A stretch of DNA of 64,000 nt from Akanthomyces muscarius. Taxonomy: Eukaryota; Ascomycota; Sordariomycetes; Hypocreales; Cordycipitaceae. Under the pieces are notes generated by a model that was not told where the DNA came from, searched no databases, and worked only from the letters and a program-made list of their open reading frames with translations. The position numbers and the translations under genes were made by a program. Where the stretch lies: NCBI RefSeq assembly GCF_028009165.1, contig NC_079242.1:4712001-4776000 (forward strand), in the 5' to 3' direction. Position 1 is the stretch's first letter. Each line of letters opens with the position of its first letter. Below are positions 1 to 64,000 of this stretch, in pieces.

Positions 1-787
1 ATGCTGACAGACAAACAGAGCAAGAGCGTGGGTAGCTCGCTCTAGAGGGCTGTTGGGACGTGCCATCGCAAATAGCTGTGGAAGAAGCCCCATAAAGCCG
101 TGCGGGTTTTCCTTGTCGTTTTCTGTTCCGGCGCGGCGGGAGAACAGGACAGCCAGAGCAAAGTGCTCCTGCGTGGCTCCAACGCATGTGAAAGGAGACA
201 CTAGGCTTGTCCAGGTCGTCTGCGAGTTCGGAGGTAACGCGAGCGTCTCTTGCGGAGCAGACTCTATTACCTGTCGTCGTCGTCGATCAGACTTCGTTCG
301 TATTGCCCTCGTTTCGTCACGGAAGATGATGCTGAGAACGTCTGGATATTCGCATTTCTGCCTTTTCCGTACGCACTGAGCACAGGCAGGCAAGCTTTGA
401 TCACACTTTTTATGCACTTTCTTGCAGTTTTGACAGCCGAAAGAAGGTTTACCAGTATTGACCATGTTTTGGGGACGATATGTTACGAGCCAAAGGCCGC
501 CTCGATCGGCCACCCTGGAAACAGGCCCTTTCTACGGTAGAACTACGGCAGTTGGTCACTACCTGTTCGGGAATGAGTGGGTCACTAACGGGAATAAGAA
601 TCAATGAAGAGATGGAGGAAGCATATAAAGGTTCACTATCTCCAAAGCCTAGTTCAGTTAAGATCTTTAGTACTTAATCTAAGCAATTAGGCATCTTCTA
701 ACGAGAGACTACTTGTTCATCACTGCTTTTGTCACCCTATGACTTGCAAGCCAGCTGTCCTACTACCTCGGATAGCAAATGCCATAA

Positions 788-866
788 TATAAGATACCTT
801 CTGCCTATTATAACATTGTTACCTATTACAACGTTAGTGCCTATCGACGTACTATATTAAGGGCTC
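788..866. repeat. Dispersed repeat, copy A
   Basis: The segment starting TATAAGATACCTTC and ending near CTATCGACGTACTATAT recurs at 3029-3088. Copy A carries an extra internal piece (a second CCTATTA-CAACGTT stretch), and the copies differ mainly by C/T and G/A transitions. No inverted ends or target duplication are obvious, so the element class is unknown. Confidence 0.6.
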
Positions 867-1280
867 ATTAAACCCATCTTCTAGACAGAGAGTTAAGTAC
901 TACGCGTCGTCTTTGGATGCATTTTCCTGACCGACACCGACAGTGACAGCACTGAACAAACCTATTTAGTGCCAGTCACTTCGTTGCACAATACTGCACA
1001 GCCATGCTCCAAAAACCCCAGAAGTCTAGAAATCGGTCAACGAATACACGATCGTTGAGCTGCCAGAGTCATAATCTGCTGCCTATGTTACAGAACTGGG
1101 GAAATGAGTTCTCCAAAAATCAGGCCCGTAAGTAGGGTCGTCGCAGCGTGGCTGGAGGAGGGCGAGTAGTCAACAGATTTTTCAAGAATTCCTTTTTCCT
1201 ACGATTCCGCAATAAGGCATCTCTACACACCCAGTGGAACATAAGCCCGAGGCTCGAAGAACATCTGGGCCACGCTATTC

Positions 1281-1547
1281 CATTACATTAATAATCTTTT
1301 TGATCATGTCAATCGTCGTCATGCACCATGCCCAAAATGGCGATCCATGCGCTCGCGTTCCTGCTTAACTGCGCGGATACGTGATTGGCTTACCAGGATT
1401 AATGTTCCTGCTTCCCCAATCACAGCTTCGCCTACAAAACCTATTACATTAATCATCTCTGATCATGTTCGTCGTCGTCATGCACTATGCCCAAGACGGC
1501 GATCCATGCGCTCGTGTTTCTGCTTACGTACGCGGATAAGGGATTAG
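1281..1547. repeat. Tandem duplication, about 161-bp period
   Basis: The block from 1281 (ATTACATTAAT, then GATCATG, then a GTCGTCATGCAC stretch and GGCGATCCATGCGCTCG) is repeated from 1442 with the same order of motifs at a 161-bp offset. About 105 bp align. Differences are mostly transitions such as CACCATGCCC versus CACTATGCCC and CTCGCGTTCC versus CTCGTGTTTC. There is no coding potential. Confidence 0.65.
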
Positions 1548-1837
1548 ACCCACGCAATGCCACACGCGAGGCTAGCTAAGGTATCGCTTTCCTCGACTGA
1601 AGACTAATCACTCTCCTATGCCAATCCCTCCGGGTCAATTCTAGCTCGAGCAGTGCCGCGCTACGAGGCTGACAGGTCTACCTTCGCGTGCCCGACATTT
1701 TACAAGTTATACTTGGGCAACAGGGTGCTCAGATGCTAGCTTCGACTGCGCCTACCTAATATTCTACATACGGTCATTCTTGCGCAGCATGCTCAGATGC
1801 CGGTTTTGAATGCGCCTAGCATGTTCTTGATGACAAG

Positions 1838-1843
1838 TATAAA
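1838..1843 (+). promoter_or_regulatory. TATA-like element of the RTA1-like gene
   Basis: TATAAA lies about 125 bp upstream of the ATG at 1968, followed by a pyrimidine-rich leader. The spacing is plausible for a fungal core promoter; there is no further evidence. Confidence 0.4.
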
Positions 1844-1967
1844 TGTTCTCTATCTGCTGTACATTAGTCTCAATAGCAATCATCCTACTTTCAATCATTA
1901 CTAATCTAAGTTCCTTGTTCTATAACTCTCTATCACAAGATCAAGCATCTTAGCCTTATCTTCTACT

Positions 1968-3033
1968 ATGTCGAATCCCTTCCAGCACTGTGACAACAGT
2001 ATAACTCCGTCATGCCCAATTGAAGCAACGGTGTTGGGATATTATCCTAACATCCCCTGGAATATTATATACATCGTAATTTTTACATTATGTTGTATTA
2101 TGCAGACCTTCCTTGGCATTCGGTATAAGGTCAAGTCCTCTTCCTGGGTAGTCGGCGTGGCTTGCTTTGGTGAAGTACTCGGTATGTACGGACAGGTAAC
2201 AAGACTGTATAATCGACTAATAATCTAGGCTACGCCGCTAGAGTTGTGCTGAGCAAAAACCCGTTCGACGAATATGCATTGGCGACACAGTATGTGGCCC
2301 TTATCGGCGCCTCCGTAAGTTTCTACCCAATACTGTTGCTGCACCTTGGTGGTCTGACGAGTGTGCCTCAGGGCTTTTTCGCAGCTGGGGTTTACCTAAG
2401 CCTAAAGTATGCCGTACTCGCCATCTCGCCTCAGCACTCCATTATTCGCCCCAAGCTTTACACCTGGATTTTTATATCCTGCGATGTTGTCTGCTTAATC
2501 CTACAGGTAGATGCTTCCGGCGTCGCCAGCGCAGCAAACACAGACTCCAAGATCACTACAACAAACCTCAACATCGTACTGCTTGTCGGAATATGCCTAC
2601 AGGCCTTGACACTCCTGGTATTTGGCGTGATGGCAGGCCTCTACGCTCGTGCTGTCTTTCGCAATCGTCGTACTCTCGAACCCGCCGCCGCCAAGCTCCT
2701 GCGCAGCAGGCAGTTCCGCAAGTTCGTCTTGGCTATGTCACTGGCTTACTTGGTTCTCCTGATCCGGAGCCTCTACCGTATTGGAGCATATTCGGGAGGG
2801 TGGAAGAATTCCATCTCCAGGGACCAGGTTTCCTTCATGATTTTGGACGGCTTGTAAGATCTCTTCTATCCTTTCTTAGTCTTTGTACTACTTGTTGACC
2901 GATTTTCTTCAGGATGTGTGTATTTGCTGCCCTAGCCATGACGCTGATACAACCCGGTATCTACTTCAAAGCAATGAGCAGTCAAAATCGCGACCACCAT
3001 TCACAAGGCCAGAAAAGCAACGGAATAGTATAA
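1968..3033 (+). CDS. RTA1-like multipass membrane protein (lipid-translocating exporter family)
   Basis: Four exons, 1968-2181, 2229-2314, 2372-2853 and 2913-3033, join in frame to about 300 residues. The translation alternates hydrophobic helices and short polar loops as in the seven-helix RTA1 family. Family-like landmarks are the early helix after NIPWNIIYIV, the QYVALIGAS/GFFAAGVYLSLKYA stretch across intron 2, FISCDVVCLILQ, a central helix LLVGICLQALTLLVFGV, and a last helix ending TLIQPGIYF, the usual HPG-like position. RTA1 proteins are linked to lipid asymmetry and to resistance against toxic lipophilic compounds; the substrate here cannot be inferred. The stop codon lies inside a dispersed repeat (copy B), so the 3' end may have been altered by repeat insertion. 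Most likely a plasma-membrane protein. Confidence 0.85.
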
Positions 3034-3088
3034 GATACCTTCCGCCTATTGCAACATTGTTGCCTATCGACGTACTATATAAAGAGCA
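3029..3088. repeat. Dispersed repeat, copy B, overlapping the RTA1-like stop codon
   Basis: Matches copy A at 788-866 (TATAAGATACCTTC, CCTATT-CAACATTGTT, CTATCGACGTACTATAT). It begins two bases before the TAA of the RTA1-like gene, so it supplies the stop codon and the start of the 3' flank. The two copies bracket the interval 0.8-3.1 kb in direct orientation. Confidence 0.6.
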
Positions 3089-4082
3089 GAGCTACATTCA
3101 CAGCAGATATGACTCGCGACACTTCGGTCACTGTAGAAAGGACTCCGAACATTTGCGAAATCACTCTCAAGCTAGTAAATCATTGATAATATTCGGCGTG
3201 AAATGCAGGCTGGTGGGGGTTAGAAAGACAAGTGGACGCGATCAGAGAACGACGGAGATAAAGTGGAAGGGATGATATTATACGAATAGTCGAATATGTA
3301 CCTGAAAACAGCTACTAAGCTCTATTGGTCGGAAGCAACTGTGTGTAATAAAATCATAATAAATGCACTAAACAGCCTTCCAGATTCTAGAAATGCTCAG
3401 TGTTACCAGTACAGCATTTCATAGACAAGCCGAACTTCATAATGCAAAGTATGTTTTCTAGGTTTTGGCACCCAAGGAAATTATCCGGTCTGATGCCACG
3501 ATGCATGCCTGGACGACCTCCATACACTCCTGCAGCCAGATATTCGCTCATCGATCGTTACTTTGAGCAAGGTCAGCCTAAACTTGCCGCGCTTATTGCT
3601 AAGAAACGCCATACTGGTCTTGAGCTTTGGAGCGACTTACCGATGGACCGATCAATCATTAATGCCGAATCTATTATGATGATGAACGCCTAGGAGATTC
3701 GTGTTTGTTGGTTGTGACGGGACCCTTCTTTACATCTTGGCGGTCATTGTCGTGGGTATTATAGATGTTGGCCTCGCGCTTTTTAGCATTGCCGACGGAT
3801 TTGCGCTGAGGCATCGCTGTAGGTCTATTTACCTTCCGTGGCCAGTAAGATGGTGGCCACGTCTGTTTTGTAAGGTGTTTTCTACGCGGAGGGCAGAAAA
3901 TCATATTAGGAACTGTTCGAATTCACTGATTTATTCAATCTTGTTTTCACTGTTTATCACACCCGGTAGGCGGTCGTCGAGTCTAAGAATGAACTCGCCA
4001 GCTCGCACCACAGCACCCAAGCAATACCAGCCACGCTGTGCAGCCTAACCATAACCGTTCCGCAATTGTCCAGACCAACCAT
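3089..4082. other. Intergenic, no supported gene
   Basis: Short open frames at 3400-3693, 3701-4048 and antisense 3674-3904 have no recognisable domains, no plausible intron structure and AT-rich composition unlike the neighbouring genes. I see nothing here that I can call a gene. Confidence 0.5.
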
Positions 4083-5015
4083 CTAAGCAGTCTTGTTCTT
4101 GACATCATACGTCTCCTTGACCAGAGCCGCTTCCCGCTCCAGAAACTTGTCAAACGAACTCAGCGGCACGCCCCAGCTCTTGACGGCGTCCACGTCCACA
4201 AACTGCGCCAGCCCGCGCATCATGACCTGTGCGCCGATCATCGGATTCAGCATCTTCTGCGCCTCCACCTCGCCGTCCGTCAGGTACCTTGCCGTCAGCG
4301 TCCTTCCCGCCGCGGCGCCCAGCTTGGCCAGCAACTCGTCGAGCGTCAGCAGCTCGTCCGCCAGCCCAATCTCCTGCTTATCAAACTTGTTGTCCGCATC
4401 AAGCAGCGCAGCGCGCGCAAACGCGCCAATCGTAGCCGTGTCCACCATCGGCAGCTTCGTGTCCCTTGCAAACGCCGTGGCCGAGACGCCCTCAAAGACG
4501 AGGTCCTTTTGGCGGGTCAGCGCCGGCTCGCCGACGTAGTTGGTCATGAAGTTGCCCGGGCGGAGGATGGTCCAGTGGGGGATGCCGCTGTCGCGCACCG
4601 CGCCCTCGAGAAAGCGCTTCTGGGAGAGCATCTTGGCAATGTACGCCTCCGGGTCGTAGTTGGGCAGCTTCTCGGGCGCGTCAACGCTCAGCGCCGTCGA
4701 GTATACCACGCGGGTCACGGTTCCGGCGGCCTTGGCGGCGGCAAGAAGGGTGAGCCCGTCGCGGCGCTCAGCGGCAGGGTCCGTGAAGCTTGGCATCGGG
4801 TTGAGGAAGAGCGCGGTGCAGCCGGCAAGCGCAGAGGCGAGAGCCGAGGCGTCGTCGTAGGAGCCGGGCAGGAGTTCGGCGCCGAGGGATGTGAGTGCCG
4901 CGGCGGAGGCGGAGGAAGGGTTGCGCGTCAGGCCGACGACGGGGGTGCTGGGGAGGAGGAGCCGGGCGAGGGCGGAGCCTTGGCTGCCGGTGATGCCACA
5001 GATAAAGACCTTCAT
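4083..5015 (-). CDS. NmrA-like NAD(P)-binding oxidoreductase/regulator
   Basis: A single-exon gene of 310 residues. The N-terminus holds the Rossmann dinucleotide motif GITGSQG (about residues 7-13) after the first beta strand MKVFIC. It continues with strands and helices typical of atypical short-chain dehydrogenases of the NmrA/HSCARG type: a VVGLTRNP second strand, then AELLPGSYDDASAL, then the conserved WTILRPGNFMTNY block around residues 165-180. The family binds NAD(P) and includes redox sensors, isoflavone-reductase-like enzymes and the nitrogen regulator NmrA; the specific role is unknown. It is transcribed away from the Zn2Cys6 regulator at 5522, with 506 bp between them, a typical regulator/target arrangement. 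The long open frame on the opposite strand here is a GC-rich shadow. Confidence 0.87.
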   Translation of the reverse strand: MKVFICGITGSQGSALARLLLPSTPVVGLTRNPSSASAAALTSLGAELLPGSYDDASALASALAGCTALFLNPMPSFTDPAAERRDGLTLLAAAKAAGTVTRVVYSTALSVDAPEKLPNYDPEAYIAKMLSQKRFLEGAVRDSGIPHWTILRPGNFMTNYVGEPALTRQKDLVFEGVSATAFARDTKLPMVDTATIGAFARAALLDADNKFDKQEIGLADELLTLDELLAKLGAAAGRTLTARYLTDGEVEAQKMLNPMIGAQVMMRGLAQFVDVDAVKSWGVPLSSFDKFLEREAALVKETYDVKNKTA

Positions 5016-5521
5016 GTTTTCACGGGTGTGATTGACGAAAGATAGTTTTGATTATAAAGATGAGGTGTTGCTCGGTGTAGATGTGTAGCAGTAGTAGGTA
5101 GGATGGTGGAATAGTGTGTAAGTGAATGTCTTGGGACTGTTTCTATAAGCTTTCGACAACAGGGCAGCTACGTTCTTATATAGATTTTTTACCAATGCCA
5201 AACTGCACATTTGTGATGTTAGTTTCTAATCACTGCCCTCGTCTTCCACTGATACACAGAGTCTGTCACCCCTGCGCGCCGGGTTTTGGACTAGTCCCCT
5301 CCGCGGCGCCGGCAATACGGAGTCTAGCTCCGGCCTGCGGTCTCACCGGCGGAGTTCCGCCGCCCCACCCCATCCTTCCCGGAGCCTGTACGACAAGGCG
5401 GAACTCCTACTCTCTTCATCCAAATCCAACCTCTCTCAATGACTTGTCCCCCTCTTTTATATCCCTGGGTCTTATTCTCTACACCGTCTTCGTCTACGTT
5501 CCATCAGAGTCTAGATCCAAA
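5016..5521. promoter_or_regulatory. Divergent promoter region of the NmrA-like and Zn2Cys6 genes
   Basis: This 506-bp region separates two divergent start codons. It contains a near-perfect CGG/CCG palindrome at 5347-5362 and a related half at 5397-5407. An open frame runs upstream of the regulator ATG, but it lacks domain content and is probably leader sequence. Confidence 0.5.
5347..5362. promoter_or_regulatory. Candidate Zn2Cys6 binding palindrome
   Basis: CGGCGGAGTTCCGCCG has 7-bp arms (CGGCGGA / TCCGCCG) around a 2-bp centre. A second partial match, GGCGGAACTCC, lies at 5397-5407. Fungal binuclear-cluster factors characteristically bind paired CGG/CCG triplets, and one is encoded immediately downstream, so an autoregulatory operator is plausible but unproven. 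Confidence 0.35.
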
Positions 5522-6991
5522 ATGTCCAACAGCGCCAGGGAACGCGACAACCCCCCGCCGCGGCGCAAGTCCTGCACGGCCTGCATCAAGGCCAAGCGGC
5601 GCTGCGAGTACGCCGGCGCGCCCGCGTGCCTGCGCTGCGCACAGCGCAACGTGCCCTGCGACTATCCCCCAGCGCATCAGCAGAGGGCGAGCACCACTAC
5701 GCAGAGGGTGGCGTCGATGCTGAGCGCCCTGGCGGAAGACCGCACCTTGCTGGACGCCGCCTCCGCCATTCCGTCTTATGACGGGGCACAGGACGACTTG
5801 GATGCCCTTCTGGCGACGCCTTTGGGCATGGACGTGCCCTCAATTGTGGATGTGGATAAGAGCAACAGCTTTCATTTCGGCAGCCTGGACGGGTTCGAGA
5901 TGCTAGGGGGAGACCTAAACAGCAATGCAATGGGCGGCCTCTGCGGGCTTGAGCCCTTGTCCGGCAGCAGCACATACAACAACAGCAACACCATGTACGA
6001 CGAAAACACGCCGTCCGTAGCGGAAGACAATTACGTCCCCGAGATTGACTTTCTAAAGGAGGCGCGGCAGCAGCACATGGGCACCTTGATGGCGCCCGCG
6101 GCGCAGCAGCTCGAGTACGTGTCGACCATGATCCGGGAGCGTCTCGAGTTTGCCGTCGACCTCATCCGCACCGCGCCGCGCACCATGGTCGAGGCGCTCG
6201 AAGCGCCGTGGTCCCACCGCCTGCTTTACAAGACCGACATGCCTTGCTCCATGCAGGACGCCCTCGGCGCCTGCGCGCTCTACCTGGCCAAGAACCCCGT
6301 CAACACGCCCGTCGTCTTCGGCCTCATCGACGCGCGCGTCACCGCCCTGCTCTCGAGCCCTACCCCTCCGACCCTCCGCCTCGCGCTCGCGCACACGCAC
6401 GCCCTCATCCTCTACCAGGTCATGCGCCTCTTTGACGGGGACATTTCCGCGCGCGCCCGCGGCGAGCGCCTCATCCCGGCGCTCGAGGCCGCCACGATGC
6501 ACCTCCTCTCGTTTGTGCGCTTCGACAGCGAGCTGCTGCGCGTGACGGACCTCGCGGCCTTTCCCGTGCAGCCCGCGCGCGAGCTCTGGCACGACTGGCG
6601 CCTGCACGAGAGCGCGCGCCGCACCGTGCTCATCACCTTTTACATGCTGCAGGCGTACCGGGCCATGGCGGCGCCGGCGGGGCAGCACGCCGGGGCGAGG
6701 TGCGCGGCGCTGAGGCACTCGTGGACGCTGTCGCGCGGGCTCTGGCACGCCGAGAGCGCGGTCGAGTTTGCGAGCTGCTGGCGCGAGGGCAGGTGGTTCG
6801 TCGTGACCAACGGTCGGTGGGAGGACACGCTGAGGCGCGCGAGGGCGGACGATGTCGACTCGTTTGGCAAGATGTGGATCACGGCGCTGATGGGGATTGA
6901 AGAGACGGAAGGGTGGTTCGCGGCCAAGGGGGGTTCGCTGAGAGAAAAGGACGCGGCTGCGGCGCCGGCGCCGGCGACGATGGTTTGCTGA
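5522..6991 (+). CDS. Zn(2)Cys(6) binuclear-cluster transcription factor
   Basis: Intronless, 489 residues from ATG 5522, chosen because the Zn cluster begins only 17 residues later and the start context (CCAAA-ATG) is good; the frame is open further upstream without domain content. The Gal4-type cluster uses C18, C21, C28, C36, C39 and C46 with the basic KAKRRC stretch. After a Ser/Asn/Gln-rich linker, the C-terminal half (about residues 170-440) is Ala/Leu/Arg-rich helix with the look of the AflR-like C-terminal domain found in secondary-metabolism regulators; that assignment is inference. A nuclear DNA-binding activator or repressor is expected. Its divergent neighbour, an NmrA-like oxidoreductase, is a natural target candidate, but no biosynthetic cluster is seen beside them. 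Confidence 0.88.
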   Translation: MSNSARERDNPPPRRKSCTACIKAKRRCEYAGAPACLRCAQRNVPCDYPPAHQQRASTTTQRVASMLSALAEDRTLLDAASAIPSYDGAQDDLDALLATPLGMDVPSIVDVDKSNSFHFGSLDGFEMLGGDLNSNAMGGLCGLEPLSGSSTYNNSNTMYDENTPSVAEDNYVPEIDFLKEARQQHMGTLMAPAAQQLEYVSTMIRERLEFAVDLIRTAPRTMVEALEAPWSHRLLYKTDMPCSMQDALGACALYLAKNPVNTPVVFGLIDARVTALLSSPTPPTLRLALAHTHALILYQVMRLFDGDISARARGERLIPALEAATMHLLSFVRFDSELLRVTDLAAFPVQPARELWHDWRLHESARRTVLITFYMLQAYRAMAAPAGQHAGARCAALRHSWTLSRGLWHAESAVEFASCWREGRWFVVTNGRWEDTLRRARADDVDSFGKMWITALMGIEETEGWFAAKGGSLREKDAAAAPAPATMVC

Positions 6992-7452
6992 GGCTGGAAT
7001 ATCAGAAGAATTGTATATACATGGCCCCGGTATGGCTTGAATTCTCGCTACTTTGCTACTCTTCCATATTGTTGTTTGCTAGCCTGTATGAGCCGCAATC
7101 CCGGCCGTTGTACAGAGATGCACTTATATACCCCGGCATGGCTTGCAGCACTGCCGCTTTGCTACTTCTTTAACCGCAGTTTGTTCGCTTAAATGAGCCC
7201 AAGTCAGCCTCACTTATACTTTCGTTTTTAAAAATGTTCACAGGAGCAGTACATCAGCGCAGTGATCAGCGCGAACCAAAAAGGCCGCCCTGCACCGGTT
7301 GCCTTGGTCAGCTCGCCCGAGTTACACAAGCATTCTACCAAGACATACATAGACCGGCCACCACAACCCTTCGAAGCCGTGGTGGCCGACACTCCAACTC
7401 TCAAATACTCCTGCAATCTCTTTTCAAGCTCCCAAGCACGTCTTCTAGAGCC
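6992..7452. other. Intergenic
   Basis: The 3' flank of the Zn2Cys6 gene and the leader of the phosphotransferase-like gene. No gene is seen. Confidence 0.5.
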
Positions 7453-8141
7453 ATGTCTCTCGCGCACGAGCAAAACCTCGACGCCGCGGCCATTGCCAAG
7501 GCCGTCTTGTCCATCCCGCTTGCCGGCGGCGACGGCGACGGCGGCCGCAACGCCACGTACGAGGGCCAGTGCGGCGAGGACGACTACCTCGTCTTCCGCG
7601 TCGGCTTCCCCGACCCCCCGCGGAGCGTGCGCTTGCGCGTCGAGCGCCCGCGGCACCAGGACGCGGCGGCCACCATCCTCGCGCGCGTCGACGCCGAGCG
7701 GCGCACGTGCGAGTCGCTGGTCGGCCCGCCTCCTCGGCGCCAGCCTCACCTTTGACAACCCCCATCCGCTATCCGTTCCTGCTGCTCGACTCGGCCGGCG
7801 GGAGGCGGCTGGCGGCCATGCAGACGGAGCTGATCCAGTGCACGCTGGAGACGAATACGTGCCGCTCTTCATGCAACATCACAGCGAGGGGGGAGATATT
7901 CGAGACGGCTGATGCGCTTTTCTGCTTGCGGCTTGGGCAGGGGAAACGACGGCACGCGAGTACTTTGAGCAGAGGCTCCAGCATCGTCTCGGCAAGATCC
8001 GCCGCGGCGAGCTTCCCGAGCTGGTCGAGCAGGACGTCCTCGACCAGCTCGCCCTCCTGCCTCTTGTCCTCGGCGACGACGCCGACAGTCGGCACTTTGC
8101 CCTCGAGCACGCCGACCTCGCCGCCGACAGCATCATCCTCC

Positions 8142-8172
<31 letters not shown>

Positions 8173-8692
8173 GTACATCATCGAGGCGTAACACCCCCCC
8201 ACCCCCTGCTTGCTCATCTCCATCAGCATCTGCCAACTCACTTTCCCTAGGATCATCGACTGGGGTCCCGCCGAAATGGTACCCCTGTGCCAGGCCGCGC
8301 GCTTCCCGTCCCTGCTGCGCTCCTGGGGCGACGACGACGACGACGACGACGTGCCGCGCGAGACGGCTCTCGAGGATCGCGCGCTCTACGTCGCCTCGTA
8401 CGCCAGCGACGATTCTACAGTGGCGACGAGAGCCATGAGGCGCGCGCAGGCGGGGAGCGACGTGGATTCTCGGACGCTGTACTGGGAGTTCGTCAAGAGC
8501 GAGAGCATGCTGCTGACAGCCATGACGCGCAGCGACGTCGGCTGGACGCTGCAGTTTTCGAGACACCGCCATGGTGAGGAGGAGGGTTGGAGGGATACTG
8601 CTTGCGCGGAGGTGGGAGAGGTGGAATCTGCCAGTTTCGATCTATGCTCAATCTACAGCGATACAGTCACAGACCATAATGATGCTGAATAG
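7453..8692 (+). pseudogene. APH/choline-kinase-like phosphotransferase, frame-broken
   Basis: The coding signal is clear but changes frame. From ATG 7453 the frame encodes an N-lobe ending ARVDAERRTCESLV near 7718. The next piece (ARLLGASLTFDNP) is in a second frame and the following piece (IRYPFLLLDSAGG) in a third. A later exon (about 7941-8172, ETTAREYFEQRLQHRLGKIRRG onward) returns to the second frame. The last intron is convincing: donor at 8173, acceptor AG at 8249-8250, rejoining as DRIIDWGPAEMVP, the metal-binding D-x-W block typical of fungal aminoglycoside-phosphotransferase-fold proteins, and open to the stop at 8692. A CAG/AGC run near 8145-8170 encodes poly-Ser. The frame changes fall next to homopolymer runs (GG, CCCCC, GGGG), so sequencing indels are as likely as true decay. 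Substrate unknown. Confidence 0.6.
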
Positions 8693-9018
8693 AAAAGAGT
8701 TTCGATGCTGTCATGTACATGTCCTTTCTCATTCCGTTTCTAATATAAAACGTCAAATGTACAACCCGGCAGAAAAAGAAGCCATGATAGGCTCCGGCTA
8801 AAATAAAAATCAATGCCCGCTGTGAGCCCCGTTCATATATCACGGTTTCCATGAACCCAATATCTTTTTACAATGAAGATCAGTATCGATAGACACAAAC
8901 ACCAATGCGCCAAAATCCCAAGAAAAACGCCAATGTTGAAGCTCGCTGAGAAGCTGGTTCCAATGCCAGCCTCCAAGGTGAAAAAAACAGAATGAAAAAC
9001 AGAGCCGAATATATCAGA
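8693..9018. other. Short convergent 3' intergenic region
   Basis: Lies between the 3' ends of the phosphotransferase-like gene and the GH76 gene. AT-richer, with no gene. Confidence 0.5.
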
Positions 9019-10985
9019 TCATGTCCTGCTGTGGCGTGGGTTGACGGGCTCGATGCGATCGGCATCGTCCGTCGTTACGGCCTGGCCGACGAGTCCAGGG
9101 CGCGCCACCGAATTTCGTGGCCATCCAAGCGGCATGTTGGAGAGTCGGCGTGTGCTGTTGCTGCTATCTCTGCGCACACGGTTGACGGTCACAGGCATGT
9201 CCTCCATGGCCTTTTCACTAATGTGGGAGCTACGATCGCTGACGTAGCCCGTCGTTGTCTGCACGCCCTTTTCATCCACCGGCGAGCTGCGACGGCCCCT
9301 GGCTGCCGCGCCGACCACGCCGACGCCTGCTCCAGCGGCCGCCCCGCCAGCCATGGTGGACTTGAAGTTGGCAATCGATCCCTTGACTTGGGCCACGATT
9401 TTCTTATCCGATGTCTCGTCAAAGAGCAGCCAGGCGACGGCGCCCAAAATACCACTCAAGATGGCCATTGTGATGAAAGCGGCAGCAGCCTTCATCCCGG
9501 CAGTTGGAGGGTCGAAAGTCGGGATCGGATTCTTCTTGCCAATATCACTGGAGCCTGCATTGGGATCGCCCTTGCTGGTGCCTCCTGAATCGGCTGTCAG
9601 CGGCGCTGCGCGGTCCTTGATGGTGGTGGCTAGAAGGACCTCCAAGGCGGCCATCTGTTGGCCAACGCCAGTGGACCCGTCATATTTGCCTTCGTTCCTC
9701 GCCCATTTCAATCCACACATTCTGCCATTGTCGCCTCCGACGCATTGATTCACGGCGGCCTTGGCCGAGGCCTTGAGATAGGGCATCACGGTGTCGTACA
9801 CGTCGGGAGCCCATTGGGTGGCAGCAGCGAGCCATCGAGATAAGTAGGCCTTGAAGGATTGCTGGTCGATGTTGCAGCGGTCGACGGGCTCGCAGGCGAC
9901 CTCGGACATGATGTCGTTGTTGTCGCCGACGAAAAAGACCTGGGAGCCTTTGATAAGGCCATCGAGGCGGTCTTTCCAGGCTTTGGACTCGGTGTGGTTG
10001 TACATGGCGGCTGCGCCGAGAATGAAGCCGCCGGCATTGTACGAGAACTGATACGGGCTATAGGTGGTGCAGTTGCTACCGATGGCGGCGCCGTCAATGA
10101 CGTAGTATGTTTCGTTGTTGATGAATCCAGTCCCCCACATCCAGTCCCAAGTCCTTTCGGCCCAGTCGGCGTAGGTTTGATTTCCGGTGTAAAGGGCGAG
10201 TCGAGCGCCGAGAGCGAAGAAGCAGGCCTGAGAAATTGAGTTCTTGGGAAAAGATTAGCTGCCAATACATCGGCCAAGATCAATGTCGGCGCAAGATAGC
10301 ATACCTTGTAGTCATAACCTTTGTTCCATTGGTAGATCTGCCAGCGCAGGCCACCGTTACAATCGGCCGTGTCCCATCGAGCAGCCTGGGTGTTAAAGAC
10401 GGCCTGGGCAAGCTCGAGCCACTGGGGCTTGTCTGCAGGTGGATTGGGAAAGTTGTATTCGGCGGCGGACATGACAGCAAGGCCCCAGAAGCCTTGGTCA
10501 TCGTTACCCTCGGTTAGGGTCTGGTTGTTGGGCATGTAGTCTCTGTTGGTGCCGACCTGGAAGAGCAGACCCTCGCTGACTAGGTCGTTGTATTCGTCGT
10601 CTCCGGTGTAATACCAGTAATCGATGAGGGCGCCCAGCATGGCACCGGCTTCCCACCCTGTTTCAACTCGTTAATACCAGACCAGTGAGGTAGGCTGTGG
10701 GGTGCGACGAACAATAGTATGGTGAGGGGAGCAGGCCTGGTGTGCCACCGGGCTTGTTGCCAGAGTAAAAGGAAAGCATGTCGTCGGCGAGGCCCTTGGC
10801 GGTATCTTTTACGGATTCTGTGTTGTATGGTCAGCACGGCCGAGGGGCTGGGCTCGGTGTCAAAACATACGCTCAGAAGTCATATCCAAGGTGTAGCCAG
10901 AAGCATGGACAAGACGGCCAGCAACGAGCAGCGAAGCTGTGAGGACGCGGGCAAGCCGCGATCCTCTGGATATGGCGCCAAACAT
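9019..10985 (-). CDS. DCW1: GH76 Dcw1/Dfg5-type cell-wall mannosidase-like protein
   Basis: Four exons on the minus strand (10985-10871, 10817-10713, 10657-10305, 10242-9019) give about 598 residues. A signal peptide ([15 protein letters not shown]) is followed by the family opening [17 protein letters not shown]. Next come the block [31 protein letters not shown], the adjacent acidic pair in [10 protein letters not shown] (the catalytic Asp pair of GH76), [10 protein letters not shown], and [11 protein letters not shown]. Dcw1/Dfg5 proteins process GPI glycans to crosslink mannoproteins into the wall and are needed for polarised growth. Here the catalytic domain is followed by one transmembrane helix ([18 protein letters not shown]) and a basic Ser-rich tail of about 110 residues, so it is probably a type I membrane protein and not only GPI-anchored. 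Paralogues are usual in fungi, so Dfg5 is an equally valid name. Confidence 0.88.
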
Positions 10986-13712
10986 GACAATTTCAGCAAT
11001 TGCAACTTATATGTTGAGTAGAAATGCGAGTGTATTTTGAGGAGAAGTCGCGGTTTTCACAATCCGGGCGGCAGAGATGGGCCCATCGGTTGGAGTGCTG
11101 CGGTCCAAGACGAGTCAAGCGTGGAGCGCCGAAAGTTTGTTAAGCGGGTGGCTGTGGCGAGATGGTGTCGTCGGGTGCTGTTGATGGTGGGTGTTTGGGG
11201 TCAGCATGGACGAATTGTCGAGGGAAAAGGGTTATGGTCGCGGATATGGTGAGAACATGGCATCTGTCAAGGGGATGAGAAGAAGAGGGATGGAAGCGGA
11301 TGGGAAAGAAGCAAAACCGACGTCAGAAGCACAGAGTAGGTACCTAAGAGACGAGGCTTTGGGGGCGGCTGGTTGTGCGGGCAATGAACGGGTGAGCTTG
11401 AGTGGCAGGTCTTGGATGGAGGTCGTGGTGGGGACGAGTCCAGGACTGCCACTGGACCGGAGCAGCGAAAGCGGAAAGGCGCTGGAGCTAGCCCGCCAGC
11501 CCACTATTATGGTTGGAAATAGGCTGTCGGGAGGCGCTATAAGCTTGCGCCGCTACCAGTACCTAGTGCTGGAGCGGCCTGTCGTTACGAGGAGCCCTGG
11601 AATAGCGCCAAACGATGGCAGGGATCAGGCGGACGATCCGGGGACCCAGGTGCATTGCCAGCCTGCAGTCGACGGTAGAGGCTGGGAGGGAGGTACGTAG
11701 TAGTAGTACATGTGCCACGCACCCACCCTTGTGGCACATGTATCTCGAGGCTCTCCAGGTCGGTACGTCGGGACGGTTGGTGGTGGTCAGACACAGAATA
11801 CAAAGACGGCACGGCAGCCCAAATGCATAGCCCAAATGCATACATGCAAATGCAGAAGAAAAAAAACCCCCCCGAAAAGCATACCAACAAACACAGCACT
11901 TTTCCCATATATTTTGTCTAGCGCATGCACTCGGGAAAAGCAAGAGCCGCGCCGTGCCATCCCTAGTGGCTGCAACCAGACCCGACCCCTCCCTCTCTCC
12001 CGCACACGGCCACGCCGCCTGAAGAAACACTTGATGGAATCATGGAGCCACTGAGAGCCACCCAGCCACCACCACTTGCCTGCGCCGTAGCCTCGCTGAG
12101 CAGCCCGTTTGCCCGCCCCAAGCCCGTTGTAGAGCTGGTGGAGCGGCATCAGCCCATGGCCAGAGCGATACGAGCTACCAGAGAGGCGCTGCCTCGCAGG
12201 GAGGGGGTTGTAGTGGGTTTATACGAGCCTTCTCAGCACTTGCTCAAGGAGTTGGGAACATGCTGAGAACGTGCTTCTTATTAAACGATTTATTATCCGT
12301 ATGCGTAATCAAAAAAAAAATCCACGCACGCTCGTCAGGCTGGCGGGCGATGACCCAGTTTGCAGCATTGAGAATCAAGGTTCTGGAAATTACAGTGCAC
12401 TACAGACTCTCTTGCTCGGCGCCGGGGGGGTGATAGATGGCTGGCAAGGCAAAGCAGAGACAATGATGTGGTGCGACGTAAATAACCATAAAAGCAAGGA
12501 TAACTCGGTCTTCTCCGTACTCTATGCCTTTAGCTAGCTTCTCTCTGTTCACTTTTGTTTGAAGCCTGGCCTGTCTTGCTGTCCGCTGTTGTCCTGTGTC
12601 CAACACAGCCAGGCACTGCGGAATGCGGCCCCAGTGTTGAGAGTCGCATGTCGCTGTAAATTGTCGTGGAAGCCGCAGGCTTGATCAGTCTTGCTTCATT
12701 CATGAAACTCGGCACCAAAGCAGATGCAAATCGCGATGCCGAGCCTCCTCTCATCACCCGCTCCATGCCCCGGGATACGAGTGTCTTTTGGCTGGCTTGG
12801 TCGTGGCGCTTCTTAGTTGATCCTCTCTGTGTGTCCATCATCCAGGGCCTACGTCAGCGCCTCCGACAGCGCCTCCGAAATAGTTCTGTGAGCTTTTGAT
12901 ATTTTCCCCGCACCAATGATGTGAGGTTGACCCGCACAGGAGCTTCAGGCATGCTTTGTCCGTCTCTCTCATAATGCGCTATTGGGCTTTTCATCAAACG
13001 ACTACTCATGCACGACCCAATGCAAGGAATATGATCATCTCACAGCATAGAAAGGAACAGGGTCACACTCAGTCGTCTCTGGTTCCTTGTTTCAACCCCA
13101 TCAGGAACGGCAAAAAGCCGGATGTTGTCCCTGCGTTTACACAGCATCCATTCAAGCTCTGTTTGTGTCACAAATGGACCTGCATGGCACGCGCGCACTT
13201 CCGGTAGAAAGCGGACATGCAGCTTTTCCCCAACATTTATTGTGTCACAGAAGCTCCTCCAATCGAGTTTCGCCCCCTCTCGATCGCCTCGGCCGTGTTC
13301 CCTCCAAGATCCGGCTAGCTCAAGATAAGCCTACCTACATGGCTTTCCCGATCTTAACACACTGACGGCAACCAATAGGGAAGGCTCCTACTATACCTCA
13401 CTCTATATAACCTCTAGAGGTCCACTCCTACAAAATGTTACCAAAAAGGATCAGAAGAAAAGCTAAAGTAGCTAAGAATTACACCTTGGATGATAGCACA
13501 ATCATTTCTCGGGCGACAAAGGCTGTGTCCAGGCCGGCTACACGTGGACGGTTGTTAGCAAACGTGCTTGTAACGGTCCAACCCGGTTTCAAAACGTATC
13601 TTTGATATAACGCACATGACATATTGTTCTCTGACTTGCCAGGTATAGCCCTATCTCAATGCAGTTGTATGTACCCGCTAAAGATGTCTGCTCAGCAGTG
13701 CCATCACGAGCA
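10986..13712. other. Long gene-free stretch upstream of GH76 gene
   Basis: About 2.7 kb with no supported coding sequence. Open frames at 11191-11700 and 11563-12030 overlap antisense and have no domains. The proximal part probably holds the GH76 promoter and leader. A short imperfect repeat (CAGCGCCTCCGA, twice) lies near 12853-12877. An unspliced or non-coding transcript cannot be excluded. Confidence 0.45.
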
Positions 13713-14519
13713 TCACACTTCAAAAACAGATTCGTCTCCATCGTCTATCTCGTCTTCCAACAAAACATCCTCTTCCAATAGCATCTCAAGTTCCTCACCG
13801 TCATCATAATGACCGAAAGCTCTCTCGCCTTGGAGGCGCTTGTTGGAAAGCTGTTCTCCGTTATGAAGACGACGCTTTCGTAGAATTCGATACTCCACGG
13901 CAAAGATGCGCATCCCGGTAAGCCCGACACGACCTTCTCGGCCCGTTTCCCGGCTATTCTTGTACTGTCCTTCCAGAGGTAGATCTACTCCCGGGAGACC
14001 GGCCACTGCAAGAGCCTCCTTTGTAGGTACCTTCGTGTCAATACTGAAAGAGGAAATCGATGAACTGCTCTCGGTGAAGTCGATTTTACCCGTAACAAGC
14101 AATCCCGTGATGAGATATGCTTTTCTGCGTACCCAGTCCAGTTGACGTACTTCAGTTTCGATTCCCGGATGCTGTTCAAGTCGTCTGAAGACCTGATCAT
14201 GCTTATCAATGGAGTATCTAGTGACCTGGCTAGCTTCAATTTCAGGTGACGTTGCGCCACTTCTGGCGAACAAGGCGTCGAAGACGTCTGTAAGCTTGCC
14301 GTAGAGTTTGGTGCCTTGCTGGGATCTGAGAATTTCCGATACATCAGAGTAGCCGTTATCCACGCCAAATTTGTCTCCTCGAATAGGCTTAGCATCATCT
14401 GGACCATAAGAGCTCTGTGGAAAAGCATAATCCGTAACCACTCTTCCCAGCCATTCTTCCGGTGCATCGGTCCGGATAGTGCCGTGGCTACCCAGCAGAA
14501 AGAAGGATGGTTTTGACAT
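13713..14519 (-). CDS. Fungal gasdermin-like pore-forming protein (RCD-1/HET-Q1 type)
   Basis: Intronless, 268 residues from ATG 14519. This start was preferred over an upstream in-frame ATG at 14678 because family members open directly with the MSKPSFFLLGSHG-type strand. Features shared with fungal gasdermins as I know them are an N-terminal strand with a basic/acidic turn (IRTDAPEEWLG, residues 15-25), an amphipathic helix around IDKHDQVFRRLEQHP (104-118), the strand AYLITGLLVTGKIDF (134-148), and IFAVEYRILRKRRL closing the core (205-218). A basic linker (216-233) leads into a strongly acidic tail (239-268), the position of the autoinhibitory extension that protease cleavage removes in this family. 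Predicted role: a cytosolic executioner that permeabilises membranes after cleavage. It is divergent from the CHAT-protease NLR at 15548, the partner arrangement typical of fungal gasdermins. Assignment is by pattern recognition only. Confidence 0.78.
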   Translation of the reverse strand: MSKPSFFLLGSHGTIRTDAPEEWLGRVVTDYAFPQSSYGPDDAKPIRGDKFGVDNGYSDVSEILRSQQGTKLYGKLTDVFDALFARSGATSPEIEASQVTRYSIDKHDQVFRRLEQHPGIETEVRQLDWVRRKAYLITGLLVTGKIDFTESSSSISSFSIDTKVPTKEALAVAGLPGVDLPLEGQYKNSRETGREGRVGLTGMRIFAVEYRILRKRRLHNGEQLSNKRLQGERAFGHYDDGEELEMLLEEDVLLEDEIDDGDESVFEV

Positions 14520-15547
14520 TATGGTGCCCTTATGACCTGCTTCTTTTCTTCTCCCTTTTATTCTATGTGTTTCGAATAAGTCGGCCGGGGAGGTTTTGAA
14601 GCTTTGCTCTGCTGTCCAAGGCTGACCTGTCGAGGCCGTGGCTTGATGCAGAGGACGGAATAATCTTTTGATATACAAAAAGAAAAAAGCGCTAGACGGG
14701 AGATGCGAGCCAGAGATGTATGGTTACCAAGGAGGCAGGCGAATACGGTGGTGGAGCGGAACAGTGCGGCGAGACAAATGAGGGGTAATTGTCTTGACTG
14801 CATAGTGAGTGGTAGTTGGACGATGTGTGCCCAACCATAACTACCTTGTTTGCTCGTCACCCGCTTGTGCATGGCCAGGTTAAGGAGGTATTACCGTATT
14901 AGTTGTGGTAGTCCCGTAGTTAGCACTGGCTACCGTTGTAGCACCACTTTTCTTTGGCGTAATTTCGCCACGGCTAAAAGAGGGGATCTCTGCCTCGGAG
15001 ATGGCGTAACTATTCTATGCACTTATGGTTCCCGTCTCCCAACCGTAGCCAGTTAGTGAATATACCCATCTTGGTGACGAAAGCCGACAGTAGTATTCAA
15101 GCGCGGAAATAGCACACCGTGTTCAGTGACTATTGTGATCCACCTGGTAATTTCATGAAATCTGTAACAAGGCAGACTCGTGTTAGTCCGAGAGGTAATT
15201 TCTCTTCGCAGCGGTTGTCCAGCACTTCCATTGGACACCTCTAGCCGCCCATCCCCAAAAAGTAAGCCTGCAGCTTCAGCTTTCAGCGTAGCATTTCAGC
15301 CTTTGGGCTCCGATTTAATTTGCTTACTACATCAACGTTATTCCGCCTGTTCCTGTGCCTGGTATTTTCGCCCTCCTACCTCCTTAGTGCTCTTGCCATC
15401 GCTGCTACCTACTCTGCATCATCTCAGAGACACAAAATTGGCCGAGAGCCCAGCTACGGCGCATCTACTCCATCCACGGATACAGCATCGAATCTTAGTG
15501 GCCTAGGTGGCTATGAGCCTGGTTGTTTGCGTGCAGATCAGCTCACG
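14520..15547. promoter_or_regulatory. Divergent intergenic region of the gasdermin/CHAT pair
   Basis: About 1.03 kb between the two start codons. Part is open in the gasdermin frame (to 14678) and part in the CHAT frame (from 15320), but neither extension carries family sequence. The right-hand extension would begin with a hydrophobic signal-like stretch, unexpected for a cytosolic NLR. The region presumably carries both promoters. Confidence 0.5.
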
Positions 15548-18500
15548 ATGGACGCTCCGACGAAAACAATCGAAATCCACGGGCTTCCACAAAACGAAGA
15601 TGAAAATGAAAGAAAAGAGCCGGTCGTTCGGATAACTTGCAATGGAAACAGCCAAGTCGTTGTCATACCGTCAGAGTTTATACCAGAGGGAGATGGCTAC
15701 CTTCTATCATACCTGCGCTGGAACATCGAAGATTATGCGACGAAAGACCCATTTAAACGCATTGCACACTACGAACTTGAGAAGAAGCTGGCAAGCTACA
15801 TCTCCACTCTCATTGAACTTGTTCTCTCGCCACTAAAGCAACCCAACGATTTGCGGGGGAGCACAATCATCATCAAGGTATTAGACAGCTCCACAGCACC
15901 CTCTTCATCGTTAGCTATAAAAACCGGTGCAAACATTGTCCCATTGATGCAATGGGAGTGCCTCGAACAGATGAACATGTGGCCCGCCGAGGCGGCACCC
16001 AAAGTGGTCTCTGTACTCCGCTGCACGATTTGCGATCAGCATCGTAACCCCACCGGGGACGGTGCATCAATGCCGCCTTTTAGTGCCTATCAAATGCATG
16101 AACCTATGCGCCGAGTCTTGGCTCTGAGTGCTCGACCGAAAATTGCGGCCGACATCCCCCATCGCCTCATTACACGAACTATCTACGAAGTTGTTCAGTC
16201 GATACAGAGCAAGGTCGACTCGGTGGTTACACTTGATGTAGCTCGACCTGGAAGCCTTAAAGCTCTGAAAAAATCTCTGGATTCCCGCCCCTGGGGGTAT
16301 TATGACATAATTCATCTTGATGTTCACGGCGTCGCAGACGAGCAGAGGTAGGTTGGTTTCGCCAAGATGTCTCCAATGCATATACAACGTGTCTTCATCA
16401 AGTTTCGACGGCTAACTGAAATTCTTTATCAGTGCCACTCTACTTCTCTGCGATGATAAGGAAAGCAGTAAAGTGCACCATGTTCAGGCAATAGAACTTG
16501 CAAACGTCCTCCAAGCGCATGGCGTCCGATGCGTCATCACGAACGCTTGCCAGTCGGCCGCATTCAGCCACAATTTTGCAAGGACGTTGGTTCAACACGG
16601 TGCCTCGATGGTTTTAGGGATGCAGTACAAACTTCTAGAGTCTGCTGCAGAGGTTATGGTTCGTTCCATCTATCAAGATCTGTTGGATCTTGGACGGTCT
16701 GTGCCTGAAGCTGTCCTCCACGCTCGATGGCAGATGAGAATGAACCCGGACCGGCGTACCAAGTACAACGGTACTGTTCGAGTACTAGACTTCATGAGTC
16801 CTGTCCTATTTATGAGTAGTAGTTTGCTGGATCGAAAAGTGGACATTCGGCCCTTTCCAACAACGGTAGCAGATGATGATAATTCCCGAAAACGAAAACC
16901 ACGGGAAACATTGGTCGGCCGAGAATCCGCTATCTTGAACCTCGAAAACGACCTCCTCAGCTGCAACAACTTAATGTTCATCAGTGGCGCTGCCGGTTCA
17001 GGCAAATCTGCCCTGGCAGAACATGTTTCCTGGTGGTGGAAGGCAACAGGCATGGTGGCCGCGGTGCTCAAGATTGATTTTGCTACTTTCAGATCCGTCA
17101 AATGGTCTAGTATGATTGAGTTCCTCTGTTCCCAGGTCAGGGAGGAAATTGTAACGGACGAAGCCACACTGTCCAAGTACCTCACAGATAATCCGTGTCT
17201 CGTCGTGTTCGACAGCATAGATGAGCTAGAACCTACTACCTCTCTCGTCAACGCCATCTCGAGCTTCACAAAGCCGATACGCAAATCCTTTAAACGAACA
17301 GATACAGGCTCTTTTTTACTTTTTCTTGGGCGAGATGACAAGTCCGCCATTCGAAAGAGGACTGCAGCAGACCCACTGCATCTAGGCAAATTGAATCTGG
17401 AGTCTAGCCTGGAATTCTGTGCCAGCATACTAAAAGACAAAGGGAGAGATTTCGCCGGTGCTGACTCTAGAAGTGCTCACCATTTAGAGCAAATAGTTGT
17501 CCTCTTGGAACGCAATCCATTGGCTATGAAAATCGTCATGTTGGATTTCGACAGGCATGCCTCACTTGACATATCACAGTATTATGAACGCCTCACGTCA
17601 AACAAGGAGATTCAAATCGACAGTACTGTGATTTCTGAGCGCGCGGTTCAAGAAGCGTTCCGGTTAATTGAAACGCCGTGGGGGTTTCATTCATTTCAGC
17701 TTCCCGGCACTCCCATGACCTATCTCAGCCCGTTCTGGACAGTGATACCAGCAAATTTAGCGTCATATTGGAAGTTTCTTCATCTTGCACACTGCCGTGT
17801 GCAAGCTGCAAAACTCCACGCAAAGTCCCCCCCACCATCTGTTCTCAAAGCCGCGGCGCAAGAAATGGACGACGTTGAGTATGACTTTTTCCACAAGGTC
17901 ACTCTATCTGAGCTATGGGATCCCCTGGAGTTGGAGAGCTTGGACGCCGAATTCAGCACTACACTGTCCTGTATTTCTCGATCGGGGTTTCTGGACGACA
18001 AGTCGTTTGTGGACTTTGGGCCATCCGAAGCCACAAAGAACAAATATTTTACAATAAGCCCCATTGTAACAATATGTTTGAGGGCGCTGATAAATCATGA
18101 ACGGGGTATTGCAGAATGCAATGATCTCATCGCGACTGCTTTTCAACGGTTCTGTCGATGGCGGTATCAGCTTACATACGACAGCAACGGCGGTAACAGC
18201 TTATGTCCGAATCCGGCCAATCAGTCGCAAAAGAACCAGCTGTCCTATGAGGCGGAGAACATCATAACTACGATGAATTTCATGTTTTCAACGACATTCA
18301 ACCCTTATAACTGGCATTTCATATACCACAGAATACATAGCGACTTTGCCGGTTATCACCTGCGCTTACTGACCGTGGTTATCCCTGTCTTAGAACGTGG
18401 GATAGACCATTATACAGCAGCACTCCAGGAACTCAAGCCGAACACCTTGAGTCGATACTGGAATAGAGTATTATGGACTGGGCTGAGAATTAAACTGAAA

Positions 18501-19205
18501 ATGCTTCCCAAAAGGCACAGTTCGCAGGATCCGGGTACTTTTAAATATTCTCTCTTCTTCGCAACCCTGGACTGCTGTTTTGCGCTACTTGGATCGGCGA
18601 CACTGTATGCAGATTATGCGGGATTCGAAATTTCCAAATACCAAGTTCAAGCAAAGCATTTGTTACGACTTGCTAAGTCTGACCATCGAAGCGAGAAGGC
18701 GAGAACATTGCTGGAGTCTATGGAGATATTGGGAAAGGTATATACAGACATTGAACTGAAAGGCCCTAAATTCGAAAAGGTTCGGTTATTAGCCAATGTG
18801 CAGAAGCAAAAGAGAATGGGTCTCAACATGACCGATATAGGAACGGCTCTGACTGGCTCATTAGAACGGGCGTTGGAATATGATGAGAACCTCCCTACCG
18901 AGGAGGTAACTATCCGTGACGAACAGGCTCATAAGCTTCTCGAACAAGCTTATGAGAACTATGGAAACCACACCCAGCCCGTTCTAATTTATCGTCTGCA
19001 TATGGAGTTGTTCATGTACGCCCTTCATGACTGGAAGGAGGGTGAGAGTTGGGAAACCGGAAAACTAGATCGTGCTCTAGTACATGTAAAGGCAATGCAT
19101 GATATTTGTTCTAGGCTTTCCCCAGAAGAACCTTGGGCAACTGTTTTACGGCAGCTTAACCCACTGAAAGAGGATTTTGATTATCTCTTTAATACTACTA
19201 TATAG
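15548..19205 (+). CDS. CHAT caspase-like protease fused to a STAND (NLR-type) NTPase
   Basis: Two exons (15548-16347 and 16433-19205), with an 85-bp intron carrying a GCTAAC branch site, give about 1190 residues. The CHAT domain (roughly residues 170-400) has the catalytic dyad context: HLDVHG with H260 and NACQSA with C306, then HGASMVLGMQYKLL and the SVPEAVLHAR helix. A P-loop NTPase follows from about 435: LVGRE, Walker A GAAGSGKS (452-459), Walker B LVVFDSIDEL (D527), an arginine-bearing strand LFLGRDD, and a GLPLA-like RNPLAM (about 626). The C-terminal 500 residues are helical without canonical TPR, ANK or WD repeats. CHAT domains are caspase-fold cysteine peptidases of the separase/caspase clan. 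On an NLR switch next to a gasdermin, this is expected to sense a cue, oligomerise and cut the gasdermin. No frame damage is seen. An upstream in-frame ATG at 15320 is possible but less likely. Confidence 0.87.
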
Positions 19206-19384
19206 TTAGAATTATCACTGTCTACTTTTGTAAAAGAGAGTATATTATTGTTAATACTCTAGTAAGCTCCTGCGACTTTAGCCACTACCCATGTTTGTAA
19301 CCCTGTGCGCATTGGCGCTCGCCAGCTTGTCGAAGGCGCTCAAAACAAATGACCTCAGCGAATCAGTCGATGCTTTGGTATAAG
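19206..19384. other. Degenerate sequence between CHAT gene and NLR remnant
   Basis: Short open pieces with no domain. Probably the eroded 5' part of the NB-ARC gene that follows. Confidence 0.4.
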
Positions 19385-21296
19385 AGGTGACATTTGTACT
19401 AACGCAAATCTTGGGACAGACGGGACTCCAACCACCTTTGCTTCTGTCATTCAAGTAAGATGAATTCCCATATCGCTGTTTTGCTCAAGCTTACAAACGA
19501 CTAGGAATACCCAATCCGTCTAACGAGCAAACAAACAAGTGCGTTACATCAGTTTAGTTGAGCTTTCTACTAATCTTTCCCTAGATTCACACGAACTTTG
19601 CTGGACGGTTCCTTTCCAGAGAAATCCACGCTTCGTTGGGCGCGCTTCGCTGCTAGAAAAGCTAGACACGGCATTATTTGCCAAGGAGTCGCCTTCGAAA
19701 GTCTCCCTGTTTGGACTGGGAGGTGTAGGGAAGACGCAGGTGGCCATTGAGCTAGCATATCGGACAAGAGCGAAGCACTCTCTATGCTCTATTATCTGGA
19801 TACCCACAAACAACACTGAACGGCTGCGGCAAGCATATATTGATGCTGCAGAGCAGCTGGGAATAGCCGTGAAAGACGACAAGACTGATGTGAAACGACT
19901 CGTGCAGCGCCACCTCAGCCATGACTCGGCTGGTCAATGGCTCTTGATCTACGACAATGCCGATGATCTCGACATGTGGATCCCAAGAACTGGGAGCCAG
20001 AACAGCCAGCCGGGCCTACTCGAATATGTACCGCAGAGCAAGCAGGGCTGCGTGGTCTTTACGACGCGGAGCAGGAAAATTGCTCTTAGACTGTCGCCGG
20101 ATGGGCTTAGAGAAAGAGTTCCGCAAATGGATGACAAGACTGCCCTTCAACTCCTATCTGGCCGACTCAACCGAGAAGTGCCAGAGAGGCATGAGGAAGG
20201 TCACGCACTCATCAAGAAACTGTGCCACTTGCCACTGGCGATTGTCCAGGCAGCTGCATATATTGACGCGAATCAGTCCTCTTGCGCAGAATATCTCGAT
20301 CTTCTCGACGAAAAGGAGGAAGACGTGGTCAAGCTTTTAAGCGAGAATTTTGGGGATGAAGGGGGCTACCACACGTTTAAAGACCCTGTGGCCTCGACCT
20401 GGCTCATTTCTTTCAAGCAGATGCAGCAGTCAGACCCTGTGGCATTTGAGTACCTGTCGATTATGTCCTGCTTTGATTCCAAGGACATCCCGCAATCTCT
20501 TTTGCCGCCTAATAAGTCGCGTAAAGAGGAAGTGGATGCCATGGGAACATTGTCGGCGTACTCATTTGTCAGCCGACAGCTGACAACGACATTCCTTGAT
20601 ACGCACGGGCTAGTACATCTTGCAATGCGGAACTGGCTGAAGGAAGAAGAAAAGACCTTTACCTTATGGATGCACAAGGCAGTTACAAGGTTAGATGCCG
20701 TGTTCCCAGCCTTGGACCACGCGGCTGTGGACCTCGAGAGCAGGAACGTGTGGAGACCATACTTGCCGCATGCGCGCCATCTCTTGCGATTCTGCCTTTC
20801 GGGAGAGGCGGGTGAACGAGGAACAAGCGTTGTATGGAAGTTTGGTCTGTGTGCGTACATAGATGGGTCGTACAGTGAAGCCGAGAGCTGCTTTTCGTAT
20901 GTAATGGAGACGCGCAAGAGGGCACTAGGAGCCGAGCATCCCTCCACGCTAGACAGCATGCATTGTCTGGCGTCGACGTACAGACAGCAGCAGGGCCGAT
21001 GGGAGGAGGCGGAGAGGCTTGAGGTGCAGGTGCTGGAAACTCGCAAGAGGGCACCAGGGGCCGAGCATCGCTCGACGCTAGCTTGTATGGCTTTCCCAGC
21101 ATTAACACATAAAAACCAGGAGCAATGGGAGGAGGCAGACGTGGCAGAGAGGCTTGAAGCATAGGTGATTAAGACGAGGCTTAAGGCAGACTATCCTAAG
21201 ACGCTAGTCAGTATAGCCAACCTAGTGTCAACATAGGAACCAGGGCCGATGGAAGGAAGCAGAGAGACTTCTGGAGGAGATGATGGAAACGAGTGA
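19385..21296 (+). pseudogene. Decayed NB-ARC/TPR NLR
   Basis: The preserved part runs 19585-21161 and encodes PFQRNPRFVGR, Walker A FGLGGVGKT, Walker B WLLIYDNADD, a CVVFTTRSR strand, LPLAIVQAAAYI, then kinesin-light-chain-like TPR units (ETRKRALGAEHPSTL, WEEAERLEVQVLETRKRA). It has no usable ATG: the frame opens at a GTG that is better read as a donor. Two small introns (19455-19504 and 19539-19584, the latter with a TACTAAT branch) connect it in phase to upstream pieces that fade into stops, so the N-terminal effector domain is gone. The TPR array is broken by TAG at 21162-21164, where sister repeats have Gln (CAG to TAG), and again near 21230 by an apparent 2-base loss. TPR-coding sequence then continues in another frame to about 21296. 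A truncated protein could still be made. Confidence 0.72.
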
Positions 21297-22098
21297 TAAC
21301 GTAAAGCTTGATGTGACACCCATTTTGGGTTTCACGGTACGAGATGTACTCCGTACCGATAAACTAAATTGAGCAGTATTTAGCGTGTACTTTTTCAACG
21401 TCTGTACCTTGGCGATTAGTACTTCGGTAGGTACAGCACAGCCACGCGGTTGCCAGCTGGCTGGTCAGGTAAGGGAGGTGGCTGGTGATTGGCTGTCTCA
21501 GGGTCACGTGCCAAGCACTGTGTCATTCCCGCCACAGTCTGGCGTTGCTAGGGGACCTGGCGCTGAGATGGGAGCAGGCTCGAGCCCTGTAAGCTGCCAG
21601 GCTGCAAATAAAAAAAGGGCAAAGTATGACTGGCAGGAAAAACAAGCACAGAAGGTAATAAGTGCAATTGGTTCCTGGTGCTGACGGCTTCGTATTCTAA
21701 AAATACAAAATGCCACTGGAAACACGTGTTGCGTCACCTGTCGCAGGTACGTTTGGTAGCACATACATTCACCAGGCTGGGGAAATATGTATGGCCCCTC
21801 ACCAATAATGTGCTACCTAGCCGCCAGACCCAGCCCGGCCCAGCCCAGTCGAGTCGCAGTCGTCAGCCCACCCATTTGCAGCGCCTCGCTGGAATCTCCA
21901 CCCTGGAAGGGGACTGAAGGCGGCTGGCGTCACAGAACGCAAATCTGTTCTGTACAACTTTCGCTCTCTCACGAACACATCCAACAAGAAAAAGACACAT
22001 CTGCACCACGGCATCTCGAGCGATTCCCGTCTACGATCTAGAAACCCGCATTTTGATACCCCTTACTTCGAGCACTTGATTTTTTCGACGCCGCCATT
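21297..22098. other. Intergenic, promoter side of synaptobrevin gene
   Basis: No gene seen. Contains one exact TACTCCGTA (21347-21355) of a motif recurring elsewhere in the window. Confidence 0.5.
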
Positions 22099-23013
22099 AT
22101 GCCTCAGCAGGACCCCCCTTACGACCCTTATATTCCCAGCGGCGAGGCCGGTACGCAGCACGCCGGCGGTGCCGGTGGCAACAACAGAACAGATGCTCTG
22201 CGTGGTGTAAGTAGCTGACTTTAAAGAGCGACGCATTTTACCCCATTCGTAAAGCTATCGACTTCTTTCTTTTCTTCCCTTGCGCGACTCCTGACGCCGG
22301 CGTGGACCAAATCGGTCGTGCGGCAACGCAGAGGCGAAATGGTGGTCAAAGCAAAGCCAACGCTACAGCGGTGAAAGGGGCTTTCAATATACCCTCAAGC
22401 TGGGTGGGATCGCGGCGATTAGAGGCGCATTTTTTCAGTGCCGATTTCGTTTGGCGCAGCTGTTGCGAAGCAAAAGCTGCCAACATGCTCGATTGCGTCA
22501 CCTTTTGTTAGCTTTGGGGCTGTTACTGGGTACTTCGGTAGGGACCTAGTGAAGGGCTTCAGCACCGACGCACCGCGCCATGCCAACGCCGGCAACACCA
22601 ACAACCGCAAGTGAAGGACGAAGAAAAGACTAGAAGTCGATGCAACTGCAGAAAATGGGGGGCGGCTTGACGGATGAGGCTGAATGCTAACCACACGGCA
22701 GCAAATCGACGAGACGGTCGGTGTCATGCGCGACAATATCAACAAGGTTTCCCAGCGTGGTGAGCGCCTGGATGCTCTGCAGGACAAGTCCGACAACCTT
22801 GTCGCCTCGGCGCAGGGCTTCCGTCGCGGAGCCAACATCGTACGCAAGAAGATGTGGTGGAAGGACATGAAGATGCGCATGTGCATCATTATCGGTGTCA
22901 TTGTCCTGCTGGCCATTATCATCATTCCCAGTATGTTTCTCCTTCTTTGCCATTCGCAACTTGGCATCTCTACTAACATACCAACAGTTGCCGTCAAAAC
23001 GACCGGCCACTAG
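22099..23013 (+). CDS. SNC1: Synaptobrevin-like v-SNARE (Snc1/VAMP)
   Basis: Three exons (22099-22206, 22702-22930, 22988-23013) give 120 residues. A Pro/Gly-rich N-terminus is followed by a complete R-SNARE motif: [16 protein letters not shown], the zero-layer Arg in [39 protein letters not shown]-terminal membrane anchor ([16 protein letters not shown]) and a short lumenal tail (PIAVKTTGH) complete the protein. This is the usual size and layout of fungal Snc1/SynA, which mediates exocytic vesicle fusion at the hyphal tip and endocytic recycling. The first intron is long for a fungus (495 bp) and sits just before the SNARE motif. Confidence 0.93.
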
Positions 23014-27992
<4,979 letters not shown>

Positions 27993-28604
27993 TGGCGGAG
28001 ACTGTTGACAAAAGGAAAAAAAAAGGGTTTACAATATAGAGAAGTACAGAAGCTTGAAGCGAGCCATTTTTTTTATCGCACTGCTGTCGATTTATGAGGG
28101 TGTCTGCTGGAGAGTAGAAGGTAGAGAGAGAGAGAGAGAGGTGTGTTATTTTGGGCTATTCGTTTGCATTCGTTCCATCTTTAGGGTTTTGGGATTTTCT
28201 TCGTACAAGTCAAAAAAGGCTTAATGGATAAAAAAAAATCGATGTATAAAATGTCACGTTGGAATATTTGTTCCATGCCTTTGATAACGTCGTAAATTGG
28301 TATCGCTGTCGTCACAATCAAGTCACGTGCGAAAGAACGTGACCACCGCACAATGACGTTTCGGAGGCCAATGAGCTCGGTTCAGGCTCTGGCGCGTCGG
28401 GTAGTGGGAAAGCGATTTAAAGAAAGAGCATTGTAACAACGCCCTCAACTTACCCTTCGCGCCGACACGGAAACGCGCCTTTGACATTCTTCTGGAGACT
28501 AGAAAATTGGCGACGAAAAACAGCCTGGATTTACGGAACCTGACCTTTGGACTGGGATACTTGGAAAGATCTGCTGTGCTTTCAGCCTCTTACGTCTAGC
28601 AACC
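27993..28604. other. Intergenic
   Basis: 3' flank of ARG5,6 with a GA dinucleotide run (about 28121-28140) and the promoter of eIF2 beta. No gene seen. Confidence 0.5.
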
Positions 28605-30213
28605 ATGGCGAGCGAGGTAAGTGTGACGATTGCCTTGCACCTTTTTGCCTGCCCTTTCCTCTCGAGCATTTTCTACCTAGCTCCGTCCCCTGTTTTACCT
28701 TGCTTCAGGACCTTGTTCAGGCTGGTTGCAGTCGTTGCAGCGGCGGCGGCCAGCGTGGCTGTTTGCCAGGGCCACTGCCTGCTTGCTTGCTGCTTGCTGC
28801 CCCTCTACCAGAATTATTACCCCACCACTACAATGACTGGACGCTAGCGCCAATTTGGTGGCCGCAGCTGCCACACACACAGTCACTCACACACAAACCA
28901 AACCTCCCACCAAATCCTTGTCTTGGTGGCCAGAGGCGATGGTTTTCTGAGTCACCCCAAAAATCCACCAATTTTCTCTCGCTCTCTCTCCTCGCCCCCT
29001 CCCCACACACGCGCCGTCTCATCGATCCACGAAAGCAACCGCGAAACGGCTTTTCTCCTCCCCGATTCGCACATTTCTCTCCTCTTCTTCATCAATTCTC
29101 ACACGAAACTTTTTAACCTGTAGGACCCCTCCACCGCCGAGCGCAAACCTCGCAAGTCAGTCGCCTTTACCGACGAGCAAATAGTCGTCGACGCCGACGG
29201 ATCCGTCAAGATGGTCACCGCCGCCGACGAGCCCCCCAAGGACTCGGCCCAGTCCCATGCCGCTCGTACGCCGCCTCTCTCTGCCGCCCTTGAGGCCTTT
29301 CATACTGATGCTGCCACTGAAGCTACCGATGATGCCGCCGCCGCCGCCGCGGACGACACCGGTCTCGACCTCTCCCTCCTGAAGAAGAAGAAGAAGAAGT
29401 CGTCCAAGCCCAAGGACGAGGACGGTGCCGAGGGTGGCGATGCCGCCGACGATGGCGGTCTCGACCTTTCCATGAAGAAGAAGAAGAAGAAGGCCAAGAA
29501 GGAGGCCACCGAGGACGACGACTTTGCCGCCAAGCTGAAGCAGCTCGAGGTCAGCAAGGACGAGGAAGGCGCCGCTGCCGAGGGCGCCGCTGACGGTGCC
29601 GCGCCGTCGGCCGGCGACATGGAGGCCGGCACGGGCGTCTGGGCGCACGACGAGACCCGGAGCATCAACTACCCGCTGCTGCTCAGCCGCTTCTTCACCC
29701 TCCTGCAGCAGAAGAACCCCGACCACGCCCTGTCCGGCACCAAGACGTACAAGATCCCACCGCCCCAGTGCATGCGCGAAGGCAACCGAAAGACGGTCTT
29801 TGCCAACATTGCCGAGATCTGCCGCCGCATGAAGCGCTCCGAGGAGCATCTGACGTCGTACCTGTTTGCCGAGCTGGGAACCATTGGCTCCGTCGACGGC
29901 AGCAGACGCCTCGTCATCAAGGGTCGCTGGACCCCCGCACAGCTCGAGACGGTGTTGAGAAAATACATCAGTACGTTTACCTTCTGTCCATGGTGTAACC
30001 TGGTTCCCTAGTGTTTTGGTATATATCGCTAACTTGAATCTAGTCGAATACGTCACCTGCAAGACCTGCAAGTCTCCCGATACCGAGCTCAACAAGGGTG
30101 AGAACCGTCTGTACTTTGTCACCTGCAACAACTGCGGCTCCCGTCGTTCCGTCACCGCCATCAAGACTGGTTTCTCCGCCCAGGTCGGCAAGAGAAAGAA
30201 GATGCAGGGTTAA
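28605..30213 (+). CDS. SUI3: Translation initiation factor eIF2 subunit beta
   Basis: Three exons: 28605-28616 (only four codons, MASE), 29124-29970 and 30044-30213, for 342 residues. The N-terminal half has two poly-Lys boxes ([10 protein letters not shown] and [10 protein letters not shown]) that in this family contact eIF5 and eIF2B. The core [19 protein letters not shown] through [21 protein letters not shown] and [15 protein letters not shown] is the conserved eIF2B/eIF5 fold. The C-terminal zinc ribbon has CKTCKSP and [10 protein letters not shown]. It is part of the eIF2 ternary complex that delivers initiator tRNA. The 507-bp first intron after a 12-nt coding exon is unusual; a conserved intron in a highly expressed gene may enhance expression, which is inference. 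Confidence 0.95.
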
Positions 30214-31024
30214 GCGCAGCATCACCAAATCGTTATGGCTGGCGCAGTCTTGTTGGTCTCTACGCCGTCCTTTACGAGTCGATCTCTTTTTTCAGCGTAA
30301 TCTGCGGCCCCAACCTTTTTACACAGATACCCTAGAGTAGCTCGCCCGGTAACTATCTGGTAGCCGTTCAGAGCTTGGAGGGCCGGGAAGAGAGAATCGA
30401 GCATGAAAATGAAATCGGGAAAATGGACACGGACAGGAACAACGTACAAACACAAAAATGGGCATGAGGAGGCGGAGGAAGAAAAGTACGTGGTTGGGGA
30501 ACTTTTTACGAGGGTTCCGGCCTCACAGCCATGTATATAACGCTACAATGAGAAGACTAAAAAAAACCACTTACGTAAAATACTTTCGCGATTTCTTCAT
30601 CCGTGTCTCGAGTAGTTTTAGTGAATGCGTGTATAGCTACTGTGTGAAGAAAAGAAAGCCCAATGATGTGACATGGAGTAAGAAGAAGCAATAGCATGCC
30701 CATGAGTAAATATTTATATCGCTAGTTAATGTCTTGTTTCTCCATTCTCTCTCTCTTCATGTCTCCTATATTTAGGCCAAAGAGCAGGAGAATAACAAAA
30801 AAAAGAAAAAGAAAAAAAGACCGTATTCCAAAAAAACACACAACCCGACCCAGATATCCAGAACCCTTTTTTGTTTCTTTGCAATGGTCTGCAAAAGAGG
30901 TGCAACAAAGATGAAAAAAAAATATAATCAACTTTGAAAAAAAAATCAAAAAAATCAACAAGACATAAAGTCCTTTATCCCAAGGTCTTCTTCCTCTGTC
31001 GAAGAAGAGCATAGTATACACAAA
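30214..31024. other. Convergent 3' region of eIF2 beta and Nup133
   Basis: AT-rich with several poly-A/T runs, as expected for facing 3' UTRs and terminators. No gene. Confidence 0.5.
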
Positions 31025-34000
31025 TTAAAAACTGCCCGGGAGGGCATGGCCATTCATGACCTCGTCCGCCGCCATCTCCTCCGCAGGGACAGGGACCTGC
31101 TGCACGACAGCGGCTGACTCGTCCGCCTGCTGCTGCACTTCCGCCTGGGCTTGCGCCAGACTCGTGCGCAGCCAGTCGCCCAGGCGGTGCTTCTCGACGT
31201 TTTGCTTGAGAGCCTTGTCCTCCCAGCGCATGGCGTCGAGCTGCTTGGCTTGGAACTCGGGGCCGAGGTCGCGGAAGCGCCGGTCCAGGCCCTCGGTGAA
31301 GGCGCCCAGCGCCTCCTGCGGCCCCATGGGGCGGAAAGGGTCGCGCTCGTCCTGGTAGCGCACGCAGTCGGCGAGGACGGCGTACAGCTCCGTGTCGGCT
31401 AGTTGCGCGACCACCTCGCGGTCGTGCTTGAGCTGCGTGTCATTCATTCGGGCCCAGTCGTCGCGGATGAACAGCCGGCGCCAGATGAGCCGCTTCGCCT
31501 CCTTGACTTCATCGGTGCGGCAGCTGCTCTCGGCCACCTTGAGCGCCATCCAAAACGGGTGTGCAATCTCCTCCTTCCACTCGGGCTTGAGGGAGACGAG
31601 GGTGAGGAGGTCGATGAGGGTCATGGCGTCGAGGGCTTCGTGCTTGAGCAGTCGCTCCATGCCGTCCTCAAAGACCTGCAGCAGGGCTTTTTGCCGACGA
31701 GGAATGTTGGCACTGTGCGCTTCCATAGCAAAGTTGAGAGCGGCAGCCTCGTCCACGGCGTCATAGGTGCTGGGGAAGATTTGGTTGTAGAGCTGATCCT
31801 GGATCTTAAGCGTGATGAGCTCCCTATCCACCTTCGCCAGCTGACCTTCTTGACGCGCTTCGTCAATTGTGACCTTTAATCCGTTGGGCTGTTGCTGCTT
31901 TTCTTCGGCCTCAGCCAGCAGAGCAAGCTTGCCAAGACTTAGTTCAACCTTCTTGTTCCAGACCTGCTGCTCTTTGGTGAGGGCCAGGCTGACGAGCGTG
32001 TCTGCGGCATGATCAACGTCCTTTTCTTGCTCAATGTCATTGATCCAGGAAATACGGGCCAGATCCGGTCTGCTGCGTAGAAATTGGGTCTTGAACCCAA
32101 GCGTCTCCAGGTCAAAGTTTAGGACCGCCTCAACACCATGCTTCTCGAGCAGGAACTCGTAGATGGGGAAAGCGAAATCTTTGCCGTAGCGGCTGAATCG
32201 GTCTTCGAGCTGCGTCTTCTTGGCTTCGCGGAGAGTCTTTAAATTCTTGACTTCAGTGGGGGGAAGCCCTGGCTGCGCTAGTTGCCCCTCGACGGCCTCA
32301 ATATGGTCCAGGAGGATCACAGCCAGGCCATGCAGCGACTGGTGCTTCTCTGCAAGCAGCGCGCCCTCTTCCCACTTTCCAGCTCTTGCAAGGAAAACTG
32401 GCTTTTCGAAACGGGCAGCAGCGTAGGTCTGGGCAAACGTCTGCGCAATGGTCTTGTGTTCCGAAGTAGTAGCGCCCCAACGAGCATATTCAAGAACCGA
32501 GGTTAGAGCGGCATCTGTCAAAGAGGGCAGCTCATCAAAGATCTTTGTGAGAATTGCCGGGTCAGGCTTGTCTGCTCCTTGGTTTTTTGGGGATACCAGC
32601 GCGTGGTGCTTCTTGTACCATTGGTCGGACAGGTCGAGAAGACGCTTTGCGTTGTTTGCCAGATAGTGGCAGCCCGTCCAGGGCTCTGGCATGCCCTCGT
32701 AGCTGTCACGAAGGATGCCAAGGCGCAGCTTTTCCTCACCAAGGCCGTACAGCTCCAAGTTTTCTTTTCTGAATTCTAGCGCGCCAAAGTGCGCAGCGAC
32801 ATTTACTTGGATGGCTTCATTGATCATCACGGTAATTTTAGCGTCGTCGAGCAGACGATCTCTGTAAAGCACCTTGATGACTTCGTAGGCCCAAGCAACG
32901 AAAAGCTCCAGCCGGAACACATCGTTGATAAACCAATGGCGGATGGCATCGACTTCGCCGGCAGCGGCCACTGGGTTGGACTTTTGATCCTCGTGAATAA
33001 ACTCCACAATGGAACCGATAATGCTCTTTTTATCATCGGCTGGTCGCGTTGTCGTGAATGCCTCGTGGCGTTTCCATAACAACTTGGCGACGTGCATCTT
33101 CTCGGCATTGTAGAGAAGACTCCATCGCGTATTGCGGTCTATATCGACTCCAGTGGACTGGAGATGTCGTATTAAGCGATCCAGCGCACCTGAACGCTCT
33201 CGGAGGTTGTCTTCCAGAGACGCAGGTAACGTCGGCATATATGTTATTGTGGAGCTGAGTATCTCTTGGCTGACCTCGAGGGCGGCTGCGGAAATTTCTC
33301 TACCTGTGAACGAAGCCTCACGTCGCCCATCAAAAACAAGCGGGCTCTCCTTCTTGGCGCCGAAGAAGACAGTTTGCTCAAGTTTGCTCTTGGCAGACAC
33401 CTGAGGGGCTTGCTCGCTGGCAAATTTATCGATGTCTGTGGTGATGACTCGGATGATGCCGGCACCGCGAACCATTAGCAATACAGCTGGATTCCTTGCC
33501 GTCCTGGGGCGAAAGATGCGGCTGTCTTCTTGCGTTGTCGATGACATTTCTTCGTATCCTGATCCAATGATTTCGTGGAGGTCATCTTCACGAAAATCGA
33601 TGACATCCTCAAATGATGGAGGTAGGATGTGGTTATCAGACTGGAGTTGTGAGTCTGGCGATTCGGGCGGGATTGCAACAGAGGCCATAACGGTGGCTCT
33701 CTCAAAGACGACGAATGCAACCAGCGCAGGTCGTGGCAGGTAGAGTCGCGGGGAGGTGGTCGGTTCGCCACCAGTGCGCTGCAATGGTGTTGAGTATGAG
33801 GTGATGGGACGCGTGATGCCAACCTTGCACGAGTTGGGCTTAAGAATAACTTCGACGAGCGAATAACGCGCCACACTCTTGCGGGTCAGAGATACAAGAA
33901 GTAGCAGGTGCTGAACGGAAGCGTCGTCACTGGCCATGGCATCACTAAGCCTGCTCATATCGAGATACTTGTGCTCGAGGCCCTTGGGGACAAAGGTGAA

Positions 34001-35263
34001 GTCGAGAGCCTCCAAGGAATCCGGCGAAAAGTCTTTTGTGTATGGGTCGGCCTCGTACAGGGCAGAATATATCGAGTCGCGCATCTCAGCCTCGCCAATG
34101 TGCTCATTGTGGCCGCCGCGGTGAATCTTCCAAGCTTGAAGCTTGGCTTTTGTAGTAAGGGCGACAATGTTGCGCTCGCCCACGCGTGCTGATCGATCGG
34201 CGCGCACAGCAGCAATCTCGCCGCGCAATGACAGGTTAGAAAAGGCATGGCGAATGCTGCCAAAGATTCCACCCCCGGAACTGGCGATACTTGAGCGCAG
34301 GAATTGTACGGAGATGGCGGGTCGACCGTGGTTGTCGCGAACACTCATGTATGCCAGGCGACCAGAGTTAAAGGTGATGATGAAGCCAGCAGACTCGGCG
34401 CTCGTGATGGAAACGACTTTTTCTCCATGAGACATGCCAGAGATGCTGTGCTCAACCCCAGATCGGTCTTTTTTGATAAAGGCAAAAGTGGCGGCGCTGG
34501 AAATGGACTCCCAAAAGACAACCCTGCCGCTGCTGGCGGTGACGATGACCAGTCCAGGTTCTGTGGAGGAGGCTGATGGGGAGACGAAGCATCCGACTGG
34601 AAGAGGGTCGCTGGATCTGCCAGGCGTTGGCAAGTTGAATGTAAATGTCTCGGGGGATTGTGATGTCGAGTTGTAGGGCCAGACCAGGGCGTGTGTCTGT
34701 GTGACGGTTAACGCGTATCCGAACGACGACGAGACATCGGCATGCTGCTTGACTAGAAAAAAAAAAGGTGAGCAGAGAGAGGTCACGAGAAGGTCGCAGC
34801 ACTCACGGGCCCAATCTGAGCGGATTCTATCCGGAATGCCTGGCAGCTTGCTGACGACGTAGGCATTCGTGCTCGTCTACACGGTGATCAGGTTAGACAG
34901 ACGAGGTTTCACGAAGGCAAACTCTGCACTTACCAAGACAACACTGCCGTCGCCTTTCGACGCCGCTCTCTCGGCGTGTTTCGACTTTTTCGTGCGGACG
35001 TGGAGCTCCTTTCGCGGCACCGGGTTGATGTTTTCGATGCCAGCATCGGCAACGGGCTCGATCGCGGCGCTCTTCTCGGCGACCGGGGCATGACCAGCAT
35101 CGTGCTGCGCGTCTGGGTTGACAAAGGTCTGCTCCGAGAGGGGAATACGCTGACGCTTGGCTTTGGGCTGCGGGACGAGGCTCTCCTGGGACTTGGGACG
35201 TTGGCGGCGGCGTGAACGGGTGGCCGTCGCCGGACCACCTTCAGTAACGGCGGCGGAAAACAT
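31025..35263 (-). CDS. NUP133: Nucleoporin Nup133
   Basis: Three exons on the minus strand (35263-34934, 34876-34807, 34752-31025) give about 1375 residues. A basic, low-complexity N-terminus (RSRRRQRPKSQ) is followed by a beta-propeller beginning STNAYVVSKLPGIPDRIRSDW, with blades such as ALTVTQTHALVWPY and VIVTASSGRVVFWES. The C-terminal two thirds are alpha-helical (for example EKLRLGILRDSYEGMPEPWTGC and HDREVVAQLADTELYAVLADC), matching the Nup133 stack domain. Nup133 is the distal member of the Y (Nup84/Nup107) complex of the pore scaffold; its propeller may carry an amphipathic membrane-sensing loop. Length is normal for filamentous fungi. Confidence 0.88.
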
Positions 35264-36013
35264 TTCGGGCGACGGAGGAAGAAAAACCAGCGCGCGCAGC
35301 GGGCAGTCGAGACGCGCAGAACCCGGGAATTGATAAAAACAGATGGAATTAGATGAATGCTGATGAGGCGCGATGCATTTCGGGCATGCAAGCAGCCTGG
35401 TGTAAATGAACGGTCCGCTGAAGGGGGATGGGCGGATTTGTTGATGCTAGTATGTGAAGATGAAGCCAAGGTATTGGCGGTGGACGAAAAACAAATGGCA
35501 GAACAGCGTGAGCTGGTGCTACGCTGGAGCTGCGCTGGCGCCCAATGGATCAGGTAGCTTGGCGGCTCAAACGGAGGTTAATAAGGTACGTACCGTCCGC
35601 CCCAGATCTGGGTGGGGAAGCCTGTACCTTTACACGACGTACGCGGTGCTTTCGGACAGTCCTTGGGCAAAGTTTGGAAGTCAATTGTTCGTTGCATGCA
35701 CCTCGCAAGGAAAAAGGAATTCTTGCGTATTTTTGGCGGCCCAAACGGGTGTGCGGCCATCAACTGGCCGTGATGAGAGCCGACTCACTGCCTTACGTAC
35801 CCAGTCGACAGCACACCCACCCCCTGTAACTGCAGCCCATCGACTTCTCCCCGAGAGACACCACGCCTCGCACCCATTTAGGTTTAGCGGGCGCCCGGCA
35901 ATGCCCTCGTCCATCTCAACCACCATCCGCCTGTCAGAGCTCCCAGCTCAGCCATTCGCTCCTTTTACCCTCCTGCGGGACATGGGAGCTGTTTCTTTTG
36001 CTCCCCAGCCACC
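35264..36013. promoter_or_regulatory. Divergent promoter region of NUP133 and the AFG1-like gene
   Basis: About 750 bp between divergent start codons. No gene and no clear motif. Confidence 0.45.
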
Positions 36014-37951
36014 ATGAGGCGCTTCTCCACGGCCGTCACCATCACAGACCCGCTGGTCAAGTACCAGAGCCTGCTGTCCGCCGGCGTCTACTCGCCGGAC
36101 CCGGCGCAGCATCGCTTGGCCCGGCATCTGCACAAGATCTACCTTCGGATCAAGGATTACTCGCCGCAGAATGAGTACAAGCAGCGCCTAACCCAGGCTG
36201 CGCGCCTCACCGAGTCACGTATTCCGGAAGAGGGCTCCGAGAATGTCCTCGCCGTGCCGAGTCACGCGATATGGCGTAACCCGCTCTTCAAACACCTCAT
36301 TCCCAATGCCGAAACGCGGGACAGCGTGGCCTTGACGCGTGTGCTGCAGAACCACGAGCTCGCGATCGAGATTGACTCGCCAAAGGGACTGTTTCTCTCC
36401 GGTGAGGTGGGCACCGGCAAGTCCATGCTGCTGGATCTGCTAGCAGACGGACTTCCGCATCAGCGCAAGAAGCGTTGGCACTTCAACACATTCATGCTCT
36501 ACACATTTTCGCAGCTTGAGAATTACCGCTCAGAGAATCAGCGTAGTGTATCCAGGCGCCGCAATGAAGAGCATTCGCTTTTATGGATGGCCAAGAAGCT
36601 GGTCGACGAGTCGCCTATCCTCTTCTTGGACGAGTTTCAGCTTCCCGATCGCGCAGCGAGCAAGATCCTCAGTCACCTGTTTATTGCCTTCTTTCAACTT
36701 GGCGGCGTTTTGATTGCTTCTTCCAACAGAGTACCGGAAGACTTGGAAAAGGCTACGGGTGTGGACTATACAAATGCTCCACGTCTGGGGATCATGCGCA
36801 AAATCTTTGGCGGTGGCCATGCTGGCAGTGAGCTCTACGGCCAGGGCAGCGATTTTTCAAAGCTTCTAGAAGTACTCAAGGCTCGGTGTGACTTTTGGCA
36901 AATGGAAGGCGTCCAAGACTGGCGGCGGCGAGAGGATATCGGACTCCATCTCGACGACGCAGCAGACTCGGGGGAGGCCATTGCAGCCCCTGCATCGACG
37001 GGTGACGATGCGCCGAAGTCCACCGATAGGCCACCAAGCTACTTTATTACTGGCCAAGAAGATCAAAAATGGCCAGAGTATATAACAGAGAAAGCATTTG
37101 GGGGCAAGACTGGTGAAAATTGGACGTCAGAAAACATTATTGTGTATGGCCGCAAGGTCGTGATCCCACAGCATCACGAGGGTACCGTATTCTGGGATTT
37201 CGGGCAGTTGGTCGGCACGTTTGGACCAGCAGACTACATCACAATGGCTTCCTCGTTTCACACCTTCATCATTGACAATGTTCCCGCCATGTCCATTCTG
37301 CAAAAGAACGAGGCGCGCCGCTTCATCACATTTCTGGACGCGCTGTACGAAGCCCGCTGCAAGCTCGTCGTCCGCGCCGAGAGGCCCCCCGACCACCTCT
37401 TCTTTCCCGAAACCAAGAAATCGACCTCCACCACCACCACAGCCACTACCGGCGAACCAGTCGAAGAAGGCGACGCCACCTACTCGGAGACCATTGCCGA
37501 GGTATACCAGGACCAAATGGCGCCGTTTCGCCCCAACGTCTCCTACTACGACACCAAGAGCGCCACGTCCCAGTACGACCCGGACCAGGACTCTGACTTT
37601 ATCCTGGAAAAGGAGGCGCCCAAGAAGCTCGACTTTGGCAACACGGGCGCGTTTACGGGCGAGGACGAGCGCTTCGCGTACAAGCGCGCCACGTCGCGCC
37701 TGTGGGAGCTCTGCAGCGCGCGCTGGCATGCCCGGACGGGTGCGTGGTGGCAGCCGCTGCCGATGGAGGCGCGGCACTGGGAGGGCGGCGCGGCGTCGCA
37801 GCCGTTGAGCGGGCGGGTGCTGCTTCCAAGCGGAAAGGAGAACACGGGGGAGAGCATGGGCGCGAGCGTGGACGTGGACGAGGTGGCGGGATTGTCTCGA
37901 TACAGGATAGAGCATATGAAGCAAGACGGCGGCATCTCGGAGCATAAATAG
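36014..37951 (+). CDS. AFG1: AFG1-like mitochondrial AAA ATPase
   Basis: Intronless, 645 residues. A short basic N-terminus (MRRFSTAV) suits mitochondrial import. The AFG1-family landmarks are present: YQSLLSAGVYSPDPAQ, PKGLFLSGEVGTGKSMLLDLLAD (Walker A GEVGTGKS), the RRWHFNTFMLYTF-like strand after it, Walker B ILFLDEFQLPD, and GGVLIASSNRVPEDL (sensor-1 Asn). AFG1/LACE1 proteins help turn over mitochondrially encoded respiratory subunits. The C-terminal part contains a Thr/Ser-rich insertion (around residue 470) that makes the protein longer than the roughly 500-residue yeast form. Confidence 0.92.
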   Translation: MRRFSTAVTITDPLVKYQSLLSAGVYSPDPAQHRLARHLHKIYLRIKDYSPQNEYKQRLTQAARLTESRIPEEGSENVLAVPSHAIWRNPLFKHLIPNAETRDSVALTRVLQNHELAIEIDSPKGLFLSGEVGTGKSMLLDLLADGLPHQRKKRWHFNTFMLYTFSQLENYRSENQRSVSRRRNEEHSLLWMAKKLVDESPILFLDEFQLPDRAASKILSHLFIAFFQLGGVLIASSNRVPEDLEKATGVDYTNAPRLGIMRKIFGGGHAGSELYGQGSDFSKLLEVLKARCDFWQMEGVQDWRRREDIGLHLDDAADSGEAIAAPASTGDDAPKSTDRPPSYFITGQEDQKWPEYITEKAFGGKTGENWTSENIIVYGRKVVIPQHHEGTVFWDFGQLVGTFGPADYITMASSFHTFIIDNVPAMSILQKNEARRFITFLDALYEARCKLVVRAERPPDHLFFPETKKSTSTTTTATTGEPVEEGDATYSETIAEVYQDQMAPFRPNVSYYDTKSATSQYDPDQDSDFILEKEAPKKLDFGNTGAFTGEDERFAYKRATSRLWELCSARWHARTGAWWQPLPMEARHWEGGAASQPLSGRVLLPSGKENTGESMGASVDVDEVAGLSRYRIEHMKQDGGISEHK

Positions 37952-38181
37952 ACGGCGTCATCTTTTCAGGGGTTGATTTATCAGAATTGGATATTGGATT
38001 AAAAGTGTATATTTTAGTATAGACAGCTGGGTTACGCCATCCTAAGCAAATGAGCAATGCGAAAGCAAACTCCTTGAAATAATATCCCAACGCCGAAGCC
38101 ATGATGTCAGCCAAGACAAAGCAACAGAACCATCAACTTATCCATTCTCAGCCACCAGCCCGCCACTCATAATCGCAGCCT

Positions 38182-38825
38182 TCACAAGCTCGTCACGCCG
38201 GGCGTCCACGCCTCCCCTATCCGCTTCATGTCCTCCGCGAACCTCTTATTCGTAATCTTCCTGCCCCCGCGCCCCCCCGGCGGTGCATGCTCGTCCGGTT
38301 CGTAAAACGGGTTCTGCAGCAGCCTCACGTACGCATTCTGCATGGCCCTAAACACGGGCTTCAGCTCCGCGTCCCGCAGGCCCGCACCACCGCCGCCACC
38401 GCTCGCCGCCTGGTGGTGCGCAGACGAGGAGGAGCGGAGGACGGTGCCGTCGACGCGCCGCCCGCGCATGTCCACGACGCAGACCATGCGCACGCCCGTG
38501 TTGGTCTCGAAGCCGTAGGCGGCGAGGCGGTCGTCGACGGCGTGCAGCAGGCCGACGTCGCCGGAGAGGCCGACGCCCGCGGCGGCGTTGTGCTTGGCGC
38601 GCAGCTCGAACACGTCGACGGTCGAGGAGAGCAGCAGCGAGAACTCGAGGGGCGTGCGGACGGGCGCGAGCGTGCTGGTGGCGGTGTCGTGCGAGGGGAA
38701 CATGGACATGTGCAGCGGGTTGTTCTGCGCGGGTGGTCAGCGGGCGTGGTGAGCGGGGGAGGGGGGGGGTTTACGTTGCGGCCTATTACGCCGAGGCAGG
38801 CGATTGAGGGTATCGCCGTCGTCAT
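38182..38825 (-). CDS. TCA17: TRAPPC2L/Tca17-like TRAPP-associated protein (longin fold)
   Basis: Two exons (38825-38775, 38724-38182) encode 197 residues. The first exon encodes MTTAIPSIACLGVIGRN and joins to NNPLHMSMFP, the characteristic opening of the sedlin/TRAPPC2L family. EFSLLLSSTVDVFELRAKHN, GLLHAVDDRLAAYGFETNTG and a final helix block follow (VFRAMQNAYVRLLQNPFY). Tca17 acts with TRAPP in Golgi traffic. A Ser/His/Gly-rich insertion (about residues 113-137) lengthens the protein relative to the roughly 150-residue yeast and animal proteins; it looks like a surface loop. Confidence 0.88.
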
Positions 38826-39310
38826 GGCTAGTTGGTTTTGTGGAGGTGGTTGAGGTATAGAGGTTGCGAGAGAGAGCGGATATGTCGTACCTGGATTGAA
38901 GGGGATTGTGGTGGGGGGACAGAGAGAGCTCTGGAGCTTGACGGGCACTAACGCGGCATGGGCGCGGTCAGTACCTTCCTAGTGTGGGGGATAATCGAAT
39001 CGAGTACATCTTCCGGCGCATGTACAAAAAAGTCCTCTTTTTTCTCCAAGGAGATCAAATCAAATTGATATATATATATTATGTACAAGTTGGTTTAAAT
39101 TTCGATTTGACATGACTGCATGCTGAGCAGCTGTCTTCCTAAGATGATGTTGCCCCCCGGGAGAGCCCCTCCCAATAAATACCCTATGCTAATACCAATG
39201 ATTGTGTCCCACGCCAGATCCCGTAAAACATGTTACTGCTGTGAAGGAGAAAAATATGCCCGCTAAATACAAGTAGTTTGTTTGTTGTTTCATTCATTGC
39301 CGACTCGCCT
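38826..39310. other. Intergenic
   Basis: 5' flank of TCA17 and 3' flank of the MCT1-like gene, with a TA dinucleotide run near 39068-39078. No gene. Confidence 0.5.
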
Positions 39311-40710
39311 TCAGCCGTCGTCTTCCCACTCCTCGTCGTCGATAATGTACGCCGTCTCCTCGAGGCCCTTGATGACCTCCTCGACCTCGAGCGGGTCCGT
39401 AATCGCCCAGACGCCGCCGCCCTTGACCAAATCCTTGCCGCGCATGCCGACCTCCTTCCCAACCAGGTTGCGGCCGACCTTGCCCGGGCCAATGCCGACC
39501 CAGCGGCGAATCTTTTCCTCCCTGTCCAGGTAGCGGATGCTGTCCCACCAGCGGACCGTCTCGAGGCAGCCGCGGGCGAGCAGCTCCTTGAGCTCCTCCT
39601 TGCTGCGAAAGGGCCGCGCGGTGACGTTGCTGATGGACTCGACGGTGCCGGGCCACGTGACAATGTCCTCGTGCTCGCGCCCGGGGACGCGGCTCTTGCC
39701 GTGTAGCATGCGGCGCATGACGCTCACAGCGGGACGCATGATGGGGCTGTGAAAGGGGCTGTCGCTGGCGAGGCGGACGGCGCGCGGGTCGTGGCCGTGG
39801 AACTGGCGGACGTGGGCAATGAGGGTGCGGATGCGCTCGATGCTGCCGCTCAGCACAATCTGGTTCTTGCTGTTGATGTTGGCAATCAGCACCTGCTCGA
39901 TGGGCGGCACGTCGAGCTCGCTGCTGCTGCTGAGGCCGCTCGTTCGCGCTCGAGTCTCGGCCTCGGCCTCGGTGCCGTACGCGCTCGAGTGCCCGACAAA
40001 GTCGTGCACGGCGTCGATGAGCCCCGGCAGGTGGCCCGGCTCCGTGATCATGGCCACCATGCCGTACTCGCCACCGTACTCGGCCACGGCCTGCTGCGTG
40101 GCCCGCGACATGGCCGCCGCGCGCTCTCGCACAAGGTACAGGCTGTCGGGGAAGCTGAGGTAGCCGCCGGCGACGAGGGCGGCGAACTCGCCGAGCGAGT
40201 GGCCCAGCGCCACGTCAAAGTGCTCGGCGACGTGAAAGTTGAATTCCTTTTCGAGGATGCGCAGGATGATGATCGAGGTGGCCATAATGGCCGGCTGCGA
40301 GTTGGTCGTTTGCGTGAGGACCTTGGAGGGTCCGTTTTGTATAATGTCGGAGAGCTTGTAGCCTGCGTAGTGGTCCATCTCCTCCATGATCTGGGACGTT
40401 GTCGCGGGAAAGGCCTCGAGCCATGGCGTGAGCATGCCGACTTTCTGAACGCCCTGGCCTGTTGTTGTGCACATGTGTTGTTAGCCTGGGTGTACCGTGG
40501 CAGTGACGTGACTCAGATCTCGCGCGCGGCGGCGGTCGGCACAAGGGCCGCACAGCGCATGAGCAAGAGGATGGTGAGGCACGTACCCGGAAAGAAGATG
40601 GCCGTTCTCGCTCTGGCTCTAGGCCCGGAGCTCCATTGCCGTCGCGAGACTCTGGTTGGCGCCTGCGACAGCTCCCGGCGGAGCGCCGAGGCGGCGAACC
40701 GTTGGTGCAT
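39311..40710 (-). CDS. MCT1: Malonyl-CoA:ACP transacylase, mitochondrial type
   Basis: Two exons (40710-40587, 40458-39311) give 423 residues. An Arg/Ser/Ala-rich, acid-free presequence leads into TAIFFPGQGVQKVGML, the usual start of the acyltransferase fold. The nucleophile motif is GHSLGE, the active-site Arg lies in LYLVRERAAAM, and the catalytic His in SPFHSPIM. Mct1 charges mitochondrial ACP for type II fatty-acid synthesis, which supplies lipoate precursors. A Thr/Ser/Glu-rich insertion (SAYGTEAEAETRARTSG) interrupts the small subdomain. The start was placed at ATG 40710; the preceding in-frame codon is GTG. Confidence 0.93.
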
Positions 40711-41723
40711 CACGAAAAAGAGAGCTTTGTGGGGGAACGGGGGATGAGTGGTGCTCTTATGAGGATGACGCTCTCATTTCCACGTCTGACCGTACAGGGT
40801 GCTTGGTGAGCATGTGAGATAAAAGGGACGATAAGGGGCAGAACGGTTGAAGATGGACACCAGGAGCAAAGGTGAGGGCTGGATTTGCGTTACGTTTGGC
40901 AACAGGCAGCTCTGTCTCGTCGGCTTTGACGAGCGAGGGCCAAAGAAAAACAGCGGGGGCACGTTGTGGATGAAATGACGCCCGCCTGCATAAGCCACCG
41001 GTTGCCGAGACCCCACGGGACGGGCGGGCGAGCGGCCAGTGTCACAGGCTGTGAAGGTGCCGCCTTACAGTGGGAGAAAGAGGAACAGCGGCAGAGTTCA
41101 GCCTGCGACTGCTGTAAGTCGGCTTATCGCAAGGCACAAATCATACAGTCATATGAGCCACAGCTGGTTCCTAATCAATGCTCAAGCTGAGACTATCCTA
41201 CCTTACCGGTCCTTTTAACAGCTGCGTAGAAGCAAGAACCTTTTACAAGACCAAAGGCAACCGCTGCAATACTCGAGTCGGAGGCCGCTGTAAATCGCAT
41301 TGCTCCAAGTCAAAGTCCACCTGCCCGCCGCTGCATCGCGCCCAGTACCTAGGTACCTAATGCTACAGCGCCCAAGCGCCCTAGCGTCGACCACCATCCA
41401 CTGTCCGGGGCCAATCACCGCCGCTACAGCCTGCCGACGGATTCGTTACGGGGTTCGCTGCAACATTCTTATTCTCCCGTCATAAGCATACTAGTAATAA
41501 GTGAGATGCCAAGCAGCAGGCTTACACACTAGCCGCGATCTTTATCTGATTTCTTCCCTGCTCCTGATTTATGCTAGAGGTCTATGTCTGTTCCTCATTC
41601 GTTCCATGTCTCATGTCTGTGTGGTTTCATCAGATGTGCGCGTGACCTCTTCCCCAGTGTGCTGACCCTTCAACATATCGAACATGTAGCCAAGTACAAT
41701 CATCATCTGTCTTGCTCTCAGGC
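40711..41723. other. Intergenic, 1 kb
   Basis: Between the MCT1-like gene (5' side) and AP-3 mu (3' side). Short open frames on both strands only; nothing supported. Confidence 0.5.
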
Positions 41724-43465
41724 CTAACATCGCAGCTCCACGCCGCCTTTGCTCACCGTCAGGTACTTGACCCCCTTGTACGGCTTGACACCCTCTCCCA
41801 GGCCCCGGCTCTTGCGCGTGTCCAGCACGATGCTGTCCACTTTTAGCCCGCTCGCCAGCCAGCCCTTGACCGAGAAGTTGACCGATGCGGAGCTAGGCAT
41901 CAGAATCTTGTTCTGCGCCGCCTTTTGTGCATCCCGCTCGTCGCTGCCGCCCTCATTCGCCTTGCCGCTCTTGCTCCCTTGCGCCACCTTGGCCACGGGC
42001 ACGCTCTGGTATGGCTCGTTGTATGAATACTCTCCGAACCCGAAACCACTGGGATCAAACGCATCCTCTTGCTGCTCATTGCTCAGAGCCCCCACAACGG
42101 TGCTTCGCAGCCCAAAGTGCGACGTTGGTCCGCTCATCTCCTTGGCCGCGATGTGCCACTCTAGCACTCCTTGCACAGGGTTGAAACTAGCATCGCCCCT
42201 ACTTGGCCGTATGTCGGACAGGTTTCTGACATCAGCGGGCAAGGGGATCGTGACCACTAAATCATCGAGCAACGGTGAAGCTGGCGTCCCCGGGTGCGGG
42301 GATCCTATGCGGCCGGGGCCGCCTCCTCGCCCTAGCTGACTGGATGACGATGACCCAGGAGTGCCGAATATTTTGTTTACTTGTAACCGCACTTCAAACT
42401 CCGAACCCGTCGGCCCCATTCCAGTCTTCATTTCCAGATTCACCGGCAACTTGAGAGAACTGCTGCTGAGGTTGCCAGACTTGCCACTTGTAAAAGGCAA
42501 CAAATCGACCTCGTAGCCAGCCAGAATGAATCGACCGTCTGGTGGAATAAAGCTTAGCTCGCCGGGCCTTTCTTTCCACTTGTTCAATCTGACGCAAGGA
42601 TGGAAGACGGGCAGCTCCATAAAGCTCCCCAAATTGTGCTTGCCAGAAGGGCTAGTGAGGTTGACCGTAATGTCTGGTACTCCAGACACCTTGGCAGTGA
42701 ATGCAATCGTCCCGTTTGCGAATGCAGCCAGTGGTCTCCCAGAGGGCGCAAGCGTAACTGATAATGTCTCGACGACGTCTGCGTACATTTCGTTTGAAGT
42801 ATGTCGTACGTTCGCTCGCCGCCAGGGAAGCGCTGTCCCGGTCGTCGGCGTTATCGAGGGTGTGTTGGAGTTGGAATTGGACTGTAATTTCCTGCATCTT
42901 GTTAGCCCGTTGCCTTGTAATTACGCCCTACAAGCACAAGTAACCTACCCAGGCAGGCTGATGCTTCCTAATAGCTTGTCGACCCAGCCTTCCACTTCCA
43001 CCACTTCTCTCAGCGCATTCGGCTCCGTTGTGCTTATGTTTCCGGCATCGCACATCTCGGTCAGAAGCTGCGCGATAATATCATAGTTGTTTTCAATTTT
43101 GACCGCCAGCAGCGGCGCGCCCACAAAGTCCTCAAACGCATCGATGATGCGGTGCAGGAACTCGAGGACTAGCAGTGGTTCGATCTCGCTCGACGACGTC
43201 GCCAGGAAGAGCAGATTGCCGTGCATCAGACTAAATACGAGTGTCGGCGGGTTCGTGTTGGCGAGGTATATCAGGTTCGGTCGCGGGGCGGGATGCTCGA
43301 GGTAGAGGGGCAAGAGGTGAGCGGCGGACAGCGGCCGGCCGGCGTAGGCGTGGGACAGGATGGGACTTCTGGTGGTGGCCGTTAGCATTGAGGCACTTGG
43401 ATCAAAGCATAGTTTCCATACCTGTTGTCATCAAAGATGTGCACGGCTTCAATGACGCCGCTCAT
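41724..43465 (-). CDS. APM3: AP-3 adaptor complex mu subunit
   Basis: Three exons (43465-43422, 43368-42949, 42897-41724) encode about 545 residues. The N-terminal longin domain begins MSGVIEAVHIFDDN and includes IYLANTNPPTLVFSLMHGNLLFLA and EPLLVLEFLHRIIDAFEDFVG. A linker precedes the mu-homology domain with EMYADVVETLSVTLAPSG, PDITVNLTSPSG, FHPCVRLNKW, SFIPPDGRFILAGYEV and VQGVLEWHIA. AP-3 sorts cargo from Golgi/endosomes to the vacuole. The first intron lies after only 14 codons and the second joins the longin domain to a Ser/Asn/Thr-rich linker. Confidence 0.92.
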
Positions 43466-43707
43466 GGTGACCGTCCGCTTTGCGCCTCTTTAGGCGGTAC
43501 TATGCAAGCTGGTTGAAGCCGACTTGATGCTCTATGCCCCACACGCGACACCAAATGACGGAAGCTTTATAAAGCTCTATGCTGACTAACATTTTCAGGA
43601 ACTGCCAGCATCTGCGGCAGGATTTGTTCTTGACACTACAAAATACAGCATGAACAAAGAGTTCACCATCGATTGCTTCGTGCAGAGCCTCCTTTTCTAG
43701 ATCCGAC

Positions 43708-44061
43708 ATGGCTGGCGATAAAGTACCCTCGATCCACCAGCTGGAGAAGCCCGAAAACGTCCACGAGATGCTGCGCAAGGACCGACAAGAGGACTGCCTG
43801 TCCTGCAAAGTCGTCGGTAGGTCGCGCCCCGATTGGAGAATGAAATTGTCAGAGCTGGACTGAAGGGTCGATGTAATAGGAAGCGGTGCATTCCTTGGTC
43901 TCGCGGGCTACAGCTATTTCTCCGGCATGTCGCAGCTCGAGCTGCAGCGCAAGGCCATCCTCCAGAGCAAGTCCAGGTTTGGCATGCGCAGCCGCAAGGC
44001 CGGCATCGTGGGCATATCGCTTGGCCTGGCATACATGGGATTCTGGAGAGCCTTTTACTAG
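43708..44061 (+). CDS. Small DUF4536/DMAC1-like membrane protein
   Basis: Two exons (43708-43816, 43880-44061) encode 96 residues. An acidic/basic N-terminus leads to the DCLSCKVVGSGAFLGLAGYSYFSG block, the signature of DUF4536 (distal membrane-arm assembly component 1-like), in which a CxxC precedes the first membrane helix. A second helix (AGIVGISLGLAYMGFWRAF) ends the protein. Animal DMAC1 assists complex I assembly, so an inner-mitochondrial-membrane role is plausible, but the fungal function is inferred. It is divergent from AP-3 mu, 242 bp away. Confidence 0.8.
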
Positions 44062-44705
44062 ACGGGGCAGCGGATGCGACAAGCACGACGAATACCGATA
44101 CGGCTTTCGAAGCTGACACGAGTAACGGGCGGTACAGGAAGCTCGACGAAGCTTGTAGTGTGCCGCACGTTCTATGTACTTATACTGTACTATACGCCGA
44201 TCTGGCGCATGCCACTTATTAATGATACCCTATTTTAAAACCCATTGACAGCACAGCCGTCTCCGAATGGCAGTTGCAATTGAGGCCTGACTGCATCTGG
44301 GCTGAACGTTGTGGACAACACACATAAAGAAATCATGTAAAAACTACGTAATTATACTCTCCGTATTGAGAGCTAATTTGAAATTGGCATATATATAATA
44401 AAACCTCTACGGTTACAATGTAGGCGTGAGCGCGCTGGCAACTTTCTTGCTGGCTTGGTGGAGCTGGCACCGTGAACATCAAAAATATCTGCCCCACATT
44501 CGACTTCTTTCATCAACTTCGTCTCGATCATCGCCTTTTCACCCCGAAACACTCTATCTCAAGACACACGCCCGGGGGTTTAATCTGTGTTAAACGCCTA
44601 GACCAATTCTCTACTTTTCAGACCCACGAATCTGCCGACAAGTTTCAGCATTGGCTCTTAAATTTCTTCGACACTCATCGAGAGGAAACTCATCAACCGA
44701 GAAAA
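44062..44705. other. Intergenic
   Basis: 3' flank of the DUF4536-like gene and promoter of RRP4. The open frame continues upstream of the RRP4 ATG without domain content. No gene. Confidence 0.5.
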
Positions 44706-45832
44706 ATGCCCATCACAATTCTGCGTCCGCAGCCCGTGGCGCAACAACGGGCTGCCGCAGCCACAGACTCAGACTTTGACTCCTCAGACTCGGAAGGCGG
44801 CGTCGACGTACAGGGCGATGTTTCCATGCGCTCAGCCAAGCGCCAACGGACGATAGTAGAAGACGACGCCGAGGCGGATGAGATTCTCACACCCGGCAGC
44901 CTCATCACATCAAACCCGCAATTTATGCGGTATGCTTTGCCCCGTTCTTACGTTCCCCCATGGAAAACAGCTAATCAGGGTTCTAAAAACACAGAGGTCA
45001 CGGCACCTATGTTCCCAATGGGTCCACCTCCATCACCTCGTCCCTCGCCGGCACGCTCACCAAGACCAACAAGCTGCTCTCGGTGCGGCCGCTGCGCGCG
45101 CGCTACACGCCCGAGATTGGCGACCTGGTCGTCGGCCGCATCGTCGAGGTGCAGGCCAAGCGGTGGCGCGTCGACGTTGCCGCCTCGCAGCTCGCCATCC
45201 TGCAAATCTCGGCCATCAACCTCCCCGGCGGCATCCTCCGCAAGCGCACCGAGACGGACGAGCTGCAGATCCGCAGCTTCTTCTCCGAGGGCGACCTGGT
45301 CGTCGCCGAGGTGCAGCAGCTGCACCAGGACGGTGCCGCGAGCCTGCACACGCGCTCGCTCAAGTACGGCAAGCTGCGCAACGGCGTCTTTGTGAGCGTC
45401 AGCGGCACGGGCGGCGGCGCGGGCGTCGTGCGCGCCAAGCGCCAGGTGTGGACCATGGACGCCGCGGGCGACGCCGGCGCCGCGCACAAGATTGACGTGC
45501 TGCTCGGCGTCAACGGCTACATCTGGATCAGCAGGCACGTGGAGAGCGACGTGGCGGCCGAGGCGGCGGGTGTGAACCGCATGGAGGAGACGGTCAGCAG
45601 CAAGGTGTACTCGAGCCAGAACGACGCCGTCGACGTGGCGACGATGCGCGAGATTGCGCGGCTGCGGAGCGTCATCCTCGCGCTCGTCGAGAATGGCCTG
45701 CGCGTCGACGAGGACACGGTGACGAGGGGCTACCACGAGGCCGTGGAGCTGGGCCGGGAGACGGCGGATGACGACCTGTATCTGGGCGGCGAGCGGGGGC
45801 GGCGGTTTGCGGCCGTCATGGCGGGTGTATAG
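44706..45832 (+). CDS. RRP4: Exosome complex component Rrp4
   Basis: Two exons (44706-44929, 44995-45832) encode 353 residues. An acidic disordered N-terminus ([12 protein letters not shown]) precedes the Rrp4 N-terminal domain [21 protein letters not shown]. The S1 domain follows ([55 protein letters not shown]) and then a KH-like domain ([12 protein letters not shown]). Rrp4 is one of three RNA-binding cap subunits of the nuclear and cytoplasmic exosome. Gly/Ala-rich stretches between S1 and KH segments are longer than in yeast. Codons are strongly C/G-ending. Confidence 0.94.
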
Positions 45833-46263
45833 ACGATGGGCGGCCGGATGGGTTGCTTGTATACAGATGCATTACGCAAAGCCATTAAAATAACGTTTAC
45901 ATTGAAAATTGAAAGTACGTATGCATGTGTTTTAAACCGATGGTCATTCTCGACTAAACTAAATACACTCGATATACATACAAGAAACCCCAACTAGATT
46001 TGTAGTAGCACATTGCGAACATGAAGACCAGCATGTTGACTGGTAACTTTGGTATCGTAATCAACGGATATAATAACTTCTCGCGGGTCGAAAAAGTACG
46101 GTACGAGGCATGTACATGATTCTAGCATGTCGCCATGAAGCCGCGTGGATTGTACTTGTCCTTCGTCGTTGGAGGCAAACGGCGTGCAAGCCTATTTTTT
46201 TGTTCCTTCACTCACAGAGAAGAAAATTGCGCCGCGGAGAGTTCTTACTCCTTCGGTACGGGC
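45833..46263. other. Convergent 3' region of RRP4 and the aldehyde dehydrogenase gene
   Basis: AT-rich terminator region; no gene. Confidence 0.5.
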
Positions 46264-48059
46264 CTAGAGTTTGGCCTGTCTCAGCTGGAAAAGGTACGCG
46301 ACGACGGGCATCAGGATGGCCCACCTTAGAATGCTGCTCTTGCGGCCGCGGCCGCCGAGGGTGAAGAGGAGGCCGAGGTAGTAGAAGAGGCCCCTCTTGG
46401 GGTTGCCGTCGCGGTCAAAGTTGGGCTTGAGCGACGTGAGCGCCTGGGTGCGCGTCAGCTCCTTCATGTCGTAGGGCATGTAGCGCAGCTTGAGCACCAG
46501 GTCGGCCCACTTGGGCACCTTGCAGATGATGCGCTCGTGGCTAAAGGCCTTGAAGGAGAAGGCGCCGTGGTAGTTGCCCTGGCCCGAGGAGCCGACGCCG
46601 CCGATGGGCGTCTGGTTCATGGCGGCGTGCCAGAAGCCGTCGTTGATGGTGGCGCCGCCCGAGGTGACGTTGAGGAGGACTAGACTGTGCGTTAGCGGGA
46701 AAGGGTCGATTTTACGACGGTGGGTGAGAAAATTGGCTCACCCTTTTCGTTTTCGGCGTCGGAGCCAAACGTGGTCAGAGACAGAGGCGTGGGGTCGACC
46801 TTGTTGGCAATGTCAATGGCCTCGTCGAGGGTGTCAAAGGGCAGGATGGACCAGATGGGGCCAAAGCTCTCCTCGACCATCATGCTGTCGTCGATGCTGT
46901 CGACGAGGACGGCGGTGGGCTCGATGATGAGCTTGTCCTCCCACATGTTGCCGCCCATGACAATCTTGCCCTTGGTGTTGTCAAGCATGCGCTTGAGGCG
47001 GTTGAAGTGGTTAATGTTGACGATGCGCGACCAGTCGGGGCTCTTGTCGGCGCCGTGGGGCATAAACTTGGCGTGGTGCTTGTTGATCTCGGCGATGAAC
47101 TCGTCGAGCACGGGGCGCTCAATCAAGACGTAGTTGTGCGAGAGGCAGACCTGGCCGGCGTTGAACGTCTTCTGCCACATGAGGCGCTTGGCGGCGAGCT
47201 TGACGTCGGCGTTGCGCGTGACGAAGCTCGGGTTCTGGCCGCCCAGCTCGAGGATGTAGGGCGTCAGCGTCTCGGCGGCCTTTTTCGCGATGATGGTGCC
47301 GACGCCCTTGCCGCCGGTAAAGACAATCTTGTCAAACTTGTGCTCCATGATGTGCTTGGTCTCGTCGACGTTGCCGTTGACGCAGCGGTAGCAGTCCGGG
47401 TCGAGGTACTCGTCAAAGATCTTCTTGAGGACCATGGCCGAGTGCGGGGAGAGCTCCGAGGGCTTGAGCAGGACTGTGTTGCCGGCGGCCATGGCGCCGA
47501 TGACAGGGGCCAGGTTGAGCTGGAAGGGGTAGTTGAAGGCGCCGATGATGAGGATGGTGCCGTAGGGCTCGCTGCGCATCTTGGGGCCGAGCGCCCAGTA
47601 CTGGAAGGGGATGTCGTCGACCGACTTGTCCTTGGCCCACTTGTGCACGTTGTTGGCGACGTAGACGGCCTCGTTCTTGACCCAGTCAATCTCGGAGAGC
47701 TGCGCCTCAAACTTGCACTTGCTGAGGTCCTTCATCAGCGCCTCCTCGATGAGGGCCGCGTTGTCGGCGACGCCCCAGTAGAGCTTGCGGATCTGCTGCA
47801 CGCGAAAGTCGACATCCTTGGTCTTGTTGGTGCGAAATGTCTTGCGGATGGTGTCGATGCTAGCGCTGATGTCGTCGAAGCCGGTAGGCGCGTACGCGGG
47901 GATGGCGCCCTTGGAAGCCATGGCGGGCGATGTCGTGTAGGAGGAGAAGCGTTGTGTGGTGGTGGTGCTGGTGGTGATGGGGCTGGTGGTGATGGGGCTG
48001 GTCGGGACGTGGACACGAGCGATGGCGGGCAGTCGTCGCGGGCGAAGCAGCGAAAACAA
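46264..48059 (-). CDS. HFD1: Membrane-anchored fatty aldehyde dehydrogenase (class 3 ALDH)
   Basis: Two exons (48059-46742, 46679-46264) give 577 residues from the first ATG, or about 531 from the ATG at 47920 (MASKGAIPAY). The first intron acceptor is the second of two AGs, since the nearer one would give an immediate stop. Class 3 ALDH features are GAFNYPFQLNLAPVIGAMAAGN, KPSELSPHSA, FTGGKGVGTII, ILELGGQNPSFV (general-base Glu), the catalytic Cys in NAGQVCLSHNYV, and EESFGPIWSILPF. The C-terminus ends with a helix (WAILMPVVAYLFQL) as in FALDH/Hfd1, which oxidises long-chain aldehydes, including hexadecenal from sphingolipid breakdown. The longer N-terminus is Thr/Ser/Arg-rich with a tandem TTSPI repeat and could be a mitochondrial presequence. 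Confidence 0.93.
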
Positions 48060-49150
48060 GGCAATCGTGTGATGAAACTCAGAGATGCAATCTCTGATAA
48101 ATTGATGGAAAAAGAAGAAGCCTTTCTCAAGAACTTTTCAGCTGCGGGGAGAGCTATAGCTATGTACGGGCGCTCTCTGCGGAGCGTCGCACCGGGCAGC
48201 GGAGGACAGCCCGTAGAGAGATTGAGCCGAGGCCGACGGAGCTGCTTTATTGGAGTCTCCCTCCGCATCGGGCGGGCCGCCAGCTTCTAATCAATGCGCC
48301 AACTCGGGATGCCCAGAGATCGAGCGCGGCGGTTTGGATTATTTTCGCATCAATGCCAAGATGCCCAAGACTGGGGTTTGCCAAGTTTCCTTGGCTGACT
48401 GCCTGTCAAAGCCAGACATTTTGCGTGTCCAACACGCGTTTTAACGATGTCGCTGCCGGACAGACTCACCACCAGTTTAAGCGCCACCAGGTGCAGGCGT
48501 TCCCATCACATGCAAGTTTATAGCAGTACCTAGGCAGCTATGGTGGAAGCATTATAATCAAACTCGTACGGGCGCGCCACAGCCGCTGCTGCCCTCACAA
48601 CAAGTAACCTCTTTTTAATGCCAAAGTCCGCAATTCTCCACGTCAACGGCTTTTATGTTTTGTAAACTTATTTCTATCGATTACTCTTGAAACATTGCCT
48701 GATAACGCCCCATGAACATCCGCGCAGTGTAGGCTTGTAGAGGCTAGTGCTTAGCGGCACGCTCCACGACTCCAACCCTGTACAAGCTTCGACCTCCAAC
48801 ACTTCTAAGACGCATTACTGTACATGGTCCGAATCCACAACGGTCGCCAATCGACATTTTTAGGATGGTGTATTAAGGCAGGACTGACTATCAGGTGCAG
48901 CCGAAGGCTTATCCTCGGCGACCGTCTGATCACACAAATGCCCAATACTATTAATCAAAATAGCTACTAAGTTTAAACAGATTCTGACCTAAAAATTTGC
49001 CAGACTTACCTACCGCACTATATCTTGATATTCCCTCCCTCTTTTATTATACAAATGCATAACCGTGTATAGAATATATTAAACAGATACAAACCCAATC
49101 TGAAGATAAGGGGCCCTCTCTGGTCAATTGCGAGTCAACCAGGGGCTTGA
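48060..49150. other. Intergenic, start of the gene-poor right island
   Basis: Promoter side of the aldehyde dehydrogenase gene and 3' flank of the enterotoxin-like gene. AT-rich towards 49 kb. No gene seen. Confidence 0.5.
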
Positions 49151-50856
49151 TTACCGTGCTATCGAGCCACACCGTAGAGCCCATCTATCCTCCTTCTGGC
49201 ATGCCCGACATGAAGCTTCAGCCTTGCCATTCTCATCGTAGTAAACAAGCGCGGATGACACCAGGTCCCAGCCCGAGGGCCTAGACGTCTGCAAACCGGC
49301 AGTTGACCAGCATAGTTCGGTGCCACTCAGCGCCAAGTCGTTCTGAAAGAGTTCACCGTAAAGCCCCATAACCTCCATAGCCTCCTCATTAGCCTCATCA
49401 TCTTTCGCAATGACGCTCGCGGGTACACTTTCGCCATTATTAGTCACTCCGTAATTGACCCCCTCACCAGCCCGCGCTGCCTCGGTGGCGAAGACCTCGA
49501 GCTCCGCAGCCTTGTCGCGGAACACATAGCAGCGTTGCAACATCTCAAACTGGACAGCATCACTTGTTGAAGCAGTCTTCTCAATCACCTCACAGGCTCT
49601 CAGGACCTGGTTGAGCCCTTCGAGTCTCAGGTCTGCGTCATCATGCTTTGGCGGGTTCTCGCTCTCCCTCAGCCGTTGGCAAGCTCTGTCGACGCTATTA
49701 GGATGCCGCTGTTCGCCTCTAAGCCAGCAGATGATTCTCAGCTTGAGTACGTTTCCGTGTATTTCGGGCACTTGCTCTCCACCAATCGATTTCTGAAGGC
49801 TCGCCATCGAGTCGTCGAACCAAGTCACGCCTCGGCCGATGGGGTTGTCCCATTTTTTCACCATGTCCAGAACATCATGCGCGTACGGAGAAAGTACCTG
49901 AAAAGCTAGCGCCGAGCCTATCTTGGCACCTGATCGGAAACGGGACTTCGATTGACTCTTGGGTTTACTTCGGTCTGGTCCGTCTATCGACTTCTCATTA
50001 GCAACTTTTGGCGTCAATCGTTGGAAGTGATGGCTTTACCTCGCGAACCGCTTTGTCCCTTCCTGCCCTTGGCCTCGTCAGGCCTTGCCCCGGCAACAGC
50101 TTTGGCCGGGTCACACAGCGTCCGCTTTCGGCCCAAGCAAGGAGGCAATGATTTTGCACGGTAGAATTCATTCACAATCTTCTTGCCCTTTGCACCAGGG
50201 TCGTCCCTTGATACCTCGTAGGCGAAAACTATGCTCTGGGCAGCGACAGGCCCAGCCGCCGCAAACTCCAGGTTTCGGCGAACTGCAGGATTCTTCTGTG
50301 GCGGGAAGATGCCGGGGACCCAGTATCCGTCAGGCATGCCTTCTGGCGCAATGACATAGATGTAGCCCTTTTCTACCTTTGCGTCCGTTCGGCCGAATGC
50401 GTACATCTCAGCCGCCGAAGGAGACCGGCTGACAGAAACGAAACCCGAGTTGCCCGTAAAGCTTAGATGATGCTGGAGGTTCATGTCTCTCCCTTGAGGT
50501 GTGAACCCTTTCTGAAATATCTCAGAGTAGGGGCGAGGATCTCCACGGTAAAAGAGGCCATGTTCACCCAGGCCGGGTATCTTGGCCTTGGAGGCCTCGA
50601 CTGCCGAGATAGTCACAGGGGTGTCATGTTTATCACGCCGAAAGATGTCCCTTGCCCCGTCGCTGAAGTTGAGCGCGCCAACTCGCCCATTTCTCCACGA
50701 AAGAATATCGAAAATTGGCTTGATGATGATATTGCCTTCAACTTTGACACCATCAACTGAGAGCACATTGCTTTCGTCAAGCTCAGGCACATTTGGCGGC
50801 TGGGGAGTAGCCAAGGCGCGGATAGCACAGAGTGCGACTATCTGGAGCCCTTTCAT
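49151..50856 (-). CDS. Secreted heat-labile enterotoxin A chain-like ADP-ribosyltransferase
   Basis: Two exons (50856-50040 and 49983-49151), joined by a 56-bp intron with a GCTAAT branch site, give about 549 residues. The second part has no ATG of its own and the join is in phase. A signal peptide (residues 1-17) precedes the region resembling the Enterotoxin_a family: LFYRGDPRPYSEIF with the NAD-contacting Arg at 104, the Ser-rich strand FVSVSRS (139-145), the YIYVIAP strand, and a Glu at 197 in RRNLEFAAAG where the catalytic Glu would fall. The usual preceding Glu/Gln of the E-x-E signature is Asn here. The remaining C-terminal 300 residues are polar and helical, unlike the short A2 linker of bacterial toxins. 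Such genes are expanded in insect-pathogenic Hypocreales; host targets are unknown. Confidence 0.8.
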
Positions 50857-53317
50857 CTCGTATTAGTTGTCTCAAAGGCACCTCTGTGTCGACTGTATGT
50901 TGAGAGACGTGTGATGGGTTTGAAAGCTTGTGCCTGACGTATATCGCAACTCATCTTTTCGAGCAGCCGATGCCAGCCTTATATCTTCTACTGGAACAGG
51001 CTGAAAGTTATCGCATTGTTCATAATCTCAAATCTGATTTTTGACACCGTTCGGTAGTTTGCGAGGGAATACGCAATTGAACGGGTACACCGAGCGGACC
51101 CCTATAATGTGTGGTCCGTGGTCCCGCTCTGTTGCACGGTTGACTTGTTGGAAAGAGGTAGACGCAGACTGGGCATCCTCTATCCCCGTTTTTGAGCACT
51201 TCATCCTGGTTCTTTTTGTTGCTTTGACAAGGTAGATTTTGTAAGCGTAGAGCAGCGCGATGTTTCACCAGTAGGCAGTTGACAATTGATATGGCTATAA
51301 GCGCAGAGGAAATCTCCCGCGCATGAAGGCTGGGCTACAGTAAGGGAACACGTGATAGGGTACTGACACGGCAAACTCGCATGGGCCTGTCGAGTCATGA
51401 TCGGACAGCTGCCGAACGCGCTTCATCAAACATCTCCACGGAGCGTCAAGCAATTGCTTGGTGTTCCCGCAAATGAGAGACTCAATGAGTCTGGCTGTAT
51501 CCGTATCCTGGGCGGGAATTGGACCCTTTTTTTCATTGACGTATCCCATTAGGCCCATTTCTCAGTCAGTAGCTACCGGAACAGGCTATATTCCCGTCTC
51601 TAACCCAATCACCGGCCTATGTCCCCTGTTCAGATCCTCTCGGAACGCGCCCCGTTTCCACCAAATAAGCACCCTGGTGCGCGAGACGCGTCATAATAAT
51701 GTCCTGATCTTATTCTCTATAAATGTCGTGTAAATGCCGATCGTGACACATCTTGCCGTGGTCGGCCAGCAAATCCTGTAGTCGTTGCATAACTTCTAGA
51801 CATCCTGGTCGACGCAGTGCTGAGCTAGTAGGGGCCTACAGAGGCGTTGAAAGAGCCTTCCAGTCTATCCGCGCTAGAATAAGTAATGTCGTACCTTTTT
51901 TCTGCTGTTTTATTACTGCTAAGCTGGAAATTAACCTCTGCGCAAAACTTAGTAAGCCACTCATGATTTGGTTAACCGCAAGGATGTGCTTGCACTCACT
52001 AGTGCTGTGTCCCTGTAGTTAAAGCTTGGCCCTGCCAGAGTCCTGCCACGAGCCAAGAACATTATTGACGTGGACAGGCCCGTGTCTAAATCTTGCTGAC
52101 TGGCCTATTCAAGTTGAGTCCGTGTCCACCGCAGTTTTCGTCTTCTTCGTCTTCACACACTGGCTCGACTCAATCTCGAAAGGTTGCCTGCGGCGACGAT
52201 AGTGTAAGTATCGACTGTCTTCCTCTGTTACTCCAGGGCTGTCACCCTTCGGAAGATCGTAAGCACTCAAGGGGCTTATTTGCCCAGCTGCCGGTGCCGC
52301 CTCGAGACTGAGTTGCATTGAAATGCTCATCACCGGCAGAGTTGAACCATCCTAAGCCGGGAGCAGATGGCGGTCGCACGGCTCGTCTCGTAGGTGCCGA
52401 GAGCCCGCAATATATTTACTTCGCCAAAGGCCAACATTCATCCAGCCTGAGATACCATGTAAGATGCCATACGCAGTCTGATAAAGCGACACGGTACTGT
52501 AATTCTTTCATCAAACTGTTCCTCAACCTTGATGAGACGTGCGTAGTGCTCACACAAATATCCTGGGTAGGGTCGAAAAAAAAGGGCGAAGCTTTGCTGC
52601 TATATACCTAGCATCTTTGACCGTCGCTTCACGTGTCGCTGAAGTCTTTGGTGGAACTTTTGTTTTTTCTGTAGGGTAAAGACTTTCCCAAATCGACCTG
52701 CCGGGAAAGGCCGTGGCGTCGCCCAACACGAGGCTAACAGCTGCCATTGCCACAAAACAACGCTTGCGGCGCCACTGCTGACGGCCTTTTTATTATTCAC
52801 GAAACAGCATTTACCGGTCAAGATGCTCGCCTCGTTTTTTCTTCTTCTTCTTTTTTTGCAAATCTGCGGGCAGGCGGAAAGCCCGTTGTATCCCCTGCTT
52901 CCCCGTCGCTGACAGGCACGCGTTGCATGGCCCTGGTTCCGCTGTGCGGGTGCGATATCCGTATTATGTGAGCATATACAAGAAAGTTTTTCTTGTCCGG
53001 GAGGAAAAAAGGATTTCCTGTTTTCAGACAAGTCTGTTATCAATCGTTTCTATGACCTAGATACTTGGACAACTGCCACCCCGCCGCCACTACAAAGACA
53101 GTTCGTTTAAACTATCTCGGGGATCCCCAGACTCAGCCCTAGCGTCGAGGTGGCGTTGGTCAGACACAAACCCATTACACATTTTAACTTGCGATAGAAC
53201 CACCGAATTCAACTTTGATATTACTTCATCTGTCTTAGCTTGCGGCACCAGTTGAGCCCTGGATAGTTTGTCCGAGCTAGCATCCTGCATGACCCCCAAC
53301 AACCTAGCCCACCCACC
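50857..53317. other. Intergenic, 2.5 kb
   Basis: No supported gene. Open frames are short, AT-rich and without domains. The right end is the promoter of the small secreted peptide gene. Confidence 0.45.
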
Positions 53318-53327
53318 TATATATATG
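53318..53327 (+). promoter_or_regulatory. TATA box of the small secreted peptide gene
   Basis: TATATATATG lies about 85 bp upstream of the ATG at 53412, and the leader between them ends in an A-rich run. A strong TATA element fits a highly or conditionally expressed secreted-peptide gene. Confidence 0.5.
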
Positions 53328-53411
53328 CAACCAAGCTGCCGCCCTCCATAGCGTAGACCTTTACAGTCAAAGTTTCTACGAACTCGGAAAAAAAAACAGT
53401 CTACATTCATC

Positions 53412-53616
53412 ATGAAGTTCTCCATCGTTGCCCTCCTGAGCGTCGTCTCTCTCGTCGCTGCCACCCCCATCGACAACTCTGCTGTAAGCACTATACCGCA
53501 ATCTACAATTGCCCGCGCCGAGCAAGGCGGCTAACAAAAGTTCCTACCAACAGGCCATGGTCGATGCCCGTGACTGCGTCTGCCCCCCTCACGTCGCCTG
53601 CGGCTGCGCCAACTAA
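53412..53616 (+). CDS. 44-residue Cys-rich secreted peptide
   Basis: Two exons (53412-53483, 53554-53616) with a 70-bp intron that has GTAAGC donor, GCTAAC branch site and CAACAG acceptor. The product begins with a textbook signal peptide (MKFSIVALLSVVSLVAATP), then a short acidic spacer (IDNSA, AMVDARD) and a C-terminal core with four cysteines in C-x-C-x6-C-x-C order (DCVCPPHVACGCAN). The mature peptide would be about 26 residues. A TATA box, an A-rich leader with the ATG in a CATC-ATG-AAG context, and the well-formed intron support a real gene despite its size. I do not recognise the family. An effector, toxin-like peptide, pheromone-like or antimicrobial role is possible; none is shown. 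Confidence 0.75.
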
Positions 53617-53825
53617 GTTACTAGCTAGACTATACTAGGTTTTCTCCCGGGATGAATAAAATGTCTCTGTGCTACTACTGTCCACTGTCGCTTTAAATCG
53701 ATGTGCAATCGGTGCAACATATACAAACGACCGCGATGCTACACTACAGAGATGCCGCTTGAGATGGAACAACTCATCGAGACATACACTGCGAGTGGTT
53801 CGTAACGCCACGGCAGCAGCGGCCT

Positions 53826-55567
53826 TTACTGTTGAATCTTCTTGAACAGCACTTTTCCATCCTCGATCCCAAGCATGGGATTCGTAAAATCCACTTCTAG
53901 TGCCTCTGTCTTGCCGTCGATACCAACCTTGAACTCGGCTCGTAGTGTTGCCGACATGGCATCCTCGTCCAGGTCGATGGGTTTCATGCACGCCAACCAG
54001 TGCAGTCCTGTGGCGGGAACCAGCCGGATCCTCAACGGTACAAACGCATCTCGTCGTACCGCCTCCAATATGGTGTCGCCGCGCTGTGCCTTTTCTGCTT
54101 CTGGGTGCGACACCTCTGTAAATACCATCGTGCCGTATCCGGCGTCACGATACGCGCCGGTCAGCTCGCCCGTCTTGATGGGGCACGACATGGGCGTGTC
54201 GCCGAGGTTCGGAAAGAGCACTTCCATGGCAGTATCTTTGACGGCCTTGTATGTATCCTCCTCACTCCTCAAGCTAAATTTCCATTCGCAGACATCAGCA
54301 TGCTGTCAACTGTTATATTCTAACAAAGTTGTACTCACAGCGCGGAGAAATCCTTCCTCTCCCCGACAGGCACGCCAATCTTCTCGTCAATGAGCCTGTA
54401 CGCCAACGAGCGGCTGGAACAGTTGGACACGCGGTGCGCGTTGCCCGCAGCCACGAACCCAAACTTGAAGTCCGGCAGCCAAAACATCTCGCAGCCGTGC
54501 GTCATGGTCGCGCCGCTGTGCGAGTACAGCACATGGCCCTTGTAGACGGTGCGCTGCCAGCCGAGCCCGTACGTGGTGATGTCGCTGCCGTTGGCTGTCA
54601 TCGGGCTGATGATGATGCGCGGCTTCCTAATGTCTGCGTGCACCGCCGTCGAAAGCGGCTCGCCCTTGTTGAGCAGGCACCGCAGCCACTTGGCCGCGTC
54701 GCTGACTGTGGAGATGACGCCGCCGGTACCGCAAAACCCTTTCACTGTCTCCGAAGGCAGTGGCTCGTAAACCTTCTTCTCCGAATCCCAGCTGTAGCCT
54801 GTTGCGATTGTGTCGGATCCTGCCTCGGCCTCCTCGTTGCCCAAGAAGGTGGACTTCATGCCTAACGGGTGCCAAATGTGCTCGCGGAGGGCATCTCCCA
54901 GCTGCTTGCCTGCCACTGTTTCAACAGCATGCGAGAGCGCCATATACATGTGATTGCTATAGATAAAACGCCGGCGTGGCTCGTCACCCATGTTAAGGTG
55001 TCGCATCTGTCGGACGTGGTCACGTTGCGTCGCCGCACGCGTCGTGCCGTCAGGCAAAGTTACTTCCTTGAGCAACGCAATGTCATGTCGACCCATGCCA
55101 GTATTATGACATGATGCGTCTTCGACGGTGGCATGGTTGGTTGCCCAATCATCTTGCAACACAAAATCATCCCGAATCACAGAGGCCATGGTTGTGGACC
55201 AGCCCTTGTCTGCGAGAGTCGGATATTGCGTTTTGCTGTCAATCATCTTGGCGAGCAGTGCGCCGGTATGGGCTTTGGTGCAGGAGCCATTATACCAAAG
55301 AGTATCATTTGTGGCCTTCGTGTCGGGAAGGACGGCATGGCCAAAGCTCTGCAGAGCCACCGTGTAAGTTCGATGATCATCGAGGAAGGGGTTGTGGCAT
55401 ACCTCGGAAAATATCTCATCATCATCAATAACGGAAATTGACATTCCGGGGCAATTCCATGCCTCCAAAGTAGTTTCTACATGTTTTTTGAATTCTCCGG
55501 TAAAGGGATTGCTGGGTACCGTTACCGAGGGCATCGTGGTGACACTGGGCTCTTGGTCATCACCCAT
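53826..55567 (-). CDS. Beta-lactamase/penicillin-binding-protein-like serine hydrolase
   Basis: Two exons (55567-54339, 54273-53826) encode about 558 residues. The active-site serine lies in SCTK (SxxK, residues 95-98), the second motif is YSN (Y-x-N, 203-205), and the third is the HSG stretch in LYSHSGATMTHG. Supporting blocks are EHIWHPLGMKSTFLG and GFCGTGGVISTVSDAAKWLRCLL. No signal peptide is evident, so it is probably cytosolic. Fungal members of this fold include esterases, lactamases and transesterases of polyketide pathways, so the substrate cannot be assigned. The C-terminal 150 residues form a separate beta-rich domain typical of fungal homologues. It converges on the small secreted peptide gene with only about 210 bp between stops. 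Confidence 0.88.
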
Positions 55568-56818
55568 CTTCTTTTCGTGATGAAGGGAGAAAGACAGATT
55601 GCTGGACAGAAGAGACTGACATCGGGGGAGGTCTCATTTTAAAATTCTGTTCATTTTCCAACATATACGAGACTGTGTCGAAGCTCGCAGGATTGCGGGG
55701 TTGCGCCTTGCGGCAACCCGTCTAGACCCTGAATTGGCTGACCTGCCCCGACGTGAACGAGTAGAATCGTAGAAGTCCAATAATGAGCACCCGTTTCTGC
55801 ATTGGAGGCGCCACTAAGCTGACCATGTCGCAAGACTTTATACATGGACCGGCTCGTTATTGGTAGAGCTAACGAGGTAGACCATTTGGCGTCGCTGTGA
55901 GGCGGAGGGGTGATTAATTGCTACGTTCAGCCTCAGTCTGGTTTCCTTTGTGTGGCGCGGCTTGATATACCAGTAGCCCAGCAGAGCCTCTGAGCCTCTC
56001 AAATTCATACATAAGGCTGTGGGCAGCTCTACGCTCTGGTTAGATTGTGAATGCAGCCGCACTTTCAAATGGAGGAGCCGATGTTGTGGACTTCTAGCAC
56101 GATGGTGCTGCTGCAACTGTGCTCTACTTGTTCCTCGGCGTAAATAGCCGCGCAGACAGTTGTCGTCCGATATTTACACAAAATTCGGGGTACTGGTGAC
56201 ATTTTTGTTATGTACATCCATGCCATACCTTGTTTGTCGATTGCTGCCTCCGCAACACATGGCCCAACACGATTTCGCCGCGCGTTCTGGCAAATCTGGC
56301 TTGCAACCGACCGTTTGATTATTTTTTTCGAGAAACAATTATAGTAATGTCTACGTATCATTATCTCCCTGGCTGACTCCGCGAAATAGTGTAGTGGCAC
56401 CTGGTGATACCCTCACCTGCTCAGCGCCGATGCACTCTGGAATGCACCTTCGGAGCAGCCGCAGCTAAGGCGCACCCTTTCGTAGCACTCTTCCGGGAGG
56501 TTTGCAAAAGAGACCGCAAACACAATTCAAGAAAGGGATGATCCTATTTTTAGGGTGTAGTGCCGAGCTGAGCCCGTCGACGCAGTGTCTCAGATCGTGG
56601 CATTCCAGTCCCGGCGGCGCCGAAACCATCGCAACCAACTTGTCACTCTCCCAATCCGGTCGCTTATATATATATCGGACCTTTGACGTTTTCAAGGGCA
56701 TGTCTAAAGATTGTTTGCTCAAATCGCAACCTTTCTTATCCTCTGCCGCTCCGACTTCTCCAAATCCCTTTCCACACTCTCGAGCGCATATTTACACACT
56801 CTCATCACACAAGCCAAA
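55568..56818. other. Intergenic
   Basis: No supported gene. A TATATATATAT run at 56665-56675 may serve the small hypothetical gene downstream. Confidence 0.45.
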
Positions 56819-57166
56819 ATGTCTCTCATGATACGCATCCCTAGCCGGAATACCGATCGTCGCACGACGCAATACTCAACAGCGGGTTATTCGAGTGTTA
56901 GTGAGTTGGAGAATTGGCAGCTTCAGCCCCAGGAAAAGCATGCGACAAGAGGTCGTCGGTTTTCATCGCCGACTTCGGGCGACTCAGGAAGCGACGGTAT
57001 CTCTCTGCGACAGAGGCTCCAGGCTTTAACTCGCCAATTACGAAGGAGATCTCGCTGCTCACTACCACGCCGAAACTCTAGCTCTTCTCAAATACAGAAA
57101 GGGCCCGACTCAAATCGCCTGTCAGTATTGAGCAAATTCGCCAAGTTCGCCCACACGAGCGTGTAA
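56819..57166 (+). CDS. Small basic hypothetical protein
   Basis: An intronless 115-residue frame from ATG 56819, in a good start context (GCCAAA-ATG-TCT) about 144 bp downstream of a TATA run. The product is Arg/Ser-rich and without membrane segment or signal peptide; it contains SLRQRLQALTRQLRRRSRC (about residues 61-79), a likely basic amphipathic helix, and ends KFAKFAHTSV. Not recognised. The support is moderate: start context and composition are gene-like, but there is no homology or intron evidence. Confidence 0.4.
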   Translation: MSLMIRIPSRNTDRRTTQYSTAGYSSVSELENWQLQPQEKHATRGRRFSSPTSGDSGSDGISLRQRLQALTRQLRRRSRCSLPRRNSSSSQIQKGPDSNRLSVLSKFAKFAHTSV

Positions 57167-59211
57167 AAACATGAGTCAATGCCGCGTCAAGGCTGGCTCG
57201 CGAATTACAACATAGACAAAATGTCGACGTCACTAGCACATGCATCAGCGTCCATGTGCATTGTCTGTGCAACACCAAGCAGTGGTGGCAAATCCAGGGA
57301 CGGCGCCAAGGCGATTCAACAAACCGCCGGTTATATCTTCGTTCGCCGTACTAGCAATACTTTGGGACGATTTTCTACAGAGAACAGCGCTAGAATGCAC
57401 CGATTTGTACCCGCACGTGTTCCTGTCGATCGCAGCTGGACAAACGTGGCGCACCTCGAGTCCTGTCACATGCGAATGCATTATCAGATGAGCGCTCTGT
57501 TCTACTTGGGGGTCAAGCCACAAACCCAATTATTTATGTATCTAAAAATGCGAACGCATTTAACCACACTATCTTCAATGCAAACCTATCGATGCCTGAG
57601 TTAGTGCACACCCAAATGACAAGCCGTGCTGCATAGCGCCGTAATCGTCGTGCCTACGGAGTAGCGCTCTCACAGATGCGGCTGTACGGAGTCGAGAAAA
57701 ATCAAAAGAAACGCATCCCAGAAATGAACCCAGCTACGGAGTAGTATTCGTCCTTGTCCTTGTCTTCTATCGCCATTTTTCGTCCCGCTGTGGAGATGAC
57801 AGGGACCCAGCGAGTGTCTTGTCGGCTATATGCCCCTGCACGAGTCACAGCTCCAACGTAGCATGCTCGCGGAGCATAATTAAAAGCGAGAAAATCCGAC
57901 TCGGCAGCTGCCGGATAATCACTAATGCAACGCACATATCCCTCAGCACAATTGGTTTCTCTGCTCAGAGTCTTGTCAACGGCCGTGTGTACAAGTAGGC
58001 ACGTTGGCATGTGGACCGCCACGGTGCAGCACTGTTGTATGACGAGGGAGGCTGTACGATAGGATACGCCACAATGCTTATTTTAGGATGACGAGCACCA
58101 AATAGTGCAGCGGATATTGCGGCTTCTCACAGCCAAGGGCTTCCCGGGAATTTCCAAGATGGCGTTCAATGATGCGTCGACAAGATAATGACGGCTTGGT
58201 AGCGGAGGGGCCGGCTAGATGCCCTTGCAACTTGTAACTCATGTACCCGGCATGTCAGAAGCATCCCTATCAGTGCAAGCGTGGTGTAGCTCCTATCAAT
58301 GAATTGAGGCTCGGCGGCTGGCCCCGCCATGGCCAATTACGCCATCCGCTGCAGCATCGTGGCTTGCAGGGCTTGGGTGATAACCGGCAGACGGCGTCGA
58401 CCCGATATGATACTGTAGCAGGAGAAGAGACATTTCTGCCGCAAAAAAACAAGTCCGAAATCGTAGTGTCAGGAGAAGCCCGGATTTGCACCTGTATCAA
58501 AGCGATGCGAGACCCGTTGAAAGGTTTGGACAGCTGGACGATTGACTTTACGAGCACATGATAGATCTCTCTGGAAAGATAGAAAAGCACTTGTGACCCA
58601 CACAACTCCCAGAGGAGATGGGCACGGGCAGACCACGAGGACCGAAGCAGCGAAAGACAATGAGCCTGCCCTATCGCACTAGTCCCGACTGGTAGGGTCG
58701 TTGTGTAAAACAGGTGTTTCTTTCTAGTAATGACTTCTGGCATGTGATGGGCTCCAGTAAAAGGTTTTCTGACTTTGGTTGAGCAAAACTCCATTTCGGG
58801 TCGAGCTAGTCATGGTTTTCGCCTAGCCAAGCAAGGTCCCGGCGGAGCGCGGACCTTTGGCCTCGTGCAAAACCCGCCCACCCCGGCCTCAAAGCCCTGC
58901 TCGCCGTAATAAAACAAAAAGCAACGGGACGGGGGCGGCGGGATGACAACTGCTCCGTTGAACGTGGCCGGCGGCAGAGTCGGGTGACAAAGAGTTTTCG
59001 TAGTTCCCTCGTGTAATCGCGAAATATATAGCCCTGTCGGCCCGCCCTCGTCACAGAGGAAGCTCTTGTCGGAACACATATCCTTTAATAGTTTCTAATT
59101 ATACACAGAGCCTGTCAACAGTTACCAGACACAGCTCCCTGCCTGCACATCAGTTGCTACTAGTCTTGCGCCACATCGACACCACCACAACCACCACCCC
59201 ATACTACAGCC
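57167..59211. other. Intergenic, 2 kb
   Basis: No supported gene. Contains a cluster of the TACGGAGT(A) motif at 57655, 57685 and 57735. A TATA-like AATATATA at 59023-59030 precedes the GPI-protein gene by about 180 bp. Confidence 0.45.
57655..57743. repeat. Cluster of TACGGAGT(A) motifs
   Basis: TACGGAGTA occurs at 57655-57663 and 57735-57743, and TACGGAGT at 57685-57692. The same nonamer, in either orientation, occurs at 21347-21355, 60244-60252 and 62045-62053, always between genes. Confidence 0.5.
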
Positions 59212-60174
59212 ATGTCTCTAGCCCGTACAGCATTGCTGGCTACCGGCGCCGTGCTGGTCCAGCTTGCCGGCGCCGTCGACCTCAACGATCCGCTGGACGG
59301 CTGCCCTCGCGCCGCGCGGTCCATTGCCGAGAACCAAAGCGTCTTCAACTCGACGGGCGAGTCGTCCTTCAAGCTGCCCGGCCAGTCGGACGACTGGTAC
59401 CTCGCCCTGACGTTCCGCGACGAGCGCGAGCAGAATGCCCTCTACGGCACGTCGCAGACCCGCCAGACGCTCGGCGTCATTGTCAGCGTCCCCGAGAGCT
59501 TCCCCAACAGCGCGGCGGGCAAGGAGACCAGCCTCTGCGTGTACCGCCTCGAGCAGCAGAGCGCCACCGCCAACGAGCAGGCTTCGTGCTCGGGTATCCT
59601 CAGCGATGAGTGCATCAAGGCCCTGAACAGCGTCCCTGCCGCGAGTGACGGCTCCTGCCCGGTGCCCGACATTTCCGGTGCTTGTGGCGATGCCAAGGTT
59701 GTTGGATGTAAGTACCAAGCTTTCAATACAAAATAGGAACAAAGAAAAGCAACTTGCTGACATTGCGAAATAGCCACCTCCACACCTCTCGTCTTCAACA
59801 ACACGCTATGCTCTACAAATGCCACCATCCCCGACTCTGATGCCATCCCGGATGGCTATCAGAACTACGTCACCTTTGCGTCTGGGCAGCTCAACAAGAG
59901 CGACGACAGCAGGACGTCCTACACCGTCTACAACGAGCACATCCTGCGCCCTGCGCCCATTCTCATCACTGCCAAGTTTGGCGGTGAGGCCAATTCCACT
60001 ACTACCGGCAGCACTCAGTCCAAGCTGCTCTGCCTTGCGCCGAGCAAGGTCATCCAGGGAAGTCGCACTGCCGTGGTGAATTCCAGCGGCGCTACTGCCG
60101 GAGCCCTCCTCGGTGCTGCCAAGCCGGTGCTGCTAGTCAGCCTTGTGTCGAGCATCCTGGCGGCGGTGCTGTAA
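59212..60174 (+). CDS. GPI-anchored cell-surface protein of unknown function
   Basis: Two exons (59212-59707, 59774-60174) encode 298 residues. An N-terminal signal peptide (SLARTALLATGAVLVQLAGAV) and a C-terminal Ala/Gly stretch plus hydrophobic tail (LLVSLVSSILAAVL) after VVNSSGATAG give the typical GPI-protein layout. The ectodomain has about eight cysteines (for example SLCVYRL, ASCSGILSDECI, GSCPVPDISGACG) and several N-x-S/T sites. I do not recognise a named domain. It is probably a plasma-membrane or cell-wall protein. Confidence 0.82.
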
Positions 60175-62120
60175 ACGGCCCACGAATGTTTTGGGCGACT
60201 CAGGCTTGGAGTTTTGGCAGATTTTTTTGCACAAAAAGGAGTTTACGGAGTATTTATTGATGCCATGTTACGACTATGATACCATGATACAGCATACTTG
60301 TTTTTTTATTCCTTAATACCACCCCAGCGGAGTGGCTAATATGGCTGCGCACTGGTACATAGAACATAATGTTGCAAATAGACTTCCAATTTTTTTGAAA
60401 TAAAGCCCTCATATCCGTGCAACCTTACTGAGACCCTGAGTTTTGATTACAAAGTTCTTAATCAAAACAAAACTGAGGCATCGTGGTCATTTACCTCGGT
60501 AATTCGTTCAGTGTAAGCCAGGGACCAACGGAAGTGGGCACACCAAATTCAGCCGTGCGATGGCACCACAAAGAACTTTCTATGGGCCTGAAGAGTCAGT
60601 GTCGGGCCTAGCTATTGGCAGCCGCAAAGTTCAACAGATCAGATGAAACGCCAAAAAGAAGATAACAAGAAGATGGGAAGGTCAAGAGCTGGCATGTGAT
60701 GCTCAAATACCCTCAGCGGCCTCAGCGTGGCGGCCACAATTGCACCTTCAGGCGATCTGCTGTTCGGAAATTCCAATGATTCTTTCCATCGGGAGATGAT
60801 CATAGCCAGGCTGTCGCAGTATTACCGGAGGGCCCACAGCGGCCTGCCTTTTTGCGACCGGCTGTCCGCTTGGGTTGGCAGCGCCGTCTCTGCGGCATAC
60901 CCGAGGCCACCACTGCAGTTGCAATCGTGGTGAATGATAACAACGGTCGCTTTGAGCAGCCCGCGCCGACGGAGACTTCGGGTAGAGGGCTTTTGCCACA
61001 GCATCGCGGTCCGGCATTCGCTGTACTTGGGGCGTCGCCTTGCAGTCGCTACAGGAGCGTAGTGAAGGGACTCGCCGTCGTACGATCCTCGGATCGGATC
61101 CGCGGACTTCGAAATGCAGCCGAGAACTCAACCAGCGATTTCCAGCGCTGTGGGAGCCAAGGAGCCGTACTGAATTAAATAGGGGCTGAGCTTGCTCTGG
61201 CGCATCGTCTTGCAGCGACCCGGGTGCCCACAGCTGCATTAATGTTCTAGAAATACGAGGACTTGTTGCAGACGGCACTACTATCCCAGTTTAATTAGCT
61301 CCCCGTACCCAGCATCGCGACGTGGACATTTATTAGTGGTGCCTTGCGTGCGTCGGCGCCAAGTGCCGCAGATGTGTTGCATTTCAAGAGCTGCATCCTA
61401 TTGACTGGGATTTTCTTATTGTTCGCTTGACATCTCTCACAACTGAATCGCGACAAAGGCGCTGAACTGTGCAATGGTACAAAGTCTACTGCAATACGGT
61501 AGGACGCCGAGAGGCACTCTCGGAAGCCGATCGGACTGGCTCCGGCCGGTGTGTATCACCGCATAGAATCTTGACCATGTTGGTTTGAAAGAATCGCTCT
61601 CGTCTCCGGTGCGCTAATTTTATCGATGCAAAAGGCGCATGCCTCGTACGATCGCGCACATCCCGTTGCAACCGTCATAACCGCGGCGTTCCCGCCGAAG
61701 CCACAATGTTCCATGCCGCCGGCCACGAAGCCGGCTTTTCGCCGAGCTTGACGCCTCAGCGCCTCCATGGCCACTTGTTAATGCAGTCCTCATTATTGTG
61801 AGATTATACCATGCATTTTCCTTGTTGTCCTTGTGCTTTTTTCTTCGCAACCCGTCTTCCGTACGCGCTCGCGACAAACCCCGGCCCTCCCGGATTACTG
61901 GCCGGTCGCCATTTTTGAGCCCCGACGGATGGGGCATCCCAACGTCATAGGAAGCTTCCGCCGGTCTTAGAACAAGCTCCGCCTACAGGGCAGCTGCGAT
62001 AGCGGACTCGTCTTTGAAGCGTAGAAGATCCGAAACTTTACTTATACTCCGTAGGCGACTAATTTCTAAACCTTCCATGATCTTGTTTTCAATTCCTCCC
62101 CCAGACCATCTCCACTCAAC
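60175..62120. other. Intergenic, 1.9 kb
   Basis: No supported gene. Overlapping open frames around 60727-61278 on both strands are GC-rich shadows without domains. Two TACGGAGTA copies (60244, 62045) lie here. Confidence 0.45.
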
Positions 62121-64000
62121 ATGGCATCAGTAATGAGACCAATTGCTGCGCGCATCACGCTGCGCAGACCAATTGCAGCTTCTTGCGCGGCGACCACAGC
62201 GACTCTTTCAAAGACACATACCCCGACACATCGATATCGAACATTCATCACAACAACGGCTCTACTGTCGCAAAAGAAACCGAGCGGCTATTCAAAAGTT
62301 TGGGACAGCGCGGACCACGCCGTAGCTGATGTAAAAAGCGGCGCGACCATCCTCAGCGCCGGCTTTGGACTGTGTGGTGTTGCTGGTACATGCTGATGCC
62401 TAATCAAAAAAATTGTTTATGGTCGCTGACTTTGAAAAGAAACGCTCATCGAGGCGCTCCATCGAAGAGGCAAAGACTCGCTGCACTCTCTTGCCGCCGT
62501 ATCCAACAATGCCGGTATCGAAGGAAAGGGTGGCTTGTCGCTACTGATCAGCAACGGTCAGATCGAGAAGCTCACTCTGTCATATCTCGGAAACAACAAG
62601 ACGCTAGAAAAGGGTTATCTAAATGGCGATATTGCTGTCGAGCTGTGCCCCCAGGGCTCACTGGCAGAGCGCATCAGGGCCGCTGGTGCGGGCATCCCAG
62701 CGTTCTTTACTCCTACCGGCGCACGTAAGTTCCTCGAATCGAGAATCGAAATAGCACATGTCTAATTCCACGCAGACACGCTTGTGCAAGACGGCGAAAT
62801 CCCGGTACGACTCGGTCCCGGAGGCAAAACACTCGAGCGAGGCACAAAGCGCGAGACGCGCGAGTTTGGGGGCAAGACGTTTCTCATGGAAACTTCGCTT
62901 CCCGGCGACGTCGCCATCCTACGAGCCTACAAAGCCGACAAAGCTGGCAACTGCATTTTCCGGTAGGCTTACACTTGCGGTTCACGATCGTGACTGTCCC
63001 GGGCTGACGCACTTTGCAGATACACAACCAAGGCTTACGGCGTGCTAATGGCCAAGGCCGCCAAGGTGACGATTGTCGAGGCCGAAAACATTGTCGAGAT
63101 TGGCGAGATTGGCCCCGACGAGGTGGACCTTCCAGGCATCTTTGTCGACCGCATCGTGCCAGCAACGGCAGAGAAGAAGATTGAGATTCTCAAGATCCGG
63201 GAGCCCGAGAACGAGACGGCCGGCGGCAATGGCGCCGGCAAGCAGAATGAGCACCAAATCCGACGTGAGCGCATCGGAAAGCGCGCTTCCAAGGAACTAC
63301 AAGAAGGCTTCTACGTGAACCTCGGCGTGGGCATTCCCACCATGGCGGCCAATCACATCCCGCCGGGCCGTACTGTCTGGCTGCAGAGCGAAAACGGAAT
63401 GCTCGGCATGGGTCCCTACCCGACGAAAGACCAAGTCGATGCGTATGTTATTTGTCCTCGGCTCGACTGTTTGACATGCACTAACTTGATCAATAGGGAC
63501 GTCGTCAATGCTGGCAAGGAAACCGTCACCATGGTCCCGGGCGCGTCGTGCTTTGACTCTTCCGAGTCCTTTGGCATGATCCGGGGCGGGCACGTTGATG
63601 TTTCGATTCTCGGAGTAAGTCGCACGAATTTCATTCCACACACATTCTGCATGCATGCTAACAGGGGAAACTAGGCTCTGCAGGTGAGCGCCTCGGGCGA
63701 CCTGGCCAACTACATGATTCCCGGCAAGGTCTTCAAGGGCATGGGCGGCGCCATGGACCTCGTCGCCAATCCGGACAACACCAAGATTGTCGTCGCGACC
63801 GAGCACGTCGCCAAGGACGGATCGCCAAAGATTGTGCAGGACTGCAGTCTGCCCCTCACCGGTGCGCGTTGCGTCAGCACCATCATTACTGATCTTGTGA
63901 GTAAACCACATTTGTCGGTCCGAGGAGAGTGCGTCTTGACTGACCGTTGTTGTACTTCAGTGCGTCTTCCAAGTAGACCGAAAGGCGGGTGGCCTTACCC
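62121..64000 (+). CDS. Succinyl-CoA:3-ketoacid CoA-transferase, mitochondrial (3' partial)
   Basis: At least seven exons (62121-62385, 62440-62724, 62776-62962, 63020-63442, 63497-63614, 63675-63896, 63961-64000), all joining in phase; the gene continues beyond the window. An Arg/Ala/Thr-rich presequence is followed by the alpha half: [64 protein letters not shown]. The beta half includes [18 protein letters not shown], the active-site Glu in [32 protein letters not shown], and [16 protein letters not shown]. It is one polypeptide carrying both subunit-equivalents, as in eukaryotic SCOT, which transfers CoA from succinyl-CoA to acetoacetate in ketone-body and propionyl/acetate metabolism. Confidence 0.94.

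Follow-up and report, generated by a model that had tools for sequence, protein, structure and literature searches.

We found, in a 64,000-nucleotide stretch of the Akanthomyces muscarius genome (the window; C2:4712001-4776000 of the 36.2-Mb assembly of 12 contigs that our genome searches covered), a divergent pair of genes that probably forms, with a probability of about 0.76, a two-gene pyroptosis-like suicide module, made up of a tail-inhibited gasdermin and a CHAT-NACHT NLR that would cut it to free its pores. The product of the minus-strand gene would be a fungal gasdermin whose short, acidic C-terminal tail keeps it inactive. That of the plus-strand gene would be an NLR-type receptor, in which a CHAT protease related to caspases is the N-terminal effector, NACHT the switch and the C-terminal part a sensor that diverges fast. 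Once the sensor meets its cue, the NACHT domain would oligomerise and the CHAT protease would become active. It would then cleave the gasdermin close to where the tail begins, the likeliest place being around GERxFG (residues 231-236), which is conserved. Membrane pores formed by the released core would bring about cell death. The interpretation as a gasdermin and CHAT-protease NLR module is supported by the results below, from which we infer the activity of CHAT, the gasdermin as its substrate, the cut site, the inhibitory tail, the triggering cue and the biological use in defence or allorecognition.

The gasdermin-like gene (13713..14519, minus strand, stop codon included) is a single exon that starts with ATG and has no internal stop. 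It codes for 268 aa, as the initial annotation had proposed, and its assignment rests on the open frame, on homologues and on a fold match with gasdermins, RCD-1 among them. The six homologues retrieved (P0001-P0006) show 100%, 90%, 55%, 50%, 49% and 45% identity in the search table; P0001, the one near-identical copy on which strain polymorphism could be judged, differs by a single residue (R190Q). Searches with the protein itself gave no match in Pfam, nor in the PDB sequences up to E 10. Pfam and PADLOC, a search set that holds no fungal gasdermin profile, matched 0 of the 7 family members, and no gasdermin was found among the PDB sequence matches of the family. Only P0006 was recognised by the NCBIfam model prok_gasdermin (1/7; residues 117-160 to model positions 126-169, E 0.011), far under the model cut-off. 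Routine annotation could miss such gasdermins, as sequence searches with Pfam, PADLOC and PDB do not reveal this subfamily.

In a fold search with a low-confidence model of the 268-aa protein, gasdermins occupied rows 1-21 of the 22 entries, with RCD-1 first, while a model built from three sequences retrieved no gasdermin in 17 fold-match entries. We accept the gasdermin fold because of the specificity of the match list and not because of the quality of the model. The protein is thus assigned, on a predicted structure of low confidence with a specific match, to the fungal branch of the gasdermin pore-forming domain fold, and the outcome agrees with the structure test set beforehand, in which this fold was to be looked for.

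The last 36 residues (233-268; 13716..13823, minus strand) contain 16 D/E and a single K/R, so that the acidic C-tail described in the initial annotation is real; its putative autoinhibitory role is taken from the HET-Q1 literature. Within it lies the conserved motif LEDEIDD (13740-13760, minus strand). The pattern EDE[IV]D[DE], like GERxFG upstream of it, is present in 7/7 window-family sequences (two of them near-identical) and in 0/2 paralogues (L008 and L015). Conservation reaches 0.67 over residues 253-264 versus 0.58 over 229-240 and 0.57 over 241-252, and LEDE[IV]D[DE] falls within a block that ranks among the top five in conservation, out of 23 blocks of the protein. A basic stretch, RILRKRR (residues 211-217; 13869..13889, minus strand), closes the best conserved block and precedes GERxFG. 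It may be a lipid-binding or tail-binding surface, and the acidic tail might cover it. HET-Q1 of Podospora (278 residues) sheds the 40 residues that follow F238, according to the available part of PMC10989679. By analogy, a cut near residue 235 of the window protein would take off about 33 residues. Since the tail motif is well conserved and confined to relatives of the window gasdermin, and the C-terminal end of the partner NLR is diverging fast, we also considered that LEDE[IV]D[DE] might be a docking handle through which the gasdermin and its own CHAT-NACHT receptor stay pre-assembled, as an inflammasome with one receptor. Such a private co-evolving pair could lead a mismatched pair, brought together by cell fusion, to be read as non-self. 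We regard this as a speculative and rather unlikely extension.

The partner gene lies on the plus strand, where an intact CHAT-STAND protein of roughly 1190 residues had been expected. Size and intactness were borne out, as the spliced protein has 1190 aa without stops; a single ORF was not, as the gene has two exons. Exon 1 (15548..16347) codes for the N-terminal part and the first half of CHAT, with His260 at 16325-16327, and exon 2 (16433..19205, stop codon included) for the other half of CHAT, including Cys306 (16548-16550), the NACHT domain and the C-terminal part. An 85-nt GT..AG intron (16348..16432), which contains a branch-like CTAAC, links the open frames 15548-16351 and 16416-19205. 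The exon join 16347/16433 is supported by two annotated relatives, since both P0013 of Microthyrium microscopicum (HLDVHGEADEDSATLL vs HLDVHGVADEQSATLL) and P0011 of Oculimacula yallundae cross the junction without a gap. A broken gene was therefore rejected, the frame change at 16348-16432 being an ordinary intron.

Both profile searches proposed for this neighbour, for CHAT and for STAND, gave matches above the curated cut-offs. The CHAT domain (PF12770; residues 209-375, 16172..16757, across the intron) scored 53.6 bits (E 3e-14, cut-off 24) in a partial match to profile positions 104-273 of 289, and the NACHT domain (PF05729; residues 447-553, 16971..17291) scored 35 bits (E 1.7e-8, cut-off 26.7). 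Walker A, GAAGSGKS (residues 452-459, 16986-17009), and Walker B, LVVFDSIDEL (residues 523-532, 17199-17228), both lie within NACHT, and the NACHT of the relative P0011 matched that of NLRP5 in PDB (E 0.0026). In the spliced protein HLDVHG occupies residues 256-261 and NACQSA residues 304-309, so that the positions given earlier for H260, C306 and the Walker motifs were all correct. From general knowledge of CHAT proteases we take H260 and C306 to be the catalytic pair. Among the seven CHAT-NACHT homologues, HLDVHG is kept in both of those reaching that far and NACQSA in all five covering the site. Compared with P0008, the CHAT part is 60% identical (over 95 residues) and the NACHT part 56%, and identity drops to 30% and 26% in two C-terminal stretches. 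A drop of this kind would be expected if the sensor end of a receptor evolved faster than the rest, and the C-terminal region (residues 701-1190, 17733..19202), the most divergent part between relatives, is the candidate sensor. It showed no Pfam match at E 0.01 and no repeat family (WD40, ANK, TPR) in a search that divergent repeats could escape. No second CHAT-NACHT copy was found in the genome when exon 2 was used as query.

Since conserved homologues exist for both proteins, the pair is more than a chance arrangement. ORF coordinates place 1,028 bp (14520..15547) between the divergent genes, which is the common 1-kb intergenic region reported at the outset. In relatives, contigs of equal size carry P0003 (gasdermin) and P0008 (CHAT-NACHT), both 38,449 bases; P0006 (gasdermin) and P0009 (CHAT-NACHT), both 48,714 bases; and P0005 (gasdermin) and P0013 (CHAT-NACHT) of Microthyrium, both 2,777,148 bases, with locus tags BT63DRAFT_423764 and 423766. 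Thus 3/6 gasdermin homologues have a CHAT-NACHT homologue on an equal-sized contig, in data that cover neither orientation nor distance. The contigs of P0001 and P0002 are both under 10 kb (6,094 and 9,842 bases), and no CHAT-NACHT partner was found for P0004 (contig of 27,953 bases). With equal size taken to indicate the same contig, the two genes appear to be linked in relatives. It had been set beforehand that homologues unlinked in all relatives would speak against the module; linkage is apparent, by equal contig size, for three of the six. The window pair is a gasdermin-protease gene cluster, its genes lying adjacent within 10 kb and being apparently kept together in relatives (3/6 homologues, by equal-sized contigs). 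CHAT-NACHT proteins thus occur both in a dothideomycete (Microthyrium) and in a leotiomycete (Oculimacula), so that the family is either ancient in Pezizomycotina or was passed from lineage to lineage.

When the window gasdermin was used to search its own genome, it retrieved only itself at E 0.001. With P0006 as query, a second gasdermin-like gene was found (C3:193651-194292, E 8.4e-4). A window-family profile run against the ORFs of four CHAT loci matched this gene at E 1.8e-9, with a reverse match to the window gene at E 0.0049, and the second gene found a third one (C1:271447-272223, E 8.9e-8; return match 6.1e-8). In shuffle controls with the window-family profile, the second gene scored 32.4 bits versus a best of 5.0 among 1,283 scoring shuffles (2,000 made), and the third 18.2 bits versus 11.2 among 1,436 scoring shuffles. 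The second gene (L009:6595-7422, plus strand) belongs to a further divergent pair (L009:2662-7422; C3:189661-194421), 0.19 Mb from the contig end. Its partner is a 1149-aa ORF (L009:2662-6108, minus strand) with a C-terminal CHAT domain (E 5e-24), about 0.6 kb away if the first Met is the start. This ORF had no further Pfam domain at E 0.01, and our impression is that its long N-terminal part resembles helical repeats. The third gene (L015:1489-2343; C1:271435-272289), a 324-aa open frame 0.27 Mb from the contig end, is the one of the three gasdermin-like genes in the genome with no CHAT or S8 match nearby. Gasdermin-like genes adjoin two of the five CHAT places in the genome; the profile search found none in the 10-kb stretches of the other loci, L010, L011 and L012. 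This count, like the third gene with its lack of a protease match, leans against the pairing. A weak match on contig C5 (E 0.0043), with one stop inside and opposite a 504-aa ORF, and a match on contig C7 (E 0.9) were dropped. The CHAT gene at L012:3193-5437 (C3), with no gasdermin-like neighbour in 10 kb, carries the similar-looking motifs HFDLHG and LNACLSA, and a 1246-aa ORF at L010:4074-7811 (C3) combines a C-terminal CHAT with a weak Peptidase_C50 (separase) match (E 0.00093).

In animals, NLR, caspase and gasdermin are separate parts. The window gene joins receptor and caspase-like protease in one protein beside a presumed pore protein, so that two genes would suffice to test the path from sensing to execution. 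As this genome has two divergent gasdermin-like/CHAT pairs of different architecture, of which only the one in the window has a NACHT match, it allows a comparison of the sensors driving related gasdermins.

The earlier statement that many fungal gasdermins are encoded beside a protease agrees with the literature: in the portion available of PMC10197012, a CHAT gene is close by for 19% of about 1,900 fungal gasdermins and CHAT NLRs number in the dozens, and the CHAT share is 17-19% across the available sections of the reviews (PMC10197012, PMC12881547, PMC9815663, PMC10989679). These same partial sources describe fungal gasdermin/CHAT-protease two-gene clusters as the Q2L clusters of Clave et al. 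2022. The window pair resembles them in having a short gasdermin with a short C-tail adjoining a gene that fuses a CHAT protease with an NLR; it differs in that Pfam at E 0.01 recognised neither WD40 nor ANK nor TPR repeats in its C-terminal part, and sequence searches gave no link from its gasdermin to described gasdermins. HET-Q1 of Podospora anserina, compared by description, is similar in size (278 vs 268 aa) and has a short, removable tail (PMC10989679, in part), to which the acidic tail of the window protein would correspond; however, its partner HET-Q2 is a protease of the S8 type, encoded by an idiomorph of that locus, as given in the available text of PMC12881547, whereas the window partner is a neighbouring NLR. 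Bacterial gasdermin systems with proteases differ in sequence: P0006 alone reaches the prokaryotic model, at E 0.011. A CHAT protease also occurs at hetB, a het locus of Aspergillus fumigatus (PMC11138114, from its accessible part). Judged by titles and abstract openings, none of the papers listed in the literature searches deals with the window pair; it is a good new example of a pairing already described in other fungi and no new kind of system.

Cleavage need not be the trigger. The gasdermin could be real and yet be activated by a different allele, with the CHAT-NLR serving defence on its own and staying nearby because the two genes are inherited together. This would fit the best fold match, RCD-1 of Neurospora crassa, which differs from the proposed module in being activated, according to the portion seen of PMC10197012, by the meeting of two allelic forms (co-expression of the two variants) and not by cleavage, and it would fit the gasdermin-like gene of this genome that has no protease match nearby. 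However, the conserved acidic tail of the window family, the apparent linkage of 3/6 homologues to one CHAT-NACHT subfamily and the second divergent gasdermin-like/CHAT pair in the same genome argue against it, and we consider it unlikely.

It is less probable still that the CHAT-NACHT protein acts on another substrate or as a non-proteolytic scaffold while another protease cuts the gasdermin. Substrate and activity of CHAT are predicted and its Pfam match is partial; nevertheless, the dyad motifs are kept in all homologues covering them, and CHAT-gasdermin activation has been published in Podospora (PMC12881547, in its available part). That the 268-aa protein is an unrelated fungal effector, and its fold match a fluke of a poor model, appears the most improbable of these alternatives. 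We retain the tail-inhibited gasdermin cut by its CHAT-NACHT neighbour as the preferred reading.

Directly behind the CHAT-NACHT gene lies a 546-aa NB-ARC/TPR ORF (19524-21164, plus strand). Its first listed ATG (19974) is inside the NB-ARC domain and its frame ends within the TPR repeats, and it was rejected for these reasons as a third module member. It is followed by TPR-like remains and more stops, and appears to be the relic of an NLR. Elsewhere in the genome there are related NB-ARC/TPR ORFs. The G+C content is 0.45-0.50 over the module (13000-20000) versus 0.51-0.63 in 1-kb steps of the flanks (8-13 kb and 20-30 kb), with the exception of the step at 28-29 kb (0.488), and is low as for a young or fast-evolving insert.
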